NCBI RefSeq assembly: GCF_004804335.1
Contig: NZ_SRXY01000004.1
Location: forward strand, 124,001-188,000
From: Pacificoceanicola onchidii
Lineage (GTDB): Bacteria; Pseudomonadota; Alphaproteobacteria; Rhodobacterales; Rhodobacteraceae
Direction of reading: 5' to 3'
DNA length: 64,000 bases
Every line of letters begins with the position of its first letter. The stretch's first letter is position 1. The notes below the pieces were generated by a model. It was not told the DNA's origin. It searched no databases and saw only the letters and a program-made list of their open reading frames with translations. The position numbers were made by a program, and so were the translations under genes. This document shows, piece by piece, positions 1 to 64,000 of the stretch.

Positions 1-1659
1 CACATCGCCCCGGATAAACAGCGCCGCCTGCGAGGCCAGCGCGACAACCGCCCCGGCCAGCACCACGTAGCGCGCCGCTATGACACCTGCCATGAACGGG
101 CGGAACAGGGTTTCGCGCACCCAGACAAAGCCCCGGTTCACCAGCCGCGACGGCAGATCGTACCAATGTTCCTTGGCACCATGCGCGACCGCATGGGCCA
201 TGTGGTTCGGCAGGATCAGGAAGCACTCCACGAGGCTCGCCGCCAGCACCGCGATCACCGTGAAAGGAATATCCGCGATCAAATCGCCAAACCGCCCGCC
301 AACCGCCACAAGGCCAAAAAATGCAATCACCGTGGTGAGCGTGGCCGAAAAAACCGGCAAGGCCATGCGCCGCGCCGCTGTTTCCGCCGCTTCAAAAGAG
401 CCAAGCCCCTGCCGCGACAGATGATCGGCGTGTTCACCAACCACGATGGCATCATCCACCACAATCCCCAGCGTGATGATCAGGGCAAAGAGCGAGATCA
501 TGTTGATCGTCAGCCCGCCCAGATACATCAGCGCAATCGCCGCTAAGAGGGCCACAGGAATGCCGGTTGCCACCCAAAAGGCCGTGCGGGCGTTGAGGAA
601 CAGGAACAGGATTACCAGAACCAGCGCCAGCCCGAGTCCCGCATTGTCCAGCAGGATGTTCAATCGGCCCGTGATGGCCTCTGCGCGGGTGCGGATCAGA
701 TCGACGCTCACCCCGTTCGGCAGCCCTGCTTCGAACTCCGCGGCGACGTCTTCCACCGTGCGCTGAATGCCGATGGCATCCCCCCGGTCGCTGCGGTCCA
801 CGCGCACGGAAATCGCAAGGTTCTCGCCAACGAAGTAGCTGCGCTCGCGGTCGATCCCTTCCACCCGAACCGTCGCCACATCGCCCACGGTCAGCTTCGA
901 GCCATCCGCGTTGGAGCGCAGAACGATCCCCGCGATGTCATCCGCCGCCCGTTTCTCCACGCCGGTGCGGACACGCGCGCCTGCGCCGCCCACGTCACCT
1001 GCCGGATCGGCATTGACCTCCGCCCCGATTGCCGTGGCGATCTGGGCCATGGTCACGTCATTGGCGATCAGGTTCTGCGACGGCACCTCGACCACGGTTT
1101 CCGGCGCGGCAATGCCCCGGATCGTGGTGCGGGTCACACCTTCGGCAAAGAGCCGCAGCACAAGCTCATCGGCAAACCGGGCAAGCTGGTCGATGTCCAC
1201 GGGCCCGGTGATGACCATATCGGTCACCCTGTCACGCCAATAGCGCCGCACAACGTCAGGCTCTTCGGCGGCCTCGGGCAGGTTGGTCACGCTGTCGACC
1301 GCGCTTTGCACGTCATTGGCGGCACGGGCCATGTCCCAACCCGGCTCGAACTCCAGCGAGATGCTGCCGCGCCCCTCGCGCGAGGTGGCCTCCGAACTCA
1401 GCACCCCTTCGACCGCCAGCAGGGTCGGCTCCAGCACCTGAACCACCGCCGAATCCACGTCTTCGGCCCCGGCCCCATCCCAGGCGACATTGACGCTCAC
1501 CTCATCGAGGATCACATCCGGGAAAAACTGCGCGCGCATGTTGGGGGCGGAAAACAGACCGGCAGCCACAAGAATGACCAGCAGCAGGTTGGCCAGCGTC
1601 GGGTGACGCGTGAAATAAGAGAACAGGCCTCCGGCCCGCTGGGACAACCCCCGCGCCAT
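1..1659 (-). CDS. RND efflux transporter permease subunit (partial, C-terminus outside window)
   Basis: This open frame reads in from the start codon (ATG at 1659-1657) and leaves the window at base 1 after about 553 codons, so only the N-terminal half is visible. It resembles AcrB/MdtB-type inner-membrane RND pumps, which use the proton gradient to expel compounds through a tripartite channel. A first membrane segment lies near residues 18-38. A large periplasmic region follows, and then hydrophobic segments from about residue 340, including the TM4-type segment with LGIVVDDAIVV (the proton-relay Asp pair region). The start overlaps the stop of the adaptor gene by one base (TGATG), so the two are probably translationally coupled. 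The substrate cannot be read from the sequence. Confidence 0.9.
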   Translation of the reverse strand, partial: MARGLSQRAGGLFSYFTRHPTLANLLLVILVAAGLFSAPNMRAQFFPDVILDEVSVNVAWDGAGAEDVDSAVVQVLEPTLLAVEGVLSSEATSREGRGSISLEFEPGWDMARAANDVQSAVDSVTNLPEAAEEPDVVRRYWRDRVTDMVITGPVDIDQLARFADELVLRLFAEGVTRTTIRGIAAPETVVEVPSQNLIANDVTMAQIATAIGAEVNADPAGDVGGAGARVRTGVEKRAADDIAGIVLRSNADGSKLTVGDVATVRVEGIDRERSYFVGENLAISVRVDRSDRGDAIGIQRTVEDVAAEFEAGLPNGVSVDLIRTRAEAITGRLNILLDNAGLGLALVLVILFLFLNARTAFWVATGIPVALLAAIALMYLGGLTINMISLFALIITLGIVVDDAIVVGEHADHLSRQGLGSFEAAETAARRMALPVFSATLTTVIAFFGLVAVGGRFGDLIADIPFTVIAVLAASLVECFLILPNHMAHAVAHGAKEHWYDLPSRLVNRGFVWVRETLFRPFMAGVIAARYVVLAGAVVALASQAALFIRGDV

Positions 1660-3119
1660 CAGCCGCCCATCCGCGCTTCGATCCGCGCCACGACGGCGGC
1701 GGGAACCTGCGCTTGCTCCAGTTGCCCGAGCAGCCGTGACTTCACTTCCGCCGGCATCCGCTTGTTCGCTTCGATGAAGGCCCGCAGCCGGGCGCGGCGT
1801 TCATCGCTCAGCTCAATCATCTCTGGCGCTGCGGCCACCTGCGGCGCCGCACCAACCCTGAGCGGATTGACCTTGATCCCCGCGCCAAGCAGCGGCGTGC
1901 GCTCGGCCACGATTTCCGCGCCGCTGATTGCCCCCGCCCGGATGAGCACATCATCGCCCTGCCTGCGCATGACCTGCACCCGCGCGCTTGCCAGACGGTC
2001 CTCTTCGCCGATCATGAGCACCGTTCCGCTGGCATCAACGGCGGTGGACGGAACCCGCGCAACGCGCTCCAGCGGCGCTTCTCGGGCGGACACGGTGACA
2101 AAATCGCCGGGCTTGAAGCCGCGCGGCGCGCTCAGCGTCGCGAACAGCCGCCGTCCGGTCTGGCCTTCGCCCACCGCCGCGCTCTCGCGGCTGATCTGGC
2201 CCTCGGCCTGAATATTCGTGCCAAAGACGTCCAGCGTCACCGTCACATCAGACCGCTGCAGGACACCATTCTCATCCAGAAGCCGTGCGTATTCCTGCGT
2301 CGACACGCGAAACGCCACCTCCAGCGATTGCGCATCAACCACCTCGCCGAGCTTTTCATTGCTCGACACAAGCCGCCCGGCCACAACCGAAACATCCGAC
2401 AGCAGCCCGGCAAACTCTGCCCGCACTTCGGTATCCGCCAACCCGCGCCGTGCTTCGCTCAGAGCAATCTCCGCGCGTCTCAACCGGGTCACGGACTGAT
2501 CGATCCGCGCCTGCGCCGTGGCCACAGATTGCCGGTGAGACAACACCGCCTGCCGGGCCGAGGACAGCGCCAGTTCAGCGGTCTCAACCGCCGCCGCCGT
2601 GCCCACGTTGCGCGCCCTCAGATCGTTTTGCCGCTGCAAGGCCTTTTCCCGCAGAGCCACCTGATCCTGCGCCGCCGCAAGTTCGTCCTGCGCCAGCACA
2701 ACCGCACGCTCCGCTTCGCGCTGCTCGGCCCCGGCATCCAGCAGATCGCTTTCTGCCCGGTCCAGAGCCGCCTGCGCGTCGGCGGGATCAATCCGGGCCA
2801 GAACCTGCCCCGCCTCTACCCGGCCGCCTTCGACAAACTCGGGGGCCAGATCAATCAGTGCGCCGCCCGTCGCAGCCCGGAGCTCCAGCGTCCGGCTCGA
2901 TTGCACTTCGCCAAAGGCGCGCAGCACCGGCACGATGGTTTCCGGCGTCACGGTCACAACGTTCACCGCAAAAACCCGCTCCTGCCCGCGCGGCATGCGG
3001 GGTTCTTCGGACATGCGTGCCTCAACAGCATCCCGCACCATCGTCCCGGCATAGACCAGAAGCGATAGGGTCACGGCCATCAAAAAGAGGCCGGTCAGGC
3101 TTTTGCGAAGAAATCGCAT
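1659..3119 (-). CDS. RND efflux periplasmic adaptor (membrane fusion protein, HlyD/AcrA family)
   Basis: The 486-residue product is the adaptor that links an RND pump to an outer-membrane channel. An N-terminal membrane anchor spans about residues 8-26. A beta-barrel/lipoyl half follows, then a long Ala/Glu/Arg-rich alpha-helical hairpin (about 120-225), the returning lipoyl half and a C-terminal barrel. The C-terminal 60 residues (after APEMIELS) are rich in Arg and Glu and exceed the usual family end. The gene lies directly upstream of the pump gene with a one-base overlap. No outer-membrane factor or regulator gene is visible in the window. Confidence 0.9.
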   Translation of the reverse strand: MRFLRKSLTGLFLMAVTLSLLVYAGTMVRDAVEARMSEEPRMPRGQERVFAVNVVTVTPETIVPVLRAFGEVQSSRTLELRAATGGALIDLAPEFVEGGRVEAGQVLARIDPADAQAALDRAESDLLDAGAEQREAERAVVLAQDELAAAQDQVALREKALQRQNDLRARNVGTAAAVETAELALSSARQAVLSHRQSVATAQARIDQSVTRLRRAEIALSEARRGLADTEVRAEFAGLLSDVSVVAGRLVSSNEKLGEVVDAQSLEVAFRVSTQEYARLLDENGVLQRSDVTVTLDVFGTNIQAEGQISRESAAVGEGQTGRRLFATLSAPRGFKPGDFVTVSAREAPLERVARVPSTAVDASGTVLMIGEEDRLASARVQVMRRQGDDVLIRAGAISGAEIVAERTPLLGAGIKVNPLRVGAAPQVAAAPEMIELSDERRARLRAFIEANKRMPAEVKSRLLGQLEQAQVPAAVVARIEARMGG

Positions 3120-3212
3120 ATGTCGAACTCCACGGCGCGCCGCAAATACCGGAAATCACGGGGTTTCGCAGCCTATCCCCATAATCTATGCGTCTTTATA
3201 CGCGCTTCCAGA

Positions 3213-3755
3213 TCACTTCCGTCGCAAATGTTCGTCGAGTCTGGGAAAAATCTCGACGAAATTGCAGGGGCGGTGGCGGAAATCGAATTGCCAGCGCAGA
3301 ATTTCATCCCATGCATCCTTGCACGCCCCGGTGCTGCCGGGCAGCGCAAAGAGATAGGTGCCACCGGCCACGCCGCCCGTGGCCCGGCTTTGCACGGCGC
3401 TGGTTCCGATCTTTTGGAAACTGACCATGGTGAAGACCGTGCCAAAGGCGTCGATCTCTTTTTCATAGACATCGCGGTGCGCCTCGACCGTCACATCGCG
3501 CCCCGTCAGGCCGGTTCCGCCGGTCGAAATCACCACGTCCACGTCCGGGTTCGCGATCCAGGCGCGCAGTTGATCCGCGATTTCGGCCCGCTCGTCGCGG
3601 AGGATCTTGCGATCGGCCAGCACATGCCCGGCCTCCGTCAGCCGCGACACCAGCGTATCACCGCTGCGATCCTCGTCCAGCCCACGCGTGTCGCTGACCG
3701 TCAGCACCGCGATCCTGACAGGAATGAACTCTTTGCTCTCATCAATCCGGCTCAT
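3213..3755 (-). CDS. moaB: Molybdenum cofactor biosynthesis protein MoaB
   Basis: The 180-residue protein is a MoaB/Mog-type molybdopterin-binding protein that takes part in adenylylation of molybdopterin during molybdenum cofactor synthesis in the cytoplasm. The family signature STGGTGLTGRDVT is present near the middle, and the second loop LPGSTGACKDAWDEIL follows. Start: the frame stays open for 14 codons upstream, but the ATG at 3755 is preceded by GAGGAGAACGGC, a strong ribosome site, and gives the usual N-terminus (MSRIDESKEF). The gene lies 10 bases downstream of the LysE-family gene on the same strand. Confidence 0.88.
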   Translation of the reverse strand: MSRIDESKEFIPVRIAVLTVSDTRGLDEDRSGDTLVSRLTEAGHVLADRKILRDERAEIADQLRAWIANPDVDVVISTGGTGLTGRDVTVEAHRDVYEKEIDAFGTVFTMVSFQKIGTSAVQSRATGGVAGGTYLFALPGSTGACKDAWDEILRWQFDFRHRPCNFVEIFPRLDEHLRRK

Positions 3756-3765
3756 GCCGTTCTCC

Positions 3766-4374
3766 TCAGATTGCGAGCCGAAGGGCCAGCCCGCCAAACA
3801 CCGTTGCGGTGATCCAGCGCATCACGCGCTCGACCGTGCCGCCTTGTTTCAGGTGATGCGTCAGCCGCCCCGCGAACTGCCCCACCGTCCCGTTTATGAA
3901 AAACCCGCCAAGGCTGATGACCGCGCCAAAGATCAGGAACTGCGGCAGAACCGCGCGCGCCGGGTCCACGAACTGTGGCACAAAAGCGAGAATGAACAGG
4001 ATCACCTTCGGGTTGGTCATGCTGACAAAGAACCCTTCGCGCATGGCGCGTTTGGGGCTGACCGCCTGCAGGTTGCCGCCGCCAAACGGGGTGCGCAACG
4101 TCCGGATTGCGAGGTACAGCAGATAGCCAACCCCGAGCCACCGAATGGCGTCAAAAGCCCCCGGCACAGCCGCCAGAAAGGCGCTCAGGCCCAGCCCGGC
4201 CAAGAGCGCATGCACCATGCCGCCAGCGCTGATCCCCGCCGAGCCAGCCCAGCCCGCGCGCGGCCCGCCGCGCAATCCCTGCGCCATGCAAAACAGCATA
4301 TCCGCGCCCGGCGTGATGTTCAGCGCCAGCGATGCGGGGACAAAGGCCAGAAGGACAAGCGGGTCGATGATCAT
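3766..4374 (-). CDS. LysE/RhtB family amino-acid exporter
   Basis: A 202-residue polytopic inner-membrane protein with about six hydrophobic segments. The conserved first-helix motif NITPGAD is at residues 19-25. Family members export amino acids or related small metabolites (lysine, homoserine, threonine), but the substrate is not predictable here. The start ATG lies one base after the stop of the upstream uracil-DNA glycosylase gene, so glycosylase, exporter and moaB form a tight minus-strand run. Length is normal for the family. Confidence 0.88.
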   Translation of the reverse strand: MIIDPLVLLAFVPASLALNITPGADMLFCMAQGLRGGPRAGWAGSAGISAGGMVHALLAGLGLSAFLAAVPGAFDAIRWLGVGYLLYLAIRTLRTPFGGGNLQAVSPKRAMREGFFVSMTNPKVILFILAFVPQFVDPARAVLPQFLIFGAVISLGGFFINGTVGQFAGRLTHHLKQGGTVERVMRWITATVFGGLALRLAI

Positions 4375-4375
4375 C

Positions 4376-5161
4376 TCATTTGCCTTCCAGCCGTGCCTTC
4401 ACGGCCAGCAAATCCGCCCATGTCTCGCGCTTCGCCGACGGCGTGCGCAGCAGATACGCCGGGTGCAGCATCGGCATGGCCGGAATACCTTCGGCCTCCG
4501 ACCAGTTCCCGCGCAGACGGGTGATCCCGCGTTTGCCCAAAAGCGCCTGACAGCTGATATTTCCCATGATCACAAGCACATCCGGTCTAACCAGAGCGAT
4601 GTGCTTGCGCAGGAACGGCTGCAACATGGCAATCTCTTCCGGCCTCGGATCGCGGTTCTGCGGCGGGCGCCACGGCATCACGTTGGTGATATAGACGCTC
4701 TCCTCGCGGCTCAGCCCGATGGCGGCCAACATCCTGTCCAGCAATTGCCCGGCACGGCCCACAAACGGCTTGCCGATCCGGTCCTCATCCCGCCCCGGCG
4801 CTTCGCCGACGATCATCACCCGTGCGTCCGGCACGCCGTCGCTGAATACGAGGTTGCGCGCCCCGCGCTTCAACTCGCAATGCTCAAACGCACCCAAAGC
4901 GGCCTGCAAAGCCTCCAGCGAAGCCGCGCCTTTGGCCGCCGAAACAGCCTCCGCAACCGGGTCCACCTTCGCTTCGGGAACCACGGGAACCGGCCCGCGT
5001 TTGGCCACCCCTTGGGCCTTGCGCGCCTTGGCCTGCTCCTTCGCGGCCTCTTCCACGGCAAAGCGGTCCACCGGCGCGTCCGCGATCGCCTCGACCACGC
5101 CCAGTTCCACCTGCCATTCGAGCAAAGCCCGGGCCGTATGCCAATCCATTCCCGAATCCAT
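4376..5161 (-). CDS. Uracil-DNA glycosylase, family 4-like, lacking most Fe-S cysteines
   Basis: The 261-residue protein has the family 4/5 core: motif GEAPGRDED (water-activating loop), the GKPFVGRAGQLLD stretch, and the C-terminal motif MLHPAYLLR. It should excise uracil from DNA in base-excision repair. Family 4 enzymes normally bind a 4Fe-4S cluster with four cysteines. Here only one remains in the N-terminal pair (FEHCELK), and the later ones are replaced (NVMPWRPPQNRDP and EIAMLQPFL). An N-terminal Lys/Ala-rich extension of about 100 residues precedes the core. Start: ATG at 5161 gives MDSGMDWHTA; a second ATG at 5185 is possible. No strong ribosome site distinguishes them. Confidence 0.85.
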   Translation of the reverse strand: MDSGMDWHTARALLEWQVELGVVEAIADAPVDRFAVEEAAKEQAKARKAQGVAKRGPVPVVPEAKVDPVAEAVSAAKGAASLEALQAALGAFEHCELKRGARNLVFSDGVPDARVMIVGEAPGRDEDRIGKPFVGRAGQLLDRMLAAIGLSREESVYITNVMPWRPPQNRDPRPEEIAMLQPFLRKHIALVRPDVLVIMGNISCQALLGKRGITRLRGNWSEAEGIPAMPMLHPAYLLRTPSAKRETWADLLAVKARLEGK

Positions 5162-5281
5162 ACGCGCTACCCTAGTCCCGCTCATGAGCAAAGAAAATCC
5201 GCTCTCGTGCATTGCCCGCGTGAAACCCTTGCCGAAATCCCCCCCGCTTTCTATTAGGGGACAGCACGACAAGAGGGCCCC

Positions 5282-6232
5282 ATGCGTTTCGATCACCGCC
5301 ACCTTCTGGGCATCGAGCCCCTGCGCCCCGATGAAATCACCACCATTCTCGACCTCGCCGACCAATACGTCGCGCTTGGACGCCGCCGCGAGAAACACGC
5401 CAACGCGCTCGCGGGGCTGACGCAGGTCAACATGTTCTTCGAGAACTCCACCCGCACGCAGGCCAGCTTTGAGCTTGCAGGCAAGCGGCTTGGCGCGGAT
5501 GTGATGAACATGGCGATGCAGGCCTCCTCGATCAAAAAGGGCGAAACCCTGATCGACACCGCCATGACGCTGAACGCCATGCACCCCGATTTGCTCGTGG
5601 TCCGTCACCCGCATTCCGGCGCGGTGGACCTTCTGGCGCAAAAGGTGAACTGCGCCGTGCTCAACGCAGGCGACGGCAGGCACGAACACCCGACCCAGGC
5701 GCTTCTGGACGCGCTCACCATTCGCCGTGCCAAGGGCCGCTTGCACCGGCTTAACATCGCCATCTGCGGCGACATCGCCCACAGCCGCGTCGCCCGCTCC
5801 AACATCCTGCTCTTGCACAAGATGGAAAACCGCATCCGCCTTGTCGGCCCGCCGACTCTCATGCCCTCCGGCGTCGAACATTTCGGCGTCGAGGTCTATG
5901 ACAACATGGAAGAGGGCCTCAAAGACGTCGACGTGGTCATGATGCTCCGTCTCCAGCGCGAACGCATGGACGGCGGTTTCATCCCGTCGGAGCGCGAGTA
6001 TTACCACCGCTACGGGCTGGATGCGGAAAAGCTCGCCCATGCCAAGGACGACGCCATCGTCATGCACCCCGGCCCCATGAACCGCGGCGTGGAAATCGAC
6101 GGCACCATCGCGGACGACATCAACCGCTCCGTCATTCAGGATCAGGTCGAGATGGGTGTGGCCGTGCGCATGGCCGCTATGGACCTGCTCGCCCGCAACC
6201 TGCGCGCGCATCCCAAGGAAGTCATGGCATGA
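5282..6232 (+). CDS. pyrB: Aspartate carbamoyltransferase catalytic subunit
   Basis: The 316-residue enzyme condenses carbamoyl phosphate with aspartate, the first committed step of pyrimidine synthesis. The carbamoyl-phosphate loop [13 protein letters not shown] is near residues 50-62. The [12 protein letters not shown] segment and the late [12 protein letters not shown] are also present. No pyrI (regulatory chain) gene lies next to it. The following gene overlaps its stop by four bases. The ATG follows AAGAGGGCCCC. The dihydroorotase homologue further downstream (7631-8929) belongs to the same pathway context. Confidence 0.95.
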
Positions 6233-6768
6233 CCACCATGAACATCAACGGCTCGGAGACCGGCACCTTTCGCCTCTTCCACCTTGATCTGCCGCCCGAG
6301 GCCGTTGAGCGCTTCACCACCATGGCGGGCACCGGCGAGTGGCCGCTGAAATACGGGCTTGGCGCCACCAAACTGCGCCCGGCCTTTGTCGATGTGGTGG
6401 ACATCCGCGATCTGGGCGAGATGCCGCTGTCGAAATATCTGGCCGAGGCGCACAACGCCTCCGGCGTGGATTTCAAAGCCGCCAAACCGCAGATCGACAG
6501 CCTGAAGGGCCACGTCATTGTCCTGCCCTCTCAAGCCTTCGAGAACACCTCGCAGACCCTGACCATCGCCTCGCCCCTGCGCTGGATCGGCACCTTTCAC
6601 GAGGAAACCGGCAAGGCGCGCGGGGCCAAGCTGCGCAGCAAATCGGCCCAAGGTACCCTCACCGGGGCGGACGCCAATGACCCGCCGGGCAGCACCAACA
6701 TGCTCAAGCTGATCCTTGCCGCCGTGGCCGTGCTCTTCCTCCTGCTGCTCGCGTTTTTCCTGCTATGA
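6229..6768 (+). CDS. Hypothetical protein with C-terminal membrane anchor, coupled to pyrB
   Basis: A 179-residue protein of no family I recognise. It begins in an ATGA overlap with the pyrB stop and ends in an ATGA overlap with the next gene, so the three are probably translated together. Residues 1-155 look soluble and charged. The last about 20 residues are strongly hydrophobic ([19 protein letters not shown]), so the protein is probably tail-anchored with the bulk in the cytoplasm. A role in pyrimidine metabolism is suggested only by position. Confidence 0.75.
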
Positions 6769-7133
6769 CCGAATTTCGCCCGGACCGGCAAACATACATC
6801 CAATCCCACCTGACCCTCGCCGCCGTCGCCATGGCGGGCGGGATGCTGATCCTGTGGATCGCAGGCAACCCCCATGTCTGGACCGGAGCCATCGGCGGCC
6901 TCGCCGCCGTTGCCATCCGCGGCTGGTACCTGATGGACGAAGCCTTGGGCGAGGCCTGGACCATGGATGAGACCACGCTGAACGGGCCCGGCGGACGGAT
7001 CGTGCGCCTGTCCGACTTGGCAAATGTGAAAAAGATCGGCTCGGCGGTGCAACTGATCACAAAATCCGGCGACAAACACCTGATCAAGTTTCAGGGCGAC
7101 CCGGAAGGCGTTGTGGCGCGGATCAAGCGCTGA
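6765..7133 (+). CDS. Small membrane protein, two predicted membrane segments plus soluble tail
   Basis: This 122-residue protein has two hydrophobic segments (about residues 15-33 and 41-55) and a C-terminal soluble domain of about 60 residues. The tail (TLNGPGGRIVRLSDLANVKKI, then VQLITKSGDKHLIKF) resembles the beta-rich PH-like tails of small bacterial membrane proteins. I cannot assign a named family. Its start overlaps the previous gene by four bases (ATGA), making it the third member of the pyrB transcription unit. After its stop there is no gene until 7631. Confidence 0.75.
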   Translation: MTEFRPDRQTYIQSHLTLAAVAMAGGMLILWIAGNPHVWTGAIGGLAAVAIRGWYLMDEALGEAWTMDETTLNGPGGRIVRLSDLANVKKIGSAVQLITKSGDKHLIKFQGDPEGVVARIKR

Positions 7134-7273
7134 AACCACTACGCCTGCCTCTACTACAAAAGCGCTTGATTGGGCTATTCCAGAAGGTTTGCTGTGCGGG
7201 ATACAGCGCTCGCTGACAGGTCGTATCCCGATGGCGAACTTGGCCATGAGGGACTTTCGTTCCTCGTACCCAA

Positions 7274-7477
7274 GCGCGGAATCAAGGCCGCAGGCCGCCG
7301 CGCCATCGACGGGCCGTCCCCGCGGCACGGCGATTGGGTTGGTGTATAGAGCCACATGGGTCGAGCGCACCAGTGGCTGGGATAAATCGAGGGGAACCGA
7401 GGTAAGATCGCCGCACCACGGCCCGTCAATGGCACGGCTTGCGCGCTGGCCATAAGGTCCCGGATCAAGTCCGGGAC
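7274..7477 (+). repeat. Intergenic repeat copy A (MITE-like core 7303-7433)
   Basis: About 204 bp that reappear in inverted orientation at 12945-13149. The first 49 bases are identical in the two copies. The core of 131 bp (7303-7433) is bounded by an inverted repeat with arms GCCATCGACGGGCCGT and ACGGCCCGTCAATGGC. The right edge carries a 21-bp palindrome (7457-7477) with arms GTCCCGGA and TCCGGGAC. A frame of about 60 codons on the minus strand is open in both copies (peptide containing LTGRGAAILP and PSIYPSHW). I take this as a property of the repeat rather than a gene. The rest of 7134-7630 holds nothing else I can support. Confidence 0.8.
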
Positions 7478-7630
7478 ACTTTGGGCTCCATTGACGCCAT
7501 GGCCATCCCCAATGACGAACAATCGCGTTTCCCAAGCATTCAAACGCAGCGGCCGGAAACCAACACCCCTCTACCCCCTCCCCCCGTTTTGCCGTAGGAG
7601 TATGGCCAACACGACCCCGGACGGCTGACC

Positions 7631-8929
7631 ATGACACGTACACTTCTCGAAAACGCCCGCCTGATTGACCCCGAAGCGGATAGTATTACCGAAGGGGCGC
7701 TTGTTCTCGAGCATGGGAAGATTGCCAAAGTATTAACCCAAAGTACTGATATTACAGAAGAAAAGTTCACAGCTGTGAACTCGGTCGACTGTGGCGGGGC
7801 TTTGCTTGCGCCGGGCATCATCGACATTGGCGTCAAGGTTGGCGAGCCGGGGGAGCGCCACAAGGAGAGCTTCAAGACGGCGGGCCTCGCCGCCGCCGCC
7901 GGGGGTGTGACGACAATCGTCACCCGCCCCGACACACTGCCCGCGATTGACACTCCCGAAACGCTCGAATTCATCCGCCGCCGCGCGCTGGAAACCGCGC
8001 CGGTGAACGTGCTGCCGATGGCCGCTCTGACGAAGGGGCGCGAGGGCAAGGAAATGACCGAGTTCGGCTTCCTGATGGATGCCGGGGCGGTGGGTTTCAC
8101 CGATTGCGACCGTGTTGTGACCGACACCAAGGTGCTCACCCGCGCCATGAGCTACGCCCGCAGCCTCGGGGCGCTGGTCATGGGGCACCCGCAGGAGCCG
8201 GGATTGTCGAAGGGCTCTGCCGTGACTTCCGGCAAATTCGCCACCCTACGCGGGTTGCCCGGCGTCTCGCCCATGGCCGAACGCATGGGGCTGGATCGGG
8301 ACATTGCGCTGATCGAAATGACCGGCGTCAAATACCACGCCGACCAGATCACCACCGCCCGCGCCCTGCCCGCCCTGGAGCGCGCCAAGAAGAACGGCTT
8401 TGACGTCACCGCGGGCACGTCGATGCACCATCTGACGCTCAACGAACTGGACGTGGCCGACTACCGGACCTTCTTCAAGGTCAAGCCGCCGCTGCGTTCC
8501 GAGGACGATCGCCACGCGGTGATTGACGCCATTCGCACCGGCCTCATTGACGTGATCAGCAGCTTCCACACCCCGCAGGACGAAGAAAGTAAACGTCTGC
8601 CTTATGAAGAGGCCGCTTCCGGCGCGGTGGGGCTGGAGACCATGCTGCCGGTGCTGCTGCGGCTCTATCATTCCGGTGAGCTGGAACTGCCGACACTGTT
8701 CCGCGCGCTGTCACTGAACCCGGCAAAACGGCTTGGCCTGCCAGCGGGCCGCATCGCGGAAGGCGCTCCGGCCGATCTGGTGCTGTTCGATTCCGACAAG
8801 CCGCTGGTGCTCGACCGGTTCAAACTCCGCTCGAAATCGAAAAACACCCCCTTTGACGGCGCGCGGCTTCAGGGCAAGGTGCTCGGCACCTGGGTTGCTG
8901 GAAAACGCGTGTTTGACGTGAACGCCTGA
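7631..8929 (+). CDS. pyrC: Dihydroorotase-like protein lacking key metal ligands (probable pseudo-dihydroorotase)
   Basis: The 432-residue protein aligns by eye along its whole length with class I dihydroorotases (amidohydrolase fold). Catalytic forms have the zinc motif DxHxHxREPG; here it reads DIGVKVGEPG, so both histidines are missing. The late catalytic Asp (normally SSDHAP or TDHAP) is replaced in ISSFHTPQDE. The other His positions survive (MGHPQEP and SMHHLTLNE). Catalytically dead homologues (PyrC' of Pseudomonas) serve as structural partners of aspartate carbamoyltransferase. The nearby pyrB makes the same role likely here, and a true dihydroorotase should lie elsewhere. The gene is followed 12 bp later by plsY. 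Confidence 0.85.
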   Translation: MTRTLLENARLIDPEADSITEGALVLEHGKIAKVLTQSTDITEEKFTAVNSVDCGGALLAPGIIDIGVKVGEPGERHKESFKTAGLAAAAGGVTTIVTRPDTLPAIDTPETLEFIRRRALETAPVNVLPMAALTKGREGKEMTEFGFLMDAGAVGFTDCDRVVTDTKVLTRAMSYARSLGALVMGHPQEPGLSKGSAVTSGKFATLRGLPGVSPMAERMGLDRDIALIEMTGVKYHADQITTARALPALERAKKNGFDVTAGTSMHHLTLNELDVADYRTFFKVKPPLRSEDDRHAVIDAIRTGLIDVISSFHTPQDEESKRLPYEEAASGAVGLETMLPVLLRLYHSGELELPTLFRALSLNPAKRLGLPAGRIAEGAPADLVLFDSDKPLVLDRFKLRSKSKNTPFDGARLQGKVLGTWVAGKRVFDVNA

Positions 8930-8941
8930 GGAGGACACAGG

Positions 8942-9532
8942 ATGGACAGCGCTTTGCTTCTCTGGATCGCGATGGGTTACCTGCTCGGGTCGATCCCCTT
9001 CGGGATCGTCATCAGCGCGGTCCTTGGCCTTGGCGACCTGCGCAAGATCGGCTCCGGCAATATCGGCGCGACAAACGTTCTGCGCACCGGCAACAAGGGC
9101 GCGGCAGCGGCGACGCTGATCCTTGACGGGGCCAAGGGCGCCATCGCGGTTTTCTTTGCGCAGGCTTTTGGCCCCGAAGGCGTGGCACAATGGGCGGGTC
9201 TCGCGGCTTTCATCGGGCATTGCTATCCGGTCTGGCTCCGGTTCAAGGGCGGCAAGGGCGTGGCGACCTATCTCGGCACCGTGCTGGCCCTGAGCTGGCC
9301 CGTGGGCCTGCTGTGCTGCGCCACATGGCTCTTTGGTGCGCTGGTGTCGCGGATTTCTTCGGTTGGGGCGCTGACGGCGGCCATGTCCACCACCGTGTGG
9401 ATGTTCTTCATGGCGCGCGTTGACCTGCTGATCACCGGGACGATCCTGACCTTCCTGATCTACTGGCGGCACCGGGAGAACCTGAAACGGCTGAAGGCGG
9501 GGACAGAGCCGAAAATCGGCAAGAAATCCTGA
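8942..9532 (+). CDS. plsY: Glycerol-3-phosphate acyltransferase PlsY
   Basis: The 196-residue polytopic inner-membrane enzyme transfers the acyl group from acyl-phosphate to glycerol-3-phosphate, the first step of phospholipid synthesis. The PlsY motifs are visible: GSIPFG near the N-terminus, then GSGNIGATNVLRTGNK, and FKGGKGVATYLG. An AGGAGG ribosome site precedes the ATG. It follows the dihydroorotase-like gene closely, a pairing that suggests one transcription unit. Its stop faces the stop of the hydrolase gene on the other strand. Confidence 0.95.
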   Translation: MDSALLLWIAMGYLLGSIPFGIVISAVLGLGDLRKIGSGNIGATNVLRTGNKGAAAATLILDGAKGAIAVFFAQAFGPEGVAQWAGLAAFIGHCYPVWLRFKGGKGVATYLGTVLALSWPVGLLCCATWLFGALVSRISSVGALTAAMSTTVWMFFMARVDLLITGTILTFLIYWRHRENLKRLKAGTEPKIGKKS

Positions 9533-9544
9533 ACGCAGAGGGCG

Positions 9545-10321
9545 TTAGCCCCGGAGCACCGACGCCACGGCTTCGGGATGGGTTGAAACCAGCATATGGC
9601 CCGCTTCCGGCACCACCGTTTCGTGCGTATGGGGCAGGCGCGCCATCAGCCCGGCATGGATTTCGGCAATGATCGGAACCGTTTGCGCGCCGCGCAGGAA
9701 CTGCACCGGCATGGTCAGGGACTCCAGACCGCCCGCGTTCAAAAGCCCGTGACAATCCTGCCAGAGGCTCGCTTTGGTTGCGGCGACAAAGGGCATGCCG
9801 TTGGCCATGGCTTGCCGCGCGGCCTCGGAGAACCGCTCCCAGCGGATCCCACCCCCCCAAACCCGGTTGAACGCGCGCGCGGCGGCGAGGTGATCGCCGG
9901 TCTCGAAAACCGAGAACACCGCCTCTTCGCGTTTGCGCTGTTCCTCGAACCCGGCGCGCCCCTGTGCAGCGGCGAAGAACACCGGCTCGATCAGGGTCAG
10001 TTTCGAGACAAGAGCCGGGGTTTCAAGGGCCAGCCGCAGCGCAACCGTCGCGCCGAAGCTGTGGCCGACCAGATGCACGCCCGCCGCAAACAGCGGGCGC
10101 ATGGCCTCTGTCGCCTGATCATGCACATCGCGCCCGTCTTCGAACGGCGCGCTGCGCCCATGGCCGGGCAGATCCGGCGCGGTGATGGCGACGCTCGGCG
10201 CAAAAGCCGAAACGCCTTTCCACATGGCACCGCTGCCAAGCCCGCAGTGCAGGGCCAGAACCGGCTGGCTGCCGGTCCCGAAGGTCCGAACCGCGATGCG
10301 GTCAGCGGTGGTTTCGGTCAC
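9545..10321 (-). CDS. Alpha/beta hydrolase
   Basis: The 258-residue alpha/beta-fold hydrolase has the nucleophile elbow GHSFG (Ser), the oxyanion region LHCGLGSG and a C-terminal catalytic His in EAGHML. The DLPGHGRS strand is typical of esterase/lactonase-like members, but the substrate cannot be inferred. Translation probably begins at a GTG (10321-10319) that overlaps the TAG stop of the upstream isomerase-like gene by one base (TAGTG), which implies coupled translation. Length is normal for the family. Confidence 0.82.
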   Translation of the reverse strand: MTETTADRIAVRTFGTGSQPVLALHCGLGSGAMWKGVSAFAPSVAITAPDLPGHGRSAPFEDGRDVHDQATEAMRPLFAAGVHLVGHSFGATVALRLALETPALVSKLTLIEPVFFAAAQGRAGFEEQRKREEAVFSVFETGDHLAAARAFNRVWGGGIRWERFSEAARQAMANGMPFVAATKASLWQDCHGLLNAGGLESLTMPVQFLRGAQTVPIIAEIHAGLMARLPHTHETVVPEAGHMLVSTHPEAVASVLRG

Positions 10322-10920
10322 TACAGATCGCCGGACAGATGGGCATCGAGATCGTCGAGACGATCTTGCCCCCAGAACACCTGCCCGCTGTCGACCACGT
10401 AGAACGGCGCGCCAAAGACGCCCTTGTCCACCGCTTCTTCCAGATTGCGGGCGTAGGTTTCGGCCCCTTCAAGCAGGCCGCTGTCCGCCAGAGACGGATC
10501 AAACCCGGCCTCTTCGAGACAGGCGCGGATCACGTCTTCCTGTGCGATGTCTTTCTCTTCGGCCCAGACGCAGCGCATCAACCCATGGCAGAGCTTGCCC
10601 AGATCGCCGCCACCGGCGTTCTGCGCCGCAATGATCGCATAGCTGCTGGGAGCCATGTTCGTCGGCCAATGCGCCGGTTTGAGATTGAGCGGAATCCCGG
10701 CTTTTTTGGCCGATCGCGGCAGTTCCTGCGCGCGATAGGCCTGACGGCTGGGGTGGCGCTGCCCCGGCGGCGTACCACCTGTGCGGGAAAAGAGCGCGAT
10801 GATGTCGAGCGGCTTGTAGGTGATCGTCGCGCCATGTTTGGCGGCAATTTCCTCGAGACGGGTGCCAGCCAGATAGGCGAAAGGCGACAATGTCGCAAAA
10901 AAGTAATCGATGTGAGCCAT
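10321..10920 (-). CDS. DsbA-family oxidoreductase, 2-hydroxychromene-2-carboxylate isomerase-like
   Basis: The 199-residue protein has a thioredoxin/DsbA fold of the kappa-GST/HCCA isomerase type. It begins [18 protein letters not shown], where the Ser-Pro pair replaces a CxxC motif, and ends with [23 protein letters not shown], the cis-Pro and substrate region. Such enzymes use glutathione in aromatic degradation or detoxification. The substrate here is unknown. Start: the ATG at 10920 is preceded by AAAGGCGACC; the frame upstream of it lies in the prs leader and is not protein-like. It is divergent from prs and coupled to the hydrolase gene downstream. Confidence 0.82.
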
Positions 10921-11014
10921 GTGGTCGCCTTTGTCCTGTAACGCTGGCCCGGAGCTTAGGGTCATGCTAACCGGATCGCAACTCATCGAATCCCACTCTG
11001 CCGGAGCCGCGCCC

Positions 11015-12025
11015 ATGCCCACCGTTATTGAACCGAAACTGATCTCGGGGAACGCCAACAAACCGCTTGGAGAGGCGATTGCAAGGCGCATGTCGCTCTA
11101 CCGTGGGATGAGCGTTGGATTGGTTGAGGCGCGTGTGGAGCGCTTCAACGATGCAGAGATCTTTGTCGAGGTTTATGAGAACGTCCGCGGCGAGGACATG
11201 TTCATCATTCAGCCGACCTCGAACCCGGCGAATGACAACCTGATGGAGCTGCTGATCATGGCGGACGCGCTGCGCCGCTCCTCGGCCTCGCGTATCACCG
11301 CCGTGATCCCGTATTTTGGCTATGCCCGACAGGATCGCCGCACCAAGGCGCGCACGCCGATCACCGCCAAGCTGGTGGCCAACATGATGGTTGAGGCCGG
11401 GATCGAGCGGATCCTGACGCTGGACCTGCACGCTGCGCAGATTCAGGGGTTCTTTGATATTCCGGTGGACAACCTCTATGCCTCGCCGATTTTTGCGCTG
11501 GATATCCTGAAGCAGTTCAAGGGCAATATGGACGACATCATGGTTGTCTCGCCAGACGTGGGCGGTGTGGCGCGGGCGCGCGAGCTGGCCAAGCGGATCA
11601 ATGCACCGCTGTCGATCGTGGACAAGCGCCGCGAGAAGCCCGGCGAAGTGGCCGAAATGACGGTGATCGGGGACGTGAAGGGCAAAAAGTGCTTCATCGT
11701 CGACGACATGTGCGACACGGCGGGCACGCTTTGCAAGGCGGCGGAGGTGCTGATGGAGCACGGCGCCACCGAGGTGCACGCCTATATCTCGCACGGTGTG
11801 ATGTCTGGTCCGGCGGTGGAGCGGGTGTCGAACTCGGTGATGAAATCGCTGGTTCTGACGGATTCGATCCAGCCGACTGATCACGTTGCGGGCGCGCCGA
11901 ACATTCGTATTTTGCCGACAGCGCCGATGTTTGCGCAGTCGATCCTGAACATCTGGAACGGGACAAGCGTCTCGTCGCTGTTCGAGACGGAAACGCTTGG
12001 GCCGATCTACGAAGGCATTTTGTAA
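11015..12025 (+). CDS. prs: Ribose-phosphate pyrophosphokinase (PRPP synthetase)
   Basis: The 336-residue enzyme makes PRPP from ribose 5-phosphate and ATP for nucleotide, His and Trp synthesis. Signatures: the [23 protein letters not shown] region, the [14 protein letters not shown] flexible-loop neighbourhood, and the PRPP-binding motif [12 protein letters not shown]. Start: the open frame extends 32 codons upstream, but [15 protein letters not shown] at 11015 is the conserved N-terminus and a GGAG lies upstream of it. The gene ends just before a strong bidirectional hairpin terminator. Confidence 0.95.
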
Positions 12026-12048
12026 GACCTTCCTTGGCAACGATTTTG

Positions 12049-12087
12049 CGGCTGTTCGATCATCTGATCGGGCAGCCGTTTTCGTTT
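12049..12087 (+). terminator. Intrinsic terminator after prs
   Basis: Stem arms CGGCTG and CAGCCG (12049-12054 and 12073-12078) enclose an inner TCGATCA/TGATCGG stem, and TTTTCGTTT follows on the plus strand. The DUF1801 gene ends at 12086 on the other strand, so the element may serve both genes. Confidence 0.8.
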
Positions 12088-12478
12088 AGAGCCGGTAGGT
12101 TAGAGCGCTGCGGATGAGCGCGTCCAAGGCGTGCGGTGCGGGCGGGGCCTGTGGCTTGAACAGGAGGGCGCGGTTGCCGTCGTAGCGGTGGTCTGCGCCA
12201 AAGAGCGCGCGGTGATCGGGGATCACGCGGGACTGGCAATGACAGAAGATCGCGCAGCCGCCGGATTTGGGCAGGCCGAGGCGCAGGGGTGTTCCGACTT
12301 TGGACGCATAGCTGGGCTGGCCCCATTTCAGGCTTTCGGTCACGGGGCCGATGCGGGGATCTTCTGCGGCGAGGGTGAAGATGCGGCTGCGGATGGCCAG
12401 CAGAGCGCCGCGCGCGGGCTCAGGGAAGGCCTCGAAGGCAGGGGCGACAGCCGCCGGGATGGGGTGATTGTCGCTCAA
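12086..12478 (-). CDS. DUF1801 domain-containing protein
   Basis: About 130 residues matching the YdhG/DUF1801 family, a small fold of unknown biochemical role. The recognisable part is FPEPARGALLAIRSRIF followed by ESLKWGQPSYA and a C-terminal helix. Start choice: no ATG is available. TTG at 12478 is preceded by GGGAG with 5-base spacing and overlaps the TGA of the lectin gene in a TTGA arrangement; a TTG at 12490 is less well placed. It therefore forms a coupled pair with the H-type lectin gene upstream. Confidence 0.72.
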   Translation of the reverse strand: MSDNHPIPAAVAPAFEAFPEPARGALLAIRSRIFTLAAEDPRIGPVTESLKWGQPSYASKVGTPLRLGLPKSGGCAIFCHCQSRVIPDHRALFGADHRYDGNRALLFKPQAPPAPHALDALIRSALTYRL

Positions 12479-12825
12479 TAGAGCTCCCAATCATCTTCGG
12501 AGGTGACCTCGCCGATGGCGGTCCAGCTCATGCGGACGCGGGCGACGCGGGTGTCGGACCATGTGCGGAAGACCAGATCGAAATGGGTTTCGGTCACGTT
12601 CTCGGCGGCGATGTCGGCGCGGACGTTTGCCCCCTGGTCCATGTCCCAGAGAGACAGGGAGACCTGAACGGACGGAACAGAGCGGAAGGGTTCGGAGAAT
12701 TTGATGCGTTTGCGGCGTTCGCGCGAGCCGTGGCCTGTCCACATGTCCCCGCCAGAGGCGAAGTCGGAGAACACCTCGTCGTTGCCCTGATCCACGCCAA
12801 TCAGCGATCCTACGTATTTTTTCAT
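12475..12825 (-). CDS. H-type lectin domain protein
   Basis: The 116-residue protein matches the H-type lectin fold (PF09458, also seen in discoidin and snail agglutinin): KRIKFSEPFRSVPSVQVSL, then NVTETHFDLVFRTWSDTRV and a final RMSWTAIGE. These domains bind GalNAc-type sugars as trimers. No signal peptide is visible, so the bacterial protein probably acts in the cytoplasm or leaves by a non-Sec route. Start: the ATG at 12825 follows GAGGGAC; 36 open codons upstream have no ribosome site and low coding character. The stop is coupled to the DUF1801 gene. Confidence 0.75.
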   Translation of the reverse strand: MKKYVGSLIGVDQGNDEVFSDFASGGDMWTGHGSRERRKRIKFSEPFRSVPSVQVSLSLWDMDQGANVRADIAAENVTETHFDLVFRTWSDTRVARVRMSWTAIGEVTSEDDWELY

Positions 12826-12944
12826 AATGTCCCTCGTCCTGTCCGGGCAGTTTTGCCGATTTCTACCGGTTTTTGAACGGGTAAAGCGTGTCCGGTTAAG
12901 GATGGGTGTTTGGTTCGGGTTTGAAGGGGACATAGTGCGGTCCC

Positions 12945-13149
12945 GTCCCGGACTTGATCCGGGACCTCACGACTAGAGAACAAGCCGCGCCATTGACGGG
13001 CCGTGGTGCGGCGATCCTCCCTCTGATCCCCTCGATTTATCCAAGTCACTGGCGCGCTCGTCATGTGTGGCTTGATACGACAATCCAATCGCCGTGCCGT
13101 GGGGACGGCCCGTCGATGGCGCGGCGGCCTGCGGCCTTGATTCCGCGCT
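12945..13149 (-). repeat. Intergenic repeat copy B (inverted relative to copy A)
   Basis: The reverse complement of this 205-bp block matches 7274-7477, with identical ends and moderate divergence in the centre. The core at 12989-13120 (132 bp) has terminal arms GCCATTGACGGGCCGT and ACGGCCCGTCGATGGC. The edge palindrome (arms GTCCCGGA/TCCGGGAC) is at 12945-12965. It sits in the space between the lectin gene and the end of the ATP synthase operon, and 12826-13196 holds no gene. The two copies are about 5.5 kb apart in opposite orientation. Confidence 0.8.
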
Positions 13150-13196
13150 GGGGGCCGGAGAATAAATGCCAGTTCACACGACCCGCCCAAAACGAA

Positions 13197-13222
13197 AAAG
13201 GCCCCGCGCGTGCAGGGCCTTT
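13197..13222 (-). terminator. Intrinsic terminator of the ATP synthase operon
   Basis: An inverted repeat has arms AAAGGCCC (13197-13204) and GGGCCTTT (13215-13222). Read on the minus strand it is followed by a T-rich tract (complement of AACGAAAAAG). It lies 25 bases after the atpC stop. Confidence 0.82.
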
Positions 13223-13246
13223 CTCAATCTGTGGTGAAGCGAGGCT

Positions 13247-13681
13247 TCAGAGCGAGGGGCTCTTCGGGTCGAGGCCGATGTGGGTGCCCACGGCGACCAT
13301 GTCCTGAAGCAGCTTGGCCGCGTCATCGACGGGGCCCGGCTCGTTGGTGAAGGCTTCCTTGGTCTGCTTGTAGGCGTTGTGCGCCTCGTCAACCAGAGCC
13401 TCGTAGGTTGCCTGATCCACATCGCCGCGCGGCAGGGCTTTTTCCGCCAGAACGGAAAGGCCTTCACCGATCTCGGCAAAGCCACCGGTGACCACGAACT
13501 CTTCGGTCCCGGTTTCTGTCTCGACGGACAGGATGCCGGGGCGCAGGGTGGTGATCGTCGGCGCGTGGCTCGGCATGGCGGTCATGTCGCCATCCGCACC
13601 CGGGATCTGCACGGATTTCACCTGCGTGGAGAGCAAGCTGCGTTCCGGGCTGACCAGATCAAATTGCATTGTCTCTGCCAT
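13247..13681 (-). CDS. atpC: ATP synthase F1 epsilon subunit
   Basis: The 144-residue subunit is the epsilon chain of the central stalk, which regulates ATPase activity. The N-terminal beta-sandwich starts [18 protein letters not shown], contains the [13 protein letters not shown] segment, and is followed by a shorter helical C-terminus than in E. coli. It is the last gene of the atpHAGDC operon and is followed by a hairpin terminator. A good AGGAGAC ribosome site precedes the ATG. Confidence 0.95.
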
Positions 13682-13736
13682 GTTTGTCTCCTTTCAGGAG
13701 CCTGCCCCGACACAAGTTGCACCGGGGCGGCAGGGT

Positions 13737-15167
<1,431 letters not shown>

Positions 15168-15180
15168 CTACTCCGGGTTC

Positions 15181-16062
15181 TTAGAGCGCCTCGGCGCCCG
15201 AGATAATTTCGATCAGTTCGTTCGTGATGACGGCCTGGCGCGAACGGTTGTACTCGATGGTCAGCTTGTCGATCATCTCGCCAGCGTTGCGCGTTGCGTT
15301 GTCCATGGCCGACATCCGGGCGCCCTGTTCGGAAGCCCCGTTCTCGAGCAGAGCTGAGAAGATCTGTGTAGCCACACCACGCGGCAGGAGGTCCGCAAGG
15401 ATGGCTTCTTCATCGGGCTCATAATCATAGAGCGTCGATGCGCCGTCCTCTTCCCCGTCTGCCTTTTCATAGGCGGCGGGGATGACCTGCAGGGCGGTCG
15501 GGATCTGGCTGATGACTGACTGGAACTCCGAATAGAAGATCGTCGCCACGTCAAATTCGCCATTGTCGAACCGCGCCAGAAGGTCGCGAGCAACATCTTG
15601 TGCGTTGCCGTATCCGATGCGCTTGACCTCGCTCAGATCGACGTGGCTGACGAAGAGATCTTCGTAGTCACGCTTGAGCTGTTCGCGGCCTTTCTTGCCG
15701 ACCGTGAGGATCTTCACGGTCTTGCCAGCGGCTTTGAGCTCTTCGATCTTTGCTTTGGCCAGCTTCACGATGTTGGTGTTGAAACCACCGCAAAGGCCAC
15801 GCTCGGATGTCATCACGACGAGCAGTTGCACGTCGTCTTTGCCCGTCCCGGCGAGAAGCCGGGGCGCGCTGTCGCTTGTGCCGACCGAGGCAGCCAACGA
15901 CGCCATCACACCGTTGAAACGATCCGCGTAGGGGCGGGCCGCTTCGGCCGCATCCTGGGCGCGGCGCAGTTTTGCTGCCGCGACCATCTGCATGGCCTTG
16001 GTGATCTTGCGGGTCGATTTGACCGACTCGATCCTGTTTTTGAGGTCCTTAAGACTTGGCAT
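15181..16062 (-). CDS. atpG: ATP synthase F1 gamma subunit
   Basis: The 293-residue rotor shaft protein begins [20 protein letters not shown], continues with the coiled-coil helix [18 protein letters not shown], and ends with the conserved helix around [20 protein letters not shown]. The central Rossmann-like domain is intact. It lies 12 bases downstream of the atpA stop and 19 bases upstream of atpD. Length is typical of alphaproteobacteria. Confidence 0.97.
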
Positions 16063-16074
16063 CGCCGCGTCTCC

Positions 16075-17613
16075 TTATGCGAAGTCGCTGGCGAAGTCGC
16101 TGATGGCGGCCTTGATCTTGTCTTCCAGCTCGCCCTTCACCTTCTGATCGTTGGTCTCGATGTCGTTCAGCAGGTCGGCGTTTTTGCCGCGCAGGTGAGC
16201 GAGAAGACCGGATTCGAAGCGGCCCACGTCGGAGACGTCAACCTTGTCGAGGAAGCCGTTGGTGCCGGCGTAGATCACGCAGACGATCTCGGCGTTGGTC
16301 AGCGGCGAGTACTGGGCCTGCTTCATCAGCTCGGTCAGACGCGCACCACGGTTCAGCAGCTGCTGGGTTGCGGCGTCGAGGTCGGAGCCGAACTGCGCGA
16401 AGGCAGCCATTTCACGGTACTGGGCGAGCGACAGCTTAACCGGGCCAGCCACGGAGGACATGGCTTTGGTCTGAGCGGAGGAGCCCACACGCGAAACCGA
16501 CAGACCGGTGTTCACAGCAGGACGGATGCCCTGGTAGAACAGTTCGGTTTCGAGGAAGATCTGACCGTCGGTGATGGAGATCACGTTTGTCGGAATAAAC
16601 GCGGACACGTCACCACCCTGGGTTTCGATGATCGGCAGAGCCGTCAGCGAGCCAGCGCCGTTGTCTTCGTTCAGCTTCGCGGAACGCTCGAGCAGGCGCG
16701 AGTGGAGGTAGAAAACGTCACCCGGGTAGGCTTCACGGCCCGGCGGGCGGCGCAGCAGCAGGGACATCTGACGGTAGGACACGGCCTGCTTGGACAGATC
16801 ATCATAGATGATGAGCGCGTGCTTGCCGTTGTCGCGGAAGTACTCGGCCATCGCGGTTGCGGCGTAGGGCGCGAGGAACTGCATCGGAGCCGGGTCGGAC
16901 GCGGTTGCGGCCACGACGATCGAGTATTCGATCGCACCGGTTTCTTCGAGCTTCTTCACCAGCTGTGCAACGGTGGAGCGCTTCTGGCCAACGGCCACGT
17001 AGACGCAGTAGAGCTTCTTGCTCTCGTCGTCACCTGCGGCTTCGTTGTAGGACTTCTGGTTCAGGATCGCGTCGAGAGCAACGGCGGTTTTACCGGTCTG
17101 ACGGTCACCAATGATCAGCTCACGCTGGCCACGGCCAATCGGGATCATCGCGTCAACGGCCTTGAGGCCGGTTGCCATCGGCTCGTGAACCGACTTACGC
17201 GGGATGATGCCCGGTGCTTTCACGTCGGCGATGCGACGCTCTTCGAACTCGATCGGGCCTTTGCCGTCGAGCGGGTTGCCGAGGCCGTCTACAACGCGGC
17301 CCAGCAGGCCTTTACCGGCGGGAACGTCCACGATGGAGTTCGTGCGCTTGACGGTGTCGCCTTCTTTGATGTCACGGTCGGAGCCGAAGATAACCACACC
17401 GACGTTGTCGGTTTCGAGGTTCAGGGCCATGCCCATGATACCGCCGGGGAACTCGACCATTTCACCGGCCTGAACGGCGTCGAGGCCGTGCACGCGGGCA
17501 ATACCGTCACCAACGGACAGCACGCGACCGATCTCGGCAACTTCGGCATCCTCGCCGAAGTTCTTGATCTGGTCCTTCAGGATCGCAGAAATCTCTGCTG
17601 CTTGGATACCCAT
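16075..17613 (-). CDS. atpA: ATP synthase F1 alpha subunit
   Basis: The 512-residue non-catalytic nucleotide-binding subunit. Walker A is [11 protein letters not shown] and Walker B is in [12 protein letters not shown]. The signature for ATPase alpha/beta, [17 protein letters not shown], is present. The N-terminal helix [15 protein letters not shown] contacts the delta subunit. The ATG follows the TAA of atpH with no spacer (TAAATG), so translation is probably coupled. Confidence 0.98.
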
Positions 17614-18174
17614 TTATCCGACCTCTTTCATTGCATTCTGGAGGGATGCGAGCTTGGCTTTGATCGACGTGTCGATCATGCGCGAACCCACTTTGACGAC
17701 AAGACCGCCGATGAGGCTTTCATCGACGGTCGAATTGATTTTGACATCGCTGCCAACCTGCGCCTTGAGCGTCTCGGCCAGCTTTTTGGACTGAGCGGCG
17801 GTGAGCGCCTGGGCCGAGACCACCTCTGCGGTGACTTCGCCTTTTTCTGCGGCGATCATCTCACGCAGACGGGCTGCCATGGCCGGAACAACGAAGAGAC
17901 GGCGCTTTTGAGCCATCAGGCCCAGCGCGTTCTTCAGTTCCGTCATCAGGCCCATCTTCGCCGCGATGGCGGTGATGGCTGCGCCTTGCTCGTCGCGGGA
18001 ATAAACCGGCGAGGTCAGCAGGTCGCGGAGTTCCGCACTGCTTTCAAGCGTGGCTGACAGATCGTCAAGATTGGTCTCCAGTGTGGAAAGGCCATTGCCT
18101 TCCTTCACAAGCCCGAAGACGGCAGTGGCATAGCGTTCCGCGATGCCGGAGGAAACTGAGGCTGATTCAGACAC
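17614..18174 (-). CDS. atpH: ATP synthase F1 delta subunit
   Basis: The 186-residue delta subunit is the peripheral-stalk connector (OSCP homologue) that joins F1 to Fo. The N-terminal helical domain begins [19 protein letters not shown], and the C-terminal part contains [20 protein letters not shown], the family signature. Start: GTG codons occur at 18180 and 18174. GGAAGG lies 6 bases upstream of the second, so 18174 is preferred. It is the first gene of the F1 operon. The Fo genes are not in the window, as is common in this bacterial family. Confidence 0.94.
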
Positions 18175-18241
18175 GTCCACCCTTCCGATATAAGGCCCCC
18201 GTGTCGCGCCGGTGTCCCGGGCGGCCGAGGGCTCGGTCGCA

Positions 18242-18259
18242 CCTTGAAATATTCCAAGG
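18242..18259. promoter_or_regulatory. Palindrome upstream of the ATP synthase operon
   Basis: CCTTGGAATATTTCAAGG (minus-strand reading) is an 18-bp palindrome with one mismatched pair, 68 bases upstream of the atpH start. A GATAAT hexamer lies just upstream of it on the same strand. It could be an operator or a 5' UTR hairpin; no matching regulator is recognised. Confidence 0.35.
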
Positions 18260-18350
18260 CGTAATTATCGCGGCGGATGTAGCAGAGCCTATCCGTTGTC
18301 GCAACATGCTAACGCAGGATTAAGGCAACCCTAAATCCTTTTGTTTTCAT

Positions 18351-18367
18351 GCACTTGCCGCAAGTGC
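18351..18367. promoter_or_regulatory. Perfect inverted repeat GCACTTG-CCG-CAAGTGC
   Basis: Seven-base arms are separated by three bases, about 177 bp upstream of atpH. It lies in a lower-G+C stretch with no convincing gene (18181-18680) and may be a binding site for a dimeric regulator. Confidence 0.35.
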
Positions 18368-18680
18368 GACCATGTGTGCAGGAAAAAGAACACAAAAAAC
18401 TAGGGTTTTGGGACGCTAACAGCCCCTTTGCGGAGCGGCTCTGGCCGTCAAACACCCCGAAATCGGGCCCTTCATTGTGTACTTTTGCATTCCAAAGGCC
18501 GCCTTTGGCGAATCTCGCCAAATTCGCAGCGAAACCGCCCGTAGCACGCTGAAAACCATCACAGAATCGTGCGTTTCGGGTGTAAATTCGCGGTTTATTG
18601 GAGAACTGCCGTATGGACGCGTTCCGATCGGAGCGTGGCGAAAACTCAGTATGTTTGGGTAGGCGGAACGGCGTTTGAAC

Positions 18681-18743
18681 CCCCTTTCCCAAGGGGCCGC
18701 TGACCCGCCGATGGCGGGTGGGTGAAGGACCGGTTTTGACCGG
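18681..18743. repeat. Three tandem hairpins downstream of the methyltransferase gene
   Basis: CCCCTT-tccc-AAGGGG (18681-18696), ACCCGCC-gat-GGCGGGT (18703-18719) and CCGGT-tttg-ACCGG (18730-18743) follow each other within 63 bases. There is no T tract on the minus strand, so this is not a classical intrinsic terminator. It may stabilise the 3' end of the methyltransferase mRNA. Confidence 0.5.
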
Positions 18744-18781
18744 CCAATGGCCCCATGCTGATCCCGCCTGCCCATGCGGTG

Positions 18782-19537
18782 TCAGACCGGTTTTGCGACC
18801 TTGCCTCCGGACGGCGCGAGCACCTCAAGCGGGTTCAGAACCCGCGCCGCTTCGCCTATGCCGCGCCGCCGAGGCGGATAACGTTTGGAGGCGACAACCA
18901 TCATGACCCCCCCGGCCATGATCGCCGGAATGGCCCGCCCTGCCCGTTCCCACATCGGCGCGGTCTTCATCCAGAAACGCCGGGTTGAGGGGGGCTGGTA
19001 GAGCACGCTGACATGGCTTTCCGGTATGAAATCATGCTTCTTGAGCTGCGCTTCCAGCTGGCTGCGCGAATAGGGGCGCCCGTAGCCGAACGGCGTGGCG
19101 TCGGAGCGCGCCCAGAGACCGGATCGGTTCGGCAGGATGAACAGGGCCTGCCCGCCCGGCCCAAGCACGCGGTAACATTCATCAAGCAGCTCCGAGGGAT
19201 TCTCGGAGGTTTCGAGACCGTGCATCAGGATGAGCCTGTCGATGTGGCCGGTCTCGATCGGCCAGGCGGTGTCTTCACAGAGCACCGAGACATTCGGCAT
19301 TCCCGCAGGCCATGGCATGACCCCCTGCGGCGCGGGCATCAGCCCCAGAACGCGGCGGGATTGCGCAAGATAGGGTCGCATCAGCGGCACCGCAAAGCCG
19401 AAGCCCGCAACGGTCTGCCCCTTGAGCGTGTCTTCGGGCCAGAACGCACGGGTCTGCCGGCGGATCACGTTCTGCGCCGCGCGGCCAAGCGCGTTGCGAT
19501 AATAGAAGTCCCGCAGTGTCTGCACGTCCAGATGCAT
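18782..19537 (-). CDS. Class I SAM-dependent methyltransferase (putative)
   Basis: The 251-residue protein has a methyltransferase-like fold. It starts [20 protein letters not shown], and a Rossmann core includes [10 protein letters not shown] (degenerate glycine motif), [13 protein letters not shown] and [18 protein letters not shown], typical of the methyltransf_11 type. The acceptor is unknown. It is divergent from gloB with only 63 bases between the starts, a pairing I believe is common in Rhodobacteraceae. The C-terminus ends in an Arg/Lys-rich tail. Confidence 0.8.
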
Positions 19538-19600
19538 TGCACCCCGGCTCCCGATGGGTTTGACTGCTCCCTAGTCTGACAAAGCGCGAAAGGAAATGCC

Positions 19601-20362
19601 ATGCCTTTGGAGATCGTGACGGTGCCCTGCCTTCAGGACAATTACGCCTACCTGGTCAAGGGGCCCGATGGTGTGGCGATCATTGACGCACCGGAAGCGG
19701 GGCCGATCATCGAGGCTCTGGAGGCGCGCGGCTGGACGCCCGGCGTGATCATGCTGACCCATCACCACTGGGATCACGTGGATGGCATCCCCGGCATCAA
19801 GGAGAAATACGGCTGCATGGTCATGGGGCCAAAGGCGGAGGAGGACAAGCTGCCGCCCGTCGACATGGCGCTTGAGAACGGATTCGAGGGTGGTACGGGC
19901 GACGGGCTGTGCCGGGTGATCCCTGTACCGGGGCACACGCTGGGGCATGTGGCGTATTACTATCCCGAAGCAGGGGCGATCTTCACCGCCGACAGCCTGA
20001 TGGCGATGGGCTGCGGGCGGCTGTTCGAAGGCACGCCTGAGATGATGTTCGAAAGCCTGCAGGCGCTGGCCGCGCTGCCGCCTGAGACCATGGTGTATTC
20101 CGGGCATGAATACACGATGAGCAACGCGAAATTCGCGCTGACCATTGAACCGGACAATCCGGAGCTTAAATCCCGTATAGAAGATATTGAACGAGCCCGT
20201 TTGGACGGGCTCCCCACCGCCCAGGTTCCGCTGTCGCTGGAACTGGCCACAAACCCCTTCCTTCGGGCGCATATCCCCGGCGTAAAACAGGCGCTCGGGA
20301 TGGAAGACGCGTCTGATGTTGCGGTTTTCACGGAAATCCGCGCCCGCAAGGATCGCTTCTGA
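19601..20362 (+). CDS. gloB: Hydroxyacylglutathione hydrolase (glyoxalase II)
   Basis: The 253-residue metallo-beta-lactamase-fold enzyme hydrolyses S-lactoylglutathione to lactate in methylglyoxal detoxification. The metal motif THHHWDHVDG is near residues 52-61, GHTLGHVAYY provides the next ligand, and FTADSLMAMGCGRLFEG and SGHEYTMSN complete the binuclear site and glutathione region. An AAAGGAA ribosome site precedes the ATG. Confidence 0.95.
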   Translation: MPLEIVTVPCLQDNYAYLVKGPDGVAIIDAPEAGPIIEALEARGWTPGVIMLTHHHWDHVDGIPGIKEKYGCMVMGPKAEEDKLPPVDMALENGFEGGTGDGLCRVIPVPGHTLGHVAYYYPEAGAIFTADSLMAMGCGRLFEGTPEMMFESLQALAALPPETMVYSGHEYTMSNAKFALTIEPDNPELKSRIEDIERARLDGLPTAQVPLSLELATNPFLRAHIPGVKQALGMEDASDVAVFTEIRARKDRF

Positions 20363-20506
20363 AACGGCACGCATTTCAGCCATTGCACAAAATGTGACCG
20401 GTCCAGAGACAGAAAACACTTGAAGCTTTGGCGTTATAGACCAAACTTTAAGGTAATGAGGCGATGCTGGTCTTCGGATCGGCGCATAGTCAGAAGGAGC
20501 ACAGGC

Positions 20507-22830
<2,324 letters not shown>

Positions 22831-22834
<4 letters not shown>

Positions 22835-23784
22835 AACGCCACATCGTTGCTTTACTGCTTTCCGCCGCGGGTCCTCTCGCGGCGGAACCATTTTTGGATC
22901 TGCCCATTGCCTGCACGCTGGGTCAGGATTGCTATATCGAGACCTTTTTCGACACGGACCCCGGCCCCGGGCGGGCCGATCACACCTGCGGCTTTCGCAC
23001 ACGGGACGGGCATCGCGGGATCGACTTCGCGGTGCGCAGTTTCGAGGCCCTGGAAAGCGGTGTGGACGTGCGCGCCGCCGCGCCCGGCGTCGTCGCGGCA
23101 ACACGGGATGGCGTGGCAGGACAGCCCCCTTATGAGCGGTTTACCGGAGAAAACGCCTGCGGAAACGGTGTTCGGATCAAACACGAAGGCGGTTTGCAGA
23201 CGCTGTATTGTCATCTGGACGCCGGTTCGATTGGTGTCGCGCAGGGGCAAACGGTTGAGGCCGGGCAAACAATTGGCCGGATCGGATTGAGCGGTTTGAC
23301 CAACTTTCCGCATCTGCATTTTGCCGTGCTGTCCAAGGAGGGCAGGCCCGTGGACCCGTTTGGGCCGGAGCAGGCGGAGGGCACATGCGGCGCGCCGGAC
23401 GTCAGCTATTGGAACGACCCGCCCACATACCAGCCAACGGGTTTTTTCACAGCCGGGTTCACGGATGCCGTCCCGGGCTTTGACAGCGTCAAAAGCGGAG
23501 ACGCGCGCCGTACGTCCGTCACCAAAACCGATGCAATTGTGCTGTATGCCCATATGTTTCTCGCCCAGCATGGCGATCTTGTTGAGTATGACATTCAAGG
23601 GCCCGGCGGCGTTGCGTTTTCGCATAGCGAGATTCTGAAAGCGCCGAGGAAGAACCTCATGCGGGCGTTCGGGCGGAAGGCTCCGAAGGCCGGCTGGCCC
23701 AAAGGGCGCTATACAGGTGCGATTACCCTGACACGAAAAGGGCGTTTCCTTGGAAAACGGTACGCCTATGTGATCGTAGAATAA
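22831..23784 (+). CDS. M23 family metallopeptidase (LytM-type), periplasmic
   Basis: The 317-residue protein has an N-terminal signal peptide (residues 1-18, ending about LAAEP). The LytM/M23 domain has zinc motif GHRGIDFA near residue 66 and HLHFAV near residue 165. Such enzymes cleave or regulate cleavage of peptidoglycan cross-bridges. Paired cysteines (ENACGNG, LYCHL, CGAPD) suggest periplasmic disulfides. A C-terminal domain of about 120 residues is not recognised. The ATG overlaps the clpA stop by four bases. Confidence 0.85.
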
Positions 23785-23785
23785 G

Positions 23786-26413
23786 TCAGCGTTCGGTCAG
23801 CTTGAGTTCGATGCGGCGGTTCTGGGCGCGGGCTTCGGGTGTTTTGGCCGGGTTGAGCGGCTGGTATTGGCCAAAGCCGTTGGCGGACAGGCGGTTTGGC
23901 GGGATGCCGAGGAAATCCACCATGTAGCGCACCACGGACAGCGCGCGTTCCTGGCTGAGTTCCCAGTTGTCCTGAAAACGGGCGCTGCTACGCAGGGGGA
24001 TGTCGTCCGTGTGGCCGTCGACGCGGATAATCCAATCAATGCCGTCTGGCATTTGATCGGCGATGTCGCGGAGAAGCCCGGCGATCTTGGCGATTTCCGC
24101 CTGCCCTGCGTCGGATAGCTCGGCGTCGCCCAGCTGGAACAGAACTTCGGAGGAGAAGACAAAGCGGTCGCCCTCGATGCGGATGCCTTCGCGGTCGCCG
24201 AGCACTTCGCGCATACGGCCAAAGAACTCGGAGCGGTAACGCTCCAGATCGCGGGCCTGCTCTTCGAGACGCTTGCGCTCGGCCTCTTCAAGCTGGCGGC
24301 GGCGGCGTTCTTCGGCGGCAACGCGGGCGAGCGCGGCGTTCAACTCGGACCCGAGGTTTTGAAGCTGGACCTTGGCCGCCTCATCGGAGGCACGGCTTTC
24401 GTCCAGAAGCGCCTGAAGTTGGCCAAGCTGGCTGCGCAGGGCGGCGACCTGCTGGTTGAGAAGCTCAGCCTGTTTTTGAGCCTGCGTGGCGCGTTCGTCC
24501 GATTGCGCGAGGTTTTCGCGGGCTTCTGCCAGAAGGATCTGGCGCTCTTCGGCTTCGGACAGACGCTCCTCGGCCCGGGTCTCCGCCGCTTTTTGAGCCG
24601 CCAGTGCTGCGGTCAGTTGCTCGCGCACTTCTTCGGCGCTGGCCTCACTTTCGAACCGCGCGGCAAGGGCGGCGGCGAGGCGTTCCTCAAGGGTCCGGGC
24701 ATCATCGACGCGCTCTGCGGCGCGGGCCTCTGCCTCGGCCAAGGCTTGCCGCAGGTTGGAGATCAGCACATCGCGCTCAGCTTCGCGGGCGCGGACGGCG
24801 GCCAGTTCAGCGGAAAGCCTTTGGGTCTGGGCGGTGAGCGTTGCCGCGTCGCTGTCCGACCCGAGTTTGTCCGTGAGCGCCGCGTTTTCAGCCTCCAGCG
24901 CCGCGATGCGCACGGCGCTGTCGCTTGCCCGGGATTCGGCGGCCTCAAGATCGGATTGTACCTGCGCGAGCTGCCCCTGAAGGCTTGTGATCTGCGTGTC
25001 TTGCGTGTCTTCCCGCCCTTCGGCGGCGGCAAGCCGGGCGAGCAGGTCCGCATTTTGCCCGCGCAGATCGGACAGCGCAGAAACCGCGTCGGCGCGTGCG
25101 CCGCGCGCTGAAGTCAGTTCTTCCTCAAGCGCTGCTGTGTCTTCACGCAAGGCGGCCAGAGCTGCGCCGCCGTCCGCCGCCGCGCCTTCGGCTGTGGCCA
25201 GATCCGCGACAAGGGCCGTGTTGCGGGCGCGCAGGGCGGCGAGTTCCGTCTGAAGGCTTTCGGCTTCGGTCAGCCGGGCAAGGGCGGCGGCCAATTGCGC
25301 GGAAAGGTCCGAAAGCCGGGATTCGGCCGCGGTTGTTGCGCCGCGCGCAGCAATCAGATCGCGGGTGGTTGCATCACGGGCGTCCTCGGCGTCTGCCAAG
25401 GCGCGCTCTGCGGCGGCGCGAGCGGATTGCTCTTCGGCCAGTTGTTCGCGCAAGGTGGCGAGGCGGGTGTCCGTTTCCACGCCTGCTGCCCGCGTGTCGG
25501 CGAGCGTTGCAGACAGCTGGGCGATTTCCGCCGTGGCCGCATCCAGTTGATCCTGAAGCCCCTGCGCCTCTTCTTCGCCCGCCAAAAGCGCGGCGGCGAG
25601 GCGGGCGTTCAGGTTGCTTTCCGCTTCGCGGGCGGCGGCGAGCAGGGTCAGCGTGTCCTCGGCCCGCGCACGTTCCGCTTCGAGAGCGAGGGTCATGGCG
25701 GTGAGTTCGGCGTCCGCGTTCTCCAGCCGGGCGCGCAGGGCGGCGGCAGCTTCTGCCTCAAGCAGTTTCTGTTCTTCTTCTGCGGTCAGCGCCTGGTCCA
25801 ACTCGTCCACGCGCGTGTTCAAGGCCGTGATCTGGGCGGTGGCGTCGGCATTGTCGCGGCGCAGGTCCGCCACCAGAGCTTCAAGGGCCTCGCGCCGCGC
25901 GGTCAGCTCGTCTCGGGCGGTTGTCAGTTCAGCCACGTTGTCACGAGCTGCATCCCGTTCGGACAGGAGCGTCGCCACGCGCGCTTCGAAATCGGTGATT
26001 TGCCCCTGTGCATCGGCAAGCGCCGCGTCCCGGTCCGCGATGTCCTGACGGGCTGCGGCCAGATCTGCTGCCTGACGGTCCCGCGTGGCGGTCAGCGTAT
26101 CGATCAGGCGCAGTTGATCGGCCAGTTGGGTTTCCGCGTCCGAAAGCGTGCTTTCCAATTCGCCAAGCTGGCTTGTCAGGGCCGTGTTGCGCCGTTCCTG
26201 CACGCCAAGAGCCTGAGCCAGCGCGGCGATTTCACTGGAGAGGGTGTTCAGTTCGGTTTCCTGCCCGGTGATCGTCTCGCGTAGGACAAACTGGATGATC
26301 ATGAAGATCGACAGGACAAAGGTCAGAACGAGCAGAAGCCCGGTCATGGCATCCACGAATCCCGGCCAGATGTTCGCCTGAAAGCGTTGCCCGGTGCGGC
26401 GCGAAAGGGCCAT
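23786..26413 (-). CDS. MotB/OmpA-like peptidoglycan-binding protein with very long coiled coil
   Basis: This 875-residue protein has a single N-terminal membrane segment containing an acidic residue (FVDAMTGLLLVLTF, Asp at 21), as in MotB/ExbD ion-conducting partners. A continuous Ala/Glu/Arg/Gln-rich coiled coil spans roughly residues 50-720. The C-terminal OmpA domain includes VLFQLGDAELSDAGQAEI, IIRVDGHTDDIPL and ALSVVRYMVD, which binds peptidoglycan. It starts three bases after the ExbB/MotA-like gene, which should supply the channel partner. The pair may be a non-flagellar stator or envelope-energising complex. It is not MotAB proper, because no flagellar genes are near. Confidence 0.85.
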   Translation of the reverse strand: MALSRRTGQRFQANIWPGFVDAMTGLLLVLTFVLSIFMIIQFVLRETITGQETELNTLSSEIAALAQALGVQERRNTALTSQLGELESTLSDAETQLADQLRLIDTLTATRDRQAADLAAARQDIADRDAALADAQGQITDFEARVATLLSERDAARDNVAELTTARDELTARREALEALVADLRRDNADATAQITALNTRVDELDQALTAEEEQKLLEAEAAAALRARLENADAELTAMTLALEAERARAEDTLTLLAAAREAESNLNARLAAALLAGEEEAQGLQDQLDAATAEIAQLSATLADTRAAGVETDTRLATLREQLAEEQSARAAAERALADAEDARDATTRDLIAARGATTAAESRLSDLSAQLAAALARLTEAESLQTELAALRARNTALVADLATAEGAAADGGAALAALREDTAALEEELTSARGARADAVSALSDLRGQNADLLARLAAAEGREDTQDTQITSLQGQLAQVQSDLEAAESRASDSAVRIAALEAENAALTDKLGSDSDAATLTAQTQRLSAELAAVRAREAERDVLISNLRQALAEAEARAAERVDDARTLEERLAAALAARFESEASAEEVREQLTAALAAQKAAETRAEERLSEAEERQILLAEARENLAQSDERATQAQKQAELLNQQVAALRSQLGQLQALLDESRASDEAAKVQLQNLGSELNAALARVAAEERRRRQLEEAERKRLEEQARDLERYRSEFFGRMREVLGDREGIRIEGDRFVFSSEVLFQLGDAELSDAGQAEIAKIAGLLRDIADQMPDGIDWIIRVDGHTDDIPLRSSARFQDNWELSQERALSVVRYMVDFLGIPPNRLSANGFGQYQPLNPAKTPEARAQNRRIELKLTER

Positions 26414-26416
26414 GGA

Positions 26417-27583
26417 TCAGCCCCCGGACCGCTTCACGATGGTGGCAAGATGGCGCGACATCGCGTGAATGTCGGTCCTGAGTTCGGCCATACTTTCCTG
26501 CCGCCCGGCGCTGATCTCTTCGAGAAGGCGCAGCATTTGCACGTCGATGGAGCGCAGGCGCATGCGGCTTTCGGCATCGAGCCCTTCGCTTGTTTCCTTG
26601 GAGCGGATGGCTTCGGCGAGCTGTTCCTGACCGTCGGCGATGCGGGCCATCGCGGTGGCGGAAGGGGCACTGGCCTCCATGCGTTCGGTCATACGTTCGA
26701 CGGAATCGGCCAGTTGGCCAAGGCGGCTGTCTACCTCCGAGCGGCCCTGTTCGGATTGGGCGAAGAGGTACTGCAGGGTTTCGATCTGTTCGGCCATGCG
26801 ATCCAGCACCACGCCGGCGGCCCCGAGGTCCGGGCCATCCCCGTCGGAGGAAAAACCGAGGCGGGTGATCGAGGAGAGCCATTCCTCAAGCTCGCGGTAA
26901 AAGCGGTTCTGGCCGTGACCTGCGAAGAGTTCGAGCAGGCCGACGATGAGCGAACAGGCGAGGCCGAGGAGCGAGGAGGCAAAGGCAACGCCCATGCCGC
27001 CAAGCTGGCTTTCCAGGCCGGTCATCAAGCGGCCAAAAACCTGCGCGCCGCTTTCCCCGTCTTCGGGGGCAAGGCTGCGGATCGTGTCGACAAGCGCGGG
27101 GACGGTGGTGGCGAGCCCGTAGAAGGTGCCAAGAAGGCCGAGGAAAATCAGCAGGCTGACAATGTAGCGCGTGATCTCGCGCGCCTCATCAATCCGGGTG
27201 GCCACGGAATCGAGGATCGAACGGGTCGAGGTGGTGGTGATCTGCATCCGCTTGTCACGGCGGCGCAGAAGCGCGGCGAGCGGGGCCAGCAGAAGCGGCG
27301 CCTGCGCACGGCTGCCCTGCTGGTCGCCGGGGCGGGCAAAGCGTTCGATCCAGCGCACGGAGGCGATGAGTTGGACCACCTGATAGAAACAGGCCAGCAC
27401 GCCGATCACAAAGACGATCAGGATAAAGCCGTTCAGATAAGGGTTCGATTCGAAGACCGGCAGGACGCGGGGCAGCGCCAGAAAGGCGCCCGCACCGGAC
27501 AGCCCCAGCACGATCAGCATCAGCGTCACCTGCCGGACGGGTTGAGAAAATTGAAGCTCGGCCTCGAGGTCCGGCTGGTCCAT
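26417..27583 (-). CDS. MotA/TolQ/ExbB-like proton channel protein
   Basis: The 388-residue polytopic protein has two N-terminal membrane segments (about 17-38 and 50-72) and two more with MotA/TolQ character: SLLIFLGLLGTFYGLATTV (about 143-163) and MGVAFASSLLGLACSLIVGL (about 196-216). A long cytoplasmic C-terminal helical region carries Glu/Arg-rich heptads. It should form the inner-membrane ion channel together with the OmpA-domain protein encoded three bases downstream. Start ATG at 27583 with AGGTGTCC upstream. Confidence 0.85.
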   Translation of the reverse strand: MDQPDLEAELQFSQPVRQVTLMLIVLGLSGAGAFLALPRVLPVFESNPYLNGFILIVFVIGVLACFYQVVQLIASVRWIERFARPGDQQGSRAQAPLLLAPLAALLRRRDKRMQITTTSTRSILDSVATRIDEAREITRYIVSLLIFLGLLGTFYGLATTVPALVDTIRSLAPEDGESGAQVFGRLMTGLESQLGGMGVAFASSLLGLACSLIVGLLELFAGHGQNRFYRELEEWLSSITRLGFSSDGDGPDLGAAGVVLDRMAEQIETLQYLFAQSEQGRSEVDSRLGQLADSVERMTERMEASAPSATAMARIADGQEQLAEAIRSKETSEGLDAESRMRLRSIDVQMLRLLEEISAGRQESMAELRTDIHAMSRHLATIVKRSGG

Positions 27584-27648
27584 CGGACACCTGACACGTT
27601 TGTTCTGCTGGACAGAGGCTAAGGCTTAAAAACCATTAAGCCAAGGGT

Positions 27649-28176
27649 TTATGCGGTCAGCACCCGCACCCGATCCACCAGCCAATCGAGTTCTGCATCG
27701 GGAATCCCCAGTTCCGCCAGATGCGTGGCGGTGTTGTAGAGATATTCCGTGTTTGGACCACGCCCGCCGACGGCCCGCGCGATGATGACGGCCTGTTCTT
27801 CCAGCGCGAGACGGCAGTACTGGACGTGATCGCGGTCAATGACATAGGCCAGCGCATCAATCCGTTCGCCGCCGTCAAGATCGAGGGTCACGGTTTTTTC
27901 GACATAGGCGGCGGAGACAAGTTCGCGTTCCCGCAGATAAGCGAGCGTTTCGTCTTCGGTGCCGGGCTGAGCGCGGAAGGCCACACCATCACAAAGCGCA
28001 CCGCGATGCGCGTCGAGGGCGAGGACGAGGCCAGGCTCCTCTTCGCTGCCGCGATGGTGAATCGAGCGCATGCAGAAGCTGCGGGCATAGTCCGCCAGCC
28101 GCGCGTGGCGCTGTTCGGCCACCTCGAATCCGGGGTTCCAGAGCAAAGAGCCGTAGCCGAATACCCAAAGCGTCAC
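27649..28176 (-). CDS. Gamma-glutamylcyclotransferase (ChaC-like)
   Basis: The 175-residue protein has the cyclotransferase fold seen in ChaC and GGCT, which cleaves glutathione or gamma-glutamyl peptides to 5-oxoproline. The substrate loop FGYGSLLWNPGFE is at residues 5-17, and GSEEEPGLVLAL and the catalytic Glu region follow. Start: GTG at 28176 with AAGGAGAC five bases upstream gives VTLWVFGYGS. The frame continues upstream but is not protein-like. It faces away from the DUF2125 gene. Confidence 0.88.
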   Translation of the reverse strand: MTLWVFGYGSLLWNPGFEVAEQRHARLADYARSFCMRSIHHRGSEEEPGLVLALDAHRGALCDGVAFRAQPGTEDETLAYLRERELVSAAYVEKTVTLDLDGGERIDALAYVIDRDHVQYCRLALEEQAVIIARAVGGRGPNTEYLYNTATHLAELGIPDAELDWLVDRVRVLTA

Positions 28177-28257
28177 GTAATGTCTCCTTGCCCTTTCACG
28201 CGCCTGTTCCGCCCTGTAGACATCACTTGGCAACGGTTTGCAAAGGGGCAAAGCCAG

Positions 28258-29223
28258 ATGAAGCGGTTGGTGTTTTTGAGCGTGGCTCTTGCAGCCCTCT
28301 GGGCGGGTTACTGGTTTTTGCAGGCACACAGCCTGCGCGGCAGTCTCGAGGCGTGGTTCGAAGAGCGGCGAGGCGACGGTTGGGAGGCCAGCTATTCGGA
28401 TATGTCCGTCAGGGGGTTTCCGAACCGTCTGGATGTGCAGTTTGACGATCTGATCCTCGCCGATCCGGAGCGCGGCACGGTCTGGGAAGCGCCGTTTTTC
28501 CAGATGTTTTCACTGGTCTACAGCCCCGGCCACTGGATTTTCGCATGGCCCGAGACGCAGAGCGTAACCACCCGTGACGGGACGTACCGGATCAATTCCG
28601 AAGGTTTGCGGGCCTCTTTGGTGATGGAGGGCGATACCTTCCTGCGCAGCAATGTGGAGGCGGTGACGTTGAATGTCTCCGGCGCGGCGAGCGTGGCGAT
28701 TGCCGGGCTTGATCTGGGTGTGGCTGTCGATGAGGTAAAGCCCCGGATCGTGCGGCTGGGTTTGAATGCGGCAGGCATCGCCGGCAAGGCGGGCGCGATG
28801 GGGCCGACCGGCACAGTCGATGCGGTCTCGCTCCGGGCGGAGGCCGCGTTTGACGACATCTGGACCCGCGATGCGCTCAAGGGCGCGCGACCTCAGCCCA
28901 CCGCGCTGAGCATTCCGCTGGCGGACTACCGCGCGGGCGACGTTCAGCTGAAGGCCACCGGCGATTGGGACATCGACGGTAAGGGGCGGCTTGATGGCAG
29001 CGGCACATTGCGGGCGGAAAACTGGCGCGATCTTCTGGATCGGGCCGAGGACAATGGCGATTTGCCCGGCGAGGTCACTGCGATCCTGCGCGAGATGTTC
29101 GGGCTTATCGCCGGGCTGTCGGGCAACAAGAAAACGCTCGATCTGACCTTCAGCTTTGACAAGGGGCGCATTGCGCTTGGGATCATTCCGCTCGGCAAGG
29201 CGCCCCGTCTGAGGTTCGATTAA
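28258..29223 (+). CDS. DUF2125 domain-containing protein, membrane-anchored
   Basis: The 321-residue protein has an N-terminal signal anchor ([18 protein letters not shown]) and an extended beta-rich periplasmic region. The start of DUF2125 is recognisable: the [20 protein letters not shown] segment. The family is found in alphaproteobacteria and its function is unknown. Start: ATG at 28258 with AAAGGGGC upstream. The stop overlaps the panC stop on the opposite strand by two bases (TTAA), so the genes converge with no terminator space. Confidence 0.85.
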
Positions 29224-30062
29224 ACGGCGATATTGTCGATCAGCCGGACCCCGGCGAGCCAGGCGGCGGCCAGCAGGCGGCAGTCACCTTCGGGGCGTTC
29301 GAGCAGGCGCAGATCGTCGTTGGCGCGCAGATCGAGGTATTCGACCTCGTTGAAGCCTGCCGCGAGGATCCTTGCCCTCGCCTTTTCGGCAAGCTCTGTC
29401 GCCGTGCCACCGGCGCGCAGACCGTCCGCCATCTCTTCCATCGCTTCGTTCAAGGCCGGTGCCTTGACGCGCGCGCGGTCCGAGATCAGCAGGTTGCGCG
29501 AGGACATGGCGAGCCCGTCTTCTTCGCGGATTGTCGGACAACCGACCACATCCACGTCAAGATCCAGATCCGCTGACAGGCGGCGCACCACCTGCAATTG
29601 CTGGAAGTCCTTTTCACCGAAATAGGCGCGTTCCGCGCGGGTTTGCGTGAAAAGCTTGGTCACAACCGTCGCCACCCCGTCAAAATGGCCGGGCCGGTGC
29701 GCGCCGCAGAGCACATCTGTCAGACCGGCAACAGAGACGGTGGAGGCAAAACCTTCGGGGTAAATCTCCTCCGGGCCCGGCACATAGACCGCATCAACCG
29801 AGAAACGCTCCAGCTTGCGGGCGTCGTCCTCTTCGGTGCGGGGGTAGTTTTCCAGATCGGAGGGATTGTTGAACTGTTTTGGGTTCACGAAGATCGTGAC
29901 AATCACCCGATCGCATCCCGCCTTGGCGGCGGCGACAAGGCTCAGGTGGCCATCGTGCAACGCGCCCATGGTCGGCACCACGCCAACCACCTCACCCGCC
30001 TTCTGCCAGGTTTTGACCATGGCGCGCAATTCGGATTTTGTGCGGATGATGGGCGCAATCAT
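29220..30062 (-). CDS. panC: Pantothenate synthetase
   Basis: The 280-residue enzyme joins pantoate and beta-alanine using ATP to make pantothenate, the coenzyme A precursor. Family motifs: [16 protein letters not shown] (HxGH-like), [24 protein letters not shown] and MSSRNLLIS. It overlaps the panB stop by four bases, so both are translated from one message (panB first). Confidence 0.97.
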
Positions 30063-30892
30063 TTTTTGGCTCCGGGGGCGGCATCGCCGAAGACATGTTC
30101 GGGGCCGGGAAACTCGCGGGCTTTGACGGCGCGCGCATAGTCGGCAATGGCGGCCCCTGCATCCTCGCCCAGATTGGCAAAACGTTTGACGAACTTGGCT
30201 TTGAAAGCCGTGAAGAGGCCGAGCATGTCGTCCAGAACGAGGATCTGGCCGTCACAGCCCGCAGACGCGCCAATGCCGATGGTCGGGATCGGCACCTCTG
30301 CCGTGACCTTGTCAGCCAGCGATTCCGGCACTTTTTCCAGAACAACGGAGAAGGCGCCCGCCTCCGCCACGGCCTGGGCATCGGCCATCAACGCATCTCC
30401 GGCATCGCCGCGTCCCTGCACCTTGTAGCCGCCCAGCGTGTTGATCGACTGCGGGGTGAGGCCGACATGGGCCATCACCGGAATGCCGCGATCCACGAGG
30501 AAGCGGATGGTCTGCGCCATTTGGGTGCCACCCTCAAGCTTGACCGCGCCCGCGCCGGTTTCGCGCATGATATGGGCGGCGTTGCGAAAGGCCTGCTCCG
30601 GGCTTTCTTCGTAGCTGCCGAAGGGCATGTCGACGACAAGCATCGCCGAAGACAGCCCCCGCGCGACCGCTTTGCCGTGCAGGATCATCATCTCCATCGT
30701 GACTTCGACGGTGGATTTCAGCCCGTGCAAAACCATGCCGACGGAATCGCCAACAAGGACGAAATCGACATGCTCATCCATGATCTCCGCCATCGGCGTG
30801 GTGTAGCAGGTCAGGCTGACAATGGGCTCCCCGCCCTTGCGTGCCAGGATGTCCTCGGGCAGGGGTGCCCGCTTTTTCGCCGTCGCGCTCAT
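30059..30892 (-). CDS. panB: 3-methyl-2-oxobutanoate hydroxymethyltransferase
   Basis: The 277-residue enzyme transfers a hydroxymethyl group from methylene-tetrahydrofolate to alpha-ketoisovalerate, the first step to pantoate. The motif [11 protein letters not shown] and the metal/substrate residues in [12 protein letters not shown] and VKLEGG are visible, together with [21 protein letters not shown]. It is the first gene of the panBC operon. Confidence 0.97.
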
Positions 30893-30982
30893 GGTCTGGT
30901 CCTCCGCGCAATAAAGTTGCGCGGGGGTGTATCAGTTGCTGCAGCGCAGAACCAGAAGTTTCTGCGGGGAATGCGCAATGCG

Positions 30983-32338
30983 TCAGCGCAGCCCCTCGAT
31001 CCGGTGGGTTTCCGCGTGGAAGTCAATCTCGGCGCGGGTGGCCGTTGCGACGGGTTTCGAACGCTTCCCCGGTTTCATAAAGAGCGCCCCGACCTCGGCG
31101 ATCTTGAACATCCAGCCCTCGCCGTCTTGCGGGAAACAACAGGTGAAAAGCGGCTCCCCGTCCGGCCCCGGCCCGGCGTGCGAGATTGTCAGGGGCGGGA
31201 GTGTTTGCATGTCCGGAATGCGGGTCTTGAGCAGATGGATCGCAGCGCCAACCTGGAGCTTTTCGGCAGTGTCCATCGCGGTCAGGATCTCCTGTTGGCT
31301 GACATGAGCCAGTTTCTCGCCCAGCGCATCGGCCTTGTATTTCATGATGTCGTCCATGGACGCGTCAAACGGGTTCTTGGGCATATGCGGGTTGTCGTGC
31401 TGTACGCAGTCATAGAGCGTCACGCCTTTGCCTTCGACCGGCACGGCATAGCGCGCGCCCATCAGGCATCGCAGGAAGAAGGCCATTTGCTGCTGGCCTT
31501 CGATTTCCTTGAACGAACCATTTCCCATCTGAAGCAGGAAATCCGCCTCGCCGATCCGCCAGCACCCCATGGCGGTACCGACCTGCAGGGGATTGGCGAA
31601 CTGGCCTGCCATAGAGGCGCATTCGATGATGGCGTTGCGGCGGGCGCGTTCGGGGTTGGCTTCCGCCAGAGCTTGCAACGCTGCGGGCAAATCCGCGTCC
31701 GGCACCACCTCCAGATGCGGATGCTGTGCGATCCACGCGGCGATGAAGCCCTGAAGCGGGGTTTTGCGGTCCAGTTGGAAAAACGGGCGGTCCAGCCGTT
31801 GCAGCGCATCCGCGATGCCGCCTTCAAAGCCGGTTTGCGCGGAAGCCTCTTCGGGATTCTCGCGGGTCCATTTCTGCGCGGCTAAGGCGAGAATGAGGTA
31901 ATCCTTCGCCCCCATCGCCTTCAGCCCGGCCACCACATCGCGCAGGGTCTCTTCGAGCAGGTTGCGCGTGTTGCCGACAAACTGCGCGTGGCCGCCGTTG
32001 AGGACCTGCGCCAGATAGTAATCGCAATGAAAGCCCTGAATCGCGGCCGGCGGCAGTTCGGTGCGCTTGTAGCGGCCTTCGCCGGTCATGTGGTTGGTAT
32101 AGCGGACAAGCGCCTGCACCAACGGGCCGTGATCCTCCGGGAGGGCGTCCATGGCGGATTGCGGGACGATGATCCGATCCAGCCGCGGCGGCGGATTGTT
32201 GGCGTCTGCGCCGGTGCGGGGCGGCTTTGACTCTCCCGAAGGGTTGCCGCCATACCGGCTGCCACCGCCTTGTTTGCGCGCCGCAAAGGCGTCTTCTGCC
32301 GCCTTGCCACTCAAAAAATGCTTCAACTTGCCAAACAT
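30983..32338 (-). CDS. Uncharacterised protein with DUF4375 (DMP19)-like region
   Basis: The 451-residue protein is not an enzyme I recognise. Residues 60-160 contain ALVRYTNHMTGEGRY and LAQVLNGGHAQFVGNTR, which resembles DMP19/DUF4375 proteins (often seen beside immunity or DNA-mimic contexts). The N-terminus is Lys/Gly/Pro-rich and likely flexible. The C-terminal half (EADFLLQMGNGSFKEIEGQQQM, then GWMFKIAEVG) is unassigned. Start: ATG at 32338 with AGGAGAG upstream. It is divergent from the ABC binding-protein gene. Confidence 0.7.
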   Translation of the reverse strand: MFGKLKHFLSGKAAEDAFAARKQGGGSRYGGNPSGESKPPRTGADANNPPPRLDRIIVPQSAMDALPEDHGPLVQALVRYTNHMTGEGRYKRTELPPAAIQGFHCDYYLAQVLNGGHAQFVGNTRNLLEETLRDVVAGLKAMGAKDYLILALAAQKWTRENPEEASAQTGFEGGIADALQRLDRPFFQLDRKTPLQGFIAAWIAQHPHLEVVPDADLPAALQALAEANPERARRNAIIECASMAGQFANPLQVGTAMGCWRIGEADFLLQMGNGSFKEIEGQQQMAFFLRCLMGARYAVPVEGKGVTLYDCVQHDNPHMPKNPFDASMDDIMKYKADALGEKLAHVSQQEILTAMDTAEKLQVGAAIHLLKTRIPDMQTLPPLTISHAGPGPDGEPLFTCCFPQDGEGWMFKIAEVGALFMKPGKRSKPVATATRAEIDFHAETHRIEGLR

Positions 32339-32482
32339 GTTGCAACTCTCCTGCCTTTCGGCCAGCGCTACCCAGCCGTCATGGCGCAACTTTGGCAAGA
32401 GCCGGGCATTTCCACGCCGGGGCTTGATTGAAACCCGCGATGGGGGAACACTCGGGATCAGAAAACTCGGGGAGCCCAAGCC

Positions 32483-33952
32483 ATGACCTTTCGCCTGACC
32501 CTTGCCGCAGCACTGCTCAGCGGCACCGCAGCCCTTGCACAGCAGACCGATCTGACCATCGCGCTCCAGTTGGAGCCGCCGCATCTGGACCCGACAAGCG
32601 CCGCCGCCGGGGCCATCGATTCGGTGCTGTACTCGAATGTTTTTGAGGGCCTGACCCGGTTTATGGCCGATGGATCGGTGGAACCGGGCCTTGCGGAGCG
32701 TTGGGATATTTCCGCCGATGGGCTGACCTATACTTTCCATCTGCGGGAGGGCGTCAGCTTTCATGACGGCACGGCGATGGACGCGGAGGATGTGAAATTC
32801 TCGCTCGATCGCGCCCGCGCCGAGGACAGCCAGAACGCGCAGAAGGCGCTGTTTGGCGGGATCGCGATGGTTGAGGCGAGCGATCCCAGGACCGTCACGG
32901 TCACGCTGAGCCAGCCGGACGGGAACTTCCTGTTCAACATGGCCTGGGGCGACGCGGTGATCGTGGCCCCCGAAAGCATCGAGGGGATCAAGCAGACCCC
33001 CATTGGCACCGGCCCGTTCAAGTTTGACACCTGGACCCAGGGCGACAGCATCAAGCTGGTGCAAAATGACAGCTATTGGGGCGAGAAGCCCGCGCTGACC
33101 GAGGCGACGTTCAAGTTCATCTCGGATCCGACGGCGGCCTTTGCCGCGATGATGGCGCAGGACATTGATGCTTTTGCCGGCTATCCGGCGCCCGAAAACC
33201 TGATCCAGTTCGAAGCGGACCCTCGCTTTCAGGTGCTGACCGGCTCCACTGAGGGGGAGACAATCCTTTCGACCAACAACAAGATGCCGCCGCTTGATAA
33301 CGCCAAGGTGCGCGAGGCGATTGCCCATGCGATCAATCGGCAGGACATCATTGATGGCGCGATGTTTGGTCTTGGCACGCCCATCGGCACGCATTTTGCG
33401 CCGCACAATCCCGATTACGTCGATCTGACCGGCATGTCGTCGTATGACCCCGAGAAGGCGAAGGCTTTGCTGGCCGAGGCGGGCTTCCCCGATGGCTTCA
33501 CCACCACGCTGAAACTGCCGCCGCCGTCTTATGCGCGCCGGGGCGGAGAGATCATCGCGGCGCAGCTGCGCGCGGTGGGGATCGAGACGGAAATTACCAA
33601 TCTCGAATGGGCGCAGTGGCTCGAAGAGGTGTTCCGGGGCAAGGATTTCGGGCTGACAATTGTCTCGCACACGGAGCCGTTTGACATCGGCATCTATGCG
33701 CGGCCCGATTACTATTTCCAGTACGACAACCCGGCGTTTCAGGAGCTGATGACAACGCTCACGGCAACCACGAACCCCGAACAGCGCAGCGCGCTCCTGC
33801 GGCAGGCGCAGGAGATGATCTCACGTGATTACGTCAACGGCTACCTGTTCCAGCTGGCCTTTCCGACCGTGGCGGATGCGCGGCTCAAGGGATTGTGGGA
33901 GAACCAGCCGACGCAGGCGACCGATCTGACCGGCGTGAGCTGGTCCGAGTAG
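32483..33952 (+). CDS. ABC transporter substrate-binding protein, peptide/nickel family (SBP_bac_5)
   Basis: The 489-residue periplasmic binding protein has a signal peptide (residues 1-20, AAALLSGTAALAQQ). The SBP_bac_5 fold includes EGLTRFMADGSVEPGLAERW, HDGTAMDAEDVKFSLDRAR and PIGTGPFKFDTW. It is the binding protein for the permease and ATPase genes from 35795 onward. The ligand could be a dipeptide or another compound; the enzymes in the same cluster suggest a non-peptide organic ligand. An HNH gene separates it from the rest of the importer. Confidence 0.92.
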   Translation: MTFRLTLAAALLSGTAALAQQTDLTIALQLEPPHLDPTSAAAGAIDSVLYSNVFEGLTRFMADGSVEPGLAERWDISADGLTYTFHLREGVSFHDGTAMDAEDVKFSLDRARAEDSQNAQKALFGGIAMVEASDPRTVTVTLSQPDGNFLFNMAWGDAVIVAPESIEGIKQTPIGTGPFKFDTWTQGDSIKLVQNDSYWGEKPALTEATFKFISDPTAAFAAMMAQDIDAFAGYPAPENLIQFEADPRFQVLTGSTEGETILSTNNKMPPLDNAKVREAIAHAINRQDIIDGAMFGLGTPIGTHFAPHNPDYVDLTGMSSYDPEKAKALLAEAGFPDGFTTTLKLPPPSYARRGGEIIAAQLRAVGIETEITNLEWAQWLEEVFRGKDFGLTIVSHTEPFDIGIYARPDYYFQYDNPAFQELMTTLTATTNPEQRSALLRQAQEMISRDYVNGYLFQLAFPTVADARLKGLWENQPTQATDLTGVSWSE

Positions 33953-33960
33953 TTTGGTTT

Positions 33961-33987
33961 AACCAGTCTACTATGTGCGGACTGGTT
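33961..33987. promoter_or_regulatory. Inverted repeat AACCAGTC-N11-GACTGGTT before the HNH gene
   Basis: Perfect 8-base arms start 8 bases after the binding-protein stop and end 15 bases before the HNH start. No T tract follows, so it may act as an operator for the HNH gene, a 3'-end stem-loop for the binding-protein mRNA, or the edge of an inserted segment. Confidence 0.45.
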
Positions 33988-34002
33988 CACTCGAGGAAAA
34001 CT

Positions 34003-34854
34003 ATGCTTGTAAACAGCCTTCAAGAGATCAGAAACAACCTTTTCTACTTAGAGGCCGCCCGCCGCGAACCGATCGCACAAAAGACGTACCGCGCCCTTAT
34101 CTCTCGAGGGCGCGTGTTTCTACCTTACATGGCTTCCAACGCAATAAATTTCGCACCTTCCAGATTCATTGGGTACGCTTCAAATTCCTTTACACGACAC
34201 GAGGCGAATGCTTCAAAGCACGGTTGGGATACCACTGTATCAATCAGAAAAATCATCTCTGAAACACATCCTCGACAAATATACAACCAACCCAACGAGC
34301 CGCTTGAGATCGCTTTTCTCAAATTTTGTGAACGCAACGGCATTACCGCACTAAATCAGAAGCGCACGTATTGGAAACTACCGGAACATATCGCGCTTTC
34401 AGAGGAGAGTTCTGCACGAAACCTCATGGATTTCGAAGTATCTCGCCTTGAAACAACGGTTCGGGATCAGATCTCCAAAGCGCGCGTTGGCCAAGGGAAA
34501 TTTCGATCAGAAGTTCTCCGGCGGTATAAGTCCTGTTCGGTCACAGGTGTCAATGATCCCATATTACTCACGGCAAGTCATATCAAACCATGGTCTCAGT
34601 GCTGGCAGTCCCCGACGGAAGCTCTTTCGCCAGACAATGCTCTTTTACTATCGCCGACTTGGGACCGCCTGTTCGACACAGGACTGGTAACTTTCCAAGA
34701 GTCAGGCCGCGTAATGCTGTCAAAGTGTTTAGACAAAGAAGACTTCACGAAGCTTGGGCTCAATCCAAGCGCTAGTGTCTCCCTAACCAAAGCGCAAAAT
34801 CAATTCATGGAGTTCCATCGGTCCGCTGTCTTTCGTAAACACACCGTTCTCTGA
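34003..34854 (+). CDS. HNH endonuclease domain protein, probably acquired
   Basis: The 283-residue protein ends in an HNH domain of the HNH_2 type: RRYKSCSVTGVNDPILLTAS, then HIKPWS (the H of the motif), SPDNALLLSPTWDRLFDTG (the N/H portion). The N-terminal 170 residues are unassigned, possibly DNA recognition. Base composition is lower in G+C than its neighbours (two sampled 60-base lines near 42-43 percent). Start: ATG at 34003 with GAGGAAAA upstream. Its TGA overlaps the next start by one base (TGATG). No methyltransferase or restriction partner is adjacent. Confidence 0.8.
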   Translation: MLVNSLQEIRNNLFYLEAARREPIAQKTYRALISRGRVFLPYMASNAINFAPSRFIGYASNSFTRHEANASKHGWDTTVSIRKIISETHPRQIYNQPNEPLEIAFLKFCERNGITALNQKRTYWKLPEHIALSEESSARNLMDFEVSRLETTVRDQISKARVGQGKFRSEVLRRYKSCSVTGVNDPILLTASHIKPWSQCWQSPTEALSPDNALLLSPTWDRLFDTGLVTFQESGRVMLSKCLDKEDFTKLGLNPSASVSLTKAQNQFMEFHRSAVFRKHTVL

Positions 34855-35744
34855 TGACATTGCAACGACTGTCTCATATCCCCGGTTTCGAGGCCCATCG
34901 GGCCACGCCGAACGGCGTTGAGATTGCCTATGAGCGCGGCGGCAAAGGCCCGCCGCTGCTCTTGCTGCACGGCTTTCCGCAAACCCGCGCGATGTGGGCG
35001 CATATCGCGCCCGTTCTGGCGCAGGACTACACCGTGATCGCCGCCGATCTGCGCGGCTATGGTCAGAGCGGCAAGCCGAAGGGCGTGGAAAACTACAGTT
35101 TCCGCGAGATGGCCGGTGACATGGTGGCTCTGATGCGGGATCTGGGGTTTGCGCAGTACCATGTTGTGGGTCATGACCGGGGCGCGCGGACGAGCCATCG
35201 GCTTGCGCTGGATCATGCGGAGGCCGTGCTGAGCCTGACGGTGATGGACATCGTCCCGACACACCTGCTGCTCAGTGAGCTGACCATGGGCGTGGCCAAG
35301 GCCTATTATCATTGGTTTTTCCTCGCCCAGCCGGAGCCTTTCCCGGAAGGCATAATCGAAGCCGACCCGGACGGCTATTACGAGTCCTGCCTGCTGGGAT
35401 GGGGCGCGGCAAAGCTGTCCGATTTCGACCCGGAGCAACTCGACGCTTATCGCGCGGCCTGGCGGGATCCGGAGACCATTCGCGGCATGTGTGACGACTA
35501 CCGGGCGGCATTAGAGGTGGATTTCGCGCTGGATGCGGCTGATCTGGACAAGCGGGTGAACTGCCCGGCGCTGGTGCTTTATGGCGGGGATGGTGCGATG
35601 GCCAAGGCCTATGACGTGCCGCAAACCTGGGCGGATCGTTTGAGCAGCATGCAAAGTACCGCCATCCCCGGCGGGCATTTCTTCCCCGATCAACACCCGG
35701 AAGAGACGGCGCGGGCGGTTCTGGATTTTCTGCGTGGTCTCTGA
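34854..35744 (+). CDS. Alpha/beta hydrolase, fluoroacetate (haloacetate) dehalogenase-like
   Basis: The 296-residue protein carries the full residue set known from fluoroacetate dehalogenase FAcD. The nucleophile Asp is at 108 with Arg 109 and Arg 112 in GHDRGAR. The second acid Asp is at 132. His 153 and Trp 154 in YYHWFFLAQP and Tyr 216 in CDDYRA form the halide pocket. The catalytic His is at 275 in GGHFFPDQHP. Such enzymes cleave C-F or C-Cl bonds of haloacetates. It sits between the binding protein and the permeases of a peptide-type ABC importer, so it may act on the imported compound. Confidence 0.85.
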   Translation: MTLQRLSHIPGFEAHRATPNGVEIAYERGGKGPPLLLLHGFPQTRAMWAHIAPVLAQDYTVIAADLRGYGQSGKPKGVENYSFREMAGDMVALMRDLGFAQYHVVGHDRGARTSHRLALDHAEAVLSLTVMDIVPTHLLLSELTMGVAKAYYHWFFLAQPEPFPEGIIEADPDGYYESCLLGWGAAKLSDFDPEQLDAYRAAWRDPETIRGMCDDYRAALEVDFALDAADLDKRVNCPALVLYGGDGAMAKAYDVPQTWADRLSSMQSTAIPGGHFFPDQHPEETARAVLDFLRGL

Positions 35745-35794
35745 CGCGTGCAACCCGCTGGACCGCAACGAAAACCGCGCTTAGGCTCCGGGTT

Positions 35795-36739
35795 ATGCTG
35801 GTCTACCTCACGCGCCGACTGACCTCTTTGATCCTCAGCCTCGCTGCGGCGTCTTTGGTGATTTTTCTGGTGGTCGAAGTCGCGCCGGGGGATCCGGCGA
35901 GCTATATGCTCGGCATCAATGCGCAGCCCGATACGGTGGCGGCTCTGCGTGCGGAACTTGGCCTCGATGTGCCGCGTTGGCAGCGGTATCTGAGCTGGGT
36001 TACGGGGATGCTCAGCGGGGATTTTGGCACATCCTACACGTACCGTACGCCGGTATCGGGGATGATTGCAGACAGGCTCTGGGTCTCTCTGCCGCTGGCG
36101 CTGTACGCTTTGACGCTGTCCACACTCATCGCCCTGCCCGCCGGGATCATCGCCGCTTCGCGCCGGGGCAGGGCGGCGGATGTGGGGGTGATGGCGGCCA
36201 CGCAGTTGGGCGTGGCGGTGCCGAACTTCTGGTTTGCCATGCTGCTTGTACTGCTGTTTGCGATCCGGCTCCAGATCATGCCATCGGGCGGCTTTCCCGG
36301 ATGGGAGGACCCGGTGCAGGCCATGAAGGCGCTGACCCTGCCTGCCATCGCGCTCGCCCTGCCGCAGGCGGCGATCCTCGCGCGGGTGCTGCGCTCGTCA
36401 TTGATTGATGCGCTGGGTGAGGATTACATCCGCACCGCCCGCGCCAAGGGCCTCACACGCGGGCAGGCGCTGTGGCGGCATGGCTTGCGCAACGCGCTGA
36501 TCCCGGTGCTGACCATCATTGGCCTGCAATTTTCCTTCCTGCTGGCAGGCGCGATCATCATTGAACAGGTGTTTTACCTGCCGGGCCTCGGGCGGCTGAT
36601 CTTTCAATCCATTTCGCAGCGCGATCTGATCGTGGTTGAATCGGTGGTGATGCTGCTGGTCTTTGCGGTGATCCTGGTGAACTTCATGACCGATCTGGCC
36701 TACGCCATCGTCGATCCAAGGTTGAGGCGGCGCGCATGA
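35795..36739 (+). CDS. ABC transporter permease, DppB/OppB type
   Basis: The 314-residue inner-membrane protein begins MLVYLTRRLTSLILSLAAAS, a typical DppB N-terminus, and has six hydrophobic segments. The EAA-type loop is DYIRTARAKGLTRGQALWRHGLRNALIPV, which contacts the ATPase. It is coupled to the second permease by a four-base overlap. Substrate presumably is set by the binding protein at 32483-33952. Confidence 0.93.
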   Translation: MLVYLTRRLTSLILSLAAASLVIFLVVEVAPGDPASYMLGINAQPDTVAALRAELGLDVPRWQRYLSWVTGMLSGDFGTSYTYRTPVSGMIADRLWVSLPLALYALTLSTLIALPAGIIAASRRGRAADVGVMAATQLGVAVPNFWFAMLLVLLFAIRLQIMPSGGFPGWEDPVQAMKALTLPAIALALPQAAILARVLRSSLIDALGEDYIRTARAKGLTRGQALWRHGLRNALIPVLTIIGLQFSFLLAGAIIIEQVFYLPGLGRLIFQSISQRDLIVVESVVMLLVFAVILVNFMTDLAYAIVDPRLRRRA

Positions 36740-37547
36740 ACCGGACGTTGATCCTCGGCGCGGCCTTGTCGCTGCTGTTTCTGGGCGGCGCGCTATTGTC
36801 CTTCGTCTGGACGCCATACGACACCGAAGCGATGGTGATCGCCCAGCGCCTGAAGCCGCCTAGCGCGGCGCATCTGCTCGGCACGGACCATTTTGGCCGC
36901 GATATTCTCTCGCTGATCATGGCGGGCGCGCGCACCTCGATTGCGGTGGCCTTGGTTGCAGTGGGGATCGGCATGGGTTTTGGTGTACCGCTTGGCCTGA
37001 TGGCGGCGGCGCGGCACGGAGGGCTGGTGGATGAGCTGATCTCGCGCGCCAACGATCTGGTTTTTGCTTTTCCGAGCCTTGTCATTGCCATCCTGATCAC
37101 CGCCATTTTTGGCCCCGGCGCGGTCAATGCGATCATCGCCATCGGGATTTTCAACATCCCGGTGTTTGCCCGCCTGAGCCGGGGCGCGGCGCTGTCACTT
37201 TGGTCGCGGGATTTCATCCTCGCGGCGCGCACCGCCGGGAAATCCAAGGCGCGGATCAGCGGTGAACATATCCTGCCCAACATCCTGAACTTGCTGATCG
37301 TGCAAGGCACCATTCAGTTCTCCCTCGGCATTCTGGCCGAGGCGGGGCTGTCCTATGTCGGCCTTGGCGCGCAGCCGCCGGTTCCAAGCTGGGGACGGAT
37401 GCTGGCGGATGCGCAGACCATGGTGGCGCTTGCGCCGCATGTGGCCTTGATGCCGGGGTTGGCGATTGTGTTCATGGTGCTGGGCCTGAACCTCATGGGG
37501 GATGGGCTGCGCGATGCGCTTGATCCCAAGCTGAAGGTGCTCCGGAC

Positions 37548-37551
<4 letters not shown>
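36736..37551 (+). CDS. ABC transporter permease, DppC/OppC type
   Basis: The 271-residue permease partner includes HLLGTDHFGRDILSLIMAGARTS, characteristic of the DppC family. The EAA loop is near DFILAARTAGKSKARISGEHILPN. It overlaps both neighbours by four bases (ATGA), so permeases and ATPase are produced together. Confidence 0.93.
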
Positions 37552-39132
<1,581 letters not shown>

Positions 39133-39143
<11 letters not shown>

Positions 39144-40569
39144 TCTTCCATTTGATCCCTCTCATATGCTGATCGGCGGGGCATGGGTGCCGCCGGGCGA
39201 GACGCTGACCCTCTCCAATCCGTCGACGGACACGCCGCTGTGCCAGATTGCCAAGGCCAGCGTCGCGGATGTGGACACCGCTGTTCATGCCGCCGAGGCC
39301 GCGCGCGATGGCGTTTGGGGACAGGAAACGGCCTTGGAGCGTGGGCGGCTTCTGACGCGGTTGGGGCAGCTAGTGCTGGAGCATGTGGACATCCTGACAA
39401 CCCTTGAAGCGCTCGACGTGGGCAAACCCGTGACCCAAGCGCGCGCCGATGCCGTCGCCCTTGCCCGCTATTGCGAGTTTTATGGCGGCGCGGCGGATAA
39501 AATCCACGGTGCGACGATCCCCTATATGGACGGCTACACCGTCTATACCCTGCGCGAGCCGCATGGGGTCACGGGCCATATCGTGCCGTGGAATTACCCG
39601 ATGCAGATCATTGGCCGCTCTGTCGGGGCGGCACTGGCCATGGGCAATGCCTGCGTGTTGAAACCGGCGGAGGATGCCTGCCTGACCGCGCTTTTCTTTG
39701 CCTGGCTGGCGCAGAAAGCCGGGTTGCCGGACGGGGCGCTGAACGTGGTGCCGGGTCTTGGGCGCGAAGCCGGGGCCGCGCTTGCGGTGCATCCGGGCAT
39801 TCAGCACCTGAGCTTTACCGGATCGGTGGCCACCGGCAGCGCGGTGCAGATCGCGGCAGGGGCAAACGTGGTGCCGGTGACGCTGGAACTGGGCGGGAAA
39901 TCGCCGCAGATCGTGTTCGAGGATGCGGATTTGGATGCGGCACTGCCGTTTCTGGTGAATGCGGGCCTGCAAAATGCCGGGCAGACCTGCTCGGCTTCGT
40001 CGCGCATATTGGTCCACCGCTCTCGGTTGGCAGAGGTCGCAGAGCGCATGGCCGAGGCCTACCGCGCCAAGCGTATCGGCGCGGCGATGGAAGACCCTGA
40101 CATCGGGCCACTGATCAACGCTCGGCAAAGGTCCCGGGTAGAGGCCTTCTTTGACAAGGCAAAGGACCTGCCTCTGATCGCGGAATGCGTCGCCCCGGAT
40201 GGGCCGGGCCATTTTGTTGCCGCGCGGCTCTATGGTCCGGCCCTTCCGGGGCATGCTTTGGCGCAGGACGAGATTTTTGGCCCTGTGCAAGTGATCATCC
40301 CCTTTGACAGCGAAGACGAGGCCCTGAAGATCGCCAATGGCACGGAGTACGGGCTTGTGGCGTCGGTCTGGACCGAAAAAGGCGCGCGGCAAATGCGGCT
40401 CGCCAAGGCGCTGCGCTCGGGTCAGGTGTTCATCAACAACTACGGTGCGGGCGGCGGGGTTGAACTGCCTTTTGGCGGGGTCGGTAAAAGCGGGCATGGG
40501 CGAGAAAAAGGCTTTGAAGCGCTCTACGGGTTTTCGACGTTGAAGACCGTCGCGGCGCGGCACGGATGA
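39133..40569 (+). CDS. NAD(P)-dependent aldehyde dehydrogenase
   Basis: The 478-residue enzyme oxidises an aldehyde to the acid. The catalytic Cys is at 286 in NAGQTCSASSR, the general base Glu at 252 in LELGGKSP, and the cofactor region is GHIVPWNYP and FTGSVATG. Betaine-aldehyde or similar substrates are typical for this branch. The ATG at 39133 has GGAG upstream, and the gene overlaps the ABC ATPase by 11 bases. So it belongs to the importer operon and probably handles an aldehyde from the imported compound. Confidence 0.92.
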
Positions 40570-40580
40570 TCTTATGAAAA

Positions 40581-40590
40581 TGGTATACCA
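40581..40590. promoter_or_regulatory. Putative GntR (FCD-type) operator TGGTATACCA
   Basis: A perfect 10-base palindrome lies 12 bases after the aldehyde dehydrogenase stop and 57 bases before the SDR start. The sequence TGGTATACCA is the classic core of FadR/VanR/LldR-type GntR operators. It suggests an internal regulated promoter for the SDR genes; no GntR regulator gene is visible in the window. Confidence 0.5.
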
Positions 40591-40647
40591 AATTTCGCTG
40601 GACCTGCTTCGCGCCCCCGGCCAATGTGATGGCAAGGAGGACTGGGC

Positions 40648-41376
40648 ATGAGATTTGAGAACCGCAAAGCTATCATCACCGGAGGCGCATCGGGCATTGG
40701 CCTCGCCATTGCGCGGCGCATGGCCTCGGAAGGCGCGCGCGTGACGCTCTGGGATATCAGCGCCGAAAACCTTGATGCGGCTGCACAGGACGGGCTGCGC
40801 CCGCGTCAGATCGACGTGACCGACGCGGCGGCGGTAGAGGCAGGCATGGCGGAGGACATGCAGGCCATGGGCGGGCTCGACACGCTGGTGTGCTCAGCCG
40901 GGATCACCGGGCCGAACACCACGGTGATCGACTATCCGTTGGAGGATTGGCTGAACGTCCAGAACCTGAACGTCAACGGGCTGTTCTACTGCAACAAATA
41001 TGCCGCCGCGCTGATGCGCCCGGGTGGCTTTGGCCGTATCGTCAACATTGCCTCTGTTGCTGGCAAGGAAGGCAATCCGAACGCCTCGGCTTACTCGGCC
41101 TCAAAGGCGGCGGTGATCGGGCTGACGAAATCCCTAGGCAAGGAACTGTGCGACACGGAGATCACAGTCAACGCCGTCGCCCCTGCCGCCGTGGAAAGCC
41201 CGATTTTCGATCAAATGACGGCAGAGCACATCGCTTACATGAAATCGAAGATCCCGATGAACAGGTTTGGCACGCCCGAAGAGATTGCCGCTATGGTGTG
41301 TTGGCTGACCTCGGCGGAGGCGTCTTTCACCACCGGAGCGGTGTTTGATCAATCGGGCGGGCGGGCCACGTATTAA
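40648..41376 (+). CDS. SDR family oxidoreductase
   Basis: The 242-residue short-chain dehydrogenase has the cofactor motif TGGASGIGLA at residues 11-20, catalytic Ser in NIASVAG, and YSASK (YxxxK). Such enzymes oxidise or reduce alcohols, sugars or hydroxy acids; the specific substrate is unknown. AAGGAGG precedes the ATG. It lies 12 bases before a second SDR gene and downstream of the putative GntR operator. Confidence 0.9.
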   Translation: MRFENRKAIITGGASGIGLAIARRMASEGARVTLWDISAENLDAAAQDGLRPRQIDVTDAAAVEAGMAEDMQAMGGLDTLVCSAGITGPNTTVIDYPLEDWLNVQNLNVNGLFYCNKYAAALMRPGGFGRIVNIASVAGKEGNPNASAYSASKAAVIGLTKSLGKELCDTEITVNAVAPAAVESPIFDQMTAEHIAYMKSKIPMNRFGTPEEIAAMVCWLTSAEASFTTGAVFDQSGGRATY

Positions 41377-41388
41377 AGGAGAGAGACG

Positions 41389-42129
41389 ATGCGTTTGGAA
41401 GGCAAATACGCCATTGTCACCGGGGCGGGCTCCGGCTTTGGGGCCGGGATTGCGCGGCGCTTCATCTCTGAAGGCGCGCAGGTCATGGTGGCCGATATTC
41501 GCGAGGAACACGCGCGCGGCGTGGCCGAGGAATACGGCGGCATTGCGCATACCGTGGATGTTGCCGACGGGGCCAGTGTCAGCGCGATGATGGAACGGGC
41601 GGTCGATGTCATGGGGCAGGTCGATATACTGGTGAACAATGCCGGGGTCACCCATCTGCCCGCGCCCCTGGAAGAGATCAGCGAAGAGGATTTTGACCGC
41701 GTCATGGCGGTGAACTGCAAGTCGATCTACCTCGGCGCGAAAGCGCTTGTGCCGCATATGAAGGCGCGCGGGAGCGGCAATATCCTTAATATTTCCTCGA
41801 CTGCGGGCCTCTCGCCGCGTCCGAACCTGAACTGGTACAACGCCTCAAAGGGCTGGGTGAACACGGCGACAAAGACCATGGCGGTTGAGCTGGCCCCCTT
41901 CGGCCTGCGGGTAAACGCGCTCAACCCGGTCGCGGGGGAGACGCCTCTGCTCAAGAGCTTCATGGGGGAAGACACGCCCGAGATGCGGGCCAAGTTCCTG
42001 TCGACCATTCCGCTGGGCCGGTTTTCCACGCCCGAGGACATGGCCAACGCGGCGCTGTACCTCTGTTCGGACGAGGCCAGCATGATCACCGGCGTCTGCA
42101 TGGAAGTGGACGGTGGAAGGTGTATCTAG
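41389..42129 (+). CDS. SDR family oxidoreductase
   Basis: The 246-residue protein has cofactor loop TGAGSGFGAGIA, NNAG, catalytic Ser in NISSTAG, and the YNASK box (WYNASKG). The end motif ITGVCMEVDGGRC is complete. Only 12 bases separate it from the first SDR, and the two may catalyse successive steps. GGAGAGAGACG precedes the ATG. No exact substrate can be given. Confidence 0.9.
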   Translation: MRLEGKYAIVTGAGSGFGAGIARRFISEGAQVMVADIREEHARGVAEEYGGIAHTVDVADGASVSAMMERAVDVMGQVDILVNNAGVTHLPAPLEEISEEDFDRVMAVNCKSIYLGAKALVPHMKARGSGNILNISSTAGLSPRPNLNWYNASKGWVNTATKTMAVELAPFGLRVNALNPVAGETPLLKSFMGEDTPEMRAKFLSTIPLGRFSTPEDMANAALYLCSDEASMITGVCMEVDGGRCI

Positions 42130-42172
42130 GACGAGAAACTCCCATGTTTTTCGGCCAGTGGCCAAGGTCGCT

Positions 42173-42189
42173 TTTTCATGAGATGAAAA
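42173..42189. promoter_or_regulatory. Inverted repeat TTTTCAT-GAG-ATGAAAA before the P1 peptidase gene
   Basis: Perfect 7-base arms and a 3-base loop lie 43 bases after the SDR stop and 61 bases before the P1 peptidase ATG. It may be an operator for the peptidase gene or a short hairpin ending the SDR transcript; the T tract is on the upstream side. Confidence 0.35.
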
Positions 42190-42250
42190 TGACGACGGCC
42201 ACGCCCTCGACAATCGTGGTGCGGTTGCACCCATTCAAGGAAACAGACCC

Positions 42251-43255
42251 ATGCGCCCCGGCCCCAAGAACCTGATCACCGACATCGCGGGCTTGCGCGT
42301 TGGCAATGCCGCGGATCTCGCGATCAAATCCGGCACCACCGTTCTGACCGCCGATCAGCCGTTTACCGCCTCGGTTTGCGTCATGGGCGGCGCGCCGGGG
42401 ACGCGGGAGACAGATCTGCTGGCCCCGGACAAAACCGCGCCGGGGGCCGATGCGCTTGTGCTGTCGGGGGGCAGTGCCTTTGGGTTGGCGGCGGCGCAGG
42501 GGGTCATGGACGAGTTGCACCGTACCGGGCGTGGCTTTCCGGTGTTGTCGGCGCGGGTGCCGATTGTGCCTGCCGCGATCCTGTTTGATCTCCTGAATGG
42601 CGGCGACAAAGACTGGGGCGAAAACCCCTATCCGGCGCTTGGGCGGGCGGCTTTGCAAAATGCCGACGAGACCTTTGAAATCGGCAGTCACGGCGCAGGC
42701 ACCGGCGCGCAGACTGCGCAGCATAAAGGCGGGCTTGGCTCGGCCAGCGTGGTTCTGGACGATGGCACGACGGTTGGCGCTCTGGTCGCCGTTAACCCGA
42801 TGGGCAGCGTGACAACGCCGTCGGGGCGGCATTTCTGGGCGGCACAAGCCGAGATGGACAGCGAGTTCGGAGGGCTTGGGCCTGATCCTGCGGTTGGGTT
42901 TCACCCTCTGCCGCCGAGCAGGAAGCTCGCCGCCATGGCCGCGCTTGGGAACACGACCATCGCGATTGTCGCCACGGACGCGGCGCTCGACAAGGCGCAG
43001 TGCCACCGCATGGCCACGGCGGCGCATGACGGCATGGCCCGCGCCATTCAGCCCAGCCACAGCCCGCTGGATGGCGATATTGTCTTTGCGGCGAGTACGG
43101 GAACGCGGGCGCTGGACGCGCCCGAGGTGCTGCTGCCGATGATGGGTCATGCGGCGAGCCTCTGCCTTGCGCGGGCGATTTCGCGCGCGGTCTGGGAAGC
43201 GACTCCGGCGGACGGGGATACCTTGCCGACTTTGAGGCAGGCGCTTTTAGCGTGA
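42251..43255 (+). CDS. P1 family peptidase (DmpA-like N-terminal nucleophile hydrolase)
   Basis: The 334-residue protein belongs to the DmpA/ornithine acetyltransferase fold that self-cleaves to make an N-terminal nucleophile. The N-terminal motif ITDIAGLRVGNA is typical, the cleavage/nucleophile stretch is KGGLGSASVVL, and the oxyanion/substrate region SGGSAFGLAAAQGVMDEL is present. Characterised members cleave D- or beta-amino-acid amides. It ends back to back with SseB (stops TGATCA) and could process an amide in the upstream importer pathway. Confidence 0.88.
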   Translation: MRPGPKNLITDIAGLRVGNAADLAIKSGTTVLTADQPFTASVCVMGGAPGTRETDLLAPDKTAPGADALVLSGGSAFGLAAAQGVMDELHRTGRGFPVLSARVPIVPAAILFDLLNGGDKDWGENPYPALGRAALQNADETFEIGSHGAGTGAQTAQHKGGLGSASVVLDDGTTVGALVAVNPMGSVTTPSGRHFWAAQAEMDSEFGGLGPDPAVGFHPLPPSRKLAAMAALGNTTIAIVATDAALDKAQCHRMATAAHDGMARAIQPSHSPLDGDIVFAASTGTRALDAPEVLLPMMGHAASLCLARAISRAVWEATPADGDTLPTLRQALLA

Positions 43256-44041
43256 TCAGCGCAGGATCGGCGGTTTTTCCGGATCGCTGCCGGGCGCGAT
43301 GCGCTCGACCTCTGCAGGCTGCTCCGGCTCCGGCAGATCAAAGCGCAGGGCGACCCCGGCGATTTGCGCGGCCAATGGATCGTTGTCCGGCAGGAACACA
43401 ACATCGAGCGCCCCGGCTTCGAGACCGGAGAAAACCAACGCTTCATTGATAGCCTGCGCCAGGGCGTTTTCGGCCCCCGGCACCGCGCCGGTGATCCCCA
43501 GCAGATGCCCGCGCGCGCCGCCCTCGTAGGTGACCTCTGCAAGATAGGCCTTTCGGGCAAGCCCGGCGGCGGTGGAGAGCTTGGCATCGAGGGCGGTCAG
43601 GAGCTTTTCCGGCAGGTTGCTCGGGGCGGCCACGGTTTGCGGGCGGGCTTCGTCTTCGGATGGGCCATGGTCGAGCGTTTCAACCAGCCAGCCCAGCGCC
43701 GTTTCCGGCAGCAGGATGGAGGAAGGCGCCTGTTCGAGGTTCAGCGCAACGCCAATGCCCTGCCCCACCAGCATCCGCGCCAAAACCCGGCCCGAAAGCG
43801 CCACGTAAGGCACGGCGCGGCCTGCAAACCCGGACAGACGGTCCTCAAGGTCAAATGCGAGAACAAAGCGGGCGTCCTGCACGTCGAAGATTTCCGGCGT
43901 GACGTTTTCGCCCTGCGGCTCTTCGGCCAGCATGACAAAAAGCTCCGCATCCGCGAGTCTCTCATAGAAGCGCAGGCGCGCGGCATCGTCATCCGGCGCG
44001 GCTTCCATCGCTGCGTGGGCGGTGTCAATCGGGGTTATCAT
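43256..44041 (-). CDS. SseB family protein
   Basis: The 261-residue protein has the SseB N-terminal domain fold: RFYERLADAELFVML and FVLAFDLEDRLSGFAG. The family includes Salmonella SseB and many uncharacterised proteins. No signal peptide or membrane segment is visible. The start lies 17 bases inside the 3' end of the upstream glycosylase-like gene. A general stress or housekeeping role is possible but not shown. Confidence 0.78.
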   Translation of the reverse strand: MITPIDTAHAAMEAAPDDDAARLRFYERLADAELFVMLAEEPQGENVTPEIFDVQDARFVLAFDLEDRLSGFAGRAVPYVALSGRVLARMLVGQGIGVALNLEQAPSSILLPETALGWLVETLDHGPSEDEARPQTVAAPSNLPEKLLTALDAKLSTAAGLARKAYLAEVTYEGGARGHLLGITGAVPGAENALAQAINEALVFSGLEAGALDVVFLPDNDPLAAQIAGVALRFDLPEPEQPAEVERIAPGSDPEKPPILR

Positions 44042-44621
44042 GGCGCATCACCTCTGCAACGCGGGCCCGCAGAACCGGCAAGAGCTCGGCCTCGAACCAG
44101 GGGTTTTTCTTCAGCCAAGCGGTATTGCGCCAGGACGGGTGGGGCAAGGGGATGATGTGCGGAAGATGGTCGCGCCATGCGGCGACAGTGGCCGTCACGG
44201 GGCCGGCCTTGGGCAAATGATACTTCTGCGCATAGCCACCCACGGCGAGGGTGAGCGCGATGTCTGGATAGGCCGCGAGCAGTTTGCTACGCCATGTCCG
44301 CGCGCAAATCGGCGGCGGCGGCAGGTCCGCGCCCTTCCGGTAGCCGGGAAAGCAGAAGGCCATGGGCAAAATGGCGACGCGGGCCTCATCGTAGAAGGCC
44401 GCGTTATCCAGACCGAGCCAATCGCGCAAACGGTCTCCCGAAGGGTCCGTGAAGGGCAGACCGCTTTCGTGCACACGCGCGCCCGGCGCCTGACCCGCGA
44501 TCAGGAGCCGCGCGCTGGGCAAGCCGCGAAACACCGGACGCGGAGCATGGCCGGTTTCGGTGGCGGCAAACCGGTCAGCGCAGAGCTGGCAGGCTCGGAT
44601 GTCGTCGGCAAGCGGCTGCAT
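44025..44621 (-). CDS. Uracil-DNA glycosylase family protein
   Basis: About 198 residues of the UDG superfamily. Near the N-terminus, IRACQLCADRF is a cysteine pair as in family 4/5. The motif A loop is LIAGQAPGARVHESGLPFTDPSGDRLRDWL, and the late motif is PLPHPSWRN. It differs from the first glycosylase in the window, which has lost the cysteines. Start: ATG at 44621 gives MQPLADDIRAC; a TTG 11 codons upstream is possible but has no ribosome site. It overlaps the SseB gene by 17 bases. Confidence 0.8.
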   Translation of the reverse strand: MQPLADDIRACQLCADRFAATETGHAPRPVFRGLPSARLLIAGQAPGARVHESGLPFTDPSGDRLRDWLGLDNAAFYDEARVAILPMAFCFPGYRKGADLPPPPICARTWRSKLLAAYPDIALTLAVGGYAQKYHLPKAGPVTATVAAWRDHLPHIIPLPHPSWRNTAWLKKNPWFEAELLPVLRARVAEVMRHDNPD

Positions 44622-44673
44622 ACACTGATCATAGCCCAGCCTGACGCAAGTCAAAACGGCCGGGCGTTCACGA

Positions 44674-46338
44674 TCAGCTGGTCACCTGCTCGCGCAGGAT
44701 CGAGGCGGTCAGGGAGACCATCAGGTAAGCCCCGGCAAAGATCAGGAAGGCGAGGATCGTGTTCTCGAACTTGCGCGGATAACTCGGGTCCTCGGAGGCG
44801 ACCGGTTCCACGGAGGTGGTCAGATACCGCGCCTGCGTGTCCGCATCCCGGCGCGCCTGTTCGAGCCGTTCGAGAGCGGTTTGAAGCATGAGATCGCGGG
44901 TCGCGAGATCAGCTTCGGCCAGTTGGATCTGGACCGCTTTTTCGGCCAGCGAGTCCTCGCCCGAGGTGGCAGAGGTCATCTGGGAATTCAACTCGACCAG
45001 GAGCGCCTCCAGACGCCGCACATCGCCTTGCGCGCCTTCAACCTTGGCGCGGTTGGGGCGGGCGTTGTCGAGCAAAGCCTGAAGCTGAAGCCGCTTTTCC
45101 TGCAATTGCAGCTCATAGGTGTTGATCTGGGTTCGCAGCGCGGCAATGCGGCCCTGCGGATCAAGGATGTTTCCATCCTGTTGCAAACGAACAAGTTTTT
45201 CCTGCGCTTCGCGCCGGGCGTTGTCGGCGTCGATTAGCCCCTCTTCGGCGTCCTTGACCGCGTTGGAGCGTTTGCGCAGCGAGAGGGCATCGACCCGGTC
45301 TTCGGCGTAACCGATCAGCGCGCGGCTGAATTCGGCGGCAGTTTCGGCGTCGGCGGCCATGATCTCCATGCGGATCACACCCTCCGTGGGATCGTAGCCG
45401 ATCTCGATGTTCTGCTTGTAGAGCTTGTAGGCCTCTTCGTTGGAGGGCGTGTCCGGCAACCGCTGAATCGGATCAATGAACTCTTGCGTGTAGTGCGCCT
45501 TGAACCCCACGTCCTGATCGAGCCGCAGCATGGCGTCCTTCGACGTCAGGTAACTTTGCACCGCGATGGCGTCCTGATTGGTGGCGAACTGGGTACCGGA
45601 GAAGAGCGAGCCGACCGCACCGCCGGAGTTTTCCGCCTTGAGGATGAGAAACTCCGACTTGGTCGAGTACATCGGCGTTGCGACGAAATAGAAATAATAG
45701 CCGGCGATCAACGTCGGCAGACCGACGAAGAAGGCAAGCCGCGTGAGCAAGAGCAGCATTTTCTTCCGGCGGCGACTGGAGAGATCCTTCTGGATCTGCA
45801 TGATCTCGGCCGCGCGGCGCTCTGCCGGGCTGACGGTTTCGGTGCTGGGAAGCTGGGGTTTCTTTTCAACGGCAACGGTTTGCGGGAGGTGCACCTTGGC
45901 CTCGGACCGCGCGGTTTGCGCGGCAGGATCGGCGGCAGGTTTGGCCTTGCCATCCGGCTCCGCCACCACAAGCTCAAGCGTGCTTGCCCGCTGGAACGGA
46001 TCAATGCCGCGCGCACGCAGCAGGCGCACCGCGTCGAAATCGGAGGTGGGCGCGAGGCCGTTCTTTTGCGCGACACGGCGCGCCATACGCAGCTGCCTGC
46101 CGGTCAACCCTTCGCGGCGGATCGCCTCGATGTCGGTCTCACCGGCAACCTGGGCTGCGCTGTCGACCCGACCGCTGCGGGCCGGGGGCTCTTTGGGTTT
46201 TGCTTCGGGGCGAGGCGCGGGATCAGGGCGCACCGCGCTCGCCTGCGGCGCGGCGTCCACAGGCTTGGCCGGAGCATCTGCCCCGGAAACCGGCTCCTTG
46301 CGGACGCGGAATTTCTTAGCCTTGGGTTTCGTAGTCAT
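44674..46338 (-). CDS. Capsule polysaccharide export inner-membrane protein KpsE-like (Wzz superfamily)
   Basis: The 554-residue protein has a Pro/Lys-rich cytoplasmic N-terminus of about 190 residues, a first membrane segment (LLLLTRLAFFVGLPTLIAGYY), a periplasmic Wzz/KpsE domain starting TPMYSTKSEFLILKAE, a long coiled coil, and a C-terminal membrane segment (NTILAFLIFAGAYLMVSL). It should connect an ABC capsule exporter to the periplasmic/outer-membrane channel. It overlaps the kpsT-like gene by 23 bases. No KpsM permease gene is adjacent. Confidence 0.85.
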   Translation of the reverse strand: MTTKPKAKKFRVRKEPVSGADAPAKPVDAAPQASAVRPDPAPRPEAKPKEPPARSGRVDSAAQVAGETDIEAIRREGLTGRQLRMARRVAQKNGLAPTSDFDAVRLLRARGIDPFQRASTLELVVAEPDGKAKPAADPAAQTARSEAKVHLPQTVAVEKKPQLPSTETVSPAERRAAEIMQIQKDLSSRRRKKMLLLLTRLAFFVGLPTLIAGYYFYFVATPMYSTKSEFLILKAENSGGAVGSLFSGTQFATNQDAIAVQSYLTSKDAMLRLDQDVGFKAHYTQEFIDPIQRLPDTPSNEEAYKLYKQNIEIGYDPTEGVIRMEIMAADAETAAEFSRALIGYAEDRVDALSLRKRSNAVKDAEEGLIDADNARREAQEKLVRLQQDGNILDPQGRIAALRTQINTYELQLQEKRLQLQALLDNARPNRAKVEGAQGDVRRLEALLVELNSQMTSATSGEDSLAEKAVQIQLAEADLATRDLMLQTALERLEQARRDADTQARYLTTSVEPVASEDPSYPRKFENTILAFLIFAGAYLMVSLTASILREQVTS

Positions 46339-46975
46339 AGAGCTGCTTCGCTTCTTCCAAGGTTTCGAACATATGCAAGCGCCCGTCCATCAGGACGGCG
46401 GCTTTGCGGGCGAATTTCTCAAGGATATTCGCCTGATGGCTGACAATGATGATTGTCGTGGTGCGCAGGCGTTCGGCCAGAACATCGCCCGCCTTGCGGT
46501 TGAACTCCACATCGGTGGAGTTCGGCATGCCTTCGTCGATCAGGTACATGTCGAAATCGAGAGCAAGCATCAAAGAGAAGGTGAACCGCGCACGCATGCC
46601 GGAGGAATAGGTGCCGATGGGCTGATCGAAATACTCCTCCAGACCGCAAAGCCAGCGGCAGAAGCTTTCGACATAGTCTGGATCAAGCCCGTAGAGCCGC
46701 GCGATGTAGCGGGCATTTTCCCGCGCGCTGATTTTCGAGATCACACCGCCCATATAACCCAGCGGGAAGGAAATTCGGCACCCGCGCCGAATCTCGCCCT
46801 CGTCCGGCTTTTCCAGACCGGCCATCATCTTGATCAGGGTGGTTTTTCCGGTGCCATTGGGCGCGAGAATGCCCAGAGATTCCCCCAGATCAACACGGAA
46901 AGACACCCGGTCAAGGATCACCTTGCGCTGGGTGCCGGTCCAGAAGGACTTGCTGACCGTATCGAATTCAAGCAT
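46316..46975 (-). CDS. Capsule polysaccharide ABC transporter ATP-binding protein KpsT-like
   Basis: The 219-residue NBD has Walker A APNGTGKT (residues 38-45; the first Gly is Ala), signature YSSGMRAR (ABC C-motif of the KpsT/Wzt type), Walker B FDMYLIDEG and the H-loop VSHQAN. It should energise export of capsular polysaccharide with a KpsM-like permease not found here. Start: ATG at 46975 gives MLEFDTVSKSF; no strong ribosome site. It precedes the kpsE-like gene on the minus strand. Confidence 0.85.
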   Translation of the reverse strand: MLEFDTVSKSFWTGTQRKVILDRVSFRVDLGESLGILAPNGTGKTTLIKMMAGLEKPDEGEIRRGCRISFPLGYMGGVISKISARENARYIARLYGLDPDYVESFCRWLCGLEEYFDQPIGTYSSGMRARFTFSLMLALDFDMYLIDEGMPNSTDVEFNRKAGDVLAERLRTTTIIIVSHQANILEKFARKAAVLMDGRLHMFETLEEAKQLYDYETQG

Positions 46976-47070
46976 TTGGGTTGCCCCGGGTTTTACCCAC
47001 ACACAATCCCCTATTGGGGTTTCGATTTAGCTACGGGTTAAATTTGTTCACATTATGGCCTTGTCGGGAA

Positions 47071-47107
47071 ACAAAAACAACGCGAGGCCAAGACTGAGCC
47101 CCGCGTT
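47071..47107 (-). terminator. Intrinsic terminator of the arsR-permease operon
   Basis: Arms AACGCG (47079-47084) and CGCGTT (47102-47107) with an inner GGC/GCC pair form a hairpin. On the minus strand it is followed by a T-rich run (complement of ACAAAAACAA). It lies 28 bases after the permease stop. Confidence 0.75.
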
Positions 47108-47135
47108 GTGAACAGTTTACCGTCTTTGGAGGCGG

Positions 47136-48161
47136 TTAAGCGTAGATCCCCCATGCGCTCCCGGCGATCAGAGCGCCCAACAGGGCAAAGCCAAGATAGG
47201 CGGCAAAGATACGCGGTTTGACCAGGGCCCAGACCGCGATGGCGGCCGGAATGCTGCTGACCCCACCTGCGAGGACAAAGCTCATGGCGGCACCGGGCGC
47301 CATCCCCTGCGACAGGAGGGCATCGACGAGGGGCACGGCCGCATAGCCATTGAGATAAGCCGGAGCGCCGACGAGAGCGCCGAGCAGGATCGGCAGGAAA
47401 CCGGAGCCACCAAGAACCGCCGCGATAAGCTCCGCCGGGATGTAATGCACCATGACGGCTTCGATCACATAGGCGAGCGTCAGCCATTTCAACAGGAAGA
47501 CCGCGTTGGTCAGGCCGGTTTCACGAAAGCTTTCGCGCCGCTCCGCCTCTTTCCAGAAGGCCCAGACAGGCGCACCTTGGAACGGTTTCTTGACACCGCA
47601 ACAGCCGCCAACCTGCGGCTTTTCGCGTAAGGGATCACGGAATACGGGGGTCGACGCAAAGAGCATCGTACCAAACCCGCCAAGCAGACCGAGGAAGACG
47701 GATGCAAAGGTTTTGGCAATGGCGAACTCGAACCCAAGCGTGCCTGCGGTGATGGCAAACATCGCCGGGTCCATCAGGGGCGAGGCCAGCCAGAACGCCA
47801 TGACGGCGCTCAAGGGCGCACCGACGGCCAAGAGCGCGGCAATAAAGGGAATTACCTCGCACGAGCAGAACGGTGACAGCCCGCCGAGAAGCGCGGCAAA
47901 CAGGATCATGCGGGTTTCGCGCCCTTCGAAGGCCCGCGCCAGCAGATGCTCTGCGCCCGTTGCCTTGAGATAGGCCACCGCCAGCACCGCAAAGACGATG
48001 AACGGCAGCGTGTTCCAGATCGCAGTGACGGCGAACTGGAATGTCGGCATGAATTGTGGCCAATCCAGCAGCGCGACCAAGGCGAGGATCACGAGGCTGG
48101 CGATCCATGCTTTCTCGACGCGCGGCCAGGAACGCGGAGGTTGGGATGAGGTTTCAGCCAT
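47136..48161 (-). CDS. Permease, ArsP/UPF0718 family
   Basis: The 341-residue polytopic protein belongs to the permease family (PF03773) that includes ArsP, an exporter of trivalent organoarsenicals. The cysteine motif SPFCSCEVIPFIAALL and a central GGCCGVKKP loop are suited to thiol-binding metalloids. Eight or more hydrophobic segments are visible. Start: ATG at 48161 with AAAAGGAGCCGG upstream, overlapping the ArsR stop by 8 bases. The pairing with an ArsR regulator supports a metalloid-related role; other substrates remain possible. Confidence 0.85.
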   Translation of the reverse strand: MAETSSQPPRSWPRVEKAWIASLVILALVALLDWPQFMPTFQFAVTAIWNTLPFIVFAVLAVAYLKATGAEHLLARAFEGRETRMILFAALLGGLSPFCSCEVIPFIAALLAVGAPLSAVMAFWLASPLMDPAMFAITAGTLGFEFAIAKTFASVFLGLLGGFGTMLFASTPVFRDPLREKPQVGGCCGVKKPFQGAPVWAFWKEAERRESFRETGLTNAVFLLKWLTLAYVIEAVMVHYIPAELIAAVLGGSGFLPILLGALVGAPAYLNGYAAVPLVDALLSQGMAPGAAMSFVLAGGVSSIPAAIAVWALVKPRIFAAYLGFALLGALIAGSAWGIYA

Positions 48162-48519
48162 TTTCCGGCTCCTTTTCGGATGCGCTATCATCGGCGCAGG
48201 TCACATCGGCGCAGCATTCCTTGAGCAGGTATTCGGACAACGCCTCTACCTCCGCATAAGCCGCCCCGGCACAGATGATGCTCCGGCCAGACCGCGCCTG
48301 GCTCACAAGCTCCGCGGCGGCGAGTATTTTCAGATGATGGGTCAGGGTGGACCCGGTGATGCCGCACCGCTCGCCCAAAGCCCCCATGCTCAGACCGTCG
48401 GGACCGGCCCGGACGAGCGTTTGCAGAACAAGAAGACGTTGCTCAGAGCCAAGCGCCGCGAATTTCGCGGCGGCCTGTTCAGGAGTGAGGGTGGTTGGGT
48501 TCAGATCATTCATTTTCAT
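48154..48519 (-). CDS. ArsR family transcriptional regulator
   Basis: The 121-residue winged-helix repressor has the helix-turn-helix GITGSTLTHHLKILAAAELVS (ArsR/SmtB type) with helix residues TGSTLTHHL. Sensor-like cysteines are C102, C103 and C108 at the C-terminus (ECCADVTC), as in As(III)-sensing ArsR of Acidithiobacillus type; C83 and C52 also occur. Start: ATG at 48519 or 48513 (MKMNDL); neither has a strong ribosome site. It precedes the permease and probably represses its own operon through the palindrome at 48520-48539. Confidence 0.85.
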   Translation of the reverse strand: MKMNDLNPTTLTPEQAAAKFAALGSEQRLLVLQTLVRAGPDGLSMGALGERCGITGSTLTHHLKILAAAELVSQARSGRSIICAGAAYAEVEALSEYLLKECCADVTCADDSASEKEPENG

Positions 48520-48539
48520 GATTCTAGAAATATCGAATC
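48520..48539. promoter_or_regulatory. Palindromic operator candidate for the ArsR regulator
   Basis: GATTC-N10-GAATC (20 bp, AT-rich centre) abuts the ArsR start codon. Its size, position and AT-rich core fit ArsR/SmtB operators and autoregulation. Confidence 0.5.
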
Positions 48540-48746
48540 GTCCGCGTTTTGCAAGCTTTATTTCGACACCCTTCGAAATGAATGCAGAACGCGCGTCCCT
48601 GCGCGCTGGTTTGAACTCTTCACGCACCTCAGCGGGATGGCGCGGGCCGCACTTTTCGCGGATCGGAGCTTGACTTGGAAAACTTGTGAGATTGCTGTCG
48701 GAATGTGGGTTGCACCTGCCTTGAAGCTTTTGCTAAAGGGGTCGAC

Positions 48747-48836
48747 GGAGAGGTGGCCGAGTGGTCGAAGGCGCACGCCTGGAAAGTGTGTAGGCGGGAA
48801 ACCGTCTCGAGGGTTCGAATCCCTTCCTCTCCGCCA
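48747..48836 (+). tRNA. tRNA-Ser (anticodon GGA)
   Basis: The 90-base sequence has acceptor stem GGAGAGG/CCTCTCC, a discriminator G and an encoded CCA. The anticodon loop CTGGAAA gives GGA, reading UCC/UCU serine codons. A long variable arm (AGGCGGGAAACCGTCT) is class II. The T arm is GGGTTCGAATCCC. It lies alone between the ArsR operon and the choline/betaine region. Confidence 0.97.
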
Positions 48837-49103
48837 CACATCTTTTATTTTGTTGGAAATTTCTGGCGATCAGCCGTTCTACCCGCCAAACAGCCCTCCT
48901 ATAAAATCGCGATTGATTGCGACCGATTGAAACTTAACGCTACTCGCGCGAATGTTCCTTCGGAGAAACGTCCCCCCTGGGCATCGAACAACTGACATTC
49001 TTGATGCCCATCAAACGGCAGAACAATTTGCATATGGCGAAAGTCTGCTTTAGCAGGCCGCACCGTAGCATCCCATATTACCGATAAATAGCCGGGTTGG
49101 GCG

Positions 49104-49466
49104 TCAACAGTCACCTTCAATATGTGAGGTTCGCGGTGTTGCCCTTGAGTTCGAGCCCATAGCGTATTCGGTTTTTGAACCTGCCGTTACAAAATACACA
49201 CAGCGGTTAAAGATCCAACATGCCACTGAAAAGCCACAGAAACTTGGCGGGAGATTAACGGGTTCCAGGTCCATACGATAGTAACCCCAGGAAGAGGGTA
49301 CGGTGGTATGAATGCGCCCGAAAACGTTAATGCCAAGCTTCAAGCCATCAGAAAGGTGGTACAAGTTCCAAACATCTTCGAAAACTTCGTCACCGAGATC
49401 TGGGTCAAAGTTGTATGGCAAATTCTCCGGGCTGAAATTGACCTCGATAACCTGATCTCCTCGCAT
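49104..49466 (-). CDS. Hypothetical protein, possibly a remnant
   Basis: A 120-residue frame of plausible composition (segments NLPYNFDPDLGDEVFEDVW and RIHTTVPSSWGYYRMDLEP) that matches no family I know. ATG at 49466 has AAGGGA upstream; the frame also runs to 49547, overlapping the LysR 3' end. Its G+C is lower than the core. It lies downstream of the LysR gene on the same strand. The 267 bases between this frame and the tRNA (48837-49103) show no gene. Confidence 0.4.
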   Translation of the reverse strand: MRGDQVIEVNFSPENLPYNFDPDLGDEVFEDVWNLYHLSDGLKLGINVFGRIHTTVPSSWGYYRMDLEPVNLPPSFCGFSVACWIFNRCVYFVTAGSKTEYAMGSNSRATPRTSHIEGDC

Positions 49467-49485
49467 GGTTCCCTTGAAGGGGTAG

Positions 49486-50397
49486 TCACCCGAATTGAGA
49501 GGTGATACTCGCCTGATCGCGGATCCAATCACAAAACGTGTTCGCATCCTGACGGCTCTTTGTGGCGTCTATGAGATAGAAGAAATCCCTCTCGATTTCT
49601 GGAAACCCCACCAACTTTATCAACGAACCATCTGACAGGTTCGGATCGACCAACGGGTTGCCAGCGAGGGCAATGCCCTGCCCCGCAATCGCCGCCTGAA
49701 GCATATTGATGTAAGTATTCAACACAACACCGCTGGATTCAGGTGGTGGAGTGACATCGCATTGCCGAAACCAGTTGGGCCAGCGCGCGCCGGGGCGGTA
49801 GATCCCTGATAGGTGTAAAAGGTTTTCCTCGAGCAGGTCTTCCGGGGAAGAGAGTCCCGTGCGCGGCCTGTAGTTCGGGCTGTAGACGGGGAAAACCCGT
49901 TCGCGCAGAAGAGGCGTTACCTTTTCCCACAAGGGAGGCGTTTTGGAATACCGTATTGCTACATCGATTCCTTCCGCTTCGAGATCGAGTTTGCGGTCGG
50001 ACACGACCAGATTCAGCTCGATTTCAGGATGTTGGTTGCTGAAGTCGACCAGGCGCGGCATCAGCCAATAGGTCGCAAACGCAGAGGTCGTGGTCACGGT
50101 CAGGCGCGTGTCGCCCGCCCGAACGGCTGCACTCTGCAAGGCCGCGGCGATCTGGTGCAATGCCGGAGAGACCTCGGCTTCCAGCGCACGCCCGACTTGA
50201 GTCAGCGTCACCTTGCGGTGATCCCGATAAAACAGTTTGGTGCCAAGCGTCTTTTCCAACTCGGCAATTTGGCGACTGACCGACACCCGCGTGACCCCCA
50301 GATCTTCGGCGGCTCTTGTAAAGTTGTTGTGTCGGCATGCCGCGTCGAACGTAATGAGATGTGGTAGCTTGGTAAGGGTTTTGCGTAAGTTTGCCAT
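49486..50397 (-). CDS. LysR family transcriptional regulator, probably of the proXVW-betC cluster
   Basis: The 303-residue protein has the LysR DNA-binding domain at the N-terminus (LITFDAACRHNNFTRAAEDLGVTRVSVSRQIAELE) and a type-2 periplasmic-binding-like effector domain. Start: ATG at 50397, giving MANLRKTLTKLPHL; the upstream open frame overlaps the proX leader. It is divergent from proX with 121 bases between starts, the usual layout for a LysR activator of the adjacent operon. Effector could be choline, choline-O-sulfate or glycine betaine. Confidence 0.88.
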   Translation of the reverse strand: MANLRKTLTKLPHLITFDAACRHNNFTRAAEDLGVTRVSVSRQIAELEKTLGTKLFYRDHRKVTLTQVGRALEAEVSPALHQIAAALQSAAVRAGDTRLTVTTTSAFATYWLMPRLVDFSNQHPEIELNLVVSDRKLDLEAEGIDVAIRYSKTPPLWEKVTPLLRERVFPVYSPNYRPRTGLSSPEDLLEENLLHLSGIYRPGARWPNWFRQCDVTPPPESSGVVLNTYINMLQAAIAGQGIALAGNPLVDPNLSDGSLIKLVGFPEIERDFFYLIDATKSRQDANTFCDWIRDQASITSQFG

Positions 50398-50518
50398 AAC
50401 ACTCTGATTAACACTTTGCACCGGATTTTGGAACTTCACAGCGCGTCTTTTCTGACGAACCATGAAGGCGAGGATCAGCTGCGGCCCCGACTTGGACCCG
50501 CAATCATGGGAGAATATC
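50397..50518. promoter_or_regulatory. Divergent promoter region, LysR / proX
   Basis: The 121-base space holds both promoters. A 7-base direct repeat TAACACT occurs at 50397-50403 and 50409-50415 (12-base period) beside the LysR start and could be part of a regulator site. GGGAG upstream of the proX ATG serves as its ribosome site. Confidence 0.4.
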
Positions 50519-51475
50519 ATGAAACACTTCACCAAATTCGCGCTGGCAACAGCCCTGTCTGCAGCACTGGCCGCTCCCGTCATGGCCAACGATATGCCTG
50601 GCAAAGGCGTCACGGTTTCGCCGATCAAGGGCTCACCTGCCAATGCCTGGTTCCAACACATGGTTGTGCAATTGGGTCTCGAGGCACTGGGCTATGAAAT
50701 GGAGGAAACGCTCGAAGCCGACTTCCCAGCGGTGCACCTGGCTGTTGCCTCGGGGGACGCGGACTACACGTTCAACCATTGGAAACCCCTGCATAACGGG
50801 TTCTTTGACAAGTCCGGCGGCGAGAGCGTTATGACCCGCGTGAATCCGGCGATCAAAGGGGCGGGCCAAGGGTTCTTCATGGATAAGAAAACAGCCGAAG
50901 CCAATGGTATCACCAGCATCCAACACCTGAGCGACCCGGCAGTGGCCGCCCTGTTTGACGCAGACGGGGATGGGCGTGCGAACCTGTCGGGCTGCAACCC
51001 CGGTTGGGGCTGCGAGATTGCTATCGAAGATCATCTCGACAACTTGAAGCTACGCGACACGGTGCAGCACGACCAGGGCAGCTATTTCGCAATCATGGCT
51101 GACACGATCACTCGCTATAACGAAGGCGGCGCAATCCTGTATTACACTTGGACCCCGAATTGGATCAGCGACGTGCTGTTGCCGGGAACCGATGTGGTGC
51201 AGATTGGTGTGCAGGATGGCGGCGATCTCGCCCCGGGTTTTGCTGTGAACGACGTCTACATCGTCGCCAACAACGACTTCCTTGAAGACAACCCTGTCGC
51301 GGCGAAGTTTTTCGAACTGGTCGACATTCCGATTGGAGCCGTGAACGCAGCGCAAGTCAAACTGCGCGACGGGGAAAACTCTTTGGACGACTTCCGCCGC
51401 CACGCTGAAGATTGGGTTGCCGCCAACCAGGCGACTTTTGATGGCTGGGTTGCCGAAGCCGCCAAAGCCAACTGA
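50519..51475 (+). CDS. proX: Glycine betaine/choline ABC transporter substrate-binding protein, ProX type
   Basis: The 318-residue periplasmic protein has a signal peptide (residues 1-23, SAALAAPVMA). Like E. coli ProX it has the GCNPGWGCE motif and the three tryptophans of the betaine cage (W88, W163 and W211 here). They lie in NHWKPLHN, PGWGCE and YYTWTPNW, so the ligand is a quaternary amine, most likely choline, glycine betaine or choline-O-sulfate. Start: ATG at 50519 with GGGAG upstream. The other importer genes follow. Confidence 0.9.
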   Translation: MKHFTKFALATALSAALAAPVMANDMPGKGVTVSPIKGSPANAWFQHMVVQLGLEALGYEMEETLEADFPAVHLAVASGDADYTFNHWKPLHNGFFDKSGGESVMTRVNPAIKGAGQGFFMDKKTAEANGITSIQHLSDPAVAALFDADGDGRANLSGCNPGWGCEIAIEDHLDNLKLRDTVQHDQGSYFAIMADTITRYNEGGAILYYTWTPNWISDVLLPGTDVVQIGVQDGGDLAPGFAVNDVYIVANNDFLEDNPVAAKFFELVDIPIGAVNAAQVKLRDGENSLDDFRRHAEDWVAANQATFDGWVAEAAKAN

Positions 51476-51492
51476 TACCTCCCTGCAACTCC

Positions 51493-51522
51493 CGGGCGCG
51501 GTGTTCTCCGCGCCCGCTTTTT
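51493..51522 (+). terminator. Hairpin terminator/attenuator between proX and proV
   Basis: Perfect 9-bp stem CGGGCGCGG-tgttct-CCGCGCCCG followed by CTTTTT, 17 bases after the proX stop. Because proV, proW and betC are downstream on the same strand, it probably allows partial read-through and gives more binding protein than transporter, a common arrangement for ABC importers. Confidence 0.85.
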
Positions 51523-51538
51523 CGAAGGGAACAGCGCC

Positions 51539-52558
51539 ATGAGTGAAGCGCAAATCGAATGCCGTGATCTGTGGAAGATTTATGGGCGCAGGGCCGACGA
51601 GGCCATGAAGGCGGTTTTGTCCGAAGGGTTGAGCAAAGAAGAGGTGCGCGACCGGTACGACTGTGTTCTCGGTGTGCGCGACGCCAGCTTCAGCGTCAAA
51701 AAGGGCGAGATCTTCTGCATCATGGGCCTCTCGGGCTCGGGCAAATCCACGCTGGTGCGCCATGTAAACCGGCTGATTGAGCCGACATCGGGCGAGATCC
51801 ACGTTGCGGGCCAGCGCGTTGACACAATGAACGAAAACCAGCTGCGTCAGCTCCGGGCAGAAACAATCGGCATGGTGTTCCAGCATATGGCGCTCTGGCC
51901 GCATCGCACCTTGGGCGACAATGTCGGCTTCGGTCTTGAAGTTCGAGGGGTCGACCTGGAGCAACGCCGCAAGGCATCCGAAATAGCACTTGAGGCGATG
52001 GACCTCGGCGGTTGGATCGACCACTACCCAGATCAGCTGTCGGGTGGCATGCAGCAACGGGTGGGTCTTGCGCGCGCATTGGCCGCCGACCCGGAAATCC
52101 TGTTAATGGATGAACCCTTCTCGGCGCTTGATCCCCTGATCCGGCGGCAGTTACAGGACCAGTTCCTCGACCTTTCGGCGCATATGGACAAGACCACGCT
52201 GTTCATCACCCACGATCTCGACGAGGCGATCCGTATGGGTGATCACATTGCCATCATGAACGATGGCGAGATCGTGCAGATCGGCACGCCTGAAGAGATC
52301 GTGACCAACCCCAAAGACGACTACGTCGCTGAATTTGTCAAAGGCATCAGCCGCGTTGGTCTGGTCCGTGCGGAAACAATCATGGACAAGCTCGACGGGC
52401 GCGAGCCCACCGGAAAACAGGTCGGGCTCAACGCTGAACTGGGCGAGATCATCGAACATTTCATGGAAGATCAATCACCCGTCACCGTGATCAGCCCGGA
52501 TGGGCCTGCGGTGGGGCAGATCACCATCAAATCCGCCCTGACGGCCTTGCGCGGATAA
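51539..52558 (+). CDS. proV: Glycine betaine/choline ABC transporter ATP-binding protein, ProV type
   Basis: The 339-residue NBD has Walker A GLSGSGKST and signature LSGGMQQRVGLARALA, with FITHDLDEAIRMGDHIAIM. The N-terminal segment between helix and Walker A (GRRADEAMKAVLSEGLSKEEV) is a ProV feature. The C-terminal region of about 60 residues does not look like a full pair of CBS domains, so osmotic gating as in OpuA is uncertain. It follows the proX hairpin and precedes proW by 10 bases. Confidence 0.92.
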   Translation: MSEAQIECRDLWKIYGRRADEAMKAVLSEGLSKEEVRDRYDCVLGVRDASFSVKKGEIFCIMGLSGSGKSTLVRHVNRLIEPTSGEIHVAGQRVDTMNENQLRQLRAETIGMVFQHMALWPHRTLGDNVGFGLEVRGVDLEQRRKASEIALEAMDLGGWIDHYPDQLSGGMQQRVGLARALAADPEILLMDEPFSALDPLIRRQLQDQFLDLSAHMDKTTLFITHDLDEAIRMGDHIAIMNDGEIVQIGTPEEIVTNPKDDYVAEFVKGISRVGLVRAETIMDKLDGREPTGKQVGLNAELGEIIEHFMEDQSPVTVISPDGPAVGQITIKSALTALRG

Positions 52559-52568
52559 GGAGACGATC

Positions 52569-53486
52569 ATGGAACTCTGGAACATTTTCGACACCGAATG
52601 GGTCCCGGTCGGCGCGTGGGTCGAAAGCCTGCTGCAATGGGTCGTAGCCAACTTCCGCTTTATCTTTCAGGCGATCAAAGTCCCGTTTGACATTGTTCTG
52701 ACCGGCCTTGAAGACGGGCTGACCCAAGCACCGGACCTCTTGATCCTGACGCTCATCGTGCTGGTTGCCTGGCAAGCAGGTGGCCGCAGGCTGGGTCTGA
52801 TCTCGCTGGCCTGCATGACGGCCATCGGGTTGATGGGCGCGTGGGAAGAAAGCATGACCACGCTCTCCATCGTTCTGACCTGCGTGGTATTCTGCTCGCT
52901 GATCGGGATCCCTCTGGGCGTGGTTGCAGCCAAGAACAATCGGTTCTGGATGATCCTGCAGCCGCTTCTCGACTTGATGCAGACCATTCCATCCTTCGTT
53001 TATCTCGTGCCTATCGTGATGCTGTTTTCTATCGGCAACGTTTCGGGCGTGATTGTGACCTTCATCTACGCCCTGCCACCGGTGGTGCGTCTGACCAACC
53101 TCGGCATCCGACAGGTGCGCGCCGACATGGTCGAAGCCGCGCGGGCCTTTGGCGCCTCGAACCGCCAAACGCTCTACAAGGTAGAATTGCCACTGGCGAT
53201 GCCCACGATCATGGCGGGTGTGAACCAGACAATTATGATGGCGTTGTCGATGGTTGTCGTCTCCTCGATGATCTCGGTGACGGGTCTGGGCCAGATGGTG
53301 CTGCGCGGCATCGGGCGTCTCGACATGGGGCTGGCGACGGTTGGCGGGCTGGGCATTGTCTTCCTCGCCATTGTCATCGACCGCACCTCGCAAAGCTTCG
53401 GTATCTCCGCGCGCGATCGCGGGCACAAGAAATGGTACGAGACCGGCCCCGTTGGCGCTGTCCGTGGCCTGATGAAGAAGGGATAA
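52569..53486 (+). CDS. proW: Glycine betaine/choline ABC transporter permease, ProW type
   Basis: The 305-residue permease has the ProW N-terminal amphipathic part and the MetI-type core: PLLDLMQTIPSFVYLVPIVMLF, EAA loop ADMVEAARAFGASNRQTLYKVELP, and the final hydrophobic segments. It pairs with ProV and ProX for uptake of quaternary amines. The betC gene starts four bases after its stop. Confidence 0.92.
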   Translation: MELWNIFDTEWVPVGAWVESLLQWVVANFRFIFQAIKVPFDIVLTGLEDGLTQAPDLLILTLIVLVAWQAGGRRLGLISLACMTAIGLMGAWEESMTTLSIVLTCVVFCSLIGIPLGVVAAKNNRFWMILQPLLDLMQTIPSFVYLVPIVMLFSIGNVSGVIVTFIYALPPVVRLTNLGIRQVRADMVEAARAFGASNRQTLYKVELPLAMPTIMAGVNQTIMMALSMVVVSSMISVTGLGQMVLRGIGRLDMGLATVGGLGIVFLAIVIDRTSQSFGISARDRGHKKWYETGPVGAVRGLMKKG

Positions 53487-53489
53487 GCC

Positions 53490-54983
53490 ATGACGGATCG
53501 CCCAAACATTCTGTTCATCCAAGTCGATCAGCTTACTGCCGGAGCCTTGCAGTCATACGGCGACAATATCTGCCACGCGCCGACTTTGGATGCCCTGGCC
53601 AATAACGGCGTCGTCTTCGAGAATGCCTACTGCAACTTCCCGCTTTGCGCCCCATCTCGGTTTTCCATGGCCACAGGGCAGCTCGCAGGCAAGGTGGGCG
53701 CCTATGACAATGCGGCGGAATTCTCGGCCGAAATCCCGACCTATGCCCATTACCTTCGCGCCGCTGGGTATCAGACTGCGCTTTCGGGCAAAATGCACTT
53801 CATCGGTCCGGATCAATTTCACGGCTTTGAAAAGCGCCTGACGGCGGATCTCTATCCCGCTGATTTTGCCTGGGTTCCAAACTGGGGCAATGAAGGCAAG
53901 CGGGACACCAACGATCCAAGGGCGGTGCGCATTGCAGGCATCTGCGAGCGCTCGGTGCAAATCGACTATGACGAAGAAGTTTCGTTCAAGGCAGTGCAAC
54001 ACATCTTCGACGTTGCGCGCTCAGACGACGACCGCCCCTTCTTCCTTCAAGTGTCCTATACGCACCCTCATGAACCCTATCTCTGTCGCAAAGAGTTTTG
54101 GGACCTCTACGAGGGCAAGGACATTCCCATGCCGAGCGTGGGCGCTCTGCCGGAACAAGAACACGATCCACACTCTGCGCGCCTACTGAAGGATTTTGGC
54201 ATGCTTGGCATCCAGTTCAGCGATGAGGACATTCAACGGGCCATCCGCGCATATTACGGATCCATCAGCTTCATCGACTCTTTGGTTGCCCGTGTTCTGA
54301 ATGCACTGCGGGCCACGGGAGCAGACAAGAACACCATCATCCTGTTCACCTCGGACCATGGTGAGATGCTGGGGGAGCGCGGCATGTGGTTCAAGAAGCA
54401 CTTCTTCGAGAAATCCCTGCGCATCCCCCTGATCATGTCTGGCCCCGGCATCGCCCCTCAAAGGGTGCAGGAACTGACGTCACTCGTCGATCTGGTGCCG
54501 ACCTTCAACGCAATTGCGGGAGTTGAAGAGGAAAGCGAACCACTGGAGGGAGTCGATCTGGCAACTTTGACCGACTGTGGCAATCCTGAACCGGCACGTG
54601 CTGTCTATGCAGAGTATCTCGCTGAAGCCACTCCAGTGCCAATATTCATGATCCGTCGTGGCCCCTACAAATTCATCTCATCGTCACACGATGGAGAACT
54701 ACTGTTTAACCTCACCAACGACCCGGACGAGCGCGTCAATCTTGCTACTGTCGCTGAGCATCAGGAGGTTGTCTCCCGTTTTCGACAGGAGGTCGCCGAG
54801 AAATGGAACGAAGAAGAGCTCACCCGTGACATTCTGTTGAGCCAAAAACGCCGGGCAGTCGTACGTGACGCCATGGGTAAAGGTGAAAAACAACGCTGGA
54901 ACCACGGGGAAAGCAGCAAGGATCAAGTCATCTGGTATCGCGGTGAGCAAGGCTACAATGAGTGGGCGTTTGAGTATATCTGA
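53490..54983 (+). CDS. betC: Choline-sulfatase
   Basis: The 497-residue sulfatase has the formylglycine motif C-A-P-S-R at residues 53-57 (LCAPSRFSMATG), the metal Asp pair near residue 13, and TSDHGEMLGERGMWFKKHFFE. The choline-sulfatase C-terminal region (FRQEVAEKWNEEELTRDILLSQ) and the KMHFIGPDQFHGFE loop match BetC. It hydrolyses choline-O-sulfate to choline and sulfate. It is in one unit with proXVW, so the importer may bring in choline-O-sulfate itself. No anaerobic maturase is nearby. Confidence 0.92.
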   Translation: MTDRPNILFIQVDQLTAGALQSYGDNICHAPTLDALANNGVVFENAYCNFPLCAPSRFSMATGQLAGKVGAYDNAAEFSAEIPTYAHYLRAAGYQTALSGKMHFIGPDQFHGFEKRLTADLYPADFAWVPNWGNEGKRDTNDPRAVRIAGICERSVQIDYDEEVSFKAVQHIFDVARSDDDRPFFLQVSYTHPHEPYLCRKEFWDLYEGKDIPMPSVGALPEQEHDPHSARLLKDFGMLGIQFSDEDIQRAIRAYYGSISFIDSLVARVLNALRATGADKNTIILFTSDHGEMLGERGMWFKKHFFEKSLRIPLIMSGPGIAPQRVQELTSLVDLVPTFNAIAGVEEESEPLEGVDLATLTDCGNPEPARAVYAEYLAEATPVPIFMIRRGPYKFISSSHDGELLFNLTNDPDERVNLATVAEHQEVVSRFRQEVAEKWNEEELTRDILLSQKRRAVVRDAMGKGEKQRWNHGESSKDQVIWYRGEQGYNEWAFEYI

Positions 54984-55533
54984 GCAGCGACATTTTTTGT
55001 GTGGGGGGCAGATCACTTGAAAAAACTTCTTTACCGACGCGCAAAGGAAACTGGACCGGGAATAACAACAGAAACGAAACGACGCGAAGATATCTGTATT
55101 CTCTCGAAGTCACTCTTGGAACGGGTTCCCTCCCATGGCTCGACAATAAATATGTCGGCTCGGACGGACGATGACTGATTGCTGGCAACAGACCTTGCGA
55201 CACATCTTGGCTAATGTCGGCTCGCAGCCCAAAGCAGACGTGATCTGCAGGTTGCTTCGCGCGTGCAGCATCCACAGGAGGGCGGAAAGTGTGATTTCGC
55301 TGCAGGAGCGAACAAGTCCGGCCGAAAGGTTGGAAGCCGACGTTCAATTGGAAGCTGTCCCAGCCTCCATTCAGAATTGACGTAAGCCGGCATCCAGCAC
55401 GTTTTACGATGTGCCGCGACATACACCTGTGTCAGGTTTCGAAAAATGCGGCCAGGCGAAGAGCGGTCTTCCTCAAGGCTACCCTGCCTAAAAAAGAAAA
55501 CCCGTGAAACCGGTCACGGCCCGAGTTGCGGCG
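54984..55533. other. Intergenic region without supported gene
   Basis: About 550 bases between betC and the RidA gene. The 11-mer ATGTCGGCTCG occurs twice (55152 and 55214), and the stretch around it (GGCTCGCAGCCCAAAGC) looks like degenerate intergenic repeat material. A 69-codon frame at 55171-55380 has no ribosome site or recognisable protein. No clear terminator after betC. Confidence 0.5.
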
Positions 55534-55875
55534 TTAATCGCAAGCGGCATATACGATGAATTCGACCTTGTATTTTTCTTTTGCCAGTTTTGCCTCTCCA
55601 CAGGCCCGTGCAGGGGCATGTCCTTCGGGTACCCACGCGTTCCAAACCTCATTCAGGCCGTCAAAATCGCTCATATCGGCAAGCCAGATCGTAACGCGCA
55701 GCAGCTTTTCACGTGAGGAACCTGCCCGCTCCAGAAGATCATCCACGTTCTTCAGGCAGGCACGGACCTGATCCTGGATGGTGTCGCCTTCGGCTACCTG
55801 CCCGGTCAAATAGGCAACACCGTTGTGTTTCACGATTTTGGACGACCGTATACCGGTGTCAATGCGTTCGATCAT
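55534..55875 (-). CDS. RidA family protein (enamine/imine deaminase)
   Basis: The 113-residue protein is a RidA/YjgF-type trimeric protein: KHNGVAYLTGQVAEGDTIQDQ, RVTIWLADMSDFDGLNEVW and the conserved C-terminal ARACGEAKLAKEKYKVEFIVYA (Arg and Glu of the active site). Such proteins hydrolyse enamines and imines from PLP or oxidase reactions. Start: ATG at 55875 after GGAAAG. It is divergent from the LysR/aldehyde dehydrogenase/BCCT locus and may remove reactive imines formed there. Confidence 0.85.
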   Translation of the reverse strand: MIERIDTGIRSSKIVKHNGVAYLTGQVAEGDTIQDQVRACLKNVDDLLERAGSSREKLLRVTIWLADMSDFDGLNEVWNAWVPEGHAPARACGEAKLAKEKYKVEFIVYAACD

Positions 55876-55982
55876 TTCAGTTGCTTTCCTTGTGCATGAC
55901 TGATGGGGCGACATCGCCCTCGGATGACGGCTACATGGACTTGAGGGGCGCCTTAAGGCAAACGTAAAAAAGTGAAAAGTAA

Positions 55983-55997
55983 TTCAGGAGGGCTGAA
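55983..55997. promoter_or_regulatory. LysR-type box 1, TTCAG-N5-CTGAA
   Basis: A dyad matching the T-N11-A rule (T55984 to A55996), overlapping the ribosome site AGGAGG of the second LysR gene. A near-identical site is at 56882-56898. Binding here would suit autoregulation. Confidence 0.5.
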
Positions 55998-55998
55998 G

Positions 55999-56901
55999 TT
56001 GACGATCAAGCTGGAAATGCTCAAATACTTCGTGGCTGTAGCACAGCATGGCAGCCTGTCCGACGCCGCCGATGCTTTGGGGCGCACGCCTTCCGCGGTC
56101 TCGATGATGCTCAAGCAATTCGAAGTTCACATCGGCGCGCCCTTGTTTGAGACCGCGCGGAAATCCCGGCTGACCCCGCTGGGAGAAATGGTGTTCGAAG
56201 AAGCCCGGCGCGAGGTTGGGCATTTCGAAAACACGGTTTCGGTTATCGAAGGAATTTCACGCGCGGAAATGGGGTATCTCAGATTGGCCGTCACACCGTC
56301 GATCGCGACAGCGATATTGCCGAAGGTCATTCACGAATTCACGGCGCATCATCCCAAGGTCCAGATCGATATTCGGGACATGGATTCGGAAGCGATTGCC
56401 CGGGAACTTCTCAGGGGTCGGGCCGATATCGGGATCGGGTCTCTTCCCCAATTTGAAGGCATGGCCCGGCAAGAGCTGTTCAGTGATGCCTTTGGGGTGG
56501 TCTGTCGCAAAGACGATCTGCTGGCGCGGGACTGGCCGCAACTGACATGGACCAAGATGGGCAAGGTCAATCTGATCGCCAACGGCCTTTGCGAACAGAT
56601 CACCGACCCTGGTTTCGTCCAGTTGCTGACCACATCGCGCCTGCGGGTACCTAATACCACGACCCTGTTGGGGCTGGTACGAGAGGGGGTGGGCATCACT
56701 ATCCTGCCCCGCCTTGCGGTTTCCGGCCTGGTGGACGATCTTGCTTTTCTGCCCCTGACCGACGTGACCGCGCGGCGCAGCGTTTTCATGGTCTCCGCCC
56801 CTAAAAACATTCTGATGCCTCCTGCCAAAGCGTTTCAGGCCACCATCACCAAGATGATGCGCGACGGGAGCTTTCCTCAAACTTCAGAAGGACTGAAGTA
56901 A
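55999..56901 (+). CDS. LysR family transcriptional regulator of the aldehyde dehydrogenase/BCCT locus
   Basis: The 300-residue regulator has the LysR N-terminal helix-turn-helix (KYFVAVAQHGSLSDAADALGRTPSAVSMMLKQFE) and effector domain. Start: a TTG at 55999 eight bases after AGGAGG is preferred (LTIKLEMLKYF); a GTG at 55972 is possible but has no such site. It is divergent from RidA and in line with the aldehyde dehydrogenase, M19, BCCT and DUF3726 genes, and is the likely pathway regulator. Confidence 0.87.
   Translation: MTIKLEMLKYFVAVAQHGSLSDAADALGRTPSAVSMMLKQFEVHIGAPLFETARKSRLTPLGEMVFEEARREVGHFENTVSVIEGISRAEMGYLRLAVTPSIATAILPKVIHEFTAHHPKVQIDIRDMDSEAIARELLRGRADIGIGSLPQFEGMARQELFSDAFGVVCRKDDLLARDWPQLTWTKMGKVNLIANGLCEQITDPGFVQLLTTSRLRVPNTTTLLGLVREGVGITILPRLAVSGLVDDLAFLPLTDVTARRSVFMVSAPKNILMPPAKAFQATITKMMRDGSFPQTSEGLK
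56882..56898. promoter_or_regulatory. LysR-type box 2, CTTCAG-N5-CTGAAG
   Basis: Perfect 6-base arms with T-N11-A spacing (T56884 to A56896), at the end of the LysR coding region and 84 bases before the aldehyde dehydrogenase start. It differs from box 1 at two of 17 positions. A looser dyad TTCAAT-N12-ATTGAA follows at 56904-56927. Confidence 0.5.
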
Positions 56902-56981
56902 ATTTCAATTATTTCTGAGTGATTGAAGTCAGCCAGTCCTGTAGCCCCGATTATGACCAGAACGTATTCAGGGGAATTCTC

Positions 56982-58430
56982 ATGCAGGAATTGGGCCGCA
57001 ACTTTATCGCCGGCGAGTGGGTCGAAGGTGTTTCGACCGTCGAAAATCGCAACCCTTCGGATCTGAGCGATCTGGTGGGCCTATTCGCACAGGCCGGGAC
57101 GGACCAGCTAGAGGCGACGCTGGATCAGGCGCGACGTGCTCAGGCGGAATGGGCCGCCTATGGCATGGAACGCAAACAGGCGGCTCTGATGGCGATCGGT
57201 AACGAGCTGATGGCGCGGGCCGAGGAGCTGGGCACTTTGCTGAGCCGCGAAGAGGGCAAGCCGCTGGCTGAAGGCAAGGGCGAGGTTTACCGCGCGGGTC
57301 AGTTCTTTACCTATTACGCGGCAGAATGCCTGCGCCAACTGGGCGAGAACGCCGATTCTGTTCGGCCAGGCGTGGAAATCGACGTGCGCCGCGAGGCGGT
57401 TGGCGTGGTGGCCATCATCTCGCCGTGGAACTTCCCGACCGCCACCGCATCCTGGAAAATCGCTCCAGCGCTGTGCTACGGCAATGCCGTTGTCTGGAAA
57501 CCGGCCAACATCACCCCGGCATCTGCCGTGGCCCTGACCGAGATCATTGCGCGTCAGGACATTCCCAAGGGACTGTTCAGCCTTGTCATGGGCTCGGGCC
57601 GCGAGATTGGTCAGCAGCTGGTCGAAAGCCCGAAGGTCAACGCCATCTCCTTCACCGGCTCGGTGCCGGTCGGCAAGGGCATCGCCGCCGCAGCGATCCA
57701 GAACCTGACCAAGGTGCAGATGGAAATGGGGTCCAAAAACGCGCTGGCGGTGATGGATGACGCCGATATTGATCTGGCTGTTTCACTTGCACTGGGCGGT
57801 GCCTTTGGCGGCACCGGTCAGAAATGTACCGCGTCCTCCCGGCTCGTTGTTCACCAAGCCGTGCATGATGCCTTTGTCGAAAAACTGGTGGCAGGCACGA
57901 AAGCCATGAAAGTGGGCCACGCGCTCGGCGAGGGGACCCAGATGGGCCCGGTGGTCAGCCAGCAGCAATTGGAAGAAAACCTTGCCTATGTGGCCTTGGG
58001 CAAATCCGAAGGCGCCGAACTGGCCTGCGGTGGCCAGCGCCTTGAGATGCCCCATGAGGGCTTCTACATGAGCCCCGGTGTGTTCCTGAACACCACCAAC
58101 GACATGCGGATCAACCGCGAAGAGATGTTCGCGCCCCTGACCAGCGTGATCAGTGTCGGCAGCTATGACGAAGCTCTGAGCGTGGTCAACGACACCAATT
58201 TCGGCCTCACCTCTGGCATCGTCACGCAGTCTTTGGCACGTGCCACCGATTTCCGCCGCAACGCCCGGACCGGCGTTGTCACTGTGAACCTGCCCACCGC
58301 AGGCACCGATTATCACGTGCCATTTGGAGGACGCGGCGACAGCTCCTACGGCCCACGGGAACAGGGCAAAGCCGCAGCTGAATTCTACACCACAGTCAAA
58401 ACCGCCTATATCAGCGCCGGGGCCGTTTGA
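56982..58430 (+). CDS. Aldehyde dehydrogenase, 2,5-dioxovalerate (ketoglutarate semialdehyde) dehydrogenase-like
   Basis: The 482-residue enzyme has catalytic Cys 282 in GQKCTASSR and Glu 248 in MEMGSKN. The KGSADH-type stretch MEMGSKNALAVMDDADIDLAV and IISPWNFPTATASWKIAPALCYG are present. It probably oxidises a semialdehyde produced in catabolism. Start: ATG at 56982 with GGGGAATTC upstream. It is the first structural gene after LysR and is translationally coupled to the M19 gene (TGATG). Confidence 0.88.
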   Translation: MQELGRNFIAGEWVEGVSTVENRNPSDLSDLVGLFAQAGTDQLEATLDQARRAQAEWAAYGMERKQAALMAIGNELMARAEELGTLLSREEGKPLAEGKGEVYRAGQFFTYYAAECLRQLGENADSVRPGVEIDVRREAVGVVAIISPWNFPTATASWKIAPALCYGNAVVWKPANITPASAVALTEIIARQDIPKGLFSLVMGSGREIGQQLVESPKVNAISFTGSVPVGKGIAAAAIQNLTKVQMEMGSKNALAVMDDADIDLAVSLALGGAFGGTGQKCTASSRLVVHQAVHDAFVEKLVAGTKAMKVGHALGEGTQMGPVVSQQQLEENLAYVALGKSEGAELACGGQRLEMPHEGFYMSPGVFLNTTNDMRINREEMFAPLTSVISVGSYDEALSVVNDTNFGLTSGIVTQSLARATDFRRNARTGVVTVNLPTAGTDYHVPFGGRGDSSYGPREQGKAAAEFYTTVKTAYISAGAV

Positions 58431-59404
58431 TGCGGATCGACGGTCTTCAATATGCGAACTGGTCTGAGAAGATCTTTCGCCAACTGCGCGAAGGGGGCGT
58501 GGATGCGATCCACGTCACCATCGCCTATCACGAGACCTTTCGCGAAACGGTTCTGAATTTTGAACAATGGAACCGTTGGTTCGAGCAATACCCTGACCTG
58601 ATCATGAAGGCGCAGTGGGCCACCGACATCGACAAGGCACGCGAAACCGGGCGCACGGCTGTGTTCTTCGGCTTCCAGAACCCTTCGCCAATTGAGGATG
58701 ACATCGGGTTGGTCGAAATCGTTCACACCCTTGGTGCGCGTTTCATGCAGCTGACCTATAACAATCAGTCGTTGCTGGCGACCGGCTGTTACGAGGATTA
58801 CGACGCAGGCCTGACCCGTATGGGGCGGCAGGTTGTCCGCGAGATGAACCGAGTAGGGCTGGTGGTGGATATGAGCCATTCTGGCGACAAATCTACAATC
58901 GACGCCGCAGACTATTCGGACCGCCCAATCGCCATCACCCACGCAAACCCGCATGAATGGTCGCCCGCGCTGCGCAACAAGAAAGACGACGTGATCCGTG
59001 CAGTGACTGAAAACGGTGGCATGTTCGGGTTCTCGATCTATCCGCACCACCTGAAAGGCAAGTCTGACTGCACGCTGGAAAGTTTCTGCGAGATGATCGC
59101 GCGCACAGCGGACAAATACGGGGTCGAACATCTCGGGATCGGCACCGACCTGTGCCAGGACCAGCCCGACAGCGTCGTGGAATGGATGCGTGTTGGTCGC
59201 TGGACCAAGGAAATCGACTATGGCGAAGGTTCGGCCAGCGCACCGGGCTTCCCGTCGATGCCGCATTGGTTCGAGGACAACCGGCACTTTGGAAACATCG
59301 AAAACGGCCTGCGTGCCGTCGGAATGAGTGACAGTGAAACCGCCGCCATCATGGGCGTAAATTGGTACCGTTTTTTTGAGGAGAACTTTGTTCCGCAAGC
59401 ATAA
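58430..59404 (+). CDS. M19-like (renal dipeptidase family) hydrolase with altered metal ligands
   Basis: The 324-residue protein has the M19 fold: VDMSHSGDKST, ITHANPHEW and the GIGTDLCQDQP segment, giving two His and the Asp of the metal site. But the N-terminal HxD ligand pair is absent (start RIDGLQYANW), and the bridging Glu is replaced by Gln in FFGFQNPSPIED. This matches a divergent subgroup seen near glycine-betaine catabolic genes in Pseudomonas. A true dipeptidase activity is doubtful. Start ATG at 58430 overlaps the aldehyde dehydrogenase stop by one base. Confidence 0.83.
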   Translation: MRIDGLQYANWSEKIFRQLREGGVDAIHVTIAYHETFRETVLNFEQWNRWFEQYPDLIMKAQWATDIDKARETGRTAVFFGFQNPSPIEDDIGLVEIVHTLGARFMQLTYNNQSLLATGCYEDYDAGLTRMGRQVVREMNRVGLVVDMSHSGDKSTIDAADYSDRPIAITHANPHEWSPALRNKKDDVIRAVTENGGMFGFSIYPHHLKGKSDCTLESFCEMIARTADKYGVEHLGIGTDLCQDQPDSVVEWMRVGRWTKEIDYGEGSASAPGFPSMPHWFEDNRHFGNIENGLRAVGMSDSETAAIMGVNWYRFFEENFVPQA

Positions 59405-59473
59405 CGCATGCGGACAGGGGGAGGAAATCCACGGCCCAAAGCGAACAGGACGGGCCATTCCAAGGAGGGGTAG

Positions 59474-61018
59474 ATGTCGGAAGCATCTATGGAAACAAAC
59501 GTTCAGAAAAGCAGTGTGAACACACCGCTGTTTTTGATTTCAGGGGGCTTTATAGCTCTGTTTTGCCTTGCAGCGCTGATCAATCTTGATGCGTTGTCGG
59601 CGGCTGTGGATTGGGGCTTCAATGTCGCGGCCACCTATTTTGGTCTATATTGGCAGGTCCTGCTTCTGGCGACCTTCCTGATCGGCCTCGTGCTTTGCGT
59701 TCTGCCCGGTGGGAAAGCGATCATGGGCAACCTGGCGGCACCTGAGTTTTCGTTGTTCCAATGGGGATCGATGATCATGTGTACCCTGCTTGCCGGGGGT
59801 GGTGTGTTCTGGGCAGCTGGTGAGCCAATCGCGCACTTCCTCTACTCGCCGCCGCTCTATGGCGCTGAGGGGGGAACCCAGGCCGCCGTGAACCCGGCCA
59901 TTGCACAAAGCTTCATGCATTGGGGCTTTCTGGCATGGGCGATCCTGGGATCGCTGTCGACGGTCATGTTGATGCACTACCACTACGAAAAGGGTTTGCC
60001 GCTGGCACCGCGAACGCTGCTTTACCCACTGTTTGGCGACAGGGCGATCAACGGTCCTATCGGACTGATCGCGGACGCAGCGTCGATCATCGCTGTGGTT
60101 GCCGGGACTGTTGGCCCCATCGGGTTCCTGGGGCTTCAGGTGAGCTATGGTCTGTCGGACCTGTTCGGCATTCCGGATGTTTTTGCCACTCAGCTTGTCG
60201 TCATCGGCGGCCTTGTCGCGATCTACACGATCTCGGCGATGACCGGCTTGTCGCGCGGCATTCAGCTCTTGTCAAAGATCAACGTGATCCTTGCAGGCGC
60301 TCTGTTGGTCTTTGTCCTGCTGGCAGGCCCGACTGGCTTCATCTTCGGGTCGTTCCTCTCGGGCTTTGGCACCTATCTGGGCAACTTCTTCCAGATGGCG
60401 CTGTTCCGCGGGGATGCAGGTGTCTTTGGCGAACCTGGCTGGCTTGGCTGGTGGACCGTGTTCTTTTGGGGCTGGTTCATGGGGTATGGCCCACTGATGG
60501 CGATGTTCATCGCTCGGGTTTCACGCGGCCGTTCAATCCGTTCGATTGTCATTATGCTGTCGATCATCGCGCCAATCGTGACCAACTTCTGGTTCACCAT
60601 CATCGGTGGTACCGGCATCGCGATGGAACTGGCCGAGCCTGGCACCGTCTCGACCGCGTTCGAAGGTTTCAACCTGCCTGCGGCGCTGCTGGCGATAACC
60701 GGCAACCTGCCGATGGGCTTTGCGATCTCGATCCTGTTCCTGATCCTGACAACTATCTTCGTGGCCACGACCGGTGACTCGATGAGCTACGTCATCTCTG
60801 CCACCATGGGCGACAGCGACAACCCGTCAACCGGCGTGCGCGTTTTCTGGGGTATCGCAATGGGTGTAATGGCCGTCATCCTGATCTCGGTTGGCTCGGG
60901 CGGTGTGTCCAAGCTGCAAAGCTTTATCGTCGTCACCGCCGTGCCGGTGTCGCTGATCCTGTTGCCGTCGCTGTGGGATGCTTTGCGCATCACCTTGGCC
61001 AAAGGCAAAGAAAGCTAA
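59474..61018 (+). CDS. BCCT family transporter (betaine/carnitine/choline type)
   Basis: The 514-residue protein has about twelve membrane segments. The BCCT hallmark TM8 region WWTVFFWGWFMGYGPLMAMFIARVSRGRS is clear, and a helix FMHWGFLAWAI corresponds to the aromatic ligand-box helix. Instead of the usual GIG-type ion site it has AGGGVFWAAGEPIAHF. It should import a quaternary-amine zwitterion with Na+ or H+. An AAGGAGGGG site precedes the ATG. The gene ends 6 bases before a perfect 12-bp hairpin. Confidence 0.92.
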   Translation: MSEASMETNVQKSSVNTPLFLISGGFIALFCLAALINLDALSAAVDWGFNVAATYFGLYWQVLLLATFLIGLVLCVLPGGKAIMGNLAAPEFSLFQWGSMIMCTLLAGGGVFWAAGEPIAHFLYSPPLYGAEGGTQAAVNPAIAQSFMHWGFLAWAILGSLSTVMLMHYHYEKGLPLAPRTLLYPLFGDRAINGPIGLIADAASIIAVVAGTVGPIGFLGLQVSYGLSDLFGIPDVFATQLVVIGGLVAIYTISAMTGLSRGIQLLSKINVILAGALLVFVLLAGPTGFIFGSFLSGFGTYLGNFFQMALFRGDAGVFGEPGWLGWWTVFFWGWFMGYGPLMAMFIARVSRGRSIRSIVIMLSIIAPIVTNFWFTIIGGTGIAMELAEPGTVSTAFEGFNLPAALLAITGNLPMGFAISILFLILTTIFVATTGDSMSYVISATMGDSDNPSTGVRVFWGIAMGVMAVILISVGSGGVSKLQSFIVVTAVPVSLILLPSLWDALRITLAKGKES

Positions 61019-61023
61019 AAAAC

Positions 61024-61053
61024 ATGATGGGCACCTGTCCGGGTGCCCATCAT
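61024..61053 (+). terminator. Hairpin after the BCCT gene
   Basis: A perfect 12-bp stem ATGATGGGCACC/GGTGCCCATCAT with loop TGTCCG. The following bases (ACCCTGTTTGTCC) form a weak T tract, so it may be a partial terminator or a processing site within the operon. Confidence 0.65.
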
Positions 61054-61124
61054 ACCCTGTTTGTCCGTCCTTATCCGAGAACCGGTTGAAAGCTAGAAGT
61101 GTCCTGAACGCAAAGGCAAATATC

Positions 61125-62798
61125 ATGAACGCAACTTCGCTCCGCGACCCACGACTTGTCATGCGCTTGTCCCGGCTGGGATCGATGCATCAATGCCGCC
61201 TGAGTTTCATGCGTGTGCTGACACGCCGCATGGCCGAGGAAAACTGGTCTTTCGCGCGTCCGAAGTTCGATATTGATGAAAACGGTGTCGGTCATGCCGT
61301 CTATGTGGCGCAGGGACCTGAACGCGCCTATTCGCTGGTTGCGTTTGCCCATGATTTGCCGCCCGAGATGCGGTCAGACCGGGTGATTGCCACCGCGTGG
61401 GACGCCACCTTTACCCTATTTGACGGCATCCCGACGGAGGACGACATCGTGCGTCTGTCGCAAAATGTCCCTTATCAGGAAGCAGGTCGCGTGACCGAAA
61501 AAGAGCTTTCGGTTTCGCGTGCCAACCGCTCGGTGCGCCTGTGGGAGCATTTTGTCGATGCGCTGTCACGGGGCCACCAGCCCGACGCCGACAAAATTGA
61601 GGCTGTAGGCTACCTGATGCGCACAACAGCCGTTTACGGATCCGGGAAACTGGGGGCCTCGGACTATGGCGCCATTTCCGACCGGCCCGAATTCGCCGTG
61701 CCTTTCCAGGTCGAGATGCTTTCGGTTTTCCTGACCCGCGCCTTTGTGCGCGATCTGGTCAATCATATGGCGCAGATGCGTGGCGGCGACAGCGCCGTCG
61801 CTATGTCGCGGGAAATTGCCCATGGTCTCGGGATCGGCAACTCGACCGGCCTTGGTCTGGGGCCTTTCATCATCAACCACCCCTTGTTGTTCAACAACTG
61901 GATCATGGCGCGCGAGGAGGCGATTGCACGCGTGCGTTCGGTCGAGACCGTATCGCAGGAGGAGCGGAACCAATTCCATGAAGTATTGCAGCGTAGCCTG
62001 ATTTCGGTTTCTCGATGGAAGTCTGAGCACCCGGTGCAGATCGAACGGCTGACCGCCTTGCGAGCCGATATCGACCTGCTAAAGCAGCATCTTGCAAACG
62101 GCGCGCTGGACACGACCTTCCCGTGGGACAAGCTGGTGACATGGAGTGAACAGGAGCTGAGCGAAGAAGGGCAGGAATATGTGGCCTCTCTGATCCTGGA
62201 ACCCTATAGCGATCTTGTCGATGATCTTGCGTCATCGATGTCCGACATCGATCCGGACACGTTCCGCATCGACGGCAGCTTGTCGGTTGATGAAATGCGC
62301 GCGCTGATCGAAGCAAGGTTCGGCTGGGCTTTGAACCTGGATTGGGGTGCCACGGAAAACTGTGCCCGAGCATGGTATGTATCAGCCGAAAAGCTGGAGC
62401 CTCGGGTGGGCGAGCGGTTCGAAGAGCCGATTTCCCAATTCGAAATCCCGCTGGCCCCCGCCCGTGATGCCGTCGCTGCTCATGCGGAGTTGCGCAATTG
62501 GGAGGGCACCAAGCCGATTGCAGAATTCCTGCTGCGCCACCCTGAGCATCGGCACACGATCCGCCGCGCACAGATCGGAGCCAATGCGCCCTACAGCGAG
62601 ATCAACGACAATACAATTTCGTCCGAACTGTTCCCTGTCGATCTTTTGCGGGTCAAGCTGGCGTTCTTCGGCGCCACGCAATTCTCCCCCCGGTCTGATC
62701 GTTGGGTGCGGATTTGCATGTACGGCAATGCGCCATACCCAGAAGATCTGACCAACAGCGACGCAGATCTGTGGGTCTACCCGGAGGTGACAGCATGA
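61125..62798 (+). CDS. Protein of unknown family, coupled to DUF3726 gene
   Basis: A 557-residue cytoplasmic protein I do not recognise. No signal peptide or membrane segment. Conserved-looking glycine-rich stretches are TTAVYGSGKLGASDYG (about 176-191) and GLGIGNSTGLGLGPFIINHP (about 246-265), with many acidic residues in the C-terminal half. ATG at 61125 with AAAGG upstream. Its TGA overlaps the DUF3726 ATG (ATGA), so the two should be a functional pair. It lies downstream of the BCCT gene and may be the enzyme that starts breakdown of the imported amine; that is inference. Confidence 0.8.
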   Translation: MNATSLRDPRLVMRLSRLGSMHQCRLSFMRVLTRRMAEENWSFARPKFDIDENGVGHAVYVAQGPERAYSLVAFAHDLPPEMRSDRVIATAWDATFTLFDGIPTEDDIVRLSQNVPYQEAGRVTEKELSVSRANRSVRLWEHFVDALSRGHQPDADKIEAVGYLMRTTAVYGSGKLGASDYGAISDRPEFAVPFQVEMLSVFLTRAFVRDLVNHMAQMRGGDSAVAMSREIAHGLGIGNSTGLGLGPFIINHPLLFNNWIMAREEAIARVRSVETVSQEERNQFHEVLQRSLISVSRWKSEHPVQIERLTALRADIDLLKQHLANGALDTTFPWDKLVTWSEQELSEEGQEYVASLILEPYSDLVDDLASSMSDIDPDTFRIDGSLSVDEMRALIEARFGWALNLDWGATENCARAWYVSAEKLEPRVGERFEEPISQFEIPLAPARDAVAAHAELRNWEGTKPIAEFLLRHPEHRHTIRRAQIGANAPYSEINDNTISSELFPVDLLRVKLAFFGATQFSPRSDRWVRICMYGNAPYPEDLTNSDADLWVYPEVTA

Positions 62799-63439
62799 CA
62801 TTCGCATTGATCGAAGTAGAAGCCATGGCCAAGAAAGCCGCCCGCGGAGCCGGTTACGGCTGGGGTATGGCCGAAGAAGCCGCCAAGGCCACCCGTGCGC
62901 TCTGCGCTGTGGGTCTTGACGGCGTCGCCGCGCTCGCAGCTGCCTTGACCTCTGTTGACGGGAAAAACCTCTCTGAGGTGAGACCATCGACACTTAGTGG
63001 AGACTGGCGTGGAGAAACGGGGGCCCTCTGCCCTGTATCAACGGGCGCAGCGCTTTCAGATAGTGTTCAGATCTGGGCCAAAGAAGGTAAGCGGATCACA
63101 AACATCAACGTTCCTGTTCTACTCGTTCCTTTTGCCATGAATGCTGCGCGCCATCACGGCCAAACAGTGACGCTGACATGGGGCGGTTCCCAAGTCGTGA
63201 CCGACGGTTCGTCAGTGGATGTCTCATTGGACCATGAGTACAAAGAGAACGAGATTGCGGACATGGCAACCGTCAGGGTCGGAGGGCAGTTGACCTCTCC
63301 CAGCGCATCTCATTTCCGTTCAGCACCAGCAGCCGACGATTGGAAAACGCTGTGTGATCTGGCACAGCGCACCTACGCCCCGGACACCGAGGAATCCCGG
63401 CGCAAGGGTGCAGGCGCGGGGCTGACCGACAACGACTGA
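62795..63439 (+). CDS. DUF3726 domain-containing protein
   Basis: The 214-residue protein matches DUF3726 (PF12525): the N-terminal IEVEAMAKKAARGAGYGWGMAEEAAKATRAL is characteristic. A soluble protein rich in Ala and Gly with no known activity. It overlaps the 557-residue gene by four bases with a strong GGAGGT site upstream, and the two probably act together. It is the last gene of the BCCT locus. Confidence 0.78.
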   Translation: MTFALIEVEAMAKKAARGAGYGWGMAEEAAKATRALCAVGLDGVAALAAALTSVDGKNLSEVRPSTLSGDWRGETGALCPVSTGAALSDSVQIWAKEGKRITNINVPVLLVPFAMNAARHHGQTVTLTWGGSQVVTDGSSVDVSLDHEYKENEIADMATVRVGGQLTSPSASHFRSAPAADDWKTLCDLAQRTYAPDTEESRRKGAGAGLTDND

Positions 63440-63893
63440 CACGGCCAGTCGCTGAGCATTGGCGGTAGAATGGCGAGGGCTTCATTCGCCGCCATTGCCA
63501 TTCACTTTAACGCTGCGCTTTGGACGAATGGCAGCTGTGACGGCCCGCGCCGCAAGAGACGTCGCAGCTGCCAGAACCAGCACCCCAATCATGGCGCCAG
63601 CCCGGAGTTTCCCGAGGTGGCTCGAAGACGTTCAACGACCCTGCCCTCCCCTTCGGGTCTGCATTGTTAAGCAGTTTCAAACGACATTCCGCAAGTCGGC
63701 TCAAGATACAGGGCCAGTGGATGGTAAGGACGGCGATGCGATGGCAGCAGGAAAAAGACGCGTGGACACCGCGAGAAGGGCGGCAGTGCTCAGCGATATG
63801 GTGGCTAGGTTACCCTGATCGCACAGAGCTTTCAGGAAACGTTTTTCCGGCGCAACCGAACGGCTAAACCTCGGTTTGCCTGCCTGTTCCAGC
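63440..63893. other. Intergenic region without supported gene
   Basis: The 454 bases after DUF3726 contain only short unsupported frames and degenerate intergenic repeat-like sequence (for example AAGTCGGCTC near 63692). No RNA gene or mobile element is recognised. Confidence 0.45.
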
Positions 63894-64000
63894 TCACGCC
63901 TCGCCGACAACACTGACACTGTAGCGGGAGAAGGCCTCATCACGGATAGGTTTTACCGCTTCATACTCGGGGCTCTGAAAGACCGACGCAACGGCATCGT
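63894..64000 (-). CDS. DUF1330 family protein, 3' end only
   Basis: The last 34 codons of a minus-strand gene entering from beyond the window end. The peptide includes VFQSPEYEAVKPIRDEAF, the C-terminal signature of small DUF1330 proteins (ferredoxin-like fold), and ends SVSVVGEA before TGA at 63896-63894. The rest of the gene and its start are outside the window. Confidence 0.65.
   Translation of the reverse strand, partial: DAVASVFQSPEYEAVKPIRDEAFSRYSVSVVGEA

Follow-up and report, generated by a model that had tools for sequence, protein, structure and literature searches.

The DUF3726 protein of Pacificoceanicola onchidii and its constant 557-amino-acid partner: a conserved gene pair in a putative catabolic operon for a betaine-type compound

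Background

Among the enzymes that open pyridine rings are flavin oxygenases whose product is passed to an amidohydrolase, as with TgnAB in trigonelline degradation and the oxygenase of the vitamin B6 pathway. Hydrolases of the M19 family cleave amide bonds, and RidA proteins hydrolyse imines. A homarine operon, homABCDER, was reportedly described by Ferrer-Gonzalez et al. (2026, Nat Microbiol 11:1531) from Rhodobacterales, SAR11 and SAR116, and its product is said to be N-methylglutamate. A passage of another 2026 paper (PMC13390433), which cites Ferrer-Gonzalez et al., gives the N-methylglutamate dehydrogenase Mgd a part in homarine catabolism. DpkA serves as an imine reductase for making N-methylated amino acids. 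It is placed in the Ldh_2 family by PMC3527362, where two catalytic histidines (His44 and His116 of AllD) are given as invariant in that family.

The gene pair described here lies in a stretch of 64,000 nucleotides (the window) of the Pacificoceanicola onchidii genome (GCF_004804335.1, contig NZ_SRXY01000004.1, positions 124,001 to 188,000). We call the gene for the 557-amino acid protein X, and the adjoining gene for a 214-amino acid DUF3726 protein Y; the same letters are used for the proteins. An operon present in marine Alphaproteobacteria, rhizobia and some Gammaproteobacteria has this pair as its undefined core. Our literature search found neither a description of this operon nor a mention of DUF3726. 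Like homABCDER, as that operon is reported, it has five conserved genes and a regulator (LysR-type here) and occurs in marine Alphaproteobacteria; a difference is that the window copy has no adjacent Ldh_2 gene, and a RidA gene in its stead. If the two operons are the same, the role is already known and the enzyme core may be the remaining question. The present analysis adds the Ldh_2-like fold of DUF3726, the fusions of X with Y, the conserved tail of Y and the tie to M19 proteins.

Results and Discussion

General features of the locus

The features of the operon are collected in Table 1. For the aldehyde dehydrogenase (ALDH) of the window the nearest NCBIfam models are ketoglutarate-semialdehyde types, which score below cut-off. 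Just upstream of the operon (50462-54983) is a choline-O-sulfate cluster consisting of a ProX-type binding protein, ABC ATPase and permease frames (identified from their translations) and then a choline-sulfatase (TIGR03417, 597 bits versus a cut-off of 433). An inverted repeat, GGGCACC...GGGTGCCC (61029-61048), separates the BCCT gene and X and is perhaps an intra-operon terminator or attenuator.

Table 1. Position of the operon genes and of the sequence elements of X and Y in the window
Feature	Position	Strand	Basis and remarks
RidA family protein (imine/enamine deaminase type), divergent	55534..55914	-	PF01042
LysR-type regulator	55972..56901	+	PF03466/PF00126
Aldehyde dehydrogenase (ALDH)	56919..58430	+	PF00171; true start may be slightly downstream
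M19 "membrane dipeptidase" family protein	58427..59404	+	PF01244, 242.8 bits versus cut-off 26
BCCT betaine/carnitine/choline-type transporter	59474..61018	+	PF02028
X	61125..62798	+	557 aa; ATG 61125, TGA 62796-62798; no named family; proposed catalytic subunit
X aa 172-182, GSGKLGASDYG	61638..61670	+	G174 and G177 invariant in 29 relatives
X aa 236-248, GIGNSTGLGLGPF	61830..61868	+	G236, G238, N239 and G244 invariant in 29 relatives
GGAGGT, likely ribosome-binding site of Y, inside 3' end of X	62783..62788	+	six bases before ATG of Y
ATGA overlap, Y start and X stop	62795..62798	+	read in the sequence; -4 spacing in 68/79 related loci
Y	62795..63439	+	214 aa, DUF3726; fold like Ldh_2 (observed on the 39% identical L073 relative); catalytic histidines of that family absent
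Y aa 1-40, aligns with N-terminus of Ldh_2 proteins	62795..62914	+	hhalign
Y C-terminal tail, GAGAGLTDND	63407..63436	+	conserved; low confidence in the L073 model

The genome contains a second X-Y pair (L003 7636-9794, G000:C1), the X of which is 47% identical to that of the window. It adjoins a GntR regulator and a zinc alcohol dehydrogenase; no M19 gene was found beside it, and a second M19 gene is located elsewhere in the genome. In one relative (L136) the counterpart of this second pair is accompanied by an M19 gene and an acyl-CoA dehydrogenase-like gene. Searching the genome with the operon's own profile brought up a single Ldh_2 gene, which lies on the contig of X at a distance of about 98 kb.

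X belongs to a widespread family

No Pfam or NCBIfam family scored above its cut-off against X, and membership of a family in either was rejected. When 29 diverse relatives of X were compared with the same families a single DUF3726 match resulted, in the fusion protein L039, the only row with a Y part; the eight other families listed were at E ≥0.03. Sequence relatives of X and Y in the PDB were likewise sought, and there were none below E 0.04. The sequence-only reading had labelled the 557-amino acid protein an orphan, a label which does not survive the finding of at least 581 relatives in genome contigs in addition to the second pair of the same genome. X was detected in 27 of the 190 genomes of a sample of the class and in 22 of the 299 genomes of a sample of the phylum, and a SAR116 genome (L122) is among the matches listed. 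Two copies are unusual: that at L131 8519-10630 (G084) has an insertion of about 135 residues separating two well-aligned parts, and that of L030 (G077) is full of in-frame stops and is probably a pseudogene or the product of poor sequence.

X and Y form a unit

The ATGA overlap and the strong GGAGGT site, both named when the sequence-only reading described a two-gene unit, are read directly in the DNA. In 68 of 79 loci Y begins four bases before the end of the X stop codon, a count biased towards overlap by taking for each Y the start codon nearest the X stop; the 79 are the loci with Y found out of 80, the contig of the remaining one (L121) ending soon after X. Judged from these sequences, the layout is more than chance. 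The stoichiometric co-production that had also been read from it is more than gene overlap alone can show.

The distribution of the two genes is equally close. DUF3726 occurs in 21 of the 190 genomes of the class sample, all 21 also possess X, and no more than about 50 bases separate X from any of the 22 places at which DUF3726 was found in them. The six X-containing genomes which gave no DUF3726 match have split, cut or distant copies; one of these (G084) does contain an undetected Y, ending in GAGAGQIDND. As far as these genomes go, the pairing is obligate or nearly so. Furthermore, X and Y are clearly fused in Mesorhizobium sp. 131-2-1, giving a single protein of 814 amino acids. The distant genome G057 specifies a protein of 868 amino acids in which X occupies residues 27-561 (E 3e-130); its residues 603-852 resemble Y weakly, with i-E 1.2e-5 when 13 sequences were searched with profile A7 and no match with profile A3. 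No relatives of the fusion were found in viral contigs. When two otherwise adjacent genes are fused, this argues well, if indirectly, for a complex, and because X and Y are fused in two relatives, one clear and one weak, and adjacent otherwise, a physical X-Y complex is likely. With these data the two genes can be regarded as a real unit.

To approximate the complex, X and Y of L073 (Pseudovibrio) were modelled as one chain from a joint alignment of 3 joined, 14 X and 55 Y rows. The model has a pLDDT of 86.8 and a pTM of 0.76, with low confidence in the stretch 423-446 and in the C-terminal tail.

Gene neighbourhood across relatives

Gene order in the relatives points to a conserved operon of LysR, ALDH, M19, X and Y, often with an Ldh_2-family oxidoreductase (Ldh) or RidA gene and commonly with a betaine-type transporter. 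Counted by BLAST in 80 related loci, some of them cut by contig ends, the neighbours of X are Y (79), M19 (77), ALDH (55), LysR (50), Ldh (31), BCCT (15), a betaine ABC permease (6) and the alpha gene of sarcosine oxidase (5). In 25 of these loci, again including stretches cut by contig ends, no ALDH was found near X; for Ldh the number is 49, or 47 with looser limits. M19 is near X in 17 of 20 class-sample loci, being absent from L129, L134 and L145.

The plasmids of Aliiroseovarius, Ruegeria sp. TM1040 and Phaeobacter porticola carry the genes in the order LysR, ALDH, M19, X, Y and Ldh, together with BCCT, which is interposed in two of them, and all three loci adjoin a four-gene cluster of the sarcosine-oxidase type. 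A glycine-betaine ABC transporter replaces BCCT in Shinella and Aminobacter. The Phaeobacter inhibens stretch has RidA, LysR, ALDH, M19, X and Y, with neither Ldh nor a betaine transporter. X and Y are TM1040_RS02335 and TM1040_RS02340 in Ruegeria sp. TM1040, and PGA1_RS19010 and PGA1_RS19015 in Phaeobacter inhibens DSM 17395, on whose plasmid X has one further match. The relatives in S. meliloti and M. ciceri are in other gene contexts; since these differ, the substrate cannot be one compound throughout, and X-Y may act on several.

In L036 (16864-17970, Phaeobacter inhibens, opposite strand) and in L127 (11315-12421, a genome of 1.4 Mb) Y is shortly followed by a gene that annotation or scoring identifies as DMSP demethylase. 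In an Acidimicrobiales MAG (L103 6780-7817) a luciferase-like monooxygenase gene is upstream of M19, the usual place of ALDH.

Y has an Ldh_2-like fold

Y matches DUF3726 (PF12525) with 69.8 bits against a gathering cut-off of 22.1. The Pfam model is of 73 positions and covers only amino acids 6-67 of the protein. Beyond it, we describe here a conserved C-terminal tail, the constant partner X and a fold like that of Ldh_2 proteins. With respect to the tail, GAG is present within the last 16 residues of all 74 Y proteins compared and 55 of them end in DND, making it one of the best conserved parts of Y.

The fold was observed on the Y portion of the L073 chain, to which the window Y is related by 39% identity. 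This portion is confidently modelled, the means of 10-residue blocks being pLDDT 90-98 over residues 571-760, with 59 and 46 for the last 20 residues. In the VIA comparison it matched 15 Ldh_2-type entries (Z 11.4-14.4, rmsd 3.1-3.9 over 165-193 residues), the next row having a Z of 4.8. The titles of these entries name malate, lactate, ureidoglycolate, sulfolactate or diketogulonate dehydrogenases or reductases, piperideine-carboxylate reductase, or plain dehydrogenase. Foldseek also ranked the Ldh_2 family first, with a probability near 1 and E values of 0.03 or above, none being below 0.001. At the sequence level the first 41-46 residues of Y were aligned by hhalign with the operon's own Ldh_2 proteins (E 1.6e-4 and 4e-4, each for a single pair comparison; probability 50 and 35), and PF02615 (Ldh_2) gave no match to Y at E up to 1. 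To the earlier statement that DUF3726 is without known function can thus be added a structural match, to Ldh_2-type dehydrogenases.

Y shares its fold with the Ldh_2/L-sulfolactate dehydrogenase-like family (PF02615), which includes ureidoglycolate dehydrogenase and delta1-piperideine-2-carboxylate reductase; unlike that family it is short, has no match to PF02615 and possesses no conserved histidine, none being found in ≥85% of the 74 Y proteins. With 214 amino acids against 335 in the Ldh_2 protein of L037 it is shorter by about 120 residues, so that part of the NAD(P)H cofactor site is probably missing. The fold taken with the lack of a conserved histidine and the shorter length suggests that Y is probably a non-catalytic partner derived from a dehydrogenase, a relative of the Ldh_2 fold which we do not class as a member of the enzyme family.

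Conserved residues and predicted structure of X

Both of the glycine-rich stretches that the sequence-only reading had picked out in X exist and contain residues invariant in the 29 diverse relatives (Table 1). The invariant polar residues are S27, R86, D93, R122, S136, R138, Y163, R166, R205, N239, E351, W417, Y418, S420, E425, R427, R481, R509 and R529; no His or Cys is conserved among these relatives. The nine invariant arginines suggest that X binds a strongly anionic ligand, for example a dicarboxylate or a phosphate-bearing cofactor. The structure prediction proposed for X in the sequence-only reading yielded a confident model (pLDDT 89.9, pTM 0.91) built from 80 sequences. A convincing structural match was not obtained with it: Foldseek gave no PDB match at E ≤0.001 (best 0.36), the best VIA match had a Z of 4.1 with an rmsd of 4.9 over 122 residues, and the best E value against a viral library was 0.17. 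A match to a single domain could escape such searches with a protein of more than 400 residues, and we make no claim of a new fold. No flavin, haem or metal fold was recognized in these searches.

Proposed function

Among the neighbours tested, and leaving Y aside, M19 is the most closely tied to X, so that X-Y most simply makes the amide substrate of the M19 enzyme. The betaine transporter and ALDH suggest that a methylated compound is imported and that its carbon chain goes through an aldehyde stage. We tentatively propose, at a little below an even chance, that X-Y is a two-subunit enzyme whose substrate is an N-methylated ring acid, probably homarine; by opening the ring it would give M19 an amide to hydrolyse.

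According to this proposal X and Y would form an obligate two-subunit enzyme in which X is catalytic. Y would be descended from, or at least share the fold of, an Ldh_2-type dehydrogenase. It would have shed the catalytic histidines, and part of the cofactor region probably with them, and would now be a structural or lid subunit with a conserved glycine-rich acidic tail. The operon would be catabolic, and the methylated betaine-type compound imported for it would most likely be homarine (N-methylpicolinate). X-Y would open the N-methylated ring to give an N-formyl (or other N-acyl) enamide with a semialdehyde, ALDH would oxidize the aldehyde and the M19 hydrolase would cut the amide. The resulting N-methyl imine would undergo reduction to N-methylglutamate by the Ldh_2 enzyme where one is present, or would be hydrolysed by RidA, as in the window. 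Homarine as the substrate is a lead, given by the reported work on homABCDER. The chain of N-methylglutamate is one carbon shorter than the ring plus carboxylate of homarine, so that a formyl group split off by hydrolysis of the amide would be consistent with M19. The proposed logic is that of the trigonelline and vitamin B6 pathways, where ring opening gives an amide from which a hydrolase then frees a short acyl group; X has no recognized relation to their flavin oxygenases. If X-Y does open homarine or related N-methyl compounds, it is one of the enzymes by which an algal osmolyte is turned over. A structural origin could be assigned to DUF3726, and X may represent an undescribed fold and chemistry.

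With no conserved His or Cys, X is easier to reconcile with a cofactor-free hydratase or lyase than with an oxygenase, and X-Y may instead be a heteromeric enzyme of this betaine pathway which opens no ring, for instance a hydratase, isomerase or lyase acting after a first oxidation or on non-cyclic methylated amino acids (carnitine-like). One distant relative, found with M19, an ABC transporter, an aminotransferase, a semialdehyde dehydrogenase and two RidA genes, also speaks for such an enzyme. If the substrate is cyclic, however, no other common gene looks fit for opening the ring or for making the amide of M19, and we consider this alternative somewhat unlikely.

That the pair has no catalytic activity and assists the pathway enzymes as scaffold, chaperone or sensor, for instance by tethering M19 and the Ldh_2 enzyme, appears distinctly improbable: an Ldh_2-like Y devoid of catalytic histidines is what a scaffold subunit might be, but the nine arginines, Asp93, Glu351 and Glu425 of X are invariant in a manner typical of an active site, and in more than half of the 80 loci no Ldh gene was found near X. 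That Y is the regulatory heterodimer partner of a neighbouring Ldh_2 enzyme, with X a separate enzyme, would suit its fold and the Ldh_2 gene 3' of Y in many operons, but it is very improbable given those same loci with no near Ldh gene, the presence of X in every DUF3726 genome and two fusions that both link Y to X and none to Ldh.

To return to ring opening by X-Y, oxygen-using cleavage by X would have to proceed without a known cofactor, since there is neither a conserved His or Cys nor a recognized flavin, haem or metal fold. Also counting against the proposal are the loci with no ALDH found near X, the lack of M19 beside the genome's second copy and in three class-sample loci, the differing contexts in S. 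meliloti and M. ciceri, the Phaeobacter inhibens stretch with no betaine transporter and a RidA/Ldh exclusion that is not significant on the tree (see below). A bolder version, which we think unlikely, makes X a new structural class that opens N-methylated heterocyclic acids with no conserved His or Cys and, for that reason, with none of the usual metal, haem or iron-sulphur centres, and that needs a decayed-dehydrogenase subunit whose former partner surface holds X.

RidA, Ldh and a proposed imine step

RidA and Ldh were in no case found together near X in the 80 loci (9 with RidA only, 33 with Ldh only, 38 with neither; Fisher p 0.009, uncorrected), nor in 32 other loci (3, 14 and 15, respectively; p 0.24). 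After correction for descent with a quick tree the exclusion is not significant, with a median p of 0.25 when all rows are taken and of 0.125 when those with ALDH are. This test comprised five independent pairs on well-supported branches, and Ldh never changes in the same direction as RidA; the genome's own second copy and L033 were excluded from the pair test, and the RidA label of L042 is from annotation, not BLAST. The pattern is in agreement with an imine intermediate that would be either reduced or hydrolysed. In L073, L123 and L126 RidA is located just 3' of Y, at about the usual place of Ldh.
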